A DNA stretch of 52,720 nt, from assembly GCA_024401975.1 (NCBI GenBank), contig JAKSKB010000003.1, forward strand, positions 1 to 52,720, written 5' to 3'. Position numbers and translations under genes: made by a program. Of the stretch, positions 1-52,720 are shown piece after piece (positions within the stretch are counted from its first letter, which is position 1; every line of letters begins with the position of its first letter). The DNA is from Bacteroidales bacterium (GTDB lineage Bacteria; Bacteroidota; Bacteroidia; Bacteroidales; UBA932). A model generated the notes under the pieces. That model searched no databases and was not told the DNA's origin. It saw only the letters and a program-made list of their open reading frames with translations.

Positions 1-170
1 GATGACTTTAAAGAGACTTTAAAGGCGATTTTTGGCGACTTAAGGTGACTGTTGGAACTATAAATGGAACTTTAAAGTTACTTAGGGGGTGACTTAGGGT
101 GACTTAGGGGGTGACTTAGGGTGACTTTGAACGTCTAAAAAAGCGAGGGGGAAAAATACCTCAATAACCC
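1..170. repeat. Low-complexity tandem repeats at the left edge
   Basis: No gene is visible here. Positions 90-129 are a tandem array of TGACTTAGGG units alternating in length (10, 12, 10 bases, then a broken unit TGACTTTG). Positions 4-60 carry degenerate relatives built on GACTTTAAAG and GACTTAAGG. Positions 160-178 hold two copies of CCTCAATAA. The array abuts the 3' end of the truncated antiporter gene. It has no constant repeat and variable spacer pattern, so it is not a CRISPR. It is probably a genome-wide repeat family that ended the assembly or that inserted into the gene. Confidence 0.8.
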
Positions 171-1226
171 TCAATAAGCACCCCGCCTACCCCCTCCTCT
201 CTGGAAATCCGGCCCTCTCACATAGAATGAAATGAAACTCTGCTGGTGCAAATCGAATCTCTTGAAGAACGGCAGTACACTGAAAACCGATGCGGGCCTC
301 GAAATGAACAGCAGGCACAGGAAAATTGCGGCTGCAGGCAGGGCTGCCTTGAGCAGCGCCTCCGGTTGGGCCAGAAGACCGAGGGCAAAGAATATCAGCA
401 CTTGCATCAGCCCTGTGATGCCGTCAAAGAAATGTACGAGAGATTTTCTGCCGCGAAAGTCGGTGTTGCCCAGAATGATGCCGACTATGTATGCGCTCAA
501 GTATCCGTTCCCGCCCAGCAGACCGGGCACGGCGTAGGAAAAAAGCGCGATGGCCAGGACGAAAAGCGAATCGAACCCTGCAGTGGCGAAGGAAATCCGT
601 CTCATTACAAGTATGGCGCCGCGTGCAATGAGGTATCCGATGCCTGCTCCCAGCACTATCTGTTTCAAGAGCATCATTGCGATGCCTGCTCCGCTTGCCG
701 AGCCTCCCATAAGGGAAAGCATCAGCGCTGTGAGCATATAGGACATCGGGTCGTTGGAGCCGCTCTCCATTTCCAGGAGCGGGGAAGTTCCGTTTTTAAG
801 GCCAAGATTTTTAGAACGGAGTATGGAGAAAACCGATGCCGCGTCAGTCGAACTTATGACCGCGCCCATAAGCATACTTTCAAGCCAGTTCCAATGAAGA
901 ACGAAATGGCAGAAGAGTCCGGTGACGCCTGCCGTGACCGCTACCCCGGCGGTAGCCAGAATCGCAGCCTGGGCAGCCACAGGTCTGGCTGTCTTCCATC
1001 TGGTCCCGAAACCGCCGTAGAACATTATGAATATGAGGGCAATCGAGCACATCTTTTCGGCCGCTTTGAAATCCTCGAGCGCAATATTTATGAAATCCAC
1101 GTTCCCGACAAAGATTCCAAGCAGGATGAAGGCAAGCAGTACGGGGATGCCCACCTTGTGGGATGCGTTGTTGAGCAGGACGCAGCAGAAAATGATGATT
1201 GCGACAAGTGCGAGGAATGTATTCAT
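171..1226 (-). CDS. Truncated CPA1/NhaP2-type K+(Na+)/H+ antiporter
   Basis: Inner-membrane cation/proton antiporter of the NhaP2/CvrA type. The 351 residues are mostly hydrophobic helices. Signature sites are SSTDAAS (about residues 125-131, with the transport-site Asp) and ESGSNDPMSY (about 152-161, the ND motif). NhaP2 relatives are usually about 480-580 residues, with 12-13 helices and a C-terminal TrkA_C-like domain. Here the protein stops where a V-G-L-R-G-A motif is expected: after HQQSFISF the sequence becomes an Arg/Gly-rich tail (VRGPDFQRGGGRR) and ends next to the repeat DNA. The gene is therefore probably broken at its 3' end. It lies 6 bp downstream of metX on the same strand and may be cotranscribed. 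Family call is confident; activity is doubtful. Confidence 0.8.
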   Translation of the reverse strand: MNTFLALVAIIIFCCVLLNNASHKVGIPVLLAFILLGIFVGNVDFINIALEDFKAAEKMCSIALIFIMFYGGFGTRWKTARPVAAQAAILATAGVAVTAGVTGLFCHFVLHWNWLESMLMGAVISSTDAASVFSILRSKNLGLKNGTSPLLEMESGSNDPMSYMLTALMLSLMGGSASGAGIAMMLLKQIVLGAGIGYLIARGAILVMRRISFATAGFDSLFVLAIALFSYAVPGLLGGNGYLSAYIVGIILGNTDFRGRKSLVHFFDGITGLMQVLIFFALGLLAQPEALLKAALPAAAIFLCLLFISRPASVFSVLPFFKRFDLHQQSFISFYVRGPDFQRGGGRRGAY

Positions 1227-1232
1227 GGCGTG

Positions 1233-2252
1233 TCAGTCAAGAAGGTGGTCAATCAATCGCTTTATCTGGTTGCTCTCAAGAAGAAATCCGTCGTGTCCGT
1301 AATCGGAATGAATCACGTGCCTGACCGCTCCGGGGATGTATCGGTACCATTCCTCCATTTCAAGAGGAGGAAATATGATGTCGGTATCCACGGCTGCCGT
1401 TATGACGCGTGCCTTGATGTGTGACAGAGCATTTTCCACCCCATTTCTGCCGCGTCCGACATTGTGGCTGTCGAAAGAGTTGCACAGAGAGTAATATGAA
1501 GATGCATCGAAATTTCTTCTCACGAGTTTAAGGCCCTGATAACGTTCGTAGGAGGCGACCTTTTTTGCGAAGAGGCAGTCGGGGTCGTCCTCTTTCTGGG
1601 TGATGCCGTACCCCTTGAAGCATCTATATGATATCAGGGCCTGCGCTCTTGCACATTTAAGCCCTTCGACCCCTCCTGTCAAGTCCTTGCATCTGCGGAA
1701 GGTGCTGTCCGCCTCCAGAGCCATGCGCTGTGCTTCCACCATTGCTCCAAGCCAGGGGGATATGCGCGGCGCAGTCGCGAGAAAAAGTATGTTTCTGCAC
1801 ACTTCAGGTTCCATTATAGACCACTCCATTGCCTGAAAACCACCTATGGAACTGCCTATGAGCAGGTCCACGGTCTCTATTCCAAGATGCTTGCGCACTT
1901 CGATGCAGGTTCTTGCCATATCCCTTATGGTGACGGCAGGGAAGTCGAAGAAATAGGGCTTTCCTGTGAGGGGATTGACGCTTCGCGGTGAAGAGGAACC
2001 ATATGCCGAGCCGAGCAGGTTGACGCATACCACGAAATATTTTTCCGTATCTATCGTCTTGCCCGGGCCCGTAAGTTCAGGCCACCAGTCTTCCACGTCT
2101 GAATTGGCCGTAAGTCCATGACATATCCAAATGACTTTCTTTCCCGGGGAGTATTCGCATCCGGAAGTGTGGTATGCGATGTCTATCGAGTCAAGAACTC
2201 CTCCGGCCTCGAAATGGAAGGGCTTGTCTGTGGTGAGAACGTGGGCTGTCAT
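1233..2252 (-). CDS. metX: Homoserine O-acetyltransferase (MetX family)
   Basis: Cytosolic alpha/beta-hydrolase that transfers acetyl from acetyl-CoA to L-homoserine, giving O-acetylhomoserine for the neighbouring MetY. The nucleophile elbow is GSSIGG with Ser135. It is preceded by the CHGLTANSD oxyanion region (about 45-53) and NLLGSAYGSSSP (about 78-89), both typical of MetX. The triad is completed by the Asp in VDTDIIFPP and the His in DYGHDGFLLE near the C-terminus. At 339 residues it is slightly short for MetX (about 350-380). The start overlaps the metY stop by 4 bp (ATGA), which indicates translational coupling. Family members can use succinyl-CoA instead, but pairing with a MetY-type sulfhydrylase favours acetyl transfer. 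Confidence 0.9.
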   Translation of the reverse strand: MTAHVLTTDKPFHFEAGGVLDSIDIAYHTSGCEYSPGKKVIWICHGLTANSDVEDWWPELTGPGKTIDTEKYFVVCVNLLGSAYGSSSPRSVNPLTGKPYFFDFPAVTIRDMARTCIEVRKHLGIETVDLLIGSSIGGFQAMEWSIMEPEVCRNILFLATAPRISPWLGAMVEAQRMALEADSTFRRCKDLTGGVEGLKCARAQALISYRCFKGYGITQKEDDPDCLFAKKVASYERYQGLKLVRRNFDASSYYSLCNSFDSHNVGRGRNGVENALSHIKARVITAAVDTDIIFPPLEMEEWYRYIPGAVRHVIHSDYGHDGFLLESNQIKRLIDHLLD

Positions 2253-3541
2253 CTGTGCGCTTCAGTGATGGCTGATTCTATGTCCTTGATGATGTCGTCC
2301 GGATCTTCAAGCCCGATGCTCAAACGCATCAGTCCCGGAGAGATGCCGGCTTCCTCAAGTTGCCGGTCGGTGAGCTGGCGGTGCGTATGCGAAGCGGGAT
2401 GCAGGACGCAGGTATGGCAGTCCGCGACGTGAGTCTCTATGGATATCAGTTTGAGATTGTCTATGAACCGTGCCCCGAATTCTTTGCCTCCCTTGAGCGC
2501 GAAGGCTATGACTCCGCAACTTCCTTCCGGGAGATATTTGAGCTGGCGGCTGTGTTCCGGGTCGTCTTCCAACTCGGGAAAATGAATCCATTCCACGTCG
2601 GGAAGGGTCTTAAGGAAACCGGCCACCTTGAGTGCGCTTTCGCTGTGGCGTTTCATCCGTACGTGGAGCGATTGCAGCCCCAACCCCAGATAGAATGCGT
2701 TCTGAGGACTCTGTATGGCGCCTAAATCTCTCATCAACTGACTGGTCGCCTTGGTGATGTAGGCAAGTCTGCCGAATTTGCGGGTGTATATCAGTCCGTG
2801 ATAGGAAGAATCCGGAGTGCACAGCCCGGGGAATTTGTCGGCGTGCTTCTCCCAGTCGAAATTGCCGCTGTCAACAATCGCTCCTCCTACCGTGGTGCCG
2901 TGCCCGTCCATATATTTTGTAGTGGAGTGTGTGACGATATCCGCGCCCCATTCGAAGGGACGGCAGTGCACAGGGGTGGGGAAGGTGTTGTCAACTATGA
3001 ACGGCACTCCGTGCGAATGTGCAATGCGTGCGAATCTTTCAAGGTCGAGGACCCTTACTCCAGGATTGGAAAGCGTCTCTCCGAACAGGAGTTTGGTGTT
3101 CGGCTTGAAAGCCGCTTCGATTTCCTCATCCGAGGCATCATAGTCGATAAAAGTGACGTCTATGCCCATTTTTCTGAAAGTGCAGCCGAAGAGATTGTAG
3201 GTGCCACCATAAATGGAGGACATACTTATCATATGGTCTCCGGCTTCGCAGATGTTGAAGCAGGCGAAGAAATTGGCGGCTTGTCCGGAGGACGTCAGCA
3301 TTGCCGCCACCCCTCCTTCGAGTGCACAGATACGTGCCGCGACCATATCATTCGTGGGGTTTTGGAGGCGTGTATAGAAATAACCGCTTTCCTCAAGGTC
3401 GAAAAGCCGACCCATATGCTCGGAGGTGTCATATTTGAAAGTGGTGCTCTGGATAACCGGTATCTGGCGCGGTCCCCCGTTTTGCGGCTGGTAACCCGCT
3501 TGTACGCATTGCGTGTCTATGCTTTGTCTGACCTTGTTCAT
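2249..3541 (-). CDS. metY: O-acetylhomoserine sulfhydrylase (aminocarboxypropyltransferase)
   Basis: PLP enzyme of the Cys/Met metabolism family. It makes homocysteine from O-acetylhomoserine and sulfide, or methionine from methanethiol. The PLP lysine lies in THSTTKYMDGHGT, the cofactor contact in TSSGQAANFF, and the active-site segment in YFYTRLQNPTND. The C-terminal SIGLEDPDDII motif is typical. A start at 3541 (MNKVRQSID) gives 430 residues, the usual length; an in-frame ATG at 3574 adds 11 unconserved residues. A weak -7 element (TATTTTAG, minus strand, 3568-3561) would place transcription start downstream of the longer start, which supports 3541. It is first in the operon with metX. Confidence 0.9.
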   Translation of the reverse strand: MNKVRQSIDTQCVQAGYQPQNGGPRQIPVIQSTTFKYDTSEHMGRLFDLEESGYFYTRLQNPTNDMVAARICALEGGVAAMLTSSGQAANFFACFNICEAGDHMISMSSIYGGTYNLFGCTFRKMGIDVTFIDYDASDEEIEAAFKPNTKLLFGETLSNPGVRVLDLERFARIAHSHGVPFIVDNTFPTPVHCRPFEWGADIVTHSTTKYMDGHGTTVGGAIVDSGNFDWEKHADKFPGLCTPDSSYHGLIYTRKFGRLAYITKATSQLMRDLGAIQSPQNAFYLGLGLQSLHVRMKRHSESALKVAGFLKTLPDVEWIHFPELEDDPEHSRQLKYLPEGSCGVIAFALKGGKEFGARFIDNLKLISIETHVADCHTCVLHPASHTHRQLTDRQLEEAGISPGLMRLSIGLEDPDDIIKDIESAITEAHR

Positions 3542-3590
3542 CAGTGTATGAATATTTCGGCTAAAATAATTCATTTTTGCCGATTTTTGC

Positions 3591-3598
3591 TAAATTTG
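3591..3598 (+). promoter_or_regulatory. -7 promoter element for deoD
   Basis: TAAATTTG matches the Bacteroidetes -7 consensus TAnnTTTG and lies 28 bp upstream of the deoD ATG. No clear -33 TTTG is seen at the expected 19-bp spacing. Confidence 0.6.
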
Positions 3599-3626
3599 TA
3601 ATGACATCAATAAAAAAATCAGAAAA

Positions 3627-4340
3627 ATGAGCAAGGAACAGACACCTACTCCGCATATCAGGGCTTCCTACGGAGAAATAGCCCCTACCGTCATAATGGC
3701 CGGTGACCCTTTGAGAGCGAAGTTCTTCGCGGAAACTTATCTGGAGAATCCGGTTCTGTACAATGATGTACGGGCAATGTACGGCTACACCGGCACTTGG
3801 AAAGGTAAAAGGGTGTCCATTCAGGGACACGGTATGGGTATCCCGTCCATAGGCATCTATTCATACGAACTCTTCAATTTCTATGACGTGGAGCGGATTA
3901 TCCGTGTCGGGACTTGCGGCACTTTCGATTCCGAGGTGCAACTTGGAAGTCTTGTGATGGCAGAAGGCGCCTGCACGGATTCCAATTACGGCATCCAATA
4001 CGGTTTCCCTTGCACGTTTGCTCCCATAGCTGATTTCGGACTTCTCCGTTCCGCCGTCGAAGAGGCGGAACGCCTCGGTGTGTCCTACAAGGTGGGCAAT
4101 GTCCTTTCATCCGATGTCTTCTACGACGAATCCAGTACCCAGAAGACTCTTTCCCGCTTCGGAGTTCTCGCCGTGGAGATGGAGGTTTCAGCCCTTTATA
4201 TGAATGCCGCCGCTGCCGGCAAAAAGGCCCTCGGCATCCTTTCGGTTACCGACAATATCGCCACCGGCGAAAGACTTTCCGCAACTGACAGGCAGTTGAA
4301 ACTGAACGATATGCTGGAAGTCGCGCTGGGGATTGCCTAG
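3627..4340 (+). CDS. deoD: Purine nucleoside phosphorylase, DeoD type
   Basis: Cytosolic enzyme that reversibly phosphorolyses purine (deoxy)nucleosides to base and (deoxy)ribose-1-phosphate for salvage. The 237 residues align end to end with hexameric DeoD. Recognisable parts are TPHIRASYGE at the N-terminus, the phosphate-binding GDPLRAKF, GHGMGIPS, IRVGTCG (phosphate-binding Arg), VEMEVSALY (ribose-binding Glu) and SVTDN, with the Asp that protonates the base. The related uridine phosphorylase lacks this exact combination. It is a monocistronic unit behind a -7 element, and its stop overlaps the stop of the convergent cca gene by 3 bp. Confidence 0.92.
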   Translation: MSKEQTPTPHIRASYGEIAPTVIMAGDPLRAKFFAETYLENPVLYNDVRAMYGYTGTWKGKRVSIQGHGMGIPSIGIYSYELFNFYDVERIIRVGTCGTFDSEVQLGSLVMAEGACTDSNYGIQYGFPCTFAPIADFGLLRSAVEEAERLGVSYKVGNVLSSDVFYDESSTQKTLSRFGVLAVEMEVSALYMNAAAAGKKALGILSVTDNIATGERLSATDRQLKLNDMLEVALGIA

Positions 4341-5776
4341 TCTCTGCCCGCTTTGAGTCCCATTTCGGCTGCTTTCCTGCGCACAATGGCATCGGCTTCA
4401 TCGAAATTGTTCCCGATTACTCCGTCAAGTATGGATTCTTTGACGTACTCTTTCAGTATGCCTATCTCCCTGCACGGAGGAATTCCGTAGAGTTCCATAA
4501 GATATTCTCCGGAAATGGGATTCTTGAAATTGCGTATCCTGTCCTTTTCCTCCACCTCTGCTAGTTTCCTGCGGACAAGATCGAAATTGTTGCGTATGCG
4601 GGCGACTTTCGCGGGATTCTTTGAGGTCACGTCGGCGTCGCACAGGGTCATCAGATCATCCACGTCGTCACCGGCATCGAACAGCAGTCTCCTGACTGCC
4701 GAATCCGTCACCCCGTCATCTACAAGGGCTATGGGGCGCAGGTGAAGTTTGACGAGCTTCTGAACGTATTTCATCCTTTCGTCAAGAGGAAGCGAAAGCC
4801 TCGTGAAGATTTTGGGAACCATACGGGCGCCTATCAGTTCATGCCCGTGGAAAGTCCATCCGGACTGCGCGTCGAAACGTTTGGATGCAGGTTTGCCTAT
4901 ATCGTGCAGAAGCGCGGCCCATCTGAGCCACAGACGGGGTTCATCCCCGTCGGAGGCGCTTACGTTGTCAAGGACTGCCAGCGTGTGCGAGAAATTCTCC
5001 TTATGACCGCGGCCGTCGATGGACTCGACGCCCTTGAGTCCCGATATTTCCGGAAGTATGCGTTCCAGAAGCCTTGTGTCATCCAACAGGCGGAACGCCA
5101 TCGACGGCCGCGGAGTTGCCATCATCTTGTTGAGCTCATCGGCAATGCGCTCTTTTGAAAGTATGGATATCCTGTCTCCCATACGTCTGATTGATTCAAC
5201 AGACTCGGGTACTATGGTGAAATTCATCTCCGGTGTGCTCAATTTTGTGGCGAAACGTATGGCTCGGAACATCCTGAGCGGGTCGTCGGAATAGGTTGTG
5301 TCCGGGTCGAGAGGGGTTCGTATGATGCCTGCGGCGAGGTCTCTTATGCCACCGAAAGGGTCAACCAGTTCCCCGTATGAATCCTTCTGCAGGCTGAAGG
5401 CCATCGCATTTATGGTGAAATCGCGGCGCATCTGGTCGTCTTCGAGCGATCCGTTCTCCACGATGGGGTTTCTGGATTCGCGTCTGTATGATTCCTTCCT
5501 CGCCCCGACGAATTCTATTTCATCGCCTCTGTAGCGGAGCATCGCAGTGCCGAAGTTCCTGAATACGGACACTTTGGACCTCACCCGCTTTCCCACCGCT
5601 TCGGCAAGTTCAGTTCCGCTGCCTTCCACCACTATGTCTATGTCGTTGGACTGTCTCCCGAGGAAACAGTCACGGACATACCCGCCTATTACGAATGCGC
5701 GCACTCCCAGCCGCTGAGCCTGCTCCGACACTATGCCGAATATCGGATTTTCCAGATATCCTTCCGTGATTGTCAT
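4337..5776 (-). CDS. cca: CCA tRNA nucleotidyltransferase / poly(A) polymerase family with HD domain
   Basis: Adds or repairs the 3' CCA of tRNAs. The N-terminus carries the class II nucleotidyltransferase core: IGGYVRDCFLG (about 31-41) and the metal-binding DIDIVVEG (about 46-53). The RRDFTINAMA motif follows at about 118-127, then DDPLRMFRAIRFA (about 165-177), which belongs to the neck and base-recognition region. The C-terminal half has an HD domain with LLHDIGKP (about 290), like E. coli-type and many Bacteroidetes enzymes. At 479 residues it is full length. The start overlaps the stop of the upstream HsdR-N gene (ATGA), so the two are coupled. A-adding and CC-adding subtypes cannot be separated by eye. 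Confidence 0.9.
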   Translation of the reverse strand: MTITEGYLENPIFGIVSEQAQRLGVRAFVIGGYVRDCFLGRQSNDIDIVVEGSGTELAEAVGKRVRSKVSVFRNFGTAMLRYRGDEIEFVGARKESYRRESRNPIVENGSLEDDQMRRDFTINAMAFSLQKDSYGELVDPFGGIRDLAAGIIRTPLDPDTTYSDDPLRMFRAIRFATKLSTPEMNFTIVPESVESIRRMGDRISILSKERIADELNKMMATPRPSMAFRLLDDTRLLERILPEISGLKGVESIDGRGHKENFSHTLAVLDNVSASDGDEPRLWLRWAALLHDIGKPASKRFDAQSGWTFHGHELIGARMVPKIFTRLSLPLDERMKYVQKLVKLHLRPIALVDDGVTDSAVRRLLFDAGDDVDDLMTLCDADVTSKNPAKVARIRNNFDLVRRKLAEVEEKDRIRNFKNPISGEYLMELYGIPPCREIGILKEYVKESILDGVIGNNFDEADAIVRRKAAEMGLKAGRD

Positions 5777-6180
5777 TTCAACATATCTTCATAAGACGGC
5801 AGGGAAGGGGAGAACACAAGCCCGTCCGCCGACTTTTTCGCTACAATCGTATTCTTGCCGTTGGTGATGAACACCCATTTTACGGACAGGGCCATATCGT
5901 AACGGAGGGCCTGACCGAGTACCTCGGCATCGAGTTCGATTTCCGGCCGCTTGCATTCCACGAGGGCAACAGGGGAGGCGTCACGTCCGAAGATGACTAT
6001 ATCCGCCCTGTAGCGTTTGGACGATTTTCCCCAATTGAAGCCCACTTCGCTGCGCATCATATGTTCAGGCACCTTCATGGTGTCTCTCAAGACCGAGATG
6101 AACCACTGGCGTACCGTCTCCTCCGGAGTCAGTGCGACGTTTTTCCTGCGAAGCGGGTCTCCTATGCTTGTTTTTGCCAT
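5773..6180 (-). CDS. Stand-alone HsdR N-terminal (PD-(D/E)XK-like) domain protein
   Basis: A 135-residue protein that resembles only the N-terminal nuclease domain of type I restriction HsdR subunits (HSDR_N_2 type). The nuclease core is readable as RADIVIF (Asp), then VALVECKRPE with the ExK pair. An N-terminal helix carries EETVRQWFISVL, and an Arg/Gly region precedes the core. There is no helicase domain, HsdM or HsdS nearby, so it is not a restriction system. It is translationally coupled to cca. The start at 6180 was chosen because upstream in-frame sequence overlaps the divergent xerC gene and is not conserved-looking. Function is unknown; a DNA or RNA processing role is inference. Confidence 0.8.
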   Translation of the reverse strand: MAKTSIGDPLRRKNVALTPEETVRQWFISVLRDTMKVPEHMMRSEVGFNWGKSSKRYRADIVIFGRDASPVALVECKRPEIELDAEVLGQALRYDMALSVKWVFITNGKNTIVAKKSADGLVFSPSLPSYEDMLK

Positions 6181-6189
6181 ATCCGCTTG

Positions 6190-6206
6190 CAAATATATCA
6201 AAAATA
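6190..6206 (-). promoter_or_regulatory. Two candidate -7 elements for the HsdR-N/cca operon
   Basis: On the minus strand TATTTTTG (6206-6199) and TATATTTG (6197-6190) both match TAnnTTTG just upstream of the start codon at 6180. If the proximal one is used, the mRNA would be nearly leaderless. On the plus strand a weaker TACTTTCG (6210-6217) may serve xerC. Confidence 0.5.
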
Positions 6207-6225
6207 CGGTACTTTCGGAGCGGAA

Positions 6226-7146
6226 ATGACAGATGCTTTCATCACATACGTCAGGGATGTCAGGCGTTATTCCTCCAGGACCTGTACGCTTTACAGAAGC
6301 GTGCTCGAGAACTATGTCTCTCTTTTCGGGGACATTCCTACGGCCGAGAACGTCAGAGGCTATGAAGTCCTGCTGATGGATGAACGCGGGATGGACCCTC
6401 GCACGGTCAACCAGCATCTCTCCGTGCTCAGCGGCTACTGCCGTTTCCTCGTAAAGAAAGGCGTCCTCAAGTCCAATCCCGTCAGGACCGTACCTCGCCC
6501 GAAAATGTCCGTGCGCCTGCCGGAGTCCTCGCGCGAAGAATCGATGAAAGAATAGTGCGAGGGAGCGCGAGACCGTCTGGATGGTGACGATATGGGGATG
6601 CCACAGAGGTACGAACAGCGTCTCGGACGCCTCATAGTGTCGCTTCTTTACAATACAGGGATAAGGCGGGCCGAATTGCTGTCGCTGACCGTTTCTTCTC
6701 TGGACAGGGGACGTTCTGTCCTCCGCGTGAAGGGAAAAGGGGATAAAATGAGAGAAATTCCGCTTGTCCCGTCCGTTTGTGACGAAATATCATTATATTT
6801 ACAATCAGTTGACACGATGGTAGGATGCGTCCGTACTGCGGACAGCCCCTTGCTGGTGACTCTCAAAGGTCGTGCCCTTTATCCCGTGTTCGTGGACAGG
6901 GCCGTGAAAAAGGAATTGGAATCCGTTCCCGGCATCACGGGCAGGAAGTCGCCTCACGTGCTCAGGCATACGCTGGCAACGGAGCTGCTCTCCGACGGAG
7001 CGGACATCAATTCCATAAAGGAATTCCTGGGGCATTCGTCTCTGGCGGCTACGCAGGTATATACGCACAATTCCATCGAGAAACTGCTGAAAGTTTATGA
7101 CAACGCCCATCCAAGGGCAAAAAACGGAGGTAAAAATGGAGATTAA
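6226..7146 (+). pseudogene. xerC: XerC-like tyrosine recombinase interrupted by an in-frame TAG
   Basis: Reading one frame from ATG 6226 to the stop at 7144-7146 gives a full-length tyrosine recombinase (about 305 residues, normal for XerC/D), except that codon 110 is TAG (6553-6555). The N-terminal half (FITYVRDVRRYSSRT... VNQHLSVLSGYCRFLV) is the core-binding SAM-like domain. After the stop the same frame continues with DRLDGDDMG and the intact catalytic domain. All catalytic residues are present: Arg in NTGIRRAELLSL, Lys in KGKGDKMRE, HVLRHTLATEL, GHSSLAATQVYTH with the Tyr nucleophile. The downstream part could start at ATG 6592. No frameshift exists, so this is a single substitution, a sequencing error or a readthrough site. 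The 3' end overlaps hpf by 11 bp. Confidence 0.85.
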
Positions 7147-7429
7147 AATCAAATCGCTCAAATTCGACGCCGACCAGAAGCTCATCGCCTACGTCGGGAA
7201 GAAAGTTTCAAGGCTTGCCAGGTTTTACGGGGATTCGGATACTGCGGAGGTCACTCTCTCGCTGCTTTCCGATCCGGACAACAAAAGCGTGAAGATACGC
7301 GTGCTGGCACCCGGTGGAGATTTCGTCATCGAACGCAGTTCCAAAAGTTTCGAAGATGCCGTATCGGCCGCAGTGGACGCGATGAAGGAAAAACTTACAA
7401 GAGCAAAAGAGAAACGCAATGAAGCATAA
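7136..7429 (+). CDS. hpf: Ribosome hibernation-promoting factor, short form (HPF/YfiA family)
   Basis: A 97-residue ribosome-associated inhibitor that binds the 30S decoding/tRNA sites during stationary phase or stress. The fold is evident: MEIKIKSLKFDADQKLIAYVGKKVSRL (strand and helix 1), then alternating strands AEVTLSLLSDP and VKIRVLAPGGDFVIER. A basic second helix follows (SFEDAVSAAVDAMKEKLTRAKEK). It lacks the C-terminal dimerisation domain of long HPF. ATG 7136 was chosen because homologs begin with MEI/MKI; a further 13 upstream codons lie inside xerC. Start nested in the xerC 3' end suggests coupled translation. The xerC-hpf order is familiar in Bacteroidetes. Confidence 0.9.
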   Translation: MEIKIKSLKFDADQKLIAYVGKKVSRLARFYGDSDTAEVTLSLLSDPDNKSVKIRVLAPGGDFVIERSSKSFEDAVSAAVDAMKEKLTRAKEKRNEA

Positions 7430-7439
7430 CGAACCTGAT

Positions 7440-8567
7440 ATGAAAAATCCAACAAAGATTGCACTGTCGCTTGCTGCGGCGGCAACGATTGCCACATCCT
7501 GCGGCAAGGAACTGACAAAGTCCGGACTTGATCCGCGTAATTTCGTGAACGAAGAGGGCACCACAGCTCTCTATACCCTCAAAAACGCTTCCGGAATGGA
7601 GGTGTGCCTGACCAATTTCGGTGCCAGAATCGTTTCCATAATGGTGCCTGACAGAAACGGAGAGTTCAGGGACGTGGTGCTTGGCTTTGACAACATCGAC
7701 GATTATCTGACCATTCCTTCCAATTTCGGGGCGACAGTCGGCAGATATGCCAATCGCATAGCCGGAGGGCGTATGGTCCTTGATGGCAAGGAATACAATT
7801 TCTTCAAGAACAATATGGGAGTCAACTGTCTTCACGGCGGGAAGATCGGCTGGGACAGCACCATATTCGACGTGAAGGAAGCCGATGAACGCCACATAAC
7901 GTTCACGCTTGTATCCCCCGACGGTGACGAAGGTTTCCCGGGTACGGTCGAGGTCGCGATGACTTTCACGCTTCGTGACGACAACTCGCTCGACCTTCAC
8001 TATGAGGCGGTGACGGACGCTCCCACGGTCATCAATATGACCAATCACTCGTATTTCAATCTCAGCGGCAATCCCGCCAACGATGTGCTCGATTTCACTC
8101 TGTATATCGATGCTGACAATTGCACGCCGACCGACAGATACCAGATTCCTACGGGTGAGATTGTGCCGGTGGAAGGTACGCCGTTCGATTTCAGAGAGGC
8201 GAAGGTTCTCGGAGACGAGATTGACGCTGACAACGAACAGATCCGTATCGGTGGCGGCTGGGATCACAACTGGGTACTTAACCATCCCGGGGACCTGCTC
8301 AATCTGGCTGCGGAGTGCGTATGTCCCGAAACGGGAATAGTCCTTGACGTCTATACGCAGGAACCCGGCCTTCAGGTTTATTCCGGCAATTTCCTTGCAG
8401 GCGAGAAGGGCAAGCACGGCATAGCGTACAACAAGCGTACGGCCATCTGCCTCGAATCCCAGCACTATCCGGATTCCCCGAACCATCCTGAGTTCCCGAG
8501 CACGGTTCTCCGTCCAGGTGAGAAATACGATACGCATACCGTGTTCGCTTTCAAAACTGTCGAATAG
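7440..8567 (+). CDS. galM: Aldose 1-epimerase (galactose mutarotase), predicted lipoprotein
   Basis: Interconverts alpha and beta anomers of aldoses such as galactose or glucose. The 375-residue protein starts with a signal peptide (KIALSLAAAATIATSC) whose Cys fits a lipobox, so the enzyme is probably an exported lipoprotein. Family motifs in order: LTNFGARIVSIMVPD, GATVGRYANRIAGG, the catalytic-His segment MTNHSYFNLSG, GGWDHNWVL, PGLQVYSGNF, and the catalytic-Glu region HPEFPSTVLRPGEKY. ATG 7440 was preferred over 7419, because the latter lies inside hpf and puts charged residues before the signal. It is probably transcribed with xerC-hpf. Confidence 0.9.
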   Translation: MKNPTKIALSLAAAATIATSCGKELTKSGLDPRNFVNEEGTTALYTLKNASGMEVCLTNFGARIVSIMVPDRNGEFRDVVLGFDNIDDYLTIPSNFGATVGRYANRIAGGRMVLDGKEYNFFKNNMGVNCLHGGKIGWDSTIFDVKEADERHITFTLVSPDGDEGFPGTVEVAMTFTLRDDNSLDLHYEAVTDAPTVINMTNHSYFNLSGNPANDVLDFTLYIDADNCTPTDRYQIPTGEIVPVEGTPFDFREAKVLGDEIDADNEQIRIGGGWDHNWVLNHPGDLLNLAAECVCPETGIVLDVYTQEPGLQVYSGNFLAGEKGKHGIAYNKRTAICLESQHYPDSPNHPEFPSTVLRPGEKYDTHTVFAFKTVE

Positions 8568-8680
8568 CGGATGGTCAAAGGTGTTGCCGTTGCATCCGAG
8601 CCGGAGGATTTCCGTTCCGCGTCTGCCGTGGCGGGAATGCGTGAGGCCGCGTCAGCGGTGACTCCCGTATCCGTAACGGG

Positions 8681-8713
8681 GGGGTTGACCAAAAAGTCAA
8701 CCCCTTTTGTCTT
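8681..8713 (+). terminator. Intrinsic terminator-like hairpin after galM
   Basis: Perfect inverted repeat GGGGTTGAC (8681-8689) and GTCAACCCC (8696-8704), followed by TTTTGTCTT. It lies 113 bp after the galM stop. The 3' arm and tail recur at 17655-17672 with one mismatch, so this is a repeated element and not only a local terminator. Confidence 0.7.
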
Positions 8714-8756
8714 ACCCCCGCTGCTGACGCAGCTGCCCCGGTGGGGCATGCCGCCT

Positions 8757-8776
8757 GCACTTCGTTCCAGCGGGTG
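8757..8776. repeat. Interspersed intergenic repeat block, copy 1
   Basis: GCACTTCGTTCCAGCGGGTG here matches 40334-40353 at 19 of 20 positions. Both copies follow a GCCCCGGTGG-containing hairpin (here TGCCCC/GGGGCA, 8734-8748) and lie between genes. They are probably members of one short repeat family. Confidence 0.75.
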
Positions 8777-8867
8777 TCTCCGTGGCTCAATGTTCATTTC
8801 GCTCACTCCGACACGGCGCTGAAGCGCCTTATTAGTCAACCCCCTCTTTTTCTTTCCCCGAGATGAG

Positions 8868-9032
8868 ATGTCCCTCAGCTTCGGTGACAGCGGTGAGACG
8901 GTGGAACTGTACGAGCGCTCGCTGACAGCGAACCTGCCGGCTGAGACGATTCACGAAATGGAGATTCACCGGACTCACCGAAGCGCAGGTGCGGGCCATC
9001 TCCAAATCCCTTTGACGCCACGGATGCCTTAG
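8868..9032 (+). pseudogene. Possible small gene remnant
   Basis: An open frame of 54 codons starts MSLSFGDSGETVELYERSL and reads like normal protein as far as about residue 33 (ETIHEMEI). It then turns His/Arg-rich. In another frame, the same DNA continues as FTGLTEAQVRAISKSL with its own TGA at 9014-9016. This pattern suggests the 3' end of an older gene with a small indel. The parent family is not identified. It abuts the terminus of the convergent ABC gene. Confidence 0.35.
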
Positions 9033-9033
9033 T

Positions 9034-10638
9034 TTACGCGGGGATTTTCAGTATGGAGTCGGCGAAGGACAGCACGCGTTCCCTGTGAGATATGAATATG
9101 ACGGTCTTGCGACCGCCGTATCCGGCCACGAGACGCTCCAGCACCCTGTTCTCAGTATCACTGTCAAGCGAGGAGGTCGCCTCGTCCAGGATGAGGACAT
9201 TTCCCGGGTGCAGCAGAGCTCGGGCGATAGAAACGCGTTGCGCCTGTCCTTCGCTCAGACCTGTTCCGCCTTCACCGCAGACACAGTCCGGACCGTCAGG
9301 AAGATTGAAGACGAAGTCGGCATCGGCTGCGTGGAGTGCCTGCGATATCGCCTCTTCGCTGGCGTTGGGATTTGCGAGGAGCAGATTATCCCGGATTGTC
9401 CCGCTCAGGAGGCTGTTGCCCTGCGGGACATACATAAAATTGCATACGGGTATCCGTGAAACGCTGCCTTCTTCCGGTTTGAGCAATCCCATCGCGAGTC
9501 TTGCCATTGTGCTTTTCCCGCTTCCGGTAGGGCCTGTGACAGCAGTGAAAGTGCCGGATGTGAACGTGTGCGAGAAGTTGTCAAGCACTTTCCTGACCTG
9601 TCCCGGATATGAGAAAGTCACGTCCTTGAACTCTATTGACGGGGCGCTTTCGAGAAGCGGGCCTTCAAGAGGAATGTCTTCCTTCATTCCGGTGAGTTCC
9701 GTTATCCTTTCCTCGGACGCAAGCGCCTGGATGCAAGCCGGTATGTGCCTGCTCATATCGGCTATGGGTCTTTGAATCTGTCCGACAAGTTGCAGGAAGG
9801 AAATCATCATTCCGTATGTCACCGTTCCGCCTGCAATTCCGAATATGCCCCAAAGAAATGCAGCAGCGTATCCCGCCCTGAACCCAAGTCCCATCACGGC
9901 TCTGGCAAAGGTCGTGTAGTCGAGCCTGTCAATCACTGCCTCTTCTATGTCGTCCTGCACAAGTTTCAGTTTGTGCAGGACATTTTCTATCCCGGTGAGG
10001 GTGAGTACGAGCACTCTGTTCTGAAGGTTCTCCTGCATATGGCGGTTGCTCGCGCTGTCAAGTTCCCTTACTTTTGCCGTGAGGGCGCGAAGTTTCCTGA
10101 AAAGCAGTTTCGAGCCAAGCACGGCCGCTGCGGTCAGGGAAACGAGTATCCACATCAATCCCGGTGAAAGGTACATCAGATATGCCGATGCGGCGGCAAG
10201 CTGGCACAGCGTGACGACCGTATCCGGTATCCTTGAACACACAAGATCCGTCACCACACGTATGTCTTCCTGCATCCTGTTCATTACGTCGGCGCTGTGA
10301 TAATCTTCCTTACCCGTCCACGAACTTCTGAGCACGTGGCTGAAAGTCTTGTATCTGAGAGCGTTCTGAGCCTTGATTGTTGTGAGATTCTCCCAGTAAG
10401 AGGCGGCCAGGTCGCACAGCAGTTGAAGAAGCATTGTCCCCGCGAACAGTGGAATGCCTGCGACCGGTTGCGAATCCGCCGCCCCCGTAGCCGCATCCAC
10501 CAGCAGCTTGCAGGCCCATACGAATCCCAGCGAAGCCGCCACGCGTACGAGACCGATGAGGACGCTCACGCAGATGCGCCATCTCAGGGGCTTGCAGATG
10601 GCAAGCACACCTTTTACACTGTCACCGAACCTTTTCAC
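9034..10638 (-). CDS. ABC exporter half-transporter (fused membrane and ATPase domains)
   Basis: A 534-residue ABC exporter subunit. Hydrophobic helices occupy about residues 20-290. The nucleotide-binding domain follows: Walker A GPTGSGKST (369-377), Q-loop Gln407, signature LSEGQ (461-465), Walker B VLILDE (481-486) and H-loop His518. There is no N-terminal C39 peptidase domain, so any leader cleavage must come from another protein; an S24/S26 peptidase gene lies two genes upstream. The only plausible start is GTG 10638. The frame is the same as that of the preceding PqqD-like gene and is separated from it by three consecutive TGA codons. Last gene of a four-gene operon. Substrate unknown; a modified peptide is the inference from context. 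Confidence 0.88.
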   Translation of the reverse strand: MKRFGDSVKGVLAICKPLRWRICVSVLIGLVRVAASLGFVWACKLLVDAATGAADSQPVAGIPLFAGTMLLQLLCDLAASYWENLTTIKAQNALRYKTFSHVLRSSWTGKEDYHSADVMNRMQEDIRVVTDLVCSRIPDTVVTLCQLAAASAYLMYLSPGLMWILVSLTAAAVLGSKLLFRKLRALTAKVRELDSASNRHMQENLQNRVLVLTLTGIENVLHKLKLVQDDIEEAVIDRLDYTTFARAVMGLGFRAGYAAAFLWGIFGIAGGTVTYGMMISFLQLVGQIQRPIADMSRHIPACIQALASEERITELTGMKEDIPLEGPLLESAPSIEFKDVTFSYPGQVRKVLDNFSHTFTSGTFTAVTGPTGSGKSTMARLAMGLLKPEEGSVSRIPVCNFMYVPQGNSLLSGTIRDNLLLANPNASEEAISQALHAADADFVFNLPDGPDCVCGEGGTGLSEGQAQRVSIARALLHPGNVLILDEATSSLDSDTENRVLERLVAGYGGRKTVIFISHRERVLSFADSILKIPA

Positions 10639-10665
10639 TGCAGTATGACGGATAATGCATCATCA

Positions 10666-10935
10666 TCATTCTTCAACGATACCTGCCTCTTTCCAGTCTG
10701 CGGCTAATTTCGCGGAGTCTTTTGCCGCTGTCTCCGAATCTACTTCATAATGTTCGATGAGGAGCCGCGTGAGGTCTTCTACGGTAAACTCCTTGCCAAT
10801 CACGCTTTCCCAGAGGTATGCCGCAGAACTGTTGAGCACTACCATCTTGTTGAAATTGACCAGCTTTACGCTTTCTCCGATTACGATGTTCTCGTGCCCC
10901 AGTTTGCGGAGTCTGAATCCTTCTATTATCTTCAT
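10666..10935 (-). CDS. PqqD-like protein (RiPP recognition element fold)
   Basis: An 89-residue protein of the PqqD family, whose winged-helix fold binds leader peptides of ribosomally made peptides and presents them to modifying enzymes. Matching features are GESVKLVNFNKMVVLNSSAAYLW, which is the strand-turn-helix with the family's LN..A..LW signature, then VEDLTRLLIEHYEVD and a C-terminal LAADWKEAGIVEE. It lies 1 bp downstream of the S24/S26 peptidase stop and is followed by the exporter. No radical SAM enzyme, cyclase or asparagine synthetase is present in the operon. The partner could be the HprK-like kinase, but that is inference. Confidence 0.85.
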   Translation of the reverse strand: MKIIEGFRLRKLGHENIVIGESVKLVNFNKMVVLNSSAAYLWESVIGKEFTVEDLTRLLIEHYEVDSETAAKDSAKLAADWKEAGIVEE

Positions 10936-10936
10936 T

Positions 10937-11383
10937 TCAATAAACGTTTTTCAAAACAATCCTGCGGTATAGGGCGAGCAGCACCCTTCTGGGGAGATAT
11001 CCCATCCTTCTCCACAGTATCGCCCTGCCTGGTGTCCTTGTCTGCCCGTCAGGGGATACTATGTGCACCACTTTGCCGAGCACTTTGTCTTTTCCGCACA
11101 GTTCCGTCCCTCTCAAGTTTCCGTCCCCCATAAGCGTGACATCTCCACAGTCCACTCTTATGGCCCTGTGAAGGACATACCGTCCCTTTTTCACTTCGGC
11201 AAGAAGGATGTCCCCGGACCTGATATCTTTCTCCGATACCTTGCGGAGAATGACGCTGTCGCGGTCGCCTATTATGAAAGGATGCATGCTGCTGCCTCTG
11301 GCCAGGAGTTCTACGTCCTGGCCAGAGGCAAGTATCCTGCCCGTTTCGGCGAGAAGTATTTCGTTGGGAATCACTGTTTGCAT
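10937..11383 (-). CDS. S24/S26-family peptidase (SipW/ER-type Ser-His)
   Basis: A 148-residue signal-peptidase-like serine protease. The nucleophile is in GSSMHP (Ser32). The second box, RYVLHRAI, has His72 where type I signal peptidases use Lys, as in SipW and ER-type enzymes. The third box, MGDGNLRG (85-92), matches the conserved GD.N motif. There is no N-terminal membrane helix, unlike LepB; the only possible membrane-associated stretch is the basic/hydrophobic C-terminus (RRVLLALYRRIVL). This would suit a leader peptidase for a cytosolic or membrane-associated precursor. It overlaps the upstream kinase gene by 13 bp and is 1 bp from the PqqD-like gene. Confidence 0.82.
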   Translation of the reverse strand: MQTVIPNEILLAETGRILASGQDVELLARGSSMHPFIIGDRDSVILRKVSEKDIRSGDILLAEVKKGRYVLHRAIRVDCGDVTLMGDGNLRGTELCGKDKVLGKVVHIVSPDGQTRTPGRAILWRRMGYLPRRVLLALYRRIVLKNVY

Positions 11384-12264
11384 AAGGCTTCGGAGCAGAT
11401 TTTTGCGGCTTCGGCGTCAGGACGGCAGTCAAGCACGTGGCAACAGCTTTTCAAGGCAATCGCCGATATTGTGGAGTGAAGTCCGTCGGCCATCTCTTCA
11501 ATCGGTCGGAATCCAGATGAGGAGGAATATATGATTCCGTACGCTTCGGGTATTGAGAGAGGCGAAATCTTGTTCTCGCGGCTTCTGCGTATCAGCACCA
11601 TCGCTCCAAGTTCCGCGCTTTCGTTGCGGTAGCACGGGGTCTTGCCGCTCCACGGGCTTCCAAACACGCGAACCGTCCCGTCGTCAAGGATGCGGACTAT
11701 GGGATTGTCGTCGTTGAGCAGGGTGCTTCCCGGGACATTTTCAAGCCACATCCTGCTGTGAGTGCTCTTGCCGGTGCCGCTCGCGGCGAGGAACATATAC
11801 GCTTTCCCGTCTTTTACCGTCACCGATGAATGCATCTCCAGCGTATCGAGACACGCTGTCTTGAATGCGAAAAGAAGCATCGCTGAATTGTCGAGTGCGA
11901 AACGTAACATCGATTCGGTGGAGCATATCAGCGTACCCGTGGTGAAATCTTTGTTTACGCGCAGGCTTGCGACTGGTGGGACGGTGTTTACCGGAGCCAT
12001 TTCAATCCACCATCCGTCTTCTGTGGAATAGAGACCTATCAGAGGTTCTCCGGGCTCCGATACGTCTGCATACACCTCTTCGGCATTTGCAGGACGTTCG
12101 AAAGGGCAGATGTATCCCGCACTTATGCGGAACAGGCTGTCACCGTCGTCAAGGGCTTCGAACGGGGCATAATTGTCCGGGATTTTCCTGGCCTGGCCGG
12201 AGGATACAAGTTCGAAAGTGAACCTGTGTCCTGCTACCAAATAATCTTTGATTATCCTATCCAA
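11371..12264 (-). CDS. HprK-like / PEP-carboxykinase-fold kinase
   Basis: A 297-residue protein whose C-terminal half resembles the HPr kinase/phosphorylase fold. A HSSVTV segment (145-150) and a beta turn precede Walker A ASGTGKST (161-168). NDDN (184-187) sits where HprK has its catalytic Asp, and GSPWSGK (202-208) is characteristic of the subgroup found next to PqqD-like genes. The N-terminal 140 residues form a separate domain with no recognised family. It is not a housekeeping HPr kinase, since no PTS genes are nearby. Homologs in some lasso-peptide clusters phosphorylate the peptide. First gene of the operon, 31 bp from a -7 element. Confidence 0.82.
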   Translation of the reverse strand: MDRIIKDYLVAGHRFTFELVSSGQARKIPDNYAPFEALDDGDSLFRISAGYICPFERPANAEEVYADVSEPGEPLIGLYSTEDGWWIEMAPVNTVPPVASLRVNKDFTTGTLICSTESMLRFALDNSAMLLFAFKTACLDTLEMHSSVTVKDGKAYMFLAASGTGKSTHSRMWLENVPGSTLLNDDNPIVRILDDGTVRVFGSPWSGKTPCYRNESAELGAMVLIRRSRENKISPLSIPEAYGIIYSSSSGFRPIEEMADGLHSTISAIALKSCCHVLDCRPDAEAAKICSEALCKQ

Positions 12265-12294
12265 TTTTTTGGAATAAACTTACGATAACGGGGA

Positions 12295-12302
12295 CAAAAA
12301 TA
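12295..12302 (-). promoter_or_regulatory. -7 element for the kinase-peptidase-PqqD-ABC operon
   Basis: TATTTTTG on the minus strand matches TAnnTTTG and lies 31 bp upstream of the first ATG of the operon. It faces the gdhA promoter 12 bp away. Confidence 0.6.
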
Positions 12303-12314
12303 ATAAAAATGTGC

Positions 12315-12322
12315 TATTTTTG
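12315..12322 (+). promoter_or_regulatory. -7 element for gdhA
   Basis: TATTTTTG on the plus strand, 31 bp upstream of the chosen gdhA ATG at 12353. An apparent start at 12311 would precede this element, which argues for the shorter gdhA protein. Confidence 0.6.
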
Positions 12323-12352
12323 CAGCATTCGGTCTTTAATCCGTATTGTTAT

Positions 12353-13696
12353 ATGAAAACAGAAGAAATCATGTCCTACCTGGAGGCGAAGTATCCGGGA
12401 GAAAAAGAGTATCATCAGGCTGTCCGCGAGGTGCTTGAGTCTGTAGAAGAAACTTACAACAGTCACCCCGAATTCGAAAAGAACAAGATAGTGGAGCGTA
12501 TGGTGGAGCCTGACAGGATTTTCACTTTCCGCGTCACGTGGGTGGACGACAGCGGGGAAGTGCGGCACAATACCGGCTACCGCATCCAGTTCAACAGCGC
12601 GATAGGGCCTTATAAAGGAGGAATACGCTTCCACAAGGCCGTAACTCCTTCCATGCTGAAGTTCCTCGGTTTCGAGCAGACCTTCAAGAATGCCCTGACA
12701 ACTCTTCCGATGGGCGGTGCGAAAGGCGGCTCGGATTTTGATCCGGTAGGGAAGTCCGATGCGGAGATAATGCGTTTCTGCCAGGCCTTTATGCTGGAGT
12801 TGTGGCAGTGCATAGGACCCGACCAGGATATTCCAGCCGGGGATGTAGGCTGCGGTGGACGCGAAATAGGTTATATGTATGGTATGTACAAGAAACTGGC
12901 GCGTGAGTACAATACTGGCGTACTTACCGGCAAGGGTTCCACCTGGGGAGGTTCGATTCTGCGTCCGGAAGCGACGGGATTCGGTGCCCTGTATTTCACC
13001 AGTCACCTTCTGGCACGGGCCGGACAGGATATCAAGGGCAGAAAAGTCTGCATTTCGGGCTTTGGCAATGTGGCCTGGGGTGCCTGCAAAAAGGCTACCG
13101 AACTTGGAGCCAAGGTGGTCGCGATTTCCGGTCCGGACGGAGTGTGTGAGATTCCGGGAGGCATTAACGGAGAAATGATAGATTATATGCTTGTAATGCG
13201 TGCCTCCAACCGCAACAAAGTGCAGGATATGGCTGACAAGTTCCCTTCCGAATGCAAGTTCACTGCGGGTAGAAAAGCATGGAGTGTGCCTTGTGACATA
13301 GCTCTCCCGTGCGCTTTCCAGAATGAACTTGCTGAAGAAGATGCACGTGAACTCAAGAAGAACGGATGCTGGTGCTGCTGCGAAGTGTCCAATATGGGAT
13401 GCCAGCCTGGCGCAATACGTTTCTTCCAGAACAACGGAATCCTTTTCGCTCCCGGAAAGGCTGTCAATGCCGGAGGAGTAGCGACGTCGGGGCTTGAGAT
13501 GACGCAGAACGCGACACATATCAGCTGGAGTGCCCGCGAAGTGGATGAGAAACTCCATTTCATAATGGAAAGCATTCACGAACAGTGCGTCAAGTTCGGC
13601 ATCCGCAAGGATGGAAGCGTCGATTATGTCAAGGGAGCCAATATAGCCGGATTTATGAAAGTGGCTCAGGCAATGCTTGAGCAGGGGTTGGTCTGA
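12353..13696 (+). CDS. gdhA: Glutamate dehydrogenase (hexameric small type)
   Basis: Cytosolic NAD(P)-dependent enzyme that interconverts 2-oxoglutarate plus ammonia and glutamate. At 447 residues it matches the E. coli/clostridial hexameric family throughout. Landmarks are FSSAIGPYKGG-like FNSAIGPYKGGIRFH, the catalytic-Lys region LPMGGAKGGSDFDP, IPAGDVGCGGREIGYM with the catalytic Asp, GFGNVAWGACKK (dinucleotide fold) and LFAPGKAVNAGGVATSGLEM. The Rossmann turn ends in ISGPDG as in the NAD-preferring C. symbiosum enzyme, so coenzyme choice is uncertain. An unusual CWCCCE run (near 13368-13385) precedes the conserved VSNMGC. The start follows the -7 element. Confidence 0.93.
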   Translation: MKTEEIMSYLEAKYPGEKEYHQAVREVLESVEETYNSHPEFEKNKIVERMVEPDRIFTFRVTWVDDSGEVRHNTGYRIQFNSAIGPYKGGIRFHKAVTPSMLKFLGFEQTFKNALTTLPMGGAKGGSDFDPVGKSDAEIMRFCQAFMLELWQCIGPDQDIPAGDVGCGGREIGYMYGMYKKLAREYNTGVLTGKGSTWGGSILRPEATGFGALYFTSHLLARAGQDIKGRKVCISGFGNVAWGACKKATELGAKVVAISGPDGVCEIPGGINGEMIDYMLVMRASNRNKVQDMADKFPSECKFTAGRKAWSVPCDIALPCAFQNELAEEDARELKKNGCWCCCEVSNMGCQPGAIRFFQNNGILFAPGKAVNAGGVATSGLEMTQNATHISWSAREVDEKLHFIMESIHEQCVKFGIRKDGSVDYVKGANIAGFMKVAQAMLEQGLV

Positions 13697-13712
13697 CAAT
13701 TTGATTGTCAAT

Positions 13713-14498
13713 ATGAAGAAATTATTTGGATTCTTTCTATTCCTTGCTCTCACATCCGGATTTACGGCCCGTGCCGAGACTAACTTGCAACTTTTCTACG
13801 ATTTCGGGGAGGACCGCAAGCAGTTGACCAGCACCGTGGAAGGCTTCTATACCGACAAGTGGGGCAACACGTTCTTCTTCATTGATTTGGATTACCACCT
13901 ACGCAAACAGGAATTTGTGCCGTTTCCCTTGGGTACTTATTTCGAGATTGCCCGTTGCCTGAATTTCTGGCAGGAGTCGGCGCTTGCGCCTCTCAGCCTG
14001 CACGTGGAATACAACGGCGGCGTTTACAGCAAATATGGAATCAACCACGCCGCGCTTGCCGGTTTGGATTGGTTCATCCACTCGAAAGATTTCAAGAACA
14101 CCCTCAACGTAAAAGTGCTCTACAAGTATATCAATTACGATGGGGTGGATACTCCTGACGGTTCTTATGCCAAGAGCAAGGTCCCTATGCAGTTCACTCT
14201 CGTATGGGGGTTGCAAGATCTTTTCGGTGCCACGGGCCTGCGTTTCTCGGGATTTGCCGATTTCTGGTGGCAGGAACACGAAGTGTTTCCTTGGAATGCG
14301 GACACTGGATATGATTGGACCAATGGCGAAATATCGCACGTGGTATTCCTGTCCGAGCCGCAACTGTGGTACAATGTGGGACGGCACTTCGGCGTTGACA
14401 ATCTCAATGTGGGAGGCGAACTCGAATTGTCCTGGGATTTCGGTTCGTCCAAAGGTTTCTGGTGCAGACCCTGTCTCGGATTGAAGTGGGTGCTCTAG
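13713..14498 (+). CDS. DUF5020-family outer-membrane beta-barrel-like protein
   Basis: A 261-residue exported protein. The signal peptide is MKKLFGFFLFLALTSGFTARA. The mature part is rich in alternating aromatic strands (NLQLFYDFGEDRKQ, VEGFYTDKWGNTFFFIDLDY, QLWYNVGRHFGV, GFWCRPCLGLKWVL) and ends with an aromatic/hydrophobic C-terminus, as in outer-membrane barrels. It resembles the Bacteroidetes DUF5020 group, distantly similar to nucleoside-specific Tsx-like channels. It begins 16 bp after gdhA and is probably cotranscribed. A nucleoside or small-solute channel role is inference only. Confidence 0.75.
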   Translation: MKKLFGFFLFLALTSGFTARAETNLQLFYDFGEDRKQLTSTVEGFYTDKWGNTFFFIDLDYHLRKQEFVPFPLGTYFEIARCLNFWQESALAPLSLHVEYNGGVYSKYGINHAALAGLDWFIHSKDFKNTLNVKVLYKYINYDGVDTPDGSYAKSKVPMQFTLVWGLQDLFGATGLRFSGFADFWWQEHEVFPWNADTGYDWTNGEISHVVFLSEPQLWYNVGRHFGVDNLNVGGELELSWDFGSSKGFWCRPCLGLKWVL

Positions 14499-14505
14499 AA
14501 TATTT

Positions 14506-15645
14506 TCAGACCATTTTCCCTTCAAGCATACCTATCATCTCGCGGGCGACGGCTGCGGAAGCTCCGGTGCCCCCGAGATTTTTTCTTATGCACTCATAGT
14601 CGCTCAACATACCGGCCCGGTATGTCTTGTCGGTGATGAGCCGCTTCAGCCTGTCATATACCTTGTCTGCCGTGAAGTTTTCCTGGATGAGTTCAGGAAA
14701 AGCCTCCCTGCCGATAATGATATTGCCCAGCGATATGAATTTCACTTTGTCGAGCACGTGCAGAATATTTCTTGCCACGAATGCAGTGAGCTTGCTGCAG
14801 CTCCAGCACACAATCTGAGGCGTACGGATAAGAACTGCTTCGAGAGAGGCTGTGCCTGAATTGATGACGGCGGCGTCGGCGAACCGGAGCGCATCGTAGG
14901 TCCTTCCCGACACCAGTCTGACATTAGGCCTTCCGCCTATGTACTTTTCGTATTCCGCCGCGTTGCGCGAAGGTGCTGCCGCAACAATGAAAGTGTAGTC
15001 TTTCAGAGACTTGTCGGCGGCGAACCTGTCGGCCACTTCCATACATACGGGCATCATTCTTTCCGTCTCGCTCTTGCGTGAACCGGCAAGAATGGCTATG
15101 CTGCGTCCTTCGCATACAGGGGAGTACCTGTGATTGTCCACTGCGTCCAGAAGCGGGTTTCCTGCATAGGTGTACGGGATTCCGTGTTCGTTGAAGTATG
15201 ATCGCTCGAAAGGGAATATGATGAAAAGCCGGTCGACGTATCTGCGAAGCTTGCGATTGCGCCCTTCCCGCGAGGCCCAGGTCTTCGGCGCGATGTAGTA
15301 GAATACCCTGAATCCTTTCCCGTGCGCGAATTCCGCTATCTTGAAATTGAATCCCGGATAATCTATCAGTATCACGACGTCCGGTTTCCATGCGATGATG
15401 TCGTTCTTGCAGAAACGAACGTTGCCGAGCAGCATCCCGATTTTTGCAAGAACATCCGTGAACCCCATCACGGCTCCGTCCTTGTAGTGGCGTACCAGAG
15501 TGCCCGAAGCGCCTGCCGCCTGTGCCATCAACTCTCCGCCCCAGAATCTTATCTGCGCCCCTTTGTCCAGAGTTGTCAGACCGTGTATCAGATTGGAACC
15601 GTGAAGGTCTCCCGAGGCCTCTCCCGCGATTATGTAGTATTTCAT
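14506..15645 (-). CDS. lpxB: Lipid-A-disaccharide synthase
   Basis: GT19 membrane-associated glycosyltransferase. It joins UDP-2,3-diacylglucosamine and 2,3-diacylglucosamine-1-phosphate into the lipid A disaccharide. The 379 residues show the family hallmarks: YYIIAGEASGDLHGS at the N-terminus, GGELMAQAAGA, VVILIDYPGFNFKIA, YYIAPKTWASREGRN, ILAGSRKSE, and the sugar-nucleotide site SGTASLEAVLIRTPQIVCW. ATG 15645 (MKYYIIAGE) is preferred over an in-frame TTG at 15660. It lies 17 bp downstream of surE on the same strand. Presence of lpxB confirms a Gram-negative envelope. Confidence 0.93.
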   Translation of the reverse strand: MKYYIIAGEASGDLHGSNLIHGLTTLDKGAQIRFWGGELMAQAAGASGTLVRHYKDGAVMGFTDVLAKIGMLLGNVRFCKNDIIAWKPDVVILIDYPGFNFKIAEFAHGKGFRVFYYIAPKTWASREGRNRKLRRYVDRLFIIFPFERSYFNEHGIPYTYAGNPLLDAVDNHRYSPVCEGRSIAILAGSRKSETERMMPVCMEVADRFAADKSLKDYTFIVAAAPSRNAAEYEKYIGGRPNVRLVSGRTYDALRFADAAVINSGTASLEAVLIRTPQIVCWSCSKLTAFVARNILHVLDKVKFISLGNIIIGREAFPELIQENFTADKVYDRLKRLITDKTYRAGMLSDYECIRKNLGGTGASAAVAREMIGMLEGKMV

Positions 15646-15662
15646 ATTATCAAGGTCCAAAA

Positions 15663-16508
15663 TCAGAAGAAATCCTCGTCGAATCCCAGCTTGCGGAGGC
15701 GAAGCGTCTCTGCGTAGTCGGTAGTGTCTATGTTGTGCACGGTGACGGAGACGTATCCGTTCATCATAAGGTAGTGGTCAGCGTCGGGAGTGTTGCCTGG
15801 ACTGTCCGTGAGGTCGCCTGCCATCATATAGGCAACTTCGTCCGGTTCCAGCTCGGGGGTGAACAGGATGCCCATCTGCTCTTTAGTGATGCCACAGCGT
15901 GCGTATATGTCCGGGTCATAGGGCTGGTATTCGTCTTCCCAATGTACCTTTCCCTGCTGGCCGATGCGTATTCCTTTGATTCTGTCGGTCGGCAGGTTGG
16001 GAAAATTGACATTGTAGAGTATCCCGTAATTTTCCGATGATAAAGTCATTATCTTTTTGAACAGACTCGGGAATAATGCTTCCACGGCACTGAAATCCGC
16101 TTCCGGACGCATGTCATCCAACGAAATCCCGATGGCTCTGATTCCGTTTACGGCGGCTTCCTGGGCCGCTCCGATAGTGCCCGAATACAACACGGCGGTA
16201 CCGGCATTGGCACCGTGGTTAATCCCACTGACAACCACGTCGGGAGGGTTGTCTGCCATTACGTTGTCAAGACCGTATTTGACGCAGCTGGCTGGTGTAC
16301 CGTCGAGGTAGAACCATCTGGCGCCGTCAATAAGTCCGAGGTCTTTCACCGCTATACGTCTGAATCCCATCGATACGGCCATGCTCATCCCCGACTGGTG
16401 ATATTTCGGAGCCACCACCGTCACCTCTCCGAAGTGTTGCAGTATGCGTACAAGCGCCTCAAGCCCCTGTGCCCGGTAGCCGTCATCGTTAGTAACCAAT
16501 ATTTTCAT
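15663..16508 (-). CDS. surE: 5'/3'-nucleotidase SurE
   Basis: Metal-dependent phosphatase acting on nucleoside 5'- and 3'-monophosphates and short polyphosphates. The start MKILVTNDDGYRAQGLEAL carries the metal-binding DD pair. Further motifs are APKYHQSGMSMAVS, GTPASCVKYGL, VVSGINHGANAG and YSGTIGAAQEA. At 281 residues it is slightly longer than the usual 250-260. Start 16508 was chosen because homologs begin MKILVTNDDG. A -7 element lies 25 bp upstream. The surE-lpxB pair is common in Bacteroidetes. Confidence 0.93.
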   Translation of the reverse strand: MKILVTNDDGYRAQGLEALVRILQHFGEVTVVAPKYHQSGMSMAVSMGFRRIAVKDLGLIDGARWFYLDGTPASCVKYGLDNVMADNPPDVVVSGINHGANAGTAVLYSGTIGAAQEAAVNGIRAIGISLDDMRPEADFSAVEALFPSLFKKIMTLSSENYGILYNVNFPNLPTDRIKGIRIGQQGKVHWEDEYQPYDPDIYARCGITKEQMGILFTPELEPDEVAYMMAGDLTDSPGNTPDADHYLMMNGYVSVTVHNIDTTDYAETLRLRKLGFDEDFF

Positions 16509-16532
16509 CAAATAGATTGCAATCTTTACTTG

Positions 16533-16540
16533 CAAAGATA
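16533..16540 (-). promoter_or_regulatory. -7 element for surE-lpxB
   Basis: TATCTTTG on the minus strand, 25 bp from the surE ATG at 16508. Confidence 0.6.
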
Positions 16541-16544
16541 CTGA

Positions 16545-17621
<1,077 letters not shown>

Positions 17622-17639
17622 TTTTTTACAAAATGCAAG

Positions 17640-17675
17640 GGGGTTGGCCGAAAAGTCAACCCCTCTTGTCTTTTT
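17640..17675 (+). terminator. Terminator-like hairpin between gapA and the C1 peptidase gene
   Basis: GGGGTTGGC pairs with GTCAACCCC (17640-17648 with 17655-17663), with one wobble or mismatch, followed by TCTTGTCTTTTT. The 18 bases from 17655 match 8696-8713 except at one position. The T-run ends only 3 bp before the ATG at 17679, so the hairpin also lies in the leader of the downstream operon. Confidence 0.75.
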
Positions 17676-17678
17676 AAT

Positions 17679-18908
17679 ATGATGAAAGAAATTGTTATTG
17701 CCGTTGCGGCGCTCTTCTTTTCAGTTTGCGCTTCGGCACAGTCGAAAGACCAGCAGATTCACTGGCCGGAATATAAGTTCACCGTAGAACTGCAGAATCC
17801 CGTGACACCGGTAAAGAATCAGTACCGCAGCGGTACCTGCTGGTGCTTTTCCACTCTGGGATTCATTGAGTCTGAAATCATACGCATCAACGGCATAAAG
17901 GATGAGGCGGATTATCCTGACTTGTCCGAGATGTTCGTCGTCAGTCATTCCTATATGGACAGGGCCGACAAGTATGTCCGCGTGGACGGCCAGTTGGGCT
18001 TCGCCGCAGGAAGTGAAGCTGATGACGCGCTCCATATCATAAAGGATTACGGAATGGTGCCGCAGAATGCGATGCCTGGATTCAACTACGGGACGGAACT
18101 CCCCGTGCACGGAGAAATCGATGCCATACTCAAAGCTTATGTGGGCGCTGTGGTGAAAAATCCCAATAAAACTCTCTCCACGGCGTGGAAACGGGGATTT
18201 CAAGCAGTTCTTGATGAGTATTTCGGTGAATGCCCGGAGACCTTCACGGTCAACGGAAAGACATATACTCCTCAGTCCTATCGCGATGCCCTCAATGTCA
18301 ATGTGGACGATTACGTGACTCTCACTTCGTTCACCCATCATCCGTTCTATTCACGTTTCGCGCTGGAACTTTCCGACAACTGGCGCTGGGACGAGGCGTA
18401 CAATCTACCTCTCGATGAGTATATGAGTGTCATTGACAACGCCCTGATCAGCGGATATACCCTTGCCTGGGGAGCAGACGTGAGTCATCCCGGTTTCTCG
18501 CGGAACCGTGGCCTGGCCATTCTTGTCGATGTCGCGGCTGCCACCACCGAAGGTTCCGATATGGAGAGGTGGACCGGAAAAGAAGGTGACAGGAAACAGG
18601 AAAGGCACAAAGCGGAAAGAAAGCCGGCTGACAGGCCTCTGGCCGAAGCTTCAGTCACTCAGGAGTCCAGACAGCAGGGATTTGACAACAAGACCACCAC
18701 TGATGACCACGGAATGCAGATTTACGGCCTGGCCAGAGACCAGTGGGGCGGAAAATACTATATCGTGAAGAATTCTTGGGGCGAAGCCGGTAAATTCAAA
18801 GGAATATGGTATGTCTCGGAGGCTTATGTGATGAACCAGTCTATGGATATCGTGGTTCATAAGGACGCAGTCCCGCAGGCTTTGAAGGATAAACTTGGAA
18901 TAAAATGA
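17679..18908 (+). CDS. C1B-family cysteine peptidase (bleomycin hydrolase/PepC-like), exported
   Basis: Papain-fold aminopeptidase of the bleomycin hydrolase group. The 409 residues begin with a signal peptide (VIAVAALFFSVCASAQ), so unlike cytosolic PepC it is probably periplasmic. The catalytic Cys is in SGTCWCFST (about residues 52-60). His is in TTDDHGMQIYG, and Asn in YIVKNSWGE near the C-terminus. The segment VTQESRQQGFDN before the His is a family signature. A charged Lys/Glu/Arg-rich insert (about 295-325) precedes it. The start follows immediately after a terminator-like hairpin. It overlaps pssA by 4 bp. Confidence 0.88.
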   Translation: MMKEIVIAVAALFFSVCASAQSKDQQIHWPEYKFTVELQNPVTPVKNQYRSGTCWCFSTLGFIESEIIRINGIKDEADYPDLSEMFVVSHSYMDRADKYVRVDGQLGFAAGSEADDALHIIKDYGMVPQNAMPGFNYGTELPVHGEIDAILKAYVGAVVKNPNKTLSTAWKRGFQAVLDEYFGECPETFTVNGKTYTPQSYRDALNVNVDDYVTLTSFTHHPFYSRFALELSDNWRWDEAYNLPLDEYMSVIDNALISGYTLAWGADVSHPGFSRNRGLAILVDVAAATTEGSDMERWTGKEGDRKQERHKAERKPADRPLAEASVTQESRQQGFDNKTTTDDHGMQIYGLARDQWGGKYYIVKNSWGEAGKFKGIWYVSEAYVMNQSMDIVVHKDAVPQALKDKLGIK

Positions 18909-19630
18909 TGAGGATTATCCGGTATCTGCCTGACGCCGTCACCTCGATGAATCTGCTCTGTGGAATTCTCGGGGTGGCTGCAGCGTTCTCGGGAAACATC
19001 GATACTGCATTCATTCTGATGCTGGCTGCGGCTGTCTTCGACTTCTGCGATGGGTTTTGCGCAAGAGCGCTTGACGCTTATTCCGATTTCGGGAAGGAAC
19101 TTGATTCACTTTCCGATATGGTGAGTTTCGGCGTGTTGCCCTCAATGATGATGTATGTGATGATGACCGGGCTCTTCGGTAGGGGAGCGATTTGTTCCGT
19201 TCCTCTAATCATTGCGGTGTTCAGCGGCTTGCGGCTCGCGAAATTCAACGTGGATTCCCGTCAGAGCGAGTCTTTTCTGGGGCTTGCGACGCCTGCCTGC
19301 GCGATGATATGCGGTTCGCTCTGCTGTTGTCTGCTGCATCACCCCCAGTCGTTGCTGTCATCCCTTGCGGAATGGAAATTCTTCATTCCTGCGTTGAGCG
19401 TAGCGCTTTCTGCTATGCTTGTGTGTGAACTTCCTATGTTCTCGATGAAAATCAAAAAAGGTGCGCCGCGGTCCGAAACCCTCAAGAGGATTGTGTTCCT
19501 TGCTTTGTCGGCGCTTGCAGCTGTGTCCGTCCTGTTGTGTGGGGCATACTGGGCGGCAGTTGTCCTTTGTGTCTTCGTAATATACATATTGATGAACATA
19601 GTTTGTGCGATACTTCCGAAACGTCTGTAA
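18905..19630 (+). CDS. pssA: CDP-diacylglycerol-serine O-phosphatidyltransferase
   Basis: Integral inner-membrane enzyme that makes phosphatidylserine, the precursor of phosphatidylethanolamine, from CDP-diacylglycerol and serine. The CDP-alcohol phosphatidyltransferase motif is complete: D-G-x2-A-R-x8-G-x3-D-x3-D in CDGFCARALDAYSDFGKELD followed by SLSD. The rest is several hydrophobic helices over 241 residues, usual for PssA type II of Gram-negative bacteria and Bacillus. The start overlaps the stop of the C1 peptidase gene (ATGA). Confidence 0.88.
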   Translation: MMRIIRYLPDAVTSMNLLCGILGVAAAFSGNIDTAFILMLAAAVFDFCDGFCARALDAYSDFGKELDSLSDMVSFGVLPSMMMYVMMTGLFGRGAICSVPLIIAVFSGLRLAKFNVDSRQSESFLGLATPACAMICGSLCCCLLHHPQSLLSSLAEWKFFIPALSVALSAMLVCELPMFSMKIKKGAPRSETLKRIVFLALSALAAVSVLLCGAYWAAVVLCVFVIYILMNIVCAILPKRL

Positions 19631-19650
19631 ATTCGTATATTGGGCAGTGT

Positions 19651-20400
19651 ATGTACAAAATTTCAGTAACGCCGGAAGAAATAGATAAACTGCCGATGAC
19701 ATCCTTCGCCGGTGAAATACAGGTGATTGACCATTTCGGCCCCGGATTCATCCGAGCTCTGGAATACCTCAAAAAGCAGAAAGTTGTCGGATTCGACACC
19801 GAATCCAGACCCTGTTTTTCTCCCGACCAGAAGCATTACGGCATCTCTCTGCTGCAATTGTCCGGTTCTGACAAGGCATTCCTTTTCAGGATAAAGAAAG
19901 TCAGGCTGTATCGTTTGATATTCCGCATACTGGAGGACAACAACATAGTGAAGGTGGGCGCTGCCTGCTTCGATGATGCGCGCGGGCTTCAGAAATATCA
20001 CAAATTCACGCCCCGCAACATAGTCGATTTGCAGAAGATTGTCTGGGAATACGGAATCAGGGACAAGAGCGTGAAGAAAATGGCTGCAATCATACTTGGA
20101 ATCAAGATATCCAAGACGCAGCAACTCTCCAACTGGGAAGCCGGGACTTTGTCCGAGTCGCAAAAGAAATATGCGGCCACGGACGCGTGGGTGTGTCTGG
20201 CAATGTATGAAAAACTTCTCGCGTCCGAAAAGCATCCTCTTGCGCCGGAGCAACTCAACCCTCCGCAGCCTCAGCAGGAAAAGAAAGCCGATACGCAGCT
20301 CAATCCCGAAAAGAAACGCTGCCGTCACCGCCATCGCCGGAAGAAACCGGCAGGTGCGGTGAATGGTGAAGATGTGCATACTGATGACAAACCGGTTTAA
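19651..20400 (+). CDS. RNase D-like 3'-5' exonuclease (DEDDy) with basic tail
   Basis: A 249-residue exonuclease of the DEDD superfamily. The metal ligands are visible: VVGFDTESRP (D-x-E, motif I), VGAACFDDARGL (motif II Asp), and YAATDAWVCLAMY (motif III, with the Tyr of the DEDDy subclass). Between them, SVKKMAAIILG and KISKTQQLSNWEAG are typical of the Rnd/WRN-type domain. It lacks HRDC domains of true RNase D. The C-terminal about 45 residues are Pro/Gln-rich then Lys/Arg/His-rich (KKRCRHRHRRKKP), probably for nucleic-acid binding. Start ATG 19651 follows pssA by 20 bp. RNA or DNA substrate is not known. Confidence 0.85.
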   Translation: MYKISVTPEEIDKLPMTSFAGEIQVIDHFGPGFIRALEYLKKQKVVGFDTESRPCFSPDQKHYGISLLQLSGSDKAFLFRIKKVRLYRLIFRILEDNNIVKVGAACFDDARGLQKYHKFTPRNIVDLQKIVWEYGIRDKSVKKMAAIILGIKISKTQQLSNWEAGTLSESQKKYAATDAWVCLAMYEKLLASEKHPLAPEQLNPPQPQQEKKADTQLNPEKKRCRHRHRRKKPAGAVNGEDVHTDDKPV

Positions 20401-20430
20401 GCCGGATTGTACTGACCGGAAGATTTTATT

Positions 20431-21210
20431 ATGGCGCTTCACGAAGTCTGCATCGAAGACTGCCTCAGACTCAGACGGCAGTCACCGCTGATACACAACG
20501 TCACCAATTACGTGGCGATGAATTTTACTGCAAATGCTTTGCTGGCAGTGGGAGCTTCGCCTTTCATGTCATCGGAGCCGGATGAGGTCAGAGAAATAGT
20601 GGACCTTGCGGATGCTCTTGTAGTGAATGTGGGCTGTCTCGGAACCGAGCAGGCCCGCGCTATGTATCTTGCCGTAGAAGAGGCTGTACTGAAGGGCAAA
20701 CCATGGGTCCTGGATCCTGCTGGGGTTGGACTCAGTTGTCTGCGCACTTCAACCGTGCTGGACCTCATAAGCAGGTTTCATCCTTCTGTCATCAGGGGCA
20801 ACGCTTCTGAGATTGCTTTCCTTTCGGGTACAGGTAATGCGCCGCGCGGAATGGATTCCAAACTTGACAGTGCTTCTGTGGTTGATGGTGCCGTTACGTT
20901 TGCCCGCAAAAGCGGATCCGTTATATCGGTGAGCGGCTCTGTGGACTATGTCACTGACGGTAATGAAATACGTGAAATCCGGGGAGGGAGTACCCTTATG
21001 AAGCGCGTGACTGCTATGGGATGTACTGCATCTGCCCTGACAGGGGCTTTTCTCGCAGTGAACGGCAATTTTCTGGAAGCTGCGTCACACGCTGCGGAAC
21101 TGATGTCCGAAGCAGGCTCCATCGCCGCTGCGGGTGAACCCGGTCCGGGAACTTTCGCGGTGAAGTTCATTGATGCGCTCGCTGCCTTGAGCGTGGAAGT
21201 TGGCAAGTGA
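20431..21210 (+). CDS. thiM: Hydroxyethylthiazole kinase
   Basis: Phosphorylates 4-methyl-5-(2-hydroxyethyl)thiazole, the salvage route to the thiazole half of thiamine. The 259 residues show PLIHNVTNYVAMNFTANALLAVGASP at the N-terminus, KPWVLDPAGVG, RGNASEIAFLSG, and the catalytic MGCTASALTGAF near the C-terminus. It begins the thiM-thiE-thiL-thiD block, 30 bp downstream of the exonuclease gene. That gap is too small for a TPP riboswitch. Confidence 0.93.
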   Translation: MALHEVCIEDCLRLRRQSPLIHNVTNYVAMNFTANALLAVGASPFMSSEPDEVREIVDLADALVVNVGCLGTEQARAMYLAVEEAVLKGKPWVLDPAGVGLSCLRTSTVLDLISRFHPSVIRGNASEIAFLSGTGNAPRGMDSKLDSASVVDGAVTFARKSGSVISVSGSVDYVTDGNEIREIRGGSTLMKRVTAMGCTASALTGAFLAVNGNFLEAASHAAELMSEAGSIAAAGEPGPGTFAVKFIDALAALSVEVGK

Positions 21211-21212
21211 TT

Positions 21213-21842
21213 ATGGAACGTGACAAATTGAGACTCTACCTCGTCACCGACAGTCTCCTTGCAGGGGACAGAGACGTCGTGGACATAGTGATGGAAGCGG
21301 TGAAGGGCGGTGTCACGATGGTGCAGCTTCGGGAGAAAAATCTCGATACACGCAGTTTTATCAGACGGGCCAGTCTTCTCAATTCGCTTCTTTTGCCGCA
21401 CGGAGTTCCTCTTGTCATCAACGACAGAGTGGACGTGGCTCTTGCCACCGATGCCGCCGGAGTACACGTGGGGCAGTCAGATATGCCCTGCGAGATGGTG
21501 CGCAGACTGCTCGGCCCCGGAAAAATCATCGGACTTTCAGTGGAAAGCCATAAAGACGTGTCGGAAGCGAATTCGCTGGATATCGATTATATCGCCGTTT
21601 CTCCCGTATTTGCGACCGACACAAAGACCGACACGGCTTCTCCTTTCGGTCTTGACGGTCTGAGTCTTGCTGTCAGGAGTTCCGTGCATCCTGTTGTGGG
21701 AATAGGCGGAATGAATGTGTCAACCGCATCGGACGTGATGCGAACCGGAGCTGCGGGAATAGCTGTGGTCAGCGCCATAATGAGTGCTGAGTCTCCTGCG
21801 GCAGCCGCATCGCAGATGCTTGAAAAGCTCGGAAATTTCTGA
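21213..21842 (+). CDS. thiE: Thiamine-phosphate synthase
   Basis: TIM-barrel enzyme that joins HMP-pyrophosphate and thiazole phosphate to thiamine phosphate. Motifs: RLYLVTDS, GGVTMVQLREKN, VPLVINDRVDVAL, AAGVHVGQSDMP, GLSVESH, DYIAVSPVFATDTKTD, and VVGIGGMN with the phosphate-binding Gly residues. ATG 21213 gives 209 residues; a GTG at 21207, overlapping the thiM stop, is an alternative that adds two residues. Confidence 0.93.
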   Translation: MERDKLRLYLVTDSLLAGDRDVVDIVMEAVKGGVTMVQLREKNLDTRSFIRRASLLNSLLLPHGVPLVINDRVDVALATDAAGVHVGQSDMPCEMVRRLLGPGKIIGLSVESHKDVSEANSLDIDYIAVSPVFATDTKTDTASPFGLDGLSLAVRSSVHPVVGIGGMNVSTASDVMRTGAAGIAVVSAIMSAESPAAAASQMLEKLGNF

Positions 21843-21843
21843 A

Positions 21844-22794
21844 ATGAAAAGTGAATTCGAATTTATAAGAGACTTGCGCTTACTTTTCCCCGCACCGGCA
21901 GGCATCAGAGGCATCGGGGACGACTGTGCGATTATCCCGCAGTCCGGAGGAGCGGATACGCTTGTAAGTACGGATATGCTTATGGAAGGCGTTCATTTCC
22001 TTCGTGATGACATTACTCCGTACCAGTTGGGATGGAAGAGCGGGGCGAGCAATTTTAGCGACATAGCGGCAATGGGTGGAGAACCGACAGGATGCTTTCT
22101 TGCCCTCAGTGTGCCTGCATACATATCGGACGAGTGGGTTTCCGGATTTATGGGCGGTTTTCGCGAGATATCGGAAAAGTACGGTTTCCCGCTTCTTGGA
22201 GGTGATACGACGGCTTCTCCCGACAGGATATGCATCTGTGTTACGGTAATCGGCAAAGCTCCTTCAGGAAGAAGCCGCGAGCGTGGGATGGCGCTTCCCG
22301 GTGACCTTGTCTGCGTTACGGGTACTCTTGGGGATTCCGCCGCCGGACTGGATGCGGTGCTCAAGGGACTTCCAAGGACGGATGAAGTGCCGTATCTAAT
22401 TGAGCGCCATTATCTTCCGAGCCCGCGACTTGCGGAAGGACTGATTCTTTCAAGAAATGAGGGCGTTCACGCAATGATAGACATTTCCGATGGCTTGGGT
22501 TCCGATTTGCGGCATATCCTTGATGAATCCGGAGTGGGAGCGGAAGTGGATACGGACAGCCTGCCGCTTTCTGAAAGACTTCTTTCTTTCTGCCGACGCT
22601 ACGAATCGGACCCGCTTCGTTTCGCGCTTTCGGGAGGGGAGGACTATGAACTGCTTTTTACGGTTGACGCATTCTGCGAGTCGCGGATTGAAGTGCCTCA
22701 TACGGTTATCGGACGCATTACATCCGGAAGGGAACTCAAATGGCGTGGCGCATCAGTTGACTACAGAGGTTTCAATCATTTCAGAAAAATATGA
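21844..22794 (+). CDS. thiL: Thiamine-monophosphate kinase
   Basis: ATP-dependent kinase that makes thiamine pyrophosphate from thiamine phosphate. It belongs to the PurM/ThiL fold. The 316 residues show IRGIGDDCAI (metal-binding DD), STDMLMEGVHFLRD, GASNFSDIAAMGG, LLGGDTTASP, VTGTLGDSAAG, IDISDGLGSDLRHI and LSGGEDYELLFTV. Start 21844 is 1 bp after the thiE stop. The stop overlaps the thiD start (ATGA). Confidence 0.93.
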   Translation: MKSEFEFIRDLRLLFPAPAGIRGIGDDCAIIPQSGGADTLVSTDMLMEGVHFLRDDITPYQLGWKSGASNFSDIAAMGGEPTGCFLALSVPAYISDEWVSGFMGGFREISEKYGFPLLGGDTTASPDRICICVTVIGKAPSGRSRERGMALPGDLVCVTGTLGDSAAGLDAVLKGLPRTDEVPYLIERHYLPSPRLAEGLILSRNEGVHAMIDISDGLGSDLRHILDESGVGAEVDTDSLPLSERLLSFCRRYESDPLRFALSGGEDYELLFTVDAFCESRIEVPHTVIGRITSGRELKWRGASVDYRGFNHFRKI

Positions 22795-23612
22795 AAAAAT
22801 ATCCTGTCGTACTGACGATTGCAGGAAGCGATTCCTGCGGAGGGGCCGGTATTCAGGCCGATATCAAGGCCATCAGTGCCACCGGTTCCTATGCTTCAAG
22901 TGCAATAACGGCGGTTACGGTGCAGAATACACTTGGGGTAAAGGCCGTTCACAACGTACCCGCGGATATCATATCCGGCCAGATTGAGGCCGTGATAGGG
23001 GATATTGGGGTAGATGCAATCAAGATAGGAATGCTGGGCAGTCTTCAAATAGTGAGGACCGTGGCCGGGACACTTTCCGGATTCGACATCAGGAACATAG
23101 TGCTCGACCCCGTTATGGTGGCCACCTCGGGCGACAGGCTAATCGATGAAGATGCAGTGTCAGTCCTTGCGGGTGAACTCGCTCCTCTCGCGAGGGTCAT
23201 CACTCCCAACATACCGGAAGCGGAAATGCTTGCAGGAATGAAAATATGCTCTGGCGAAGATTTGCCTGCAGTGGGGAAAATCTTGTCGGAGAAGTTGTCT
23301 TCCATAAAGGGAAATGAGATATCGGTGCTGATGAAAGCCGGACACCTTGATGAGGATGAAGCCGTGGACTACTTCTTCAACGCAGAGACCGGCAATGTGC
23401 TGCCTCTTCGCTCCAGCCGCGTCGAATCCCGGAATACCCACGGCACCGGATGCACCCTGTCTTCGGCCTTTGCTTCCTATCTCGCGCAGGGACTCGACCT
23501 GGACAGCGCTGCCATCCGGGCTAAGGAATATGTCACGGAGGCCATAATCTCAGGAGCGGATTATCTTATCGGTCACGGTCACGGACCGGTGAATCATTTT
23601 TTCGGTCTTTGA
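22791..23612 (+). CDS. thiD: Hydroxymethylpyrimidine / phosphomethylpyrimidine kinase
   Basis: Ribokinase-fold kinase that phosphorylates HMP to HMP-P and then HMP-PP, the pyrimidine donor for ThiE. The 273 residues show LTIAGSDSCGGAGIQADIKAISATG at the N-terminus, the substrate and dipole region VLDPVMVATSGDRL, PNIPEAEMLAG, and the ATP/anion-hole motif NTHGTGCTLSSAFASYLA. It ends the thi block. Together the four genes salvage thiazole and pyrimidine alcohols, while de novo genes (thiC, thiG, thiH) are absent from this window. Confidence 0.93.
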   Translation: MKKYPVVLTIAGSDSCGGAGIQADIKAISATGSYASSAITAVTVQNTLGVKAVHNVPADIISGQIEAVIGDIGVDAIKIGMLGSLQIVRTVAGTLSGFDIRNIVLDPVMVATSGDRLIDEDAVSVLAGELAPLARVITPNIPEAEMLAGMKICSGEDLPAVGKILSEKLSSIKGNEISVLMKAGHLDEDEAVDYFFNAETGNVLPLRSSRVESRNTHGTGCTLSSAFASYLAQGLDLDSAAIRAKEYVTEAIISGADYLIGHGHGPVNHFFGL

Positions 23613-23636
23613 TTCTGCCCCGACATTCTTCCTCCG

Positions 23637-24683
23637 TCAGTGCCGGACATAGAAATCACTGGCATCTTCAGGAGTCCATTTCGCGTTTTCCGGGAACCAG
23701 CTGGCTTCGATGTAACCGTGTCCTCCTTTTTTTGCTTCAATGAAGGCTGCCGCCGGGTGCTCGCCATTGAATGACGTGCGCATTCCATAGAAATATGATT
23801 CAAGTTCTCCTTCACACACTATGGCCTTTTCTACAGGCACGTTATTGTTGTACCACCACGCCCAGCAGCAATCGAAGTGGCAGATGACACCTTCAGTCAG
23901 ATAGAATCCGATGGCGAACTGGTCGCTGTAGCAGTGCTCGAACCGGTTGTTGTGATTTTCTACGCGGAAACCGCAGCTGTTGGGGTAGTCCGCACCCGTG
24001 AGCGGGTGGATGTTAATCAGGCTGTTTCCTCCGGACTTGACTTGGATACCGGTGCAGAATCCGGCGAGACGTATGTTGGTCAGCGTATTGTCATATCCTT
24101 CAATCAGAATTCCGGTCGAGCCCGAAGCCCCGCTGCCGATTATGTTGCAATCCACGATGTCCGCATCGGACGAACCGGAGTTGGCTCCGTACATTATATG
24201 GAGTCCGTTGAACACGTGCTTGACGGAAGCGTGGTTGATGCGCGTCTCGCGTCCGCTTTCGATGCTGATGCCGTCTGCCACACCGCTCCCGTCAAAGATT
24301 CCTCCTTCGATGCCATAGTTGCTGCCGTTGATTACGGTGCTGTTGTACGGTAATTTTCCTCCGAGACGTACCAGCGGCCCTCCCTGCCAGTCCGGAGCCG
24401 CCTTGAGCACGGCGAAATTGGCAAGTACGAGATGTACGGCCTTTGTCGGGTCTGCCGGAGTACCGAGGGAATGGCTCAGCATATACACGCCGTGAGGGAA
24501 GAAGATGGTGCGGTTGGGATTGGTGTCAATCATTTCCTGAAGTTTGTCGGCAACGTCGGTTTTGCCGTCCGCTGCGGCGTAATCCGTAGCAAGGACGTAC
24601 ATTCCGGACTGACCGGCATTCAGAACGGTCGAGCATAGGATGCCGGCCACGAGAAAAATGGTGCTGAAATGTCTCATAATCAT
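23637..24683 (-). CDS. Exported right-handed beta-helix protein (pectate lyase-like)
   Basis: A 348-residue protein with an N-terminal signal peptide (FSTIFLVAGILCSTVLNA). The first part after it, DYAAADGKTDVADKLQEMID... TIFFPHGVYMLS, is the start of the pectate-lyase-3/glycosyl-hydrolase-28-like superfamily fold. Repeating short-strand coils follow (NYGIEGGIFDGSGVADGISIESG, IVDCNIIGSGASGSTGILIEG, NTLTNIRLAGFCTGIQV). The role is probably polysaccharide or glycan binding or cleavage outside the cytoplasm; catalytic residues could not be assigned. The start ATGATTATGAG overlaps the GH116 stop by 4 bp. Third gene of its operon. Confidence 0.78.
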   Translation of the reverse strand: MIMRHFSTIFLVAGILCSTVLNAGQSGMYVLATDYAAADGKTDVADKLQEMIDTNPNRTIFFPHGVYMLSHSLGTPADPTKAVHLVLANFAVLKAAPDWQGGPLVRLGGKLPYNSTVINGSNYGIEGGIFDGSGVADGISIESGRETRINHASVKHVFNGLHIMYGANSGSSDADIVDCNIIGSGASGSTGILIEGYDNTLTNIRLAGFCTGIQVKSGGNSLINIHPLTGADYPNSCGFRVENHNNRFEHCYSDQFAIGFYLTEGVICHFDCCWAWWYNNNVPVEKAIVCEGELESYFYGMRTSFNGEHPAAAFIEAKKGGHGYIEASWFPENAKWTPEDASDFYVRH

Positions 24684-27259
24684 TTTCTGTCAGTTGCAAA
24701 TGTGGATGACTGTCCCGCCTGAAGGGAAACCTTTCTGCGGAACGTACTCTCGCCGGATGTGAAGGAATTAAGTTCGAGCCGGCCTTCGATTACTTTCAGG
24801 ACAGAACTTCTCCCATCATTGGTGACTGTACCCCAGGCGCTGCCGCAGCTCCAGAACCAGGTTCCTTCTTCGGATGTGATGGAAAGGGATTTTTCTACAC
24901 CGGAATAGTGGAACGAACTGAATGCGAGCAGGGTTGACCAGCTGGCCATCGAACGGGCGTAATGATGCCCGCATTCGGGCTCGCTGAAAGGATTGCGCTT
25001 GGCTCCGTCGAATCGGGCGCGTATGGAACTTATGCATTTGAGTCCCTCCGACTTCATTCCTTCGTATATCATTCCGGTGGCTGCCGCGTACTCGAAGCCC
25101 GTCATCGATTCGTTGAAATAGGGGAAAGGGACTTCGAGCCTTCCTTTAGGCCAGGAAGCCATAAGCAGCCCCGACTCGTCTTCGAACAGATACGTCCGCA
25201 TATTGTTGAAGTGACCGTACAGACTGTCGTGATAGTTGTATCTCATTACGCTTTCCAGCGTGGTGCGTATGTGCCCTTTGTCGGCAAGGTAGCCCAACCC
25301 GCAGATATGAGCCATATACTGTCCTACCAACTGGTCCACGAGACAGGCTTTTCCCAACTGGAACGGAGGAATCCTGTCCGAATCTTCCGGAAGAAACTCG
25401 AAAGTCTCAGGGTCGGTGATTTTCTGTTCGTAGTATTCTCCGTTGAAAAGCACGTTGTCCGCATAGGCGGAGGCCTTTTCGAATATGCCGCGACACTTCT
25501 TCGCAAACGTCTTGTCCTTCATGGCAAGCGCCATTTCCTCAGCGGCCCGCAAGGCTCCCATATACCAGAAAGTCATCTGCCCGTTAGGGCCGAAATAGTT
25601 GACGTCCATGGTGTTGTGCTGCGAGCCTTCCATTATTCCGTCTTGATTGGAGTCCCAACTCCCTTCGACCCAGGCGTATGACAGCGCCCGTTTGCACTGT
25701 TCCCAGTAGGAAGCGAGAAAAGATATGTCACCGCACAGTTGCCATTCGCGGTAAAGTTTCATAATGCATCCCAGTTGCCCGTCTGCCGCCGTACTGCGGT
25801 TCTGTCCGGTGTCAAACGGAAGTTCTGTGCGGAATGCCATCGCTCCGTCCTCGTGCAGTGCGATATTGAATTCAACGTCACGCATTGTTCTGGCAAGGTC
25901 AGGGAATAAAAAAGCCGTGGCGGTCTCATAGTTCCATACGTGAGTGCATGAACCGCTGCATGAACCGAACCTGTCCATAACTCCTTCCCATCCCATAAGA
26001 TGCCCGTCGGTGATGCGGAACACTGTCTGGGAGCGAAGTACGTTCAGATTATAGAGGGCGGCCTCCTTTACTGCATCCGGATAAGATGAAGACAGCAGGG
26101 CGTTCACGAATGCGAGGGTCCGGGCCTCATATTCAGGCAAAGCTGGCACTATCCGGCCTGCCGTCTCCCACGAGTCGGGGAAGACCGTGCTGTAGTGATT
26201 GCCGACTATGAAATTGTCCCAGGCCCAGGCGATTCTGTTAGGGAAATTCCAGGTAAGATAGAAATTGAAAACCCGTGTCTCTCCCGGGGCAAGCGATGAT
26301 TTCACGGCAAGTGACCCCATCGGGTCGTCGTCTCCTCCCACCGTGTGCCTTATGCTGGCTTCCGGGTTGGAAATCAATCCGTCATCACTGAAATCGTCCC
26401 AGAAGTTGAGGACGGAGTTGGCCCACGCATTGTCAACGGAAAAAGTTCTGTAGGACACCTCCTGATCCGAATCGGTTACAAGAGAGAAATTTCCCCAGGC
26501 CGGGTGTCTGGCGTTGACCTTTTCCGAATAGAAGTAGAGTCCTCTGAGCCCCGGACCGGCATTCTCCCTGTATTCGTTCAAGTTGTCCTTTTCTCCCGTT
26601 GGAATGAAATCTCCCTTCCAGTTCGACCCCACTTCCCGTCCGTCTTTCCCGATCAAATTGCGAATCGAGCCACACACGGAGACTTCAACGGTTTCTCCGC
26701 TGACATTCGTGACTTCATAGCTGAGAACCGCAATGGGCAGGCTGCTCGCATCGGTGTCGCCCGGAATCAGGGGATTGAATCCCTTTATCCTCACCTTGAC
26801 GGGCATTGCATCATCGCGAAGGCTGACTTGTCCGAACGGATATGCCGCCTCGAAAGAGGCGTTGCGGAATCGCGGCAGTCCGTGATGATTCACGGGGCGT
26901 CCTTCACAATGGAGATACTCCTGCGGGTAGAGCGGTCCCGCCAGCATTCTGGTTGCAGTTTCTCCGCTCTCCCGGCGCGTATAGATGGCAAAAAACGGAG
27001 CGTCATTGCCGTCCGTTACGGTGCTGTATCCCTTTCCGGGCACGTTCATTATCTCCCAGTCGCGCAGTTCCCCGCGTCCTCCCAGAGACACGCTGCCGGT
27101 ACCGATGCCGCCCAAGGGCAGGGCCACGCGTTGGAGATGTTCGGAATCATAAGTTGTGAGTGAGGGCCAGGCGGACGGATGCCACGGCGCGGCTGTCACG
27201 CAGGGAGCGGCGAACATCAGGTATGCCGCGAGTACAGTCAATACGTTTCTCATAATCAT
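24680..27259 (-). CDS. GH116-family glycoside hydrolase (beta-glucosidase/glucosylceramidase type)
   Basis: A large exported hydrolase (859 residues) with signal peptide VLTVLAAYLMFAAPCVTA. The N-terminal beta domain starts VALPLGGIGTGSVSLGGRGELRDWEI, the family hallmark. The C-terminal alpha/alpha barrel carries CSGSCTHVWNYETATAFLFPDLARTM and the segment SNQDGIMEGSQHNTMDVNYFGPNGQ, where the acid/base Asp is expected (D of NTMDV). GH116 includes bacterial beta-glucosidases and beta-xylosidases and the human non-lysosomal glucosylceramidase GBA2; specificity cannot be read here. ATG 27259 (or 27253) was chosen to match the signal peptide. It starts 1 bp after the EEP-family gene. Confidence 0.85.
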   Translation of the reverse strand: MIMRNVLTVLAAYLMFAAPCVTAAPWHPSAWPSLTTYDSEHLQRVALPLGGIGTGSVSLGGRGELRDWEIMNVPGKGYSTVTDGNDAPFFAIYTRRESGETATRMLAGPLYPQEYLHCEGRPVNHHGLPRFRNASFEAAYPFGQVSLRDDAMPVKVRIKGFNPLIPGDTDASSLPIAVLSYEVTNVSGETVEVSVCGSIRNLIGKDGREVGSNWKGDFIPTGEKDNLNEYRENAGPGLRGLYFYSEKVNARHPAWGNFSLVTDSDQEVSYRTFSVDNAWANSVLNFWDDFSDDGLISNPEASIRHTVGGDDDPMGSLAVKSSLAPGETRVFNFYLTWNFPNRIAWAWDNFIVGNHYSTVFPDSWETAGRIVPALPEYEARTLAFVNALLSSSYPDAVKEAALYNLNVLRSQTVFRITDGHLMGWEGVMDRFGSCSGSCTHVWNYETATAFLFPDLARTMRDVEFNIALHEDGAMAFRTELPFDTGQNRSTAADGQLGCIMKLYREWQLCGDISFLASYWEQCKRALSYAWVEGSWDSNQDGIMEGSQHNTMDVNYFGPNGQMTFWYMGALRAAEEMALAMKDKTFAKKCRGIFEKASAYADNVLFNGEYYEQKITDPETFEFLPEDSDRIPPFQLGKACLVDQLVGQYMAHICGLGYLADKGHIRTTLESVMRYNYHDSLYGHFNNMRTYLFEDESGLLMASWPKGRLEVPFPYFNESMTGFEYAAATGMIYEGMKSEGLKCISSIRARFDGAKRNPFSEPECGHHYARSMASWSTLLAFSSFHYSGVEKSLSITSEEGTWFWSCGSAWGTVTNDGRSSVLKVIEGRLELNSFTSGESTFRRKVSLQAGQSSTFATDRK

Positions 27260-27260
27260 A

Positions 27261-28136
27261 TTAGAGCGTGATGTCAGCGAAAACGGGGCAGTGGTCAGAA
27301 AGGAATCCTCCGTCGGCCCCCTTCGGATCCATAATCTCATAGTATGAACAATGGCCTTGGCTGATGAAGATGTAGTCTATTATGGCCGGCTGGAATTGTT
27401 TAGGAATCCTCTCGGCCATTCTGTCCATATCCGAATAGCCGTGGAAACTTGCCGGCTGGAGTTTCTTCGCATCCGCTATGTCATAGGCGTGGATGAGCCC
27501 CATATTCTTGACATAGGCTATGTCATCACTCTCTTTCCCGGAATTGAAGTCTCCGGTGATGACCATAGGGCAGCCACCACCGATTTCAGCGGCTTTGCGG
27601 CAGAGCAGCCGTACCCCTTCGCGCCTGGCCTGATTGCCGACGTGATCCAGATGCGTGTTGACGAAGAAGAACTTCTTGCCTGACGATTTTTCTTCCAGAT
27701 AGGCCCAGGTGGCGATACGGATGCAGGCCGCATCCCAGCCTATGGACGGCACGTCAGGGGTCTCGCTTAACCAGAAGTTCCCGCAATCCAGTGCGGTGAA
27801 GCGCTCCTTGTTGTAGAATATGGCCGAGTGCTCACCTTCCTTTTTCCCGTCTTCGCGCCCCACCCCCACGGCATTGAACTTGTCAAGTCTTTCTTCAAGG
27901 TACGCTGTCAGTATCTCGTAGGCTTCCTGGGTGCCTATGATATCGGCGTCAAGCGAGATGAGCGCGTCAGCGAGGCGCTCTCTTCTGAAATCCCATCCGT
28001 TCTCCCCGTCGTTGGCCTTGCAATAGCGCACGTTGCAGGTGACCACTCTGATATCGAGGCCGAGAAGTCCTTTTTCCTCCTGTGCGTTTGCCGCAACCGC
28101 TGCAAATGCAGATAAAATGAAAAGCAGTTTTTTCAT
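27261..28136 (-). CDS. Exported endonuclease/exonuclease/phosphatase (EEP) family protein
   Basis: A 291-residue metal-dependent phosphodiesterase-fold protein with signal peptide KKLLFILSAFAAVAANAQ. Active-site motifs of the EEP (DNase I/neutral sphingomyelinase) superfamily are complete: VTCNVRY (Asn), DIIGTQEA (metal Glu), NTHLDHVG (catalytic His), ITGDFNSG (Asp, Asn), IDYIFIS and the terminal SDHCPV (His). This is not a housekeeping ExoIII/APE type because it is exported and lacks the DNA-repair loops. As first gene of an operon with GH116 and a beta-helix protein, it may act on a phosphodiester in a glycan or lipid. Substrate unknown. Confidence 0.85.
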   Translation of the reverse strand: MKKLLFILSAFAAVAANAQEEKGLLGLDIRVVTCNVRYCKANDGENGWDFRRERLADALISLDADIIGTQEAYEILTAYLEERLDKFNAVGVGREDGKKEGEHSAIFYNKERFTALDCGNFWLSETPDVPSIGWDAACIRIATWAYLEEKSSGKKFFFVNTHLDHVGNQARREGVRLLCRKAAEIGGGCPMVITGDFNSGKESDDIAYVKNMGLIHAYDIADAKKLQPASFHGYSDMDRMAERIPKQFQPAIIDYIFISQGHCSYYEIMDPKGADGGFLSDHCPVFADITL

Positions 28137-28168
28137 GGTATTCTTGGTGTGTTGATTGTCAATGCTTT

Positions 28169-28176
28169 CAAATATA
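28169..28176 (-). promoter_or_regulatory. -7 element for the EEP-GH116-beta-helix operon
   Basis: TATATTTG on the minus strand, 33 bp from the ATG at 28136. Confidence 0.65.
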
Positions 28177-28220
28177 CACATTTTTCTTAGGGATTTTTCA
28201 TCATTTCGTGATGTTTTTTG

Positions 28221-28228
28221 TAACTTTG
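28221..28228 (+). promoter_or_regulatory. -7 element for the C11 peptidase gene
   Basis: TAACTTTG on the plus strand, 36 bp upstream of ATG 28265. Confidence 0.65.
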
Positions 28229-28264
28229 ACTTCGTTTCAAAACAGGTTTTGAGTGATTGGTAGA

Positions 28265-29545
28265 ATGAAGAGGGGTATTTGGAGCATGCTTATGCCGGTT
28301 ATGGCTGTGATTCTTTCAGTCACAGCCGTTTCGTGTGATTGGATTGAAAGGAGCCGGACTGTGGAGGAAGTTCCTCCGCGACACGTTTTCATATTGTATT
28401 CGGTCGGTAACAACGATTTGTCGTCACACCTCAAAGATGATATCGAAGATATGGTTTCCGGGTACGTCCCCGGGAGGAGGGATGACAGGATACTCCTTGT
28501 GGTGGGACAGCACGCCGGCTCGTCATCGTACACCGTGACTGTCAATCCCAGCATCACGCGGATATATAGGAATGCGTTCGGAAGCGTCATCAGGGACACG
28601 GTTCTGGTGATGGACGGTGCGACTGACACCCTGACGGCATCATCCGGAATGCGCAAGGCCCTTTCTTTCATAATGAAGAAATATCCCTGTGTCAGTTATG
28701 GTATGATGTATTCTTCCCACGGGACAGGCTGGCTTCCACAAGGAGCGTACAATTCGTCATTTTCCCTATCCGCAGCCTCCGCTGATGCCATGCAGTACCG
28801 CCCGAATGTTGTCTTCACGGAGTACGGGCGGTATCCGAACGTCAAAAGTATGGGATACAGTTGCTACAGAAGCGGCAATGTACTGACCGGGCGCGAGATG
28901 GAAATGGGGGAAATCGAAGAGGCAATCCCGATGCATTTGGACTATCTGCTGATGGACTGCTGTCTTATGGGGTGCGTGGAAGTGGCATATCAGTTCCGCA
29001 AAGTGTGTCACCTTATCGGATTCTCACAGGCCGAAGTGCTTGCTGATGGTTTCGATTACAAGAAGCTGGGTGCCGATTTGCTTCAGGGCGGAAGTCCAGA
29101 CCCGCAAAAAGTATGCGAGCACTATTTCGAACAATATGATTCCCGCGAGGGAAGCGACAGATCAGCCACCATTTCTCTTGTGGATTGCTGGAAACTGGAC
29201 AGTCTGGCGTCCTGTGTCGCAAGCCTTTGGAATGAATACGGGCATCAGTTGTCTGCTGTGAATCCTTCTTCTCTTCAACGCTATTTCAGGTTTGGACAGC
29301 ATTGGTATTATGATTTGGAAGACATTTTCATACGGGCCGGGATTCCGGCGGAAAGGCTTTCCGCTCTCAAGGATGCTCTTGATGCCTGCGTCAGATACAA
29401 GGCGGCGACCCCGCTTTTTATGAATGAATTCGAAATCAGGCATCACTGCGGACTCTCGATGTATTTTCCCCATTACGGGAGGGGGGATTTGACGGACTAC
29501 TACAGGACATTGGACTGGAACGTGGCTACGGCTATTGTAAAGTAA
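28265..29545 (+). CDS. Clostripain-family (C11) cysteine peptidase, predicted lipoprotein
   Basis: A 426-residue caspase-fold (clan CD) peptidase, by family usually cutting after Arg or Lys. A hydrophobic signal ends in VTAVSC, a lipobox, so it is probably surface- or periplasm-anchored. The catalytic His is in YSSHGTGW and the nucleophile Cys in LLMDCCLMGCVEVA. Typical surrounding sequences are ILYSVGNNDLSSHLKDDIEDM near the N-terminus and GFSQAEVLADGFDY after the Cys. ATG 28265 was chosen because it is the first ATG after the -7 element. Monocistronic as seen here. Confidence 0.88.
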   Translation: MKRGIWSMLMPVMAVILSVTAVSCDWIERSRTVEEVPPRHVFILYSVGNNDLSSHLKDDIEDMVSGYVPGRRDDRILLVVGQHAGSSSYTVTVNPSITRIYRNAFGSVIRDTVLVMDGATDTLTASSGMRKALSFIMKKYPCVSYGMMYSSHGTGWLPQGAYNSSFSLSAASADAMQYRPNVVFTEYGRYPNVKSMGYSCYRSGNVLTGREMEMGEIEEAIPMHLDYLLMDCCLMGCVEVAYQFRKVCHLIGFSQAEVLADGFDYKKLGADLLQGGSPDPQKVCEHYFEQYDSREGSDRSATISLVDCWKLDSLASCVASLWNEYGHQLSAVNPSSLQRYFRFGQHWYYDLEDIFIRAGIPAERLSALKDALDACVRYKAATPLFMNEFEIRHHCGLSMYFPHYGRGDLTDYYRTLDWNVATAIVK

Positions 29546-29571
29546 AAGGTTGTTTTGTCGCAGATTTTGTT

Positions 29572-29579
29572 TACCTTTG
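29572..29579 (+). promoter_or_regulatory. -7 element for rplY-pth
   Basis: TACCTTTG, 90 bp upstream of the rplY ATG, leaving a leader of roughly 80 nt. Confidence 0.65.
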
Positions 29580-29593
29580 CAAAATGCATTTAT

Positions 29594-29642
29594 AAAAGCG
29601 ACAGGCTTTTTGGTGCAATGGGTCCCGGACCTGTTTCGGGAT
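29594..29642 (+). promoter_or_regulatory. Structured 5' leader of rplY with possible kissing loops
   Basis: Two hairpins can be drawn: AAAAGC/GCTTTT (29594-29599 with 29605-29610, loop GACAG) and TCCCG/CGGGA (29623-29627 with 29637-29641, loop GACCTGTTT). The first loop's ACAG (29601-29604) is complementary to CTGT (29631-29634) inside the second loop, so a loop-loop or pseudoknot contact is possible. A leader like this could mediate L25 feedback, but no family was recognised. Confidence 0.45.
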
Positions 29643-29669
29643 GAGTAACACATTTTAAATTTTATTACA

Positions 29670-30281
29670 ATGCAACATTTCGAATTGAAAGGCGAACTTC
29701 GCCAGGCATCCAACAAAGCCGCTATCAAGGCATTCCGCAAAGCGGGTCTTGTTCCCTGCAATCTTTACGGCCCCGGACTTGACAACATTCTTTTCACAGT
29801 CGAGGCAAAGGCGCTCAAAGCCGTCACGGACACTCCCAAGGCTTTTATAATCGACCTCCTTCTCGATGGGAAAAAATATATGGCCGTTCTTCACGAACTC
29901 CAGTTCCATCCTGTAAGCGATGAATGTCTTCACGTCGATTTTCTTGCTGTTGACGAGAAAAAGCCCATTGCCATCAACGTTCCCATCTCCCTTTCCGGAC
30001 ATGCGGTAGGTACCCAGCAGGGCGGCAAATTCGTTCAACTGTCACGTTCGCTCCGCATAAGCGCGCTGATGAAGAATCTTCCCGATAATCTTCCTGTGGA
30101 CATTACCGACCTCGGATTGGACAAAAGCATCAGGGCCGCTGACCTTCAGTATGATGGCGTGACCATTCTTTCGAACAAGAATACCATCATCTGCTCCGTC
30201 AAGTCCACCCGCAACGCCGTTGCCGAGGCTTCTGCTGCCGGTACGGAAGATGATGCTTCCAGCGATTCCTCTGCTGAATAA
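29670..30281 (+). CDS. rplY: 50S ribosomal protein L25, long (Ctc/TL5) form
   Basis: 5S rRNA-binding ribosomal protein. The N-terminal L25 domain covers about residues 1-90 (FELKGELRQASNKAAIKAFRKAGLVPCNLYGPG... HVDFLAVDEKKP). The C-terminal TL5/Ctc beta domain covers about 95-185 (INVPISLSGHAVGTQQGGKFVQLSRSLRISALMKNLPDNLPVDITDL). An Ala/Ser/Glu-rich tail ends the 203 residues. It has its own promoter and a structured leader, and is followed by pth, a common Bacteroidetes pairing. Confidence 0.95.
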   Translation: MQHFELKGELRQASNKAAIKAFRKAGLVPCNLYGPGLDNILFTVEAKALKAVTDTPKAFIIDLLLDGKKYMAVLHELQFHPVSDECLHVDFLAVDEKKPIAINVPISLSGHAVGTQQGGKFVQLSRSLRISALMKNLPDNLPVDITDLGLDKSIRAADLQYDGVTILSNKNTIICSVKSTRNAVAEASAAGTEDDASSDSSAE

Positions 30282-30316
30282 TGTGCTTCACGCGCTGGCA
30301 TATCAAGGATGACGGT

Positions 30317-30886
30317 ATGGACTATCTTATAACGGGGTTAGGAAATATCGGGTCGGAATATGCCGGTACGCGGCACAATATGGGATTTATGGTGTTGGAT
30401 GCCTGGGGACAGGCATCCAATGCCGTTTTCAGCACGGCCCGCTACGGAGACGTGGCGATGGTGAATCTGAAGGGGAGAAGACTTCATCTGCTGAAGCCCT
30501 CCACTTATATGAATCTCAGTGGCAATGCCGTCAGATACTGGTCTGTGAAACTGAAGATTCCTCTGGAGCGCATCATCGTCATATGTGACGACCTCAATCT
30601 CCCGTTCGGCACCATACGGATGCGGAAGGGAGGAAGTGACGGAGGCCATAACGGGTTGAAGCACATTCAGGAGACTCTCCGGACCACTGATTTCGCACGG
30701 ATACGCATAGGAATTGGAAATGATTTCAAGACAGGCGGGCAGATAGATTTCGTTCTCGGCAGATTGACTGACGGACAGAAGGAAGCGATGCTTCCCATAT
30801 GCGAAAAAGTGATAGATGGAATAGGAATTTTCTGCACGGCAGGGGCCGAAAGAGCCATGAATTTCCTTAATACCAAGGATAAGTGA
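30317..30886 (+). CDS. pth: Peptidyl-tRNA hydrolase
   Basis: Recycles tRNA from prematurely released peptidyl-tRNA. Active-site residues are visible in the 189-residue product: GLGNIG (Asn), the catalytic TRHNMGF (His), KPSTYMNLSG (Asn), CDDLNLPFGTIRMRKGGSDGGHNGLKHI (Asp and Asn) and ARIRIGIG. ATG 30317 was chosen since homologs begin MDYLITGLGN; the longer frame starting at 30281 overlaps the rplY stop. The stop codon lies inside the stem of a terminator hairpin. Confidence 0.95.
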   Translation: MDYLITGLGNIGSEYAGTRHNMGFMVLDAWGQASNAVFSTARYGDVAMVNLKGRRLHLLKPSTYMNLSGNAVRYWSVKLKIPLERIIVICDDLNLPFGTIRMRKGGSDGGHNGLKHIQETLRTTDFARIRIGIGNDFKTGGQIDFVLGRLTDGQKEAMLPICEKVIDGIGIFCTAGAERAMNFLNTKDK

Positions 30887-30905
30887 TGGAAAATCACTTT
30901 TTTTT
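30881..30905 (+). terminator. Intrinsic terminator of rplY-pth
   Basis: AAGTGAT (30881-30887) and ATCACTT (30893-30899) form a perfect 7-bp stem with loop GGAAA, followed by an unbroken T-run to 30905. The pth stop TGA (30884-30886) is in the 5' arm. Confidence 0.85.
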
Positions 30906-31008
30906 ACCACGAAATGCTTGCAAATAAAAATGTAATTTTATAAATTGCACAGCGTTAGTTTGAAATGTATTCCTGGCTATTACCACTAACCATTTAATAT
31001 TAACTATC

Positions 31009-31185
31009 ATGAAGAAACTCGTTGAGCAGATTAATGCAGAACTTGCAGAGTTCCAGGCAAACGCCGAAGCTCAGGTAGCAAAGGGAAACAAGGCCGCCGG
31101 TGCACGTGCCCGTAAAGCCGCTCTTTCTCTTATGAAAGATCTTAAGGAATTCCGCAAGATTTCCGTCGCAGAGGCTAAGAAGTAA
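31009..31185 (+). CDS. Histone H1-like (Hc1-type) nucleoid protein
   Basis: A 58-residue Lys/Ala-rich protein reading MKKLVEQINAELAEF... GNKAAGARARKAAL... KDLKEFRKISVAEAKK. Length, the N-terminal amphipathic helix and the KAAGARARKAALSLMK segment match the Bacteroidetes histone H1-like family related to chlamydial Hc1, which binds DNA. Codons are well behaved and the gene is bounded by terminators on both sides (30881-30905 and 31208-31236), so it is an independent transcription unit. A weak -7-like TTAGTTTG lies at 30955-30962. Confidence 0.88.
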   Translation: MKKLVEQINAELAEFQANAEAQVAKGNKAAGARARKAALSLMKDLKEFRKISVAEAKK

Positions 31186-31207
31186 TTTTTTACTCTGGAT
31201 TTGATTG

Positions 31208-31236
31208 AAGCTGCAAATTTTTGCAGCTTTTTTTTT
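31208..31236 (+). terminator. Intrinsic terminator of the histone-like gene
   Basis: AAGCTGCAAA (31208-31217) and TTTGCAGCTT (31220-31229) are perfect inverted repeats, followed by a T-run through 31236. The tightest pairs of the stem would open to give a normal loop. Confidence 0.9.
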
Positions 31237-31240
31237 ATTT

Positions 31241-31345
31241 TCCGTGCAACGTTTCCGCATTATCCTGCATCTATGTTGCAGGTTTAGGTTTTAGTACACG
31301 TCATAAGGTCGGTGGCCGTGAGGTTGCCGGCCTTTTGTTTTTTTG
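31241..31345 (+). ncRNA. Structured element between two terminators (candidate sRNA or attenuator leader)
   Basis: This stretch begins just after the histone-gene terminator. It has hairpin 1 CCTGCA/TGCAGG (31264-31269 with 31277-31282). Hairpin 2 is GGTCGGTGGC with GTTGCCGGCC (31307-31316 with 31323-31332; 10 bp including wobbles), followed by TTTTG and a T-run: a second intrinsic terminator. GCAAC at 31246-31250 is complementary to GTTGC in both hairpins (31275-31279 and 31323-31327), so alternative pairing is possible. It could be a small RNA or a conditional leader of the M6 protease, whose GTG is 31 nt further on. No known RNA family recognised; no strong promoter seen. Confidence 0.45.
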
Positions 31346-31376
31346 CGTGGGTGAGTTTTTTTACTATATTGCACAC

Positions 31377-33092
31377 GTGAAACTGAAGCCTTTCCTGATA
31401 CTGCTGATACCGTTTCTGGTGTCAGATTTCCACGCGTTCGCGGCGGAAGATGCTCCTTCGATTCCGACGGAGAGGAAAGTGCTCGTGCTTCCGGTAGAGT
31501 TCAAGAACCTTTCATTCACGTATGAGGCGGAAGATTTGCGGGCTCTTCTTTCGCAGAGGGGATATTCCCGCGGCGGAGCCGCCGGTTGCGTCGAAGAATA
31601 TTTCGATGCGCAATTGGGGGATTCCCTTCACGTGCGCTTTACCGTGGCACCGAAAGTTACTCTTTTACACGACTATGCTTATTACAGCGTCAATACCTTA
31701 AGTGGTAAACCAGTCAGGCGGGCGGAAGCAGTCAAGGAAGCCTGCCTTTCTTCCGATCAGGCCGTTGATTTTTCCATTTTCGACAATATCGTCATATTTT
31801 ACGCCGGGGGATCGCCTGCGGACGGATGCGCCTCTAGGGAACATCTTTCTCCGCACAGCTGGATTCTTTCCGAGGCAGGTATAAACCTGTCCCTTGATGG
31901 AGTGCCAATCAACCTCTACTCGATGTGTCCCGAACTCATGGCCGGCAGTGACGGACAAGCGGTTTTCACGGGTCTCGGATTCCTGTGCCACGAGTATTCG
32001 CACCAGCTCGGATTGCTTGATTTATACGATACCGACGAAGCGGGTAGCGGTGGAAAAGGTTCCGCGCTGATGAGGACCACGAGCATAATGGATGAGGGAA
32101 TGTTCAACCTGTACGGTGCGCTTCCACCCAACTACAATGCAATCGAACGGGAGATGCTCGGTATCGCGAAGATTCTTCCCTTGACGGTCGGAGCACACAC
32201 TCTCCGGCCAGTTAATGAGGATAATGCCGTTTACCGTCTCGATACCGGCGTCGAGGGTGAATATTTTCTTTTCGAATGTCGTGATGACAAGGGTTGGGAT
32301 GCCGGAATAGGGATGAACGGACTTATGGTCTATCACGTGGACAAGTCGTCCAACGACTCCGGTTGCGGTCTTACGGCGGCGGAAAGATGGAAACCGTCGG
32401 AGAACAAAGTCAACGCGAACATAAAGCATCAGTGCGCTTATCTAATACGCCCGGGTGAATCTTTCTCATACTCGAGCGACCCGCCTTTGCTTCCCTGGTC
32501 AGGAAAGGCGCTGCCCCTGGCACTTTCATCCATAAAGCGCAATGATGACGGGAGTGTCTCATTCGAAGTGTGCGCTCCGTTGAACATAGACCGGGCGGAC
32601 GTCTTTCAGGATGCGGTGATTCTCCAATGGCGCGGGAGCGTGGAGGATGGGGAAAAGACGCTTTTGGAGTGGGAAGACGGGGAAGGGAATCTTAAGAAGA
32701 TAGAGTGCAGTCCTTATGAGTCAGGCTGTTTTGCCTGTGTGGTGGAGGGGCTTATGTCCGGAGAACGGTACAAGTTCAGCGTAAGTCGGGAAGGGGGTAA
32801 GGACAGGACTTCAATCGACGTGACCACCTTGTTCTATGGCGGATATCCTTTTATCCGCGTACCAGATGTGGGGAGGAACCCGGACGGCTCGTATTCTGCC
32901 GGAGCGGCTTTCCCCTTGCGGGTGATGAATGCCGTCGATGTTGCCGGTGTCGAATGGTATCTGGATTCCACTCCCGTATCAGTTGGTCCGGACGGATATT
33001 TTCATCTGCAATCTTCCGCAGAGTTGAAAGCGGTTGTCCGGTATAATGACGGCACGGATGAAACATTAGTCAAATGCTTGAAAGTGAAATGA
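31377..33092 (+). CDS. M6-family metalloprotease (immune inhibitor A-like), exported
   Basis: A 571-residue secreted zinc protease. GTG 31377 is the only reasonable start: it directly precedes a signal peptide (KLKPFLILLIPFLVSDFHAFA), and there is no ATG nearby. The zinc motif HEYSHQLGLLDLYD fits HExxHxxGxxD and is followed by the Met-turn-like SIMDEGMFN. Upstream, VLVLPVEFKNLSFTY and EEYFDAQLGDSLHVRFTV match the M6 N-terminal region. The C-terminal about 200 residues look like one or two fibronectin/Ig-like beta domains. It is coupled to a small lipoprotein gene by ATGA overlap. Confidence 0.85.
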   Translation: MKLKPFLILLIPFLVSDFHAFAAEDAPSIPTERKVLVLPVEFKNLSFTYEAEDLRALLSQRGYSRGGAAGCVEEYFDAQLGDSLHVRFTVAPKVTLLHDYAYYSVNTLSGKPVRRAEAVKEACLSSDQAVDFSIFDNIVIFYAGGSPADGCASREHLSPHSWILSEAGINLSLDGVPINLYSMCPELMAGSDGQAVFTGLGFLCHEYSHQLGLLDLYDTDEAGSGGKGSALMRTTSIMDEGMFNLYGALPPNYNAIEREMLGIAKILPLTVGAHTLRPVNEDNAVYRLDTGVEGEYFLFECRDDKGWDAGIGMNGLMVYHVDKSSNDSGCGLTAAERWKPSENKVNANIKHQCAYLIRPGESFSYSSDPPLLPWSGKALPLALSSIKRNDDGSVSFEVCAPLNIDRADVFQDAVILQWRGSVEDGEKTLLEWEDGEGNLKKIECSPYESGCFACVVEGLMSGERYKFSVSREGGKDRTSIDVTTLFYGGYPFIRVPDVGRNPDGSYSAGAAFPLRVMNAVDVAGVEWYLDSTPVSVGPDGYFHLQSSAELKAVVRYNDGTDETLVKCLKVK

Positions 33093-33496
33093 AAACCATC
33101 TGGAAGATTATATTGTTCACACTGGCGTTGCTCATCTGCGGCTGCTGTCCTGCAAAATTCGAGGACGTGTACACAGGAAGTGATACGCCGTCTTTGACGG
33201 TGCGCGGCGAAAGCCAGCTCAAATTCGATCCGATGTATATGCAGCAGTCCTTCAGCCGTTCCCGCGGAGAATTCAGGGTGGGTACCGACAATATGTCAGA
33301 ATATTTCGTGCTCAAAGTGTCCCAAATCCCGTCCGAAGAGAACCAGAATCTGACGGCAGACGTTAAATGGACTTCTGGAGAATCCATAAAGGAACTTCAC
33401 CGGCGCAAATTCACCGTTAAAAAAATGGAGGCCGGTACGATATGGCTATGGTGTTCTCCGGACAATATACTCGCCGTGGTCAGGATTCCGGATTAG
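33089..33496 (+). CDS. Small lipoprotein of unknown function
   Basis: A 135-residue protein with an N-terminal hydrophobic stretch ([17 protein letters not shown]), where LICGC fits a lipobox. The mature part is predicted beta-rich ([47 protein letters not shown]). ATG 33089 overlaps the M6 protease stop, so the two are probably translated together and may work together as an anchor, chaperone or inhibitor; this is inference. No family recognised. The 3' end overlaps convergent tdk by 17 bp. Confidence 0.7.
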
Positions 33497-34079
33497 GAGC
33501 AGATTCTTGGTCCCCTGCCTTTCTTGCGTTATTGTAACAATGCCTGCAAAGAGGCTCATACAGATCCTTTTCTCCAAGTACGACAAGATTCCTGTCTTTT
33601 GAGAGACGGTGGGAGTGGTTGGCGAGTGAGCCGCATTTCACGCAGATGGCGTGAACCTTCTGCACGTCTTCAGCTATGGCCATAAGGTCAGGCATCGGGC
33701 CGAAAGGATTGCCGAGGAAGTCCGTATCCAGTCCGGCTATTATAACTCTTTTGCCTGCATTGGCAAGAGTCTGGCAGACTTTTACGAGACTGTCGTCGAA
33801 AAACTGCGCCTCATCTATGCCCACCACCTGAATGTCGCCCGGAATGTCAAGCATTTCTTCCGGAGATGCGACAGGTCTGGACTTTACGCTGTGAAGGTCG
33901 TGCGACACGACGTCTTCGTCCGAGTAGCGGTTGTCTGTCAGTGGCTTGAAAACGGCTATTTTCTGGTTGGCAAACTGCGCTCTTTTCAATCTTCTGATAA
34001 GTTCTTCGGTCTTTCCCGAGAACATCGAACCGCAAATAACTTCAACACTTCCGGATTTTTTGAAACTTTCCGAGTACAT
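33480..34079 (-). CDS. tdk: Thymidine kinase
   Basis: Type II (TK1-like) thymidine kinase for pyrimidine salvage. The 199 residues contain P-loop [17 protein letters not shown], the Mg-binding/catalytic region IDEAQFFDD, the lasso substrate loop near [12 protein letters not shown], and four zinc-binding cysteines in CVKCG and CRHC. ATG 34079 is preferred because it fits the family length and lies 31 bp from a -7 element; a start at 34112 would overlap that promoter. Divergent from the PE-rich gene. Confidence 0.93.
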
Positions 34080-34094
34080 ATCAAATTCTTTATT

Positions 34095-34117
34095 TAACTT
34101 TGTATGGTACAAATATA
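34095..34117. promoter_or_regulatory. Overlapping divergent promoters (tdk and the PE-rich gene)
   Basis: TAACTTTG (34095-34102, plus strand, for the gene at 34133) and TATATTTG (34117-34110, minus strand, for tdk) lie within 23 bp and point past each other, so the two units probably compete for RNA polymerase. Confidence 0.6.
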
Positions 34118-34132
34118 ACGAAATCTTGTTTT

Positions 34133-34846
34133 ATGGGAAGTGATATCGGACAGGAGATATCCCTGATAAGGGAATCGATAGGACTAATACGGAACAGTCT
34201 CGATGATATCGAAAGACGGCTGGCTTATCTGGAAAGTGTACCGGAAAGAGGGGAGGGAGTCTCGGATGCGGAAGAGATGACGTTCGACATAGGCCCGGAG
34301 CCGGTCGCGATTACAGATGTCGTCCGGTCCGAACCCGAGCCGGTTTTCAATACTGAACCAGAACAGGAGTCCGAGCCGGAGTCCGGACCCGACATGCCGG
34401 AAGAGCCGGAACCCGAGCCGGAGTCCGATACTCAGGAAGAGGCGGAATCTCCGGAAACGCCGGATTCTTCGGCGGAGACGCTTTTCGACGGCAGCGCACA
34501 GGAACGGCCGACACACGCCCTTGAAAGCATCAACGACCTGGAGTCGTCTCACGTCCGTCCGTCCATAATGGACAGTATGTCCGTGAACCGTCCCTGGAAA
34601 ATTGACATTCCGGGCACCCCGGTTCGCAATATATTGAGCGCCATCTCATTGAATGACCGGGTCCTGTTTATCGAGAAGCTTTTCGGCTCCAATCCAATAC
34701 TCTTTCAGGAGACCGTCAGCTACTTCAATTCACTGGAGAATTTCAGTGATGCCGAGACATACATAGCGGAAAATTTTACCGAATGGAATCTTGATTCCGA
34801 TACCGTGTACAGGTTTATGATGGCCGTCAGACGTAAACTCCAGTGA
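34133..34846 (+). CDS. Conserved-looking hypothetical protein with a PE-rich linker
   Basis: A 237-residue cytosolic protein with no signal peptide and no recognised family. The N-terminus is a predicted coiled helix (GQEISLIRESIGLIRNSLDDIERRLAYLE). Residues about 60-130 are a disordered acidic linker rich in Pro-Glu and Ser. The C-terminal about 90 residues form a compact helical domain (WKIDIPGTPVRNILSAISLNDRVLFIEKLFG... DAETYIAENFTEWNLDSDTVYRFMMAVRRKL). The layout suggests a scaffold or adaptor. It lies 1 bp upstream of rsmI and probably shares its transcript. Confidence 0.75.
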   Translation: MGSDIGQEISLIRESIGLIRNSLDDIERRLAYLESVPERGEGVSDAEEMTFDIGPEPVAITDVVRSEPEPVFNTEPEQESEPESGPDMPEEPEPEPESDTQEEAESPETPDSSAETLFDGSAQERPTHALESINDLESSHVRPSIMDSMSVNRPWKIDIPGTPVRNILSAISLNDRVLFIEKLFGSNPILFQETVSYFNSLENFSDAETYIAENFTEWNLDSDTVYRFMMAVRRKLQ

Positions 34847-34847
34847 T

Positions 34848-35582
34848 ATGCCCGGCATATTGTACATAGTTCCGACTCCGGTGGGCAATCTTGAGGATAT
34901 GACATTCAGGGCTGTGACCGTCCTCAAGGAGGCCGATTTGATTCTGGCGGAAGACACACGCTCAAGCGGCGTACTGCTCAAGCATTACGGTATCCGTGGC
35001 AAGTTGCAGTCGCACCACAAGTACAACGAGCACCATACGGTCGGTCTGGTGAAAGAAAAGATATTGTCCGGCATGAACGTGGCTCTCATAAGCGATGCCG
35101 GTACTCCCGGAGTATCCGACCCCGGATTTCTCCTTGTGAGGGAATGCGCTGCAGAAGGTATAGAGGTGCGCACGTTGCCCGGCGCCACGGCCTGCATCCC
35201 GGCAATAGTGTCTTCGGGGCTTCCCTGCAACCGTTTCTGTTTTGAAGGCTTCCTGCCTCAAAAAAAGGGGAGGCAGACGCTGCTCGGCGAACTCTCGTAC
35301 GAAACCCGCACGATGGTATTCTATGAATCTCCCCGCCGTCTGGTAAAGACGTTGGAACAGTTCGCTCTCTGTTTTGGCCCGGAGCGTGAATGCTCGGTTG
35401 CGAGGGAAATATCGAAAGTATATGAAGAGCATAGGCGGGGGACTCTCGCCGAAGTGGCCCGGTGGTTCGGGGAACACGAGCCGAAGGGCGAAATAGTGAT
35501 AGTCGTGGCCGGGGCACCGGCAAAAAAACACAAGGATGAGAAGAGAGATGGAAGGGAAGGACAATCCGAAAGCGGGGCATAG
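34848..35582 (+). CDS. rsmI: 16S rRNA (cytidine-1402-2'-O)-methyltransferase
   Basis: Methylates the 2'-O of C1402 in the ribosomal P site using S-adenosylmethionine. The 244 residues show the tetrapyrrole-methylase-fold hallmarks LYIVPTPVGNLEDMTFRAV, ADLILAEDTRSSGVLLKHYGI, ALISDAGTPGVSDPGFLLV, LPGATACIPAIVSSGLP and FYESPRRLVKTLE. The last residues are Lys/Glu-rich. Its 3' end overlaps the HhH gene by 47 bp. Confidence 0.93.
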   Translation: MPGILYIVPTPVGNLEDMTFRAVTVLKEADLILAEDTRSSGVLLKHYGIRGKLQSHHKYNEHHTVGLVKEKILSGMNVALISDAGTPGVSDPGFLLVRECAAEGIEVRTLPGATACIPAIVSSGLPCNRFCFEGFLPQKKGRQTLLGELSYETRTMVFYESPRRLVKTLEQFALCFGPERECSVAREISKVYEEHRRGTLAEVARWFGEHEPKGEIVIVVAGAPAKKHKDEKRDGREGQSESGA

Positions 35583-36483
35583 GTTCTCCGCATCGTTCAA
35601 GACAGGTGCCATAGCGCTGGCATTTCTTATTATCGGTTATCAGGTGGCGCTTTTCGTAGGAGCGTCGGCACGTGAGAGGATTGTTGCCAACAGGGACAAT
35701 CCCGATACGGTTTTCGTATATGTGCGGCCCGAGGCGGAAGAATCGGGGCCGGGGAGTGTAGAAAGTGGAAAAGACAGCCGTACAGGAAATCCAGCAAGGC
35801 ACGCAACTTCCAAAGAAGATGCGGTTCGCCGTTCCGTGCATTCACCTGCGGCGGATAAGATATACCGCAAAGTTTCCCCGCGACGCTATGAGTCATTCCG
35901 TTTCAATCCCAACACGGCTACCGTGGACGAGTTGATGCGTCTGGGATTCTCCGAAAAACAGGCGCTTTCCATCGATTCGTACAGAAAGAAAGGGGGCAAA
36001 TTCAGGCGGCCAGATGATTTTTCGCGCTCGTACGTCGTTTCCGACACTTTGTTCGAACGCCTGCGACCTTATATCGATATTCCGCTTCTGGATCTGAATT
36101 CCGCTGATTCATCCGCTTTTGACGCACTTCCGGGTATCGGCCCCTATTTCGCTGCAAAGATGGTGGAGTACCGCCGTATACTGCACGGATACTCATATCC
36201 GGAACAACTTATGGAAATCCGGCATTTCGACGAGGAGAAATATGATTCCGTGAAAGACCTCGTGACGGTTGGGGAGCACCCGCCTTATCCGCTTTGGACT
36301 TTGCCGGAGGATTCTTTGCGCAGGCATCCCTATATCACGGACTCCGAAGCCCGCGGAATAGTCCTTTTCCGGGAGAACAGCCCCAGGGGGGAATGGTCCG
36401 TGGATGCCTTGTCGCGTGCGGGAGTGCTTGTCGGCGAGGATGCCCGCAGGCTTTTGCGCTGCCGCATTGCATCCCCCGATTAG
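35536..36483 (+). CDS. Membrane-anchored helix-hairpin-helix protein (ComEA-like)
   Basis: A 315-residue protein with an N-terminal membrane helix (TGAIALAFLIIGYQVALFVG) and a low-complexity linker. It then has helix-hairpin-helix modules: FRFNPNTATVDELMRLGFSEKQA, LDLNSADSSAFDALPGIGPYFAAKMVEYR, and a less regular third copy near residues 250-310. The N-x-A-T and GIGPYFAAKM motifs match ComEA-type DNA-binding domains, so a periplasmic DNA-binding role is likely, though no competence pilus genes are near. It begins 47 bp inside rsmI. ATG 35548 is an alternative start. Confidence 0.8.
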   Translation: MRREMEGKDNPKAGHRFSASFKTGAIALAFLIIGYQVALFVGASARERIVANRDNPDTVFVYVRPEAEESGPGSVESGKDSRTGNPARHATSKEDAVRRSVHSPAADKIYRKVSPRRYESFRFNPNTATVDELMRLGFSEKQALSIDSYRKKGGKFRRPDDFSRSYVVSDTLFERLRPYIDIPLLDLNSADSSAFDALPGIGPYFAAKMVEYRRILHGYSYPEQLMEIRHFDEEKYDSVKDLVTVGEHPPYPLWTLPEDSLRRHPYITDSEARGIVLFRENSPRGEWSVDALSRAGVLVGEDARRLLRCRIASPD

Positions 36484-37400
36484 TATTTCGAACGGCGCGG
36501 ATGATGCTCCAGAATGGCAGACTGCCAGGTGGATGCTTCGATATGGGTGTATATCTCCGTGGTGAGAATGCTCTCGTGGCCGAGCATGTCCTGAACGGCC
36601 CTCAGGTCCGCTCCGTTTTCTATGAGGTGGGTTGCGAACGAATGTCTGAAAGTGTGGGGGGAAATTTCCTTCAGTATGCCTGCGGCCAGGGCCTGCTTCT
36701 TGACCATATTGAAGATGGATACCCTGCTGAGTTTCTTTCCCGACCTGTTGAGGAAGAGTATGTCCTCCGAGTCGCTGTCAGCGGGCTCGGGGCGCACTGA
36801 CAGATAGTTGAGGATGCAGTCTATGGCGATTTCACCTATAGGTATGATTCTTTCCTTGTTTCCCTTGCCTATGATGCGGATTATGCGCTCCTTCATATAG
36901 ACGTTGGAAATCTTGAGACCGGATGCTTCCGACACCCTCAGGCCGCAACCGTACAGCACTTCAAGTATGGCTCTGTCTCTTACTCCTGTGTCCGTCCCGA
37001 GGTTTACGGAATCCATTATATCCTCGATTTCGCGGCGGGACAGTACGGCAGGAAGGTATCTCCCCAGTTTCGGAAAGTCGATGAGGTCGCAGGGATTCCC
37101 GCTGATTTCCTTTTCCATTATCTGCCAGTTGAAAAAGGACTTCAACGCGCTCAGCAGCCTTGCCTGTGAACGTTTGGAAATTTGCGACGAACGCGCGGAA
37201 ACGTAACATCCTATGTCCTCAGGGGTTATAGAGCGGATATCCTTGTCTGCGAATTCGAGGAATTTCGCGACATCGGAGCAGTAGGACGAGACGGTGTTCG
37301 GTGACATCTTCCTTTCCATCGTAAGATAGTAGGAGTAGTCCTTGAACACTGTCCTCCTCGTATGATTGGACGGTCCGCCGCTTGCGATTTTGCGCGCCAT
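36480..37400 (-). CDS. xerD: Tyrosine recombinase XerD
   Basis: Site-specific recombinase that resolves chromosome dimers at dif together with XerC. The 306 residues are full length and intact. The core-binding domain is FKDYSYYLTMERKMSPNTVSSY... SALKSFFNWQIME. The catalytic residues are Arg in GCGLRVSEASGL, Lys in GKGNKERIIPIG, HTFRHSFATH, GHESILTTEIYTH and the Tyr nucleophile therein. Assignment as XerD over XerC rests on general similarity and on a second, xerC-like gene at 6226. It follows the DPP III gene by 12 bp and its stop overlaps the convergent HhH gene. Confidence 0.9.
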   Translation of the reverse strand: MARKIASGGPSNHTRRTVFKDYSYYLTMERKMSPNTVSSYCSDVAKFLEFADKDIRSITPEDIGCYVSARSSQISKRSQARLLSALKSFFNWQIMEKEISGNPCDLIDFPKLGRYLPAVLSRREIEDIMDSVNLGTDTGVRDRAILEVLYGCGLRVSEASGLKISNVYMKERIIRIIGKGNKERIIPIGEIAIDCILNYLSVRPEPADSDSEDILFLNRSGKKLSRVSIFNMVKKQALAAGILKEISPHTFRHSFATHLIENGADLRAVQDMLGHESILTTEIYTHIEASTWQSAILEHHPRRSKY

Positions 37401-37412
37401 TCCGGGAAAATG

Positions 37413-39407
37413 CTATTCGAGGGCTCTGTAGCGGTGTCCGTAATCAAGTTGCTGCTGCAGAAAGTCATCGGCATATCTGAGTCGGTAATCTACGATGCGG
37501 CCTTCTTTTTCGACAGGAACTATGTCAGGATTTATGAATCCCCCGTAAGGCTTGAGATTGAGGGCTGAGTAGCGTTTCAGTACCTCGCGGTGGATATCCG
37601 GATCTATGTTGACGGCATACTTGCTGACAAGGGCTTTTCCCGCTTCATAGTCTCCTTCCGATTTGATGCGCTGCACTTCGGCCAGGAGTTCCGCGAAAAG
37701 TTTCCGCAGGGCGCTGTAGTCGTTGATGACGAAGTAGGTCTTGCCGTCACGGCTTTTCTTTTCTATGACCTTGTCGGCCGCGCCGTGTTCATAGCACCAT
37801 TCTGCTATGAGCTTGCGGTTCTGCATATGCGCTTCGGTATTGGGACGTCCGAGTTCCACGCGAGTGAACTGTACCATCAGTCCGTTACGTATATAACTGT
37901 CATATTCGGCTTTGTAGGCCTCTGGAGAGGGGAGGATGCCGAGTTCGACGAGTTTCGGGTCGGCGGCATAGTATAGACCGAACAAATCGGCCCGGGCTTC
38001 TTCCAGTGTGGAAGAGAATTCACCCATAGCAGTACTCGAAATGCCCGGAAGAAGTTGTCCGGAACCGTGTCCCAGACATTCGTGAAGATCCGTATGGACT
38101 TCCGATGAGATGGAACCGAATTTCTTCGCGCGACTGATTTCCTGTCGGCTGTATGCGAATTCGGTCAAAGTGCTGTTGGGGGCCTCGTCCGCAGACCTGT
38201 CGTAGGCGTGAGTGATGTTGGCGATGGTGACCGATTTGGAACCGTATTCCTTGCGGATCCAGTCCGCATTGGGAAGGTTGATGCCGATAGGGGTGGAGGG
38301 GTAGCTGTCTCCGGCGAGGCACACTCCGTTGACCACCTTGGCCGATACACCCTTGCACTCCGCCTTCTTGAAACGCGCATCCACAGGGGAATTGTCCTCG
38401 AACCATTGCGCATTAGCGGAAAGCACTTCCGTTCTCCCGGACGCTTCCTCATCTTTTATGTTGACGTATCCTTCCCACGCACCCTTTCTTCCGAGAGGAT
38501 CGTTGTAGTCCTCGATGAATCCGTTGATAAAATCCACTTTGCAACCGGTGTCTTTGACCCAGGCCACGTTGAAACTGTCCCAAATCTTCAGGTCTCCAGT
38601 CTTGTAGTATTCGATGAGCAGAGCCAGATATTCCTTACGGGCTTCAGTGTCGGCGAATTCCGCGGCTTTGGCGAGTTCTTCGCAGATGCGGTCTATGGCT
38701 TCACCGTAGATGCCTCCTGACTTCCAGGCCAGTTCGACTACCTTGCCTCCTGACTTGACTACTTTGGTGTTGAGACCGTACGCCACGGGACGCGGGTCGT
38801 TGACGTCGATTATCCCGTTGTAATACTCTTCGACTTCGGCGCGGGTGACTCCCTCATAGAAATTGACGCCTGACTGAAGTACGATATCCCCTTCGGAGGA
38901 AGTGCTGCGTCTCTGCGGAAAGACGTCCGGGTCGTACATATAAGGTATCAGCAGTGATTTCGAGGCTCCGTCACCTACGCTGTCCATAAGGGATTCCATA
39001 TATTCCTTGCCGCATTCCGGAAAAAATTTGTCCTCGGCGTAATGGTGATGGATGCCGTTGGCGAAGAACACCCGTTTGGCATATACGAGGAAGTTGTCCC
39101 AATCCTTGCCGCTGCGCTCTCCGGTGTAGTTGTCGAGAATGTTTTCAAGCGTGTGACGCAGGCGTATGTTGTACTTGCAGTTTTGGTCCCAGTGTATGTC
39201 CCGGCCCCATTTAGCCGCTTCGCCGAGATGATATGCGTAAGCCTTCTGCTTGAGCGTCAAATCATCCCAGCCCGGTACGCGGAAACGCATCACTTTTATG
39301 TCTGCGAATTCATCTACGGTATATTTGAATTCATTTTTCTGCCCGTCGCAGGCTGTCGCGCCGGCGATTATGCCGGCAGTCATCAACATTTTAGCCAAAG
39401 CTCTCAT
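37413..39407 (-). CDS. Dipeptidyl peptidase III (M49), predicted lipoprotein
   Basis: Zinc exopeptidase that removes dipeptides from N-termini of oligopeptides. The 664 residues begin with a short signal ending in AGATAC, a lipobox. The zinc site is HTDLHECLGHGSGQ, the six-residue HExxxH motif of family M49 with Cys as in the Bacteroides enzyme, and the third ligand is in TLEEARADLFGLYY. The conserved SYPSTPIGINLPNADWIR is also present. First gene of a unit with xerD, with a -7 element 24 bp upstream. Confidence 0.92.
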   Translation of the reverse strand: MRALAKMLMTAGIIAGATACDGQKNEFKYTVDEFADIKVMRFRVPGWDDLTLKQKAYAYHLGEAAKWGRDIHWDQNCKYNIRLRHTLENILDNYTGERSGKDWDNFLVYAKRVFFANGIHHHYAEDKFFPECGKEYMESLMDSVGDGASKSLLIPYMYDPDVFPQRRSTSSEGDIVLQSGVNFYEGVTRAEVEEYYNGIIDVNDPRPVAYGLNTKVVKSGGKVVELAWKSGGIYGEAIDRICEELAKAAEFADTEARKEYLALLIEYYKTGDLKIWDSFNVAWVKDTGCKVDFINGFIEDYNDPLGRKGAWEGYVNIKDEEASGRTEVLSANAQWFEDNSPVDARFKKAECKGVSAKVVNGVCLAGDSYPSTPIGINLPNADWIRKEYGSKSVTIANITHAYDRSADEAPNSTLTEFAYSRQEISRAKKFGSISSEVHTDLHECLGHGSGQLLPGISSTAMGEFSSTLEEARADLFGLYYAADPKLVELGILPSPEAYKAEYDSYIRNGLMVQFTRVELGRPNTEAHMQNRKLIAEWCYEHGAADKVIEKKSRDGKTYFVINDYSALRKLFAELLAEVQRIKSEGDYEAGKALVSKYAVNIDPDIHREVLKRYSALNLKPYGGFINPDIVPVEKEGRIVDYRLRYADDFLQQQLDYGHRYRALE

Positions 39408-39416
39408 AAATTAGTG

Positions 39417-39447
39417 TTCGTTATATCGTACAAAAGTAGTAAATTTG
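39417..39447. promoter_or_regulatory. Back-to-back promoters for DPP III and tpiA
   Basis: Plus strand: TTCG at 39417-39420, exactly 19 bp, then TAAATTTG at 39440-39447 for tpiA (ATG 39487). Minus strand: TACTTTTG at 39438-39431 for the DPP III gene (ATG 39407). The two -7 octamers are separated by a single base pair. Confidence 0.7.
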
Positions 39448-39486
39448 TATTCGCGAAAAAATACAAACAACATATATCTTAAAATT

Positions 39487-40242
39487 ATGAGAAAGAAAAT
39501 AGTTGCAGGCAACTGGAAAATGAACACGAACTGCCAGGATGGAATCGAACTGGCTAAAGCGGTGGCGGAAGAGGCAAAGGCGCTCCCCGCTGGTACAGGA
39601 CTTATCGTGGCGCCGCCTTTTACGCATCTTTTCGGTGTGAGCGAGGCGCTGAAAGGCTCCAAAGTGGAACTGTCGGCCCAGAACTGCGCCGACCACGTGT
39701 CGGGTGCATACACAGGAGAGGTGTCGGTGGATATGCTCAAATCGGCCGGCTGTCAGTGGACCATACTCGGACATTCCGAGCGCCGCCAGTATTACGGTGA
39801 GACTGATGCCAAACTGGTGGAGAAAGTCAGACTCGCCCTTGAAGCCGGTCTCGGCGTGATTCTCTGCGTGGGAGAAAATCTCGATGAGAGGGAAGCCGGA
39901 CGTCACTTCGATGTCTGCACCGAGCAGATAAAGAACGTGCTCTACAACTTTACAGGCGAAGATATGAAGCGCATAGTCGTCGCTTATGAGCCCGTGTGGG
40001 CTATAGGTACGGGCAAGACCGCCTCGGCGCAGCAGGCAGAAGAAATTCACGCTTGCATACGCAAGGTGCTTTCCGACAAGTTCGGTGCTGTGGTGGCGGA
40101 AGACACTTCCATCCTTTACGGGGGAAGTTGCAAGCCGTCCAATGCGAAGGAACTCTTCGCACAGCCGGACATAGACGGTGGGCTTATCGGTGGCGCCTCG
40201 CTCAAGGCAAAGGACTTCATCGAGATAGCGCTTTCCTTCTGA
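39487..40242 (+). CDS. tpiA: Triosephosphate isomerase
   Basis: Interconverts dihydroxyacetone phosphate and glyceraldehyde-3-phosphate. The 251 residues carry the catalytic Lys in AGNWKMN, His in TILGHSERRQYYGE, and Glu in VVAYEPVWAIGTGKTA, plus the phosphate-gripping ILYGGS and GLIGGASL loops. Start 39487 follows the -7 element and matches homolog N-termini (MRKKIVAGNWKMN). Monocistronic. Confidence 0.96.
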   Translation: MRKKIVAGNWKMNTNCQDGIELAKAVAEEAKALPAGTGLIVAPPFTHLFGVSEALKGSKVELSAQNCADHVSGAYTGEVSVDMLKSAGCQWTILGHSERRQYYGETDAKLVEKVRLALEAGLGVILCVGENLDEREAGRHFDVCTEQIKNVLYNFTGEDMKRIVVAYEPVWAIGTGKTASAQQAEEIHACIRKVLSDKFGAVVAEDTSILYGGSCKPSNAKELFAQPDIDGGLIGGASLKAKDFIEIALSF

Positions 40243-40297
40243 TTACGCTTTTTATGACGGTTTCCGCATAGGAGATTGATTGCTCAAGTGGTAAAAA

Positions 40298-40353
40298 GTC
40301 GCAAAGCGACCGCCCCGGTGGCGGCGCGTAAATGCACTTCGTTCCGGCGGGTG
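40298..40353. repeat. Intergenic repeat with two hairpins, copy 2
   Basis: GTCGC/GCGAC (40298-40302 with 40306-40310) and CCGCC/GGCGG (40310-40314 with 40320-40324) are followed by GCACTTCGTTCCGGCGGGTG (40334-40353), 19 of 20 identical to 8757-8776. It lies between the convergent ends of tpiA and the next gene and could act as a bidirectional terminator, but it lacks a T-run. Confidence 0.7.
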
Positions 40354-40355
40354 AT

Positions 40356-40913
40356 TTAGAAGTTGAGGGCCAGGGTGACTCCGGCCACGGGCTGCAAGTT
40401 GCCGGCGGAAGGAATCAAGTTGAAAGATGGGGTGAGAGCCAGTTCGGTGCCCTTTTTCTTTGAATTGTAGTCACGCGCGCTGGCCTTTATTTTATTTAGC
40501 CCCACGCAGGTCAGAGGTATACCTGCCCCTTCGAACAATAAGGTGGAGCCGAGGGTGACCACCAGCAGCGCGCCTTCGGCCAGACCCGGTATGATGCCTT
40601 TGGCACCTTCTTTAGATGTCGATACGATGCCGCCTATGAGGATTCCGGAGATGGTCGCCGACACACCTCCCACGCATACCAGCGTAAGACCGGAGGCGAA
40701 CATCCAGCGTCCGGATTTATAGTTGTCGGCATTGAAACCTTCCAGGTTGGAAAGTTTCTCCCTGTTCATTCTCTCTCCGTTCATATATATGTTGCAACCA
40801 CGTACGGAAAGGACGTTTTCGCCGTTTTCAATGACTTGGGCAGAGCATCCACCCCCGGGACAGAGCGCCGGCAGCAAGGCCGCCGCCAGAAGGATTGTCA
40901 AAATTTTTTTCAT
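40356..40913 (-). CDS. Hypothetical exported membrane protein
   Basis: A 185-residue protein with a signal peptide (KKILTILLAAALLPALCPGGGCSA). It then has a short beta-like stretch (VLSVRGCNIYMNGERMNREKL) and two strongly hydrophobic Gly/Ala-rich segments (MFASGLTLVCVGGVSATISGILIGGIV; GALLVVTLGSTLLFEGAGIPLTCVGL). The C-terminus ends in aromatic/hydrophobic LALNF. No family recognised with certainty. A -7 element (TACCTTTG) lies 36 bp upstream of the ATG. Confidence 0.75.
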   Translation of the reverse strand: MKKILTILLAAALLPALCPGGGCSAQVIENGENVLSVRGCNIYMNGERMNREKLSNLEGFNADNYKSGRWMFASGLTLVCVGGVSATISGILIGGIVSTSKEGAKGIIPGLAEGALLVVTLGSTLLFEGAGIPLTCVGLNKIKASARDYNSKKKGTELALTPSFNLIPSAGNLQPVAGVTLALNF

Positions 40914-40948
40914 ATCAGTTCGTTGCAAAACCTGTCAACAGGTATCAT

Positions 40949-40976
40949 CAAAGGTAATGAAAAATAAGTATCTTTG
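40949..40976. promoter_or_regulatory. Divergent -7 elements (membrane protein and mnmA)
   Basis: Minus strand TACCTTTG (40956-40949) serves the gene at 40913. Plus strand TATCTTTG (40969-40976) ends only 7 bp before the mnmA ATG at 40984, so the mnmA mRNA should be leaderless or nearly so. Confidence 0.6.
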
Positions 40977-40983
40977 CAATGAT

Positions 40984-42291
40984 ATGAAGATATGTGTGGG
41001 TCTTTCCGGAGGCGTTGACTCCAGCGTTGCCGCCCTGCTCCTCAAGAGACAGGGCTTTGACGTATTTGCGATGTATATGCAGAACTGGCACGACGTCGAA
41101 GGCACTCTTCACGGTGAATGCGAGTGGGAAGAGGAGAAATTCATCGCGGAGATGGTGGCGAGGAAGATAGGCATACCGTTCTATTTCGTGGATTTGAGCG
41201 AACAGTACCGCAAGCGTGTCGTAGATTATATGTTCGACGAATACGCAAGGGGACGCACTCCGAATCCGGACGTACTCTGCAACAGCGAGATAAAGTTCGA
41301 CGCATTCCTGGATGCCGCGCGCAGACTCGGAGCCGATACGGTCGCCACGGGACATTACTGCCGTCGCAGTGAAGTGCGGGACTCTGACGGGAGCGTAAGG
41401 TATGGACTGCTTTCCGGCATTGATGGCAACAAGGACCAGAGTTACTTCCTGTGCCGGCTCAGCCAGGAACAACTCGCCTGCGCGATGTTCCCGATAGGGG
41501 AGTTGACAAAGCCGCAGGTGCGCTCAATTGCCGCCGAGGCGGGACTTCCGTCCGCCGACAGGAAGGATTCGCAGGGTATCTGTTTCGTCGGCAAGGTCAA
41601 TCTTCCGGTTTTTCTTCAACAGAAACTGAAGAGCGTGGAAGGCGATGTGGTGGAAGTCTATCGCAATTATTATGACGACAATGCCAAATTCAACTGCGAC
41701 AGGGAACTGCTGGACTCCTGCACGGACATCCACACTCTTACGGACGAGCAGCTGGACTCACTCAGCGCGCCTCCCGCTTATGATGACTTGAACTTCGAGA
41801 CAGAGACTTACCGGGCGCGCAACCATCACCGCAAGAAAACACGCTATAAGGATAATCCTTACGGGAAGATAGTCGGCCGGCACGGAGGCGCGCAATTCGT
41901 TACCATAGGACAGCGTAAAGGATTGGCCATAGGAGGGCATAGAGAGCCGCTATTCGTAATAAGTACCGATATCGGGCGCAACGTGATATATGTAGGCGAG
42001 GGGGCGGAACATCCGGGGCTGCTGCGACGCGTACTCAAGATTGCAGGCGACGAAGTGCATTGGATATGCCCCGAAAATGCGCTTGCGCCTGGCGAGTCGC
42101 TTTCCGTCAGGGTCCGCATCCGTTACAGGCAGCCGTTGCAGAAGGCGTTGCTGCTCAGACGCGGCGGAGCCCTTTATGTCGTGTTTGACAAGCCTCAGAG
42201 AAGCATCACTGCAGGGCAGTTCGCGGCGTGGTATGCCGATGACGGGGAAAATGCACCGGAACTGCTCGGTTCGGGGGTGATATGTCAGTAA
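40984..42291 (+). CDS. mnmA: tRNA-specific 2-thiouridylase MnmA
   Basis: Adenylates and thiolates U34 of Lys, Glu and Gln tRNAs. The PP-loop is CVGLSGGVDSSVAALLL. Other motifs are YMQNWHD, TPNPDVLCNSEIKFD (first catalytic Cys), VATGHYCR, KDQSYFLC, and DSQGICFVGKV (second catalytic Cys). At 435 residues it is longer than the usual 360-390. The extra residues lie between the second Cys and the TIGQRKGL motif (about 230-300), which also occurs in Bacteroides MnmA. ATG 40984 is forced by the promoter just upstream. Followed 15 bp later by a COG0523 GTPase. Confidence 0.93.
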   Translation: MKICVGLSGGVDSSVAALLLKRQGFDVFAMYMQNWHDVEGTLHGECEWEEEKFIAEMVARKIGIPFYFVDLSEQYRKRVVDYMFDEYARGRTPNPDVLCNSEIKFDAFLDAARRLGADTVATGHYCRRSEVRDSDGSVRYGLLSGIDGNKDQSYFLCRLSQEQLACAMFPIGELTKPQVRSIAAEAGLPSADRKDSQGICFVGKVNLPVFLQQKLKSVEGDVVEVYRNYYDDNAKFNCDRELLDSCTDIHTLTDEQLDSLSAPPAYDDLNFETETYRARNHHRKKTRYKDNPYGKIVGRHGGAQFVTIGQRKGLAIGGHREPLFVISTDIGRNVIYVGEGAEHPGLLRRVLKIAGDEVHWICPENALAPGESLSVRVRIRYRQPLQKALLLRRGGALYVVFDKPQRSITAGQFAAWYADDGENAPELLGSGVICQ

Positions 42292-42306
42292 TTGTTTGAA
42301 AGTAAT

Positions 42307-43446
42307 ATGATAAAGGAAATCCCGGTATTGCTGCTCACCGGTTATCTGGGCAGCGGAAAGACCACACTGGTCAACAGGATACTTACCAACAGGAAGGGAA
42401 TCAAATTTGCCGTCATAGTCAATGACATAGGTGAAGTCAATATCGATGCGTCCCTCATTGCCAAAGACGGTATAGTCGGAAAGAAAGACGACAGTCTTGT
42501 GGCCCTTCAGAACGGATGTATCTGCTGCACGCTCAAGATGGATCTGGTGGAACAGCTCTCGGGCATAGTCTCGATGGGCAAGTTCGACTATATCGTAGTG
42601 GAGGCCAGCGGGATATGCGAGCCGGAGCCCATAGCGCGGACTATATGCTCCATCCCTGTAATGGGACCGAAATACATAAAGGACGGTGTGCCGGTGCTTG
42701 ACTGCATCGCCACCGTCGTGGATGCCCTCAGGATGAGGGACGAATTCGCCTGCGCCAAGGACCTGCTTAGGGCAGGCATAGAGGAAGACGACATCGAAAG
42801 CCTTGTGATACAACAGATTGAGTTCTGCAACCTGATTCTTCTCAACAAGGCTTCCCTTGTCAGCCCCGAAGAACTTGAGACCGTCAGGACCATAGTCCGC
42901 AAAATTCAGCCGAAAGCCGAAATCATTGATTGTGACTGGTGTGACGTCGATTTGGACAAACTCGTGGGCACCGGAGCGTTCAATTATGAGGACGTGTCCG
43001 GCTCTGCGGCCTGGATAGCAGGGGTGGAGAACCCCGTGGAGGAGAACGAAGAAGAGGGGGAGGCCGACGAGTACGGCATAGGTACCTATGTGTACTGTAC
43101 CAGGGAACCTATGGATATCAATAAATTCGATTATTTCGTTTCAAAAAGGTGGCCGTCAGGAATCATCAGGGCCAAGGGACTCTGCTATTTCGCCGATGAC
43201 GTCGATTCGTGCTATCTCTTCGAACAGGCAGGAAAACAGATTTCGCTCAAGAATGTGGGGAAGTGGTATGCCACGATGCCTGAGGATGAACTGCGTGCCG
43301 CAATGGCCGCCGATCCCGTCATAATGAGGGATTGGGACCCTGTATATGGTGACAGGATGCAAAAACTGGTGTTCATAGGACGCAATCTGGACCGCACCGC
43401 CATCAAGGATGCGCTGGACCTCTGTCTGGAAAAGATTGAGCTATAA
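42307..43446 (+). CDS. COG0523 (CobW/P47K) metal-handling GTPase
   Basis: A 379-residue P-loop GTPase of the G3E family. Members act as metallochaperones for zinc, cobalt or other metals. Walker A is TGYLGSGKTTLVNRIL. The family metal-binding motif CxCC is in NGCICCTLKMDL, the switch and Walker B region in YIVVEASGICEPEP, and the base-recognition LLNKASL. The acidic linker (EENEEEGEADEYG) precedes the CobW C-terminal domain (FVSKRWPSGIIRAKG... YGDRMQKLVFIGRNLD). It is probably cotranscribed with mnmA. Which metal and client it serves is not determinable. Confidence 0.87.
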   Translation: MIKEIPVLLLTGYLGSGKTTLVNRILTNRKGIKFAVIVNDIGEVNIDASLIAKDGIVGKKDDSLVALQNGCICCTLKMDLVEQLSGIVSMGKFDYIVVEASGICEPEPIARTICSIPVMGPKYIKDGVPVLDCIATVVDALRMRDEFACAKDLLRAGIEEDDIESLVIQQIEFCNLILLNKASLVSPEELETVRTIVRKIQPKAEIIDCDWCDVDLDKLVGTGAFNYEDVSGSAAWIAGVENPVEENEEEGEADEYGIGTYVYCTREPMDINKFDYFVSKRWPSGIIRAKGLCYFADDVDSCYLFEQAGKQISLKNVGKWYATMPEDELRAAMAADPVIMRDWDPVYGDRMQKLVFIGRNLDRTAIKDALDLCLEKIEL

Positions 43447-44367
43447 GTCCCGGATATTGGCCGCTATTCCCTCCACAAGCCGTTCGAGGGCTTCGGCGCT
43501 CGCCCAGGCTACGTGAGGCGTGAGCCGCAGTCTCTGCGGTCTGGTACAGTGGAGCAGGGGATGGTCTTCCGGAAGCGGTTCCTCCGTGAAAACGTCTACT
43601 GCGGCGCCTCCGATGGTTCCGTTCCCAACGGCTTCCGCAAGCGCGGCCTCATCGATGATTCCACCTCTCGCCATATTGATGATTATGGCATCCTTTTTCA
43701 TCATTTTCAGCTCCTCCATTCCTATCAACCCCTTCGTTCTTCCGTTCAGTGGGCAGTGTATGCTTACTGCATCCGAATTGCGGAGCAGTTCGTCAAGAGA
43801 TACGGAAGGGTAGTCCTTGCAGTGTGAAGTCCCGGAGGTGGAAAAGTATATGACCTTCATCCCGAACGCGGATGCGATGAGAGCCACTTTAGAGCCTATG
43901 GTTCCCATTCCTATGATTCCAAGAGTCTTTCCGGCAGGTTCACGGAAAGGGAGGGAAACGTCCGTGAAAAGTCCGCTTCGCGAATAACTGCCGTCCTTGA
44001 CTTCGCTGTCGAATCTGTCCGAGTCGCAGAAAAATCCGAGCAACTGTCTGAAGGTCAATTCTGCCACGGAATCGGTCGAATAGCCCGCGACGTTGCGCAC
44101 CGGAATCCCTCTTCTCTGCGCGGCTTCCAAGTCGATGTTGTTGACGCCGGTGGCGGCTTCGCAGATGAGCTTGAGTTTTGACGCCGCTCTCATCAGTTCA
44201 TCTGTTACTTCGACTTTATTCACTATGAGTATGTCGGCATCCCGCACCCTTTCGAGAGCCTCTTCACCGTTTGTCCTGCCATAGGTGACAAGTTCGCCGA
44301 GCGCCTCTATGGGCGCGAGGGACGTGGTGCCCAAGGTATCGGCATCAAGAAACACTATCCTGTTCAT
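43441..44367 (-). CDS. D-isomer-specific 2-hydroxyacid dehydrogenase
   Basis: NAD(P)-dependent Rossmann-fold dehydrogenase of the phosphoglycerate/hydroxypyruvate/lactate dehydrogenase superfamily, 308 residues. Nucleotide site: LGIIGMGTIGSKVALIASAFGMKVIYF. Catalytic residues: Arg in NMARGGIIDE, Glu in DVFTEEPLP, His in LTPHVAWAS. No ACT domain, so it is not the long allosteric SerA. The substrate may be hydroxypyruvate/glycerate or another 2-hydroxyacid; the region after the Rossmann Gly motif (YFSTSG) does not settle NAD versus NADP. Start overlaps the flavoprotein stop (ATGA); 3' end overlaps the convergent GTPase by 6 bp. Confidence 0.87.
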   Translation of the reverse strand: MNRIVFLDADTLGTTSLAPIEALGELVTYGRTNGEEALERVRDADILIVNKVEVTDELMRAASKLKLICEAATGVNNIDLEAAQRRGIPVRNVAGYSTDSVAELTFRQLLGFFCDSDRFDSEVKDGSYSRSGLFTDVSLPFREPAGKTLGIIGMGTIGSKVALIASAFGMKVIYFSTSGTSHCKDYPSVSLDELLRNSDAVSIHCPLNGRTKGLIGMEELKMMKKDAIIINMARGGIIDEAALAEAVGNGTIGGAAVDVFTEEPLPEDHPLLHCTRPQRLRLTPHVAWASAEALERLVEGIAANIRDL

Positions 44368-45731
44368 AACATTGATTTTTTGGCTGCGCTTTCTCCGGCC
44401 AGATGCCCGGTGCTGAATGCTGTCTGGAGGTTGTAGCCTCCCGTGTCGGCATCTACGTCCATCACTTCTCCGCAGAAATAAAGTCCGGGGCAGAGCCGCG
44501 ACTCCATTGTCTTCGGCATCAGTTCCGCCGTATTCACACCCCCGGCGGTGACAACGGCGCGTTCATATCCCACATATCCGTCTATGTCGAAGCGCCAGCA
44601 TTTGAGGGCGCGCGCGATTTCCGGCAGGTTCACCCACAGTTTCGAATCCCTGCGGCCTCTTTTTTCAAGAGTCATTATCTCCGGATGACAGGCTCTGAAT
44701 GCCGGAATTATCCCCCACGGCATCAGTTTTCCCAGCATTATGCGGCATTTTTCCTTTTCGTGGAGACCGGAACTGCGCGGGTCCCGGTCGATTTCCATCC
44801 AAAGCGACTTCACTCTCTCCGTCAATTCGGAAAGCGGCACACCCTGCTTGAAATCGAGGTGGAGCGATACTCTGGACCCGTTGATTAGAGCCTTCACCGC
44901 CTTGCGGCTCATCTGGAAACCTACCGGGCCTTCAATGCCGCCGTCGGTGAAGTCGATGTCACCGAACTCCTCCTGAGCCACGCCGCTCTCGATGACAAGT
45001 TGTGCTCCTATGTTTTTCAACTGGTTGCCGCACAGCATTTTCCCTGTTTCGGAAAGAGGTTCGCATCTGTCGATGTGTCTGCCGTCGGGGGCTCCTTCCC
45101 GAATCTTGTAACCTTTCGGTACAAGCGCTGTCAGTGAAGGGAACTGCGGCTTGACGGTATGTCCCAGATTGACGGCCCATCTGAATCCGTCACCTGTGGA
45201 GCCGGTGGAAGGGTATGAGAGTCCGCCCGTGGCCACTATAAGACTTTTGCAAATCCATTTCCTTCCATCGGAGACCAGAACCTCGAAGCTGTTGTCCGTC
45301 CGTCGTATTTCTTCGACGGTGCATTCCGTCTCAATTTTCACTCCGGAACACTTGCAGGCATTCACCAGAGTATCCACCACGTCCGATGCGTGAAAGGAAA
45401 CGGGGAAGGCTCTGTCACCGCGCTCCACGACGGATTCCATCCCGTATTCCTTGAAGAATTCCAATACCTTGCGGGACGGGAAATTGCAGAACGCGCTTCT
45501 GACGAATCCCGAGTTGCTGCGTATGTGGCCGGAAAAGTCGCTCCATTCCTTGACGTTGGTGAAATTACACCGTCCTTTGCCTGTTATCATTATCTTGCGG
45601 CCCGGCCTGGGCATCTTTTCAAGCACTGTCACTGAAAGTGATACACCGGCCCGGACCGCCGTACCCGCTGCGGAACACGCGGCCATCAGTCCGGATGCGC
45701 CGCCCCCTATGATGAGGACGTCGCTTTTCAC
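44364..45731 (-). CDS. HI0933/YhiN-family NAD(P)/FAD-dependent oxidoreductase
   Basis: A 455-residue flavoprotein. The FAD-binding GxGxxG is in VLIIGGGASGLMAACSAA. It is followed by the family-specific PGRKIMITGKGRCNFTNV and by VVATGG-like LIVATGGLSYPSTGSTGDGF. Near the C-terminus, ERAVVTAGGVNTAEL and GLYFCGEVMDVDADTGGYNLQTAFSTGHLAG complete the signature. Relatives include BaiN, but the physiological substrate of this broad family is mostly unknown. It is the middle gene of three coupled by ATGA overlaps. Confidence 0.9.
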   Translation of the reverse strand: MKSDVLIIGGGASGLMAACSAAGTAVRAGVSLSVTVLEKMPRPGRKIMITGKGRCNFTNVKEWSDFSGHIRSNSGFVRSAFCNFPSRKVLEFFKEYGMESVVERGDRAFPVSFHASDVVDTLVNACKCSGVKIETECTVEEIRRTDNSFEVLVSDGRKWICKSLIVATGGLSYPSTGSTGDGFRWAVNLGHTVKPQFPSLTALVPKGYKIREGAPDGRHIDRCEPLSETGKMLCGNQLKNIGAQLVIESGVAQEEFGDIDFTDGGIEGPVGFQMSRKAVKALINGSRVSLHLDFKQGVPLSELTERVKSLWMEIDRDPRSSGLHEKEKCRIMLGKLMPWGIIPAFRACHPEIMTLEKRGRRDSKLWVNLPEIARALKCWRFDIDGYVGYERAVVTAGGVNTAELMPKTMESRLCPGLYFCGEVMDVDADTGGYNLQTAFSTGHLAGESAAKKSML

Positions 45732-46153
45732 TTGACACGTAGATTGCGTTCGACCAGAAGAACCGTATCCTGCAGGACATCATCGTCCTTGCCTGCGCAA
45801 CACATTATAATCAGCACCCCCTTGCGGATTTCCTGCGAGAGGAACATCATCGGACTCTCATCTTCGCAAAGGGCGTGGAACACGTATGCGGATCTGTTCT
45901 TGAACTTGATTTGGGAAATGGGATTGAAATCCTCCGGGTCGTCCTCCGCGAATCCTACTATGTCGGCATAATTGGAGTACGCCTGATCTTCCGCCGTCAT
46001 ATCGGAAGGCATATCGCCGGCATATATGTCGATGAGTGCCTTGTCATCGAGACGGGCTTCCAGATGAGTCACTTCCGCACCCGATTCATCGTCGTATGTC
46101 TCGGTCTCCTTCCTCCAAGGGGCGGGCAGGTTGAGTTGAATGTCGTATGCCAT
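45728..46153 (-). CDS. Hypothetical acidic cytosolic protein
   Basis: A 141-residue acidic protein, starting MAYDIQLNLPAPWRKETETYDD, with alternating beta strands (VTHLEARLDDKALIDIYAGDM; SQIKFKNRSAYVFHALCEDESPMMFLSQ; GVLIIMCCAGKDDDVLQDTV). No signal peptide and no recognised family; the rhythm suggests a small alpha/beta domain. ATG 46153 was chosen since the longer open frame runs back across the promoter and into the divergent gene. First gene of the operon with the flavoprotein and dehydrogenase. Confidence 0.78.
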   Translation of the reverse strand: MAYDIQLNLPAPWRKETETYDDESGAEVTHLEARLDDKALIDIYAGDMPSDMTAEDQAYSNYADIVGFAEDDPEDFNPISQIKFKNRSAYVFHALCEDESPMMFLSQEIRKGVLIIMCCAGKDDDVLQDTVLLVERNLRVK

Positions 46154-46178
46154 TTGCGTGATGTGGATTGTTTGTTGA

Positions 46179-46186
46179 CAAATATA
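46179..46186 (-). promoter_or_regulatory. -7 element for the hypothetical/HI0933/dehydrogenase operon
   Basis: TATATTTG on the minus strand, 26 bp from ATG 46153. On the plus strand the best candidate for the divergent oxidoreductase gene is the imperfect TAAATTAG at 46221-46228. Confidence 0.6.
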
Positions 46187-46268
46187 CGAACTAATGGTTG
46201 TTTTGAGATAAAAATATAAGTAAATTAGCAAATGTTGGATAATCGGACAATCAATTGACATCATCAAT

Positions 46269-47564
46269 ATGAAAAGAAGGGAATTTCTCAGGAAATCCGG
46301 AACTGCGGTGGCTCTGTGCACCGTGCTTCCGCGCTCCGTCTTCGGAAAGATGGGAGGAGACAACAATTTTATCGCTCCTAGCGACCAGCTGACACGCGGC
46401 ATTATCGGTGTCGGCGGCATAGGTCGGTCCGACAGGCATTTCGCAAGCGATGCATCGTGCAGACTTGTGTCTGTCTGCGACGTGGACAAAGAACACCTCG
46501 ATTCTGCTCTTGCGGCTGCGAAGGAATCGTTCGGAGAGACACTCAAGCCATACAGTGACTGGAGAGACCTCGTTCACGACCCCTGCGTCGACATAGTGCA
46601 CATAGCCACTCCTCCGCACTGGCACGGACTTATGGCTCTGGAAGCATCGAAGGCGGGGAAGGACATCTTCTGCGAGAAGCCTATGACGAGAACCATAGGG
46701 GAGGGCAAGCGGGTGATGGAAGCCGTGAAACGCAACGGCAACATTTTCCGTCTCAATACCTGGTTCCGTTTTACCGATACTTTCTATGGTCTGGGCACGA
46801 CGGTGAAGCCTCTCAAGAAACTTGTGAGCAGCGGTGCCCTCGGATGGCCTCTCACGGTCCGTATTTCCGGAGCCACAGGATTCGCCTGGAAGTTCTTCTG
46901 GGTCGGAAAGACCAATCTGGTGCCTCAGGCAGTGCCTTCCTGTCTCGACTATGATATGTGGCTCGGACCCGCTCCTAAGAAACCCTATCATCCCCACCGC
47001 GTGCATCAGACGTTCCGGGGCTACTGGGACTACGACGGAGGAGGACTGGCCGATATGGGACAACACTACATAGACCCCGTGCAGTACATACTCGGAAAGG
47101 ACGACACCTTCCCGGTTAAAGTGGAAGTGGACTCCCCGCAGCAGCATCCTGACGCGGTTGGCACCTGGCGCAGCATCACATATACCTACGAGGACGGGTG
47201 CAAGATTATCCTCGAAGGCGAAGGCTTTGAGAGCAAAGGAAAAGTTCCTTACATAGAAGGCCCCAACGGCAAGGTATACCAGGGCTTCGAGTGCACCATC
47301 CCCAACGTGATGGAACTCATCAACAGCCTGCCCGACCCTCCCGCCCGCAACACCGATTTTCTGGAGTGCGTACGCCTGCGCCGCAATTTCGCTCTTGACG
47401 AGAAAATCGGTTATCACAGCGCCACAATCGTGAATATGGGTGTCGTGGCGCTCAGACTCGGACGGACGCTCCATTTCGACCCCGCTACGGAAACGTTTAA
47501 AGACGATGCGGCGGCCAACCTGCTTCTCAACCAGCCGATGTGCAACGGATGGTCAATGGATTAA
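46269..47564 (+). CDS. Gfo/Idh/MocA-family oxidoreductase with Tat signal
   Basis: NAD(P)-dependent sugar dehydrogenase family, 431 residues. The N-terminus MKRREFLRKSGTAVAL is a twin-arginine export signal, as for many members that fold with bound cofactor before export. Rossmann part: GIIGVGGIGRSDRHF, VSVCDVD, VDIVHIATPPHWHG, and the catalytic EKPM (GKDIFCEKPMTRT). The C-terminal domain contains YDYDGGG-like YWDYDGGGLADMGQHYIDPVQY. It lies 23 bp upstream of a DUF1080 protein, which supports a role in 3-keto-sugar metabolism: oxidation at C3 before hydrolysis. Substrate not determinable. Confidence 0.88.
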   Translation: MKRREFLRKSGTAVALCTVLPRSVFGKMGGDNNFIAPSDQLTRGIIGVGGIGRSDRHFASDASCRLVSVCDVDKEHLDSALAAAKESFGETLKPYSDWRDLVHDPCVDIVHIATPPHWHGLMALEASKAGKDIFCEKPMTRTIGEGKRVMEAVKRNGNIFRLNTWFRFTDTFYGLGTTVKPLKKLVSSGALGWPLTVRISGATGFAWKFFWVGKTNLVPQAVPSCLDYDMWLGPAPKKPYHPHRVHQTFRGYWDYDGGGLADMGQHYIDPVQYILGKDDTFPVKVEVDSPQQHPDAVGTWRSITYTYEDGCKIILEGEGFESKGKVPYIEGPNGKVYQGFECTIPNVMELINSLPDPPARNTDFLECVRLRRNFALDEKIGYHSATIVNMGVVALRLGRTLHFDPATETFKDDAAANLLLNQPMCNGWSMD

Positions 47565-47587
47565 TCAACCCGTAAAAACATTCAGAA

Positions 47588-49843
47588 ATGAAAAAGATAT
47601 TCACACTCATCACAATATCAATCGCGCTTCTGGTTTGCGGAAGTCTGTCGTCGGCTCAGGATTCGAGGCAACGTGCCCCGGAGACCATTGTGCAGGACAT
47701 TCTCGCGCTTGTACCCGCCGACAATCAGGCGACTCTCGAAACGGAATTGCACAGTCTCGTAGCGACGGCGCCCCGTTCGCTGGAAATTCTGACTTCTATG
47801 CTCAAGCCGTCAGATTCCGGTGCCAACGCCAAAGTCGAGTATGTCATCCACGCTCTCGCGCAGTATGCTTCGGATCCTGCAAACTCCTATGCGGTTGAAG
47901 CCGTCAGGAAATGTTTCGACAATGCGGCGGACAATAGTGAGGATGCCTACAACAAGGCATTCTTTCTTCAGGAATTGAGGCTTGTGGCATATAAGGATGC
48001 TCCTGCCGTTGTCCAGCCGGCCACTTCGCCAGACCCTGCAAGACCTGCATATTCAAAGAAGGACTTCCTCAAGTTGGATCTTTCCGGTCAGCGTGACGCC
48101 ATATACTGGATTGGAGAGACAAGGGACGCATCCCGATTCGACCTTGTGACCTTTGTGCTCGGCAAGAGCCGTGACGAAGGACTTGTGGCCGACGCTGCAA
48201 TCGCCGCATCCAAGATAGGAGGTGAAAAGGCTGCTTCGGCGCTTGTGAATGCCGTGACGAAAGGCTCGGCGGCTCCTGCCGCCGTCAGGGAGGCTCTGCT
48301 CTCTTTCAACGGTGATATCGCTCCTGCCGTTATGGCGGCTTTGAACAAGGCGAAAGGCTCTTCTGCAGCCTCTTTGATTGAGATTGCCGGCCTCAGACAC
48401 ATCAAACCGGCGTTCGAAATCATATATGCCTTCACGGGCTCGAAGGACGAAAATGTCGCAGCTGCGGCCCGCCGCGCATTGAAAGGTGTGGCTACAGAAG
48501 GAAACGCCGACACTATGGCCGACCTCCTCGATGCTGGAACGAATGACGTGAAGAACTATCAGGAAGCCTATCAGGCGGCGCTCAACTTCATTCCTGCAGA
48601 GAATCGTTTTGAAACCATTGCCGCGAGGATGAAGAATGCCTCAAACCCCCAGAATTTCTTCCCCGCCCTTGCAGCTACGGGTGCTGATGAGGCGGTCGAT
48701 GCCCTCAAGGGTGAACTCGATGGCAAGTACAGGAAGGAAGCTGTCGCGGCACTTGCCGTCATTGACAATTTCAAGGCGGCAGAACCTTTGTTCGATGCCG
48801 CATCGGCTGACAAGTCTCTCCTTGTGCGATATCTGGAGCTGGTAGAGACGTATCAGGATAAAGGTGAAAGATTGGCCGATTACGAGAAGGCCCTCTTCCT
48901 GTCCGGTGACGATGCGGACATCAGATTGGATGCACTTGCGAAAATTGCCGGCCTCGAGACTCCGGAAGCATTCGTAAGGGTGGCCGGCTTTATAGATGAC
49001 GCCGGCATTGCCAAGCCTGTGGCCGATCTGTTGGTGTCGATGGCTCCGAAAATCGCTTCTGTCACCGATTACGAGGTTCTCAAGGGAGTGATTGCGAAGG
49101 TCAATGCAGTCAATGCCGCCGCTGCGGCGAAGGGTGATGCCGATGCCGGCTATGCCGTGGATGCGATGAAGAAACTTCTGGACGACTCAAAACCTTATGT
49201 CAACGCCCTTACTGCCGAGGAGGCTGCGCAGGGTTTCGAACTCCTGTTCGACGGCAAAGATATGTCCAAATGGGTGGGAGACATTGAGGGATATGCGCCC
49301 CTTAACGGCACCATCAACGTGAACAGCATGTTCGGCGGCAATCTTTATACGTTGAAAGAATATTCCGATTTCGTATTCCGCTTCGAATTCAGATTCCTTG
49401 TTCCGGGGGTGAACAACGGTGTGGGCATACGTACCCCGTATGACGTGGATGCTGCATATTTCGCGATGTGCGAACTCCAGATTCTCGACCATGACGACCC
49501 CATCTACGCCGACCTGCACGATTATCAGGTGCATGGGTCAATATACGGAGTCGTACCTGCCAAACGTCTGGTACACAAGCCTCTCGGGCAGTGGAGTGAA
49601 GAGGAAATCATAGTGAAGGGCAATCATATCACCGTCACCGTGAACGGTCAGGTTATTACCGACGCCGACATAAGCGAGGCCTGTCAGGGACACAACGTGG
49701 CTCCTGACGGAGGGGAGTACAACCCATATACTGTTGACCACAGGAATCACCCCGGAATGTTCAATCCGAAGGGGCACGTGAGCTTCTGCGGCCACGGTCA
49801 GGGTCTGCAATTCAAGAATGTGAGAATTCTGGAGATAAAATAG
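47588..49843 (+). CDS. HEAT-repeat protein with C-terminal DUF1080 (3-keto-disaccharide hydrolase) domain
   Basis: A 751-residue exported protein with signal peptide FTLITISIALLVCGSLSSAQ. Residues about 30-540 are an Ala-rich helical repeat array of HEAT type, for example LVADAAIAASKIGGEKAASALVNAV and VAAAARRALKGVATEGNADTMADLL. The C-terminus from about 545 is the DUF1080 lectin/glucanase-like fold: GFELLFDGKDMSKWVG, NNGVGIRTPYD, CELQILDHDD, SIYGVVPAK, VKGNHITVTVNGQVI, GHVSFCGHGQGLQFKNVRI. DUF1080 domains are known as 3-keto-glycoside hydrolases, which fits the oxidoreductase upstream. The repeat array may bind protein or glycan partners. Confidence 0.85.
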   Translation: MKKIFTLITISIALLVCGSLSSAQDSRQRAPETIVQDILALVPADNQATLETELHSLVATAPRSLEILTSMLKPSDSGANAKVEYVIHALAQYASDPANSYAVEAVRKCFDNAADNSEDAYNKAFFLQELRLVAYKDAPAVVQPATSPDPARPAYSKKDFLKLDLSGQRDAIYWIGETRDASRFDLVTFVLGKSRDEGLVADAAIAASKIGGEKAASALVNAVTKGSAAPAAVREALLSFNGDIAPAVMAALNKAKGSSAASLIEIAGLRHIKPAFEIIYAFTGSKDENVAAAARRALKGVATEGNADTMADLLDAGTNDVKNYQEAYQAALNFIPAENRFETIAARMKNASNPQNFFPALAATGADEAVDALKGELDGKYRKEAVAALAVIDNFKAAEPLFDAASADKSLLVRYLELVETYQDKGERLADYEKALFLSGDDADIRLDALAKIAGLETPEAFVRVAGFIDDAGIAKPVADLLVSMAPKIASVTDYEVLKGVIAKVNAVNAAAAAKGDADAGYAVDAMKKLLDDSKPYVNALTAEEAAQGFELLFDGKDMSKWVGDIEGYAPLNGTINVNSMFGGNLYTLKEYSDFVFRFEFRFLVPGVNNGVGIRTPYDVDAAYFAMCELQILDHDDPIYADLHDYQVHGSIYGVVPAKRLVHKPLGQWSEEEIIVKGNHITVTVNGQVITDADISEACQGHNVAPDGGEYNPYTVDHRNHPGMFNPKGHVSFCGHGQGLQFKNVRILEIK

Positions 49844-49854
49844 GGGAGTGACGC

Positions 49855-50871
49855 TTAAAGGAGTTCCCCGTTGTCGAAAGTCACGGTGTCGGTTCTGCTG
49901 CCGCCATCTTCGACAATCCAGGTGGTGAAAGTCCTGCGCCCTTCCATAAGCTCGATAACCCTTGCGCCGTTGCGCAGGTGATGGTAAGTGTTTCCATCGC
50001 CTGCGCAACGTCCGTATGCGAGTGCTATGCCCATATAATCGACTATGAAGTCGTTGTCGTGGTCGTGTCCGCAGAAAACGCCTGCGGTACTTCCGCTTTC
50101 AAGCATCGCTGCGAACATTCCGGCATTGATGCGGCTGTGTCCGCCGTATTCTCCGCGTATGCCGGTGACGTTGTTGTGGGTGAAGTGTTCCGACGTGCGG
50201 GTTTGCCAGGCTTCTAGAAATTCAGGTAGGGGGATGTGGAAGAACGCAGCTGAAGGAATGATTTTCCCGTGTTCGACCTCGCTTTTCCTGAATTGCTCGC
50301 GTATCCACGATACCTGCGCGAAGGTCATCCATTCGTAGCGTATGTGCATATCCGCATATCTGCTGTCTTCCTGTATGCCGGTGTGCGAATCCAGAAAATA
50401 CAGTTCCCAGCTGTCTTCTTTGCCGTCGTGACTCCTGACGGGAATCCTGATGTCTTGAAGGATGCCATATCTGCCCCTGACTGCAATGGAATGTTTGCAG
50501 GAGGCAACCAGAGACGAGATTTCCGCCTTTGTCATCTCCTGCTCCTGGTCGTGGTTGCCGAATACGAAGCAGAAGGGCACTTCAAGACTTTCGAGAGCGT
50601 CAAGGAAACGCACGAAAATGTCGCGGCACTTCCCTCCGTTGGAAATTACGTCGCCGGTCACGGCGATAAGGTCAGGTTTTTCCGTTTCGACTTCGAATCT
50701 GATTCTTGCAAGGGTCGAAACTTCGGCTTCCGTATTGTCTGCGGTCAGGTGAAGGTCGGTCAACTGGAGAATTCTGAATCTCCCGTCGGCATTGAACTTC
50801 AATTCGGGATTGCGGGCCTCCGCGACTATGCATACTGAACTCAGCAACAGGCAAAGTATTGTGTTCTTCAT
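49855..50871 (-). CDS. Exported calcineurin-like metallophosphoesterase
   Basis: A 338-residue dimetal phosphoesterase with signal peptide (NTILCLLLSSVCIVAEA). All metal-site motifs are present: LQLTDLHL (D-x-H), VTGDVIS (GD), FGNHDQE (GNHD), FFHIPLPE (His) and GVFCGHDHDND (GHxH). It resembles the Bacteroidetes PhoD/Icc-like exported group. Natural substrates of these are mostly unknown. ATG 50871 is chosen for the signal peptide; 50880 is possible. A -7 element (TATATTTG, 50909-50902) is 30 bp upstream. Convergent with the DUF1080 gene, 11 bp away. Confidence 0.87.
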   Translation of the reverse strand: MKNTILCLLLSSVCIVAEARNPELKFNADGRFRILQLTDLHLTADNTEAEVSTLARIRFEVETEKPDLIAVTGDVISNGGKCRDIFVRFLDALESLEVPFCFVFGNHDQEQEMTKAEISSLVASCKHSIAVRGRYGILQDIRIPVRSHDGKEDSWELYFLDSHTGIQEDSRYADMHIRYEWMTFAQVSWIREQFRKSEVEHGKIIPSAAFFHIPLPEFLEAWQTRTSEHFTHNNVTGIRGEYGGHSRINAGMFAAMLESGSTAGVFCGHDHDNDFIVDYMGIALAYGRCAGDGNTYHHLRNGARVIELMEGRRTFTTWIVEDGGSRTDTVTFDNGELL

Positions 50872-50880
50872 CGGAATCAT

Positions 50881-51041
50881 TTATATCGGTTTACGTGCAC
50901 ACAAATATAGACATTTCCGAAGATTTGGCAATTGTGTCTTCCTCTTTCCGATTTTGTGGCAGGGTGCCGGGAATCGCCCGGCGTCATCACCTGTAAAATA
51001 CATAAATAATTTGCTTATATTTACAACAAGTCGACATCATT
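50881..51041. promoter_or_regulatory. Divergent promoter region, phosphoesterase and GH106-like gene
   Basis: Minus strand -7 TATATTTG (50909-50902). Plus strand near-match TATATTTA (51016-51023) 18 bp before ATG 51042. Between them a 6-bp hairpin GCCGGG/CCCGGC (50966-50971 with 50977-50982, loop AATCG) without a T-run, of unknown role. Nothing else is recognised. Confidence 0.5.
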
Positions 51042-52720
51042 ATGAACCATAAGTACATAATTTCAGCTTTACTGGTACAAATCGTCGTGACGGCATTTGG
51101 CTTGAAGGCGGACGCCTCCGATTTCGAGACGTCACATTGCGGCGCGAATTATTGCGAGTATGCCCATGCGGACAAGTTTGACAAGGATATCCGGCTCATG
51201 AAGGATGATTGTCTGGACAGGGAGGAATTCAACAATCCCGATACACGTTACGGACTGGATATCTGGTGGCATTGGCCGAACGGCAACATAAGCCGCGAAG
51301 CCATCAGAAAGGACCTGTGCAGCATGCACTCGAACGGTATCAAGCGCGCCACGATTCTGAATGCGGGTGGTACCGGACAATATCTTCCCCGCGTGAAATT
51401 CGCTTCAGCAGAATGGCTGGGGATGTTCCGCTACGCACTTGATGTCGCCGACAGCCTTGGGATGACCATAGGCGTGCACAACTGTGATGGCTGGAGCGAA
51501 AGCGGAGGCCCGTGGATTCCGGTGGAGAAATCCATGAAGACATATACATGGAGCGAAACATCCGCTAAGGGAGGCCACCGTATAGATATGATTCTTCCCC
51601 AACCCGAGTCGAAGCTGGACTACTACCGTGACTACAAGGTGGTTGCATTTCCCGATACCGGCTCCGACGGCCCGGATTTCCTGAATTTCAGGGAACTTTT
51701 CTCACTTAAATCAAATACTGGAATCAGGGATATTGAGCCCCGGTTTGTTGGAGGTGCGGTGCCAGTCAGGATCAGCTCTGTTGTGGATATTACTGACTGT
51801 ATGCAGCCGGACGGGCGTCTGGTCTGGAAAGCTCCTAAGGGAAACTGGCGGATTGTCCGTATGGGATATACGACTACAGCCGAGGTCAACAAGCCGGCAA
51901 CCCCGGAAGGAACCGGACTGGAATGTGACAAGATGGATTCCTCCGCAGTGGAACTTCATTTCAGGAATTTCCCCACCTGGCTTGTGCAGGCTGCCGGCCC
52001 TCACGTGGGAAAGGCTTTCGAATTTCTGCTGATAGACAGTTGGGAATGCAAGTACACCAACTGGACTGAAGGCTTTCAGGATGAATTCGAAGCACTTAAC
52101 GGGTATTCGCTGGATAAATGGATTCCCGCAATGTGCGGCTGTGTCGTGGAGAGTCCGGAGCGCACCGCCGACTTCCTCCACGATTATCAGAAGACGATAG
52201 CCACTCTGATAGACAGGAACTATTATCAGAAATTCGCGGAACTTACGCACGCGGTCGGTCTGGATTTGCACGCGGAGCCGATTTATGGCAATTCGCTGGA
52301 ATATCCTCCTGCATTTTGTCTGGCAGGGAACAGGTATTGCGACGTGCCTATGACCGAGTTCTGGGCTTATCCCGGAGCGGACGGGAAGCCGGACTTCAAT
52401 TGGAGGGAGTTCCTGTTTGACGAATTTGCCATAGATGCCGCGGCTGTTTGCGGAAAGAATGTCATAGGTGCGGAGGCATACACTGCCGACGGACGTTTCT
52501 GCGAAACTCCCCAACTCCTCCGTCCTTTCGGAGATGCCGCCTTCTGTGCGGGAATCAACCAACTGACGCTTCATTCATACGTGATGCAACCGTTCGACAG
52601 GGAACCGGTCCTGATGCTGATGGATTATTTCGGCGGTCATTTCAACCGCAATAATCCCTGGTGGACAATGGCTGCCGGGTGGTCTCTGTATCAGAGGCGT
52701 ATCCAGTATGTAACACAGCA
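51042..52720 (+). CDS. GH106-like glycoside hydrolase (alpha-L-rhamnosidase type), 3' truncated by window end
   Basis: The frame is open without stop from ATG 51042 to the window end, about 559 residues. A signal peptide (IISALLVQIVVTAFG) comes first. The GH106 hallmark is LDIWWHWPNGNISREAIRKDLCSMHSNGI, the typical WHWxNGN start of the catalytic barrel. It continues with GVHNCDGWSESGGPW, KAFEFLLIDSWECKYTNWTEGFQDEF and FLHDYQKTIATLIDRNYYQKF. Known GH106 members are about 1,000-1,100 residues, so about half is missing. Possible activity is release of rhamnose from pectin or glycosides; this family also includes poorly characterised relatives, so specificity is inferred. Confidence 0.8.
   Translation, partial: MNHKYIISALLVQIVVTAFGLKADASDFETSHCGANYCEYAHADKFDKDIRLMKDDCLDREEFNNPDTRYGLDIWWHWPNGNISREAIRKDLCSMHSNGIKRATILNAGGTGQYLPRVKFASAEWLGMFRYALDVADSLGMTIGVHNCDGWSESGGPWIPVEKSMKTYTWSETSAKGGHRIDMILPQPESKLDYYRDYKVVAFPDTGSDGPDFLNFRELFSLKSNTGIRDIEPRFVGGAVPVRISSVVDITDCMQPDGRLVWKAPKGNWRIVRMGYTTTAEVNKPATPEGTGLECDKMDSSAVELHFRNFPTWLVQAAGPHVGKAFEFLLIDSWECKYTNWTEGFQDEFEALNGYSLDKWIPAMCGCVVESPERTADFLHDYQKTIATLIDRNYYQKFAELTHAVGLDLHAEPIYGNSLEYPPAFCLAGNRYCDVPMTEFWAYPGADGKPDFNWREFLFDEFAIDAAAVCGKNVIGAEAYTADGRFCETPQLLRPFGDAAFCAGINQLTLHSYVMQPFDREPVLMLMDYFGGHFNRNNPWWTMAAGWSLYQRRIQYVTQ

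Follow-up and report, generated by a model that had tools for sequence, protein, structure and literature searches.

Organization of the operon

The window, a 52,720-nucleotide stretch of Bacteroidales DNA, contains a minus-strand operon (12264-9034) encoding, in this order, a kinase, a peptidase, a RiPP recognition element (RRE) and an ABC exporter (K-S-B-D; Table 1). The four genes are tightly packed: those of the kinase and peptidase overlap by 13 bp, 1 bp separates the latter from the RRE gene, and 27 bp lie between the RRE and exporter genes. Coordinates, strand and gene identities (HprK-like kinase, peptidase, PqqD-like protein, ABC exporter) agree with a first-pass annotation of this DNA, with the Pfam matches of kinase and peptidase falling below cut-off. 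A promoter had also been placed ahead of the operon, and we find there a motif resembling TAnnTTTG, the Bacteroidota -7 type promoter consensus, which could be a chance occurrence. A scan of four genes neighbouring the operon in the window identified glutamate dehydrogenase, aldose epimerase, S30AE and an integrase, and no lasso cyclase.

Table 1. Features of the operon in the window
Feature	Positions	Strand	Remarks
HprK/PEPCK-like P-loop kinase, LppK-like	11371..12264	-	297 aa; TTG start as called
Signal-peptidase-I-like (SEC11/SipW type) soluble peptidase, LppS-like	10937..11383	-	148 aa
PqqD-fold RiPP recognition element (RRE), LppB-like	10666..10935	-	89 aa
MsbA-like ABC exporter, LppD-like, without peptidase domain	9034..10638	-	534 aa; GTG start as called
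Promoter-like motif TAnnTTTG	12295..12302	-	30 bp before kinase start; short, chance possible

Conserved features of the four proteins

The closest point of reference is provided by the linear polyphosphorylated peptide (LPP) clusters lppAKBSDN, described in Paenibacillus alginolyticus (Popov et al. 2026, PMC13381572). The kinase has no Pfam match at cut-off, those to PEPCK, ScmC and HprK_rel_A being weak. Against P-loop proteins of the PDB, a 23-row kinase profile placed PEPCK on top (1e-4), with HPr kinase/phosphatase at 0.0015, and scored ABC transporters about equally with these two; single-sequence PDB searches returned nothing significant. Residues H145, S147, F158, S162, G163, G165, K166, T168, D185, P204 and N231 are invariant over 22 rows, two of them Bacillota LppK. 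Searches for relatives of the kinase in viral contigs and of LppB in plasmids found none.

The peptidase matches Pfam models weakly and below cut-off (S24, 8e-4; archaeal-type signal peptidase I, 5e-5), and its profile matches SEC11A at 2e-8. Its S32 and H72 align with the catalytic S29 and H68 of LppS, and neither residue varies over 20 rows; at the position of LppS D93 it carries T93, with E94 adjacent, and the Asp is not kept in place. Competent active sites, on which the first-pass annotation had made its proposal depend, are thereby supported by the kinase residues and the peptidase Ser and His, while the third peptidase residue is uncertain.

The RRE matches PqqD (PF05402, 6e-14), and its N35 and D73, invariant in 19 rows, align with N33 and D70 of LppB, the residues that hold the Tyr/Pro motif (PMC13381572). 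Hydropathy gives no membrane anchor in the kinase, the RRE or, as previously claimed, the peptidase (no 19-residue Kyte-Doolittle window above 1.6 in any of them). The exporter consists of ABC_membrane and ABC_tran domains and, again as annotated before, a domain scan finds no C39 peptidase domain in it.

Relationship to the machinery of Bacillota

Profiles built from relatives in Bacteroidales recovered all five counterparts in P. alginolyticus (lppK 5e-30, lppB 1e-6, lppS 1e-22, lppD 1e-111, lppN 7e-12) and matched the complete lppK/B/S/D/N set in 12 of 15 Bacillota loci. The system had been called undescribed; its machinery matches the Bacillota LPP clusters (PMC13381572) and is of a known kind, and it is the substrate side that looks new.

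The individual components do not all point the same way. In a midpoint-rooted tree with long branches, the window kinase falls on the LppK side, split from paeninodin-type kinases at 100/100; LppK itself groups with five divergent Bacteroidales rows at 80/90, possibly a long-branch join. The kinase profile gives 100.6 bits on LppK of P. alginolyticus and 49.4 on the adjoining paeninodin-type kinase, and prefers LppK over this neighbour in 11/11 loci having both. Likewise, the peptidase profile has no match on the paeninodin side among the 15 Bacillota loci. In contrast, the RRE profile ranks the paeninodin-type RRE over LppB in 14/14 loci having both, lasso RREs in the PDB also outscore LppB, and the NTP-transferase profile places the paeninodin-side copy above lppN in 11/11. 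Because of these RRE and NTP-transferase scores, kinase and peptidase alone favour LPP over lasso clusters, and our confidence in an LPP-type reading is slightly lowered.

The neighbourhood is conserved beyond what chance would give. Among 63 loci picked for a kinase homologue, and counting within the fetched stretch only, the peptidase is present in 58, the RRE in 57 and the exporter in 50, and an LppN-like NTP_transf_5 gene in 23. The genome of the window has one NTP_transf_5 gene (E 3e-20), located on another contig next to genes for a KOW-domain protein and an NAD-epimerase, and none in the operon. The kinase therefore need not be the sole modifying enzyme, the possibility that the first-pass annotation had raised.

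A candidate precursor family that follows the kinase

Conserved small ORFs occur in some of the homologous loci. In relatives, a recurrent type of short ORF combines a YxxPx[hydrophobic] leader with a Ser some 19 residues further on and an acidic tail; YxxPx[ILVM] ORFs number 18, in 13 of the 63 kinase loci, and nine other motifs gave 0-7 each (WxxP 0, FxxP 5, PxxYx highest with 7). The full LPP precursor pattern YxxPxVLxHQxIxFETxxS was not found, the Bacteroidales family sharing with it the YxxPx[hydrophobic] element and the later Ser only.

A first profile (A6) was assembled from 16 rows chosen by eye from ORFs near kinase operons. Across genomes, precursor matches track the kinase: at E<=0.01 a precursor occurs in 45/59 kinase-bearing and 4/90 kinase-free genomes of the family (37/51 vs 4/90 with profile donors left out), and in 13/33 vs 2/214 genomes of the order (8/28 vs 2/214 without donors and own genus), counts that treat related, non-independent genomes as samples. 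The association is incomplete in both directions, since 14 of the 59 kinase-bearing family genomes lack a precursor match at E 0.01, and four family genomes (three of them at least 90% complete) carry precursors yet no kinase, even by profile. A genome may contain up to 14 matches at E<=1. Homologous operons that never coincide with a short ORF anywhere in the genome, which the first-pass annotation had named as refuting its proposal, are not what we observe.

Scanning 8620 small ORFs from 96 loci gave 70 matches at E<=1, of which we kept 59 that were distinct, clear of large ORFs and at E<=0.01; they measure 34-104 aa from the farthest ATG. Ser lies at Tyr+17..21 in 56 of these precursors (shuffles: mean 21.6, maximum 34), and 58 have an acidic tail. 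When 29 precursors were compared with NCBIfam and Pfam, none matched convincingly: one each hit psaA (0.02) and lasso_cyano (0.074) in the former, and one each two unrelated Pfam models (best 0.014).

The idea that the precursor of the window operon is encoded elsewhere in the genome is supported by this co-occurrence and by two candidates, both on other contigs; no YxxPx[ILVM] precursor ORF was found within 6 kb of the operon. The first (E 0.005) lies upstream of fimbrillin-like genes, though the 400 bp behind it contain no ORF of 150 aa or longer. The second is weak (E 0.28), has Ser at motif position 6, where a hydrophobic residue is expected, and is not among the 59 kept precursors; its last 4 bp are shared with a gene for a lipoprotein-like protein of 524 aa downstream. 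In the same genome, a 5-row precursor profile reached E 0.58 at best, and a broad DNA motif was uninformative (366+330 matches vs 520+576 for the reversed control).

Most candidate precursors precede lipoprotein-like genes

For 57 of the 59 precursors, an ORF of 150 aa or more follows within 400 bp, with a median gap of 18 bp to the downstream gene. This gene is lipoprotein-like in 49/57 cases, compared with 120/826 background ORFs, 7/46 upstream neighbours and 14/45 second genes downstream; lipoboxes were called with a home-made regular expression, the background may include spurious ORFs, and paralogous cassettes are not independent in these counts. In two of the eight misses (L046, L049) the downstream gene is that of the kinase, and several of the rest resemble lipoproteins when inspected by eye. 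Among 25 proteins encoded directly behind precursors, six match Mfa_like_1 (PF13149) at E<=0.01, four of them over cut-off, others carry Fib_succ_major, DUF285, InlB-repeat, LTD or nuclease domains, and 11 have no Pfam match at E 0.01.

Proposed mechanism and alternatives

Taken globally, we consider it likely that the operon represents the LPP maturation operon in a Bacteroidales form, serving unlinked precursors. The basis of this reading is homology, conserved residues, gene order, co-occurrence and cassette structure; the chemical steps and the partnership are inferred from these. Mechanistically, the RRE would bind the YxxP leader, the kinase would phosphorylate the conserved Ser about 19 residues past Tyr, the SpI-like peptidase would cut the leader off the RRE-bound peptide, and the exporter would transport the core peptide, which is short and acidic, from the cytoplasm to the outside. 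This sequence of recognition, phosphorylation, cleavage and export, put forward in the first-pass annotation, gains support from homology and co-occurrence. In addition, the phosphate may be decorated by an unlinked NTP transferase.

The gene immediately after most precursors encodes a lipoprotein-like protein, in some cases fimbrillin-like or with other extracellular domains, so that the mature peptide probably works together with this partner, as ligand, tether or assembly factor. A bolder proposal, which we advance tentatively, is that one operon serves many dispersed two-gene cassettes, each comprising a phosphopeptide precursor and a co-translated surface lipoprotein or fimbrillin with the peptide as its dedicated ligand, tether or assembly part; the RiPP system would then build or vary the surface instead of yielding a free antibiotic.

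The short ORFs might instead be translational-coupling or regulatory leader ORFs of the lipoprotein genes, the operon having another, unseen substrate. The 18 bp median gap and the 4-bp overlap of the second candidate are typical of coupling, but a regulatory ORF needs neither an RRE-type YxxP nor a fixed Ser and acidic tail, and would not follow the kinase across genomes; we judge this unlikely. Even less probable is a role in surface-polysaccharide export, in which the substrate of the kinase would be a glycan or small molecule. It would fit the neighbours of the NTP_transf_5 gene and the frequent presence of LPP clusters in capsule loci (PMC13381572), but not the four scanned neighbours of the operon in the window, and it leaves the RRE, the leader-type peptidase and the peptide co-occurrence unexplained.

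The least likely reading is a lasso-peptide cluster or its remnant, with the RRE as B1 and the kinase and exporter as accessory proteins. Lasso loci of such type rely on B2, not on an SpI peptidase, and the genome of the window (88.6% complete) has no B2 Transglut_core3 match at cut-off (best 15.6 bits). The kinase, moreover, groups with LppK and not with paeninodin kinases. What speaks for this reading is the ranking of lasso-type copies by the RRE and NTP-transferase profiles, the weak lasso_cyano match, and the gene content of phosphorylated lasso clusters, which also have an RRE, an HprK-like kinase, an NTP transferase and an exporter (PMC13381572).

If the LPP-type reading is true, this modification extends beyond Bacillota and is common in a Bacteroidales family, and RiPP mining near the operon overlooks the scattered substrates. 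In these bacteria, many surface lipoproteins would be paired with a dedicated modified peptide, giving a testable role to the LPP RiPP family, described by its discoverers as having no known function (PMC13381572).

Comparison with known systems

The putative partner proteins resemble Type V (FimA/Mfa-like) fimbrillin lipoproteins through the Mfa_like_1 matches and differ from them through the other domains found; among the matches listed, none gives a peptide partner for such fimbrillins.

Paeninodin clusters share the discrete RRE, HprK-like kinase, NTP transferase and exporter with the Bacteroidales system. Paeninodins, however, have a cyclase, a B2 peptidase and WxxP leaders (PMC13381572), their kinases form a separate clade from the window kinase, and the paeninodin-type RRE PbaB1 of P. 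alginolyticus differs from the window RRE in having G and Q at the N35/D73 positions.

Relative to LPP, described as restricted to Bacillota (PMC13381572), the host is a member of Bacteroidales and the gene order is K-S-B-D instead of K-B-S-D-N. N is unlinked in the genome of the window and present in a minority of the 63 loci, whereas LPP has it in the cluster; the third catalytic residue of the peptidase is shifted relative to LppS; and in profile scores RRE and N are nearer to the copies on the paeninodin side. Unlike in LPP, the precursors are many per genome, largely off-operon and mostly beside a lipoprotein-like gene, and their leader is without the consensus VLxHQxIxFET. Both systems, on the other hand, have homologous K, B, S, D (and N), the RRE N/D pair, the peptidase Ser and His and an SpI-like peptidase co-localised with a discrete RRE, neither has a detected lasso B2, and both precursor families share the YxxPx[hydrophobic] leader and a Ser 18-20 residues past Tyr.

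The operon and its genomic setting

Re-examination of the sequence confirmed the four-gene operon proposed by the first-pass annotation, with its coordinates right. The operon lies on contig C42 of a 1.75-Mb genome in 118 contigs (88.6% complete, with no lasso B2 protein at cut-off), and the four neighbours that were scanned are commonplace (glutamate dehydrogenase, aldose epimerase, S30AE and an integrase). Compared with plasmid-collection records, LpxB from the window comes nearest to Phocaeicola, Bacteroides, Parabacteroides and Prevotella (40-43% identity), which suggests a member of the Bacteroidales. The genome's NTP_transf_5 gene is found on C87, adjoining an epimerase and a KOW-domain protein. 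TAnnTTTG is the promoter consensus of Bacteroidota. A 151-bp dispersed repeat has 53 full or partial matches in this genome, several of which fall at contig ends. One copy closely follows the operon, another lies behind putative precursor candidate 1, and part of a copy is near candidate 2.

Coordinates of the operon, precursor candidates and other features in the window, in other contigs of the genome (C) and in fetched loci of relatives (L)
Feature	Location	Strand	Length	Remarks
Operon	window 12264-9034	minus		HprK-like kinase, signal-peptidase-I-like peptidase, PqqD-fold RRE, MsbA-like ABC exporter
ORF	window 5770-6555	plus		resembles, by eye, N-terminal part of tyrosine recombinase
Adjacent ORF	window 6592-7146	plus		phage-integrase-family domain
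Dispersed repeat	window 8690-8840		151 bp
Candidate 1	C29:6358-6471		37 aa	E 0.005; Ser at Tyr+19
Two Mfa_like_1 proteins	C29:7134-9651			downstream of candidate 1
Candidate 2	C86:37330-37491		53 aa	E 0.28; Ser at Tyr+19
Kinase-peptidase single ORF	L115 8437-9948
Peptidase-ABC exporter single ORF	L051 7095-9377
Long kinase ORFs	L107 7556-9742; L111 8890-11067		about 725-728 aa	no ABC exporter found within either fetched stretch
Kinase, RRE, peptidase	L033 7650-9673			Butyrivibrio fibrisolvens plasmid pNP243 (Bacillota); 57-aa Cys-rich ORF with YxxPxL leader between kinase and RRE
Precursor-type ORF and 834-aa lipoprotein-like protein	L168 6143-8833			C-terminal Endonuclease_NS in the protein

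Conservation of the gene set

Among the order's 247 genomes, 33 (our own included) have a kinase relative at E<=0.001; in the family 59 of 149 do, and the distribution is patchy. Larger stretches were fetched for 20 of the order's 33 kinase-positive genomes, two of three plasmid hits and 40 further of the family's 59, which with the window gave 63 loci, all selected for holding the kinase. The neighbourhood gathered in this way, as the first-pass annotation had suggested, holds the kinase in 63, the peptidase in 58, the RRE in 57, the ABC exporter in 50 and an LppN-like NTP_transf_5 gene in 23 of these kinase-selected loci, counted over whole fetched stretches with profiles iterated on the same loci. 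The third plasmid hit, from Phocaeicola massiliensis (L190), presents all five genes. The single ORFs joining kinase to peptidase and peptidase to exporter tie the parts together further.

Scattered putative precursors and their lipoprotein-like neighbours

The first reading had seen no precursor gene beside the operon, and a search for YxxP-type ORFs clear of large ORFs came up empty within 6 kb of it. Searching the relatives' loci for small ORFs, also proposed there, returned 18 YxxP-type ORFs in 13 of the 63 loci; nine other motifs gave 0-7. A 16-row precursor profile (A6), searched at E<=0.01 in the 149 family genomes, matched 45 of 59 kinase-positive and 4 of 90 kinase-negative genomes (p 5e-21), and 37 of 51 versus 4 of 90 after removal of the eight profile donors; our own genome gave no A6 match at this threshold. 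Across the order, a 29-row profile (A7) matched 13 of 33 kinase-positive genomes (our own scored positive) versus 2 of 214 kinase-negative ones, and 8 of 28 versus 2 of 214 (p 5e-7) without donors and our own genus. Operons never accompanied by a short ORF genome-wide, the case once named against a peptide system, are thus not what the family presents.

The richest genome holds at least 14 precursor matches at E<=1 (those listed reach about E 0.004), and among the matches listed, 8 of 8, 10 of 11 and 9 of 9 lie off the operon's contig in three relatives (G356, G329 and G361). The four kinase-negative family genomes with precursor-type ORFs (G265, G294, G371 and G378) showed no kinase even by profile, with short P-loop matches only; orphan cassettes, loss or assembly gaps are the alternatives here.

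Among 59 distinct precursors, Ser occurs at Tyr+17 to +21 in 56 (shuffled expectation 21.6, maximum 34 in 1000 shuffles) and Ser or Thr in all; 58 have an acidic tail and 38 a Trp among the last six residues. Known-family scans of 29 of them gave nothing convincing. A large ORF follows directly 3' in 57 of 59 (median gap 18 bp), and 49 of these 57 start with a lipoprotein signal. Such a signal opens 120 of the 826 other large ORFs, 7 of the 46 neighbours on the upstream side and 14 of the 45 genes lying second downstream, with partners excluded. Of 25 downstream proteins scanned with Pfam, including that behind candidate 2, six matched Mfa_like_1 (four over cut-off), others carried Fib_succ_major, DUF285, InlB-repeat, LTD or Endonuclease_NS, and 11 had no match at E 0.01. 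The L168 cassette could possibly encode a secreted nuclease.

In our own genome, candidate 1 is followed by an 82-aa ORF, a fimbrillin piece by eye, then by the repeat copy and the Mfa_like_1 proteins. Candidate 2, with Ser where a hydrophobic residue is usual (YVRPES), is backed by context more than by its weak score: it shares 4 bp with a 524-aa ORF whose start looks by eye like a lipoprotein signal and which lacks any Pfam match. Literature searches (open-licence PMC) found no description of such scattered precursor-lipoprotein cassettes, and the matched passages of a Bacteroidales RiPP survey (PMC10352776) and an RRE survey (PMC12710340) do not mention this gene set.

Comparison with lasso and linear polyphosphorylated peptide clusters

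Linear polyphosphorylated peptide (LPP) clusters, as described by Popov et al. 2026 (PMC13381572), comprise a precursor LppA, HprK-like LppK, RRE LppB, SpI-like LppS, MsbA-like LppD and NTP transferase LppN. In LppA, core Ser3 is phosphorylated by LppK, and the leader (motif YxxPxVLxHQxIxFETxxS) is cut off by LppS with assistance from LppB. The paper's Discussion restricts LPP to Bacillota, its network cluster is "predominantly" Bacillota, and its text has 0 occurrences of the string "Bacteroid".

Part of the evidence points to the phosphorylated lasso (paeninodin-type) clusters. In Bacillota loci holding both sets, labelled outside P. alginolyticus by position and similarity, our RRE profile favours the paeninodin-type RRE over LppB every time (14 of 14), as our NTP-transferase profile does the paeninodin-side copy (11 of 11). 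The kinase profile, by contrast, always favours LppK (11 of 11), and matches of the peptidase profile are confined to the LPP side. In the PDB, TfuB1 (2e-8), TbiB1 (2e-6) and the P. alginolyticus lasso RRE 9x90 (3e-5) all match the RRE profile better than LppB (4e-5) does. The kinase tree splits Bacteroidales plus LppK from 14 paeninodin-type kinases at 100/100; on the former side, LppK groups with five divergent Bacteroidales rows (80/90), possibly a long-branch join. On these mixed signals the operon would work like LPP, and it is a candidate member of the published LPP clade.

The Bacteroidales profiles recover K, B, S, D and N in order in the P. alginolyticus LPP locus, and completely in 12 of 15 Bacillota loci (this locus plus 14 relatives). 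By alignment, conserved kinase residues are common to the window kinase and Bacillota LppK, RRE residues N35/D73 match LppB N33/D70 while the adjoining paeninodin-type RRE differs at both positions, and peptidase S32/H72 match catalytic S29/H68 of LppS, whose D93 lacks a counterpart in place. LppA of P. alginolyticus carries Ser at Tyr+18, inside the range of our precursors. The system first called undescribed is, in its machinery, of this known kind, occurring here in another phylum.
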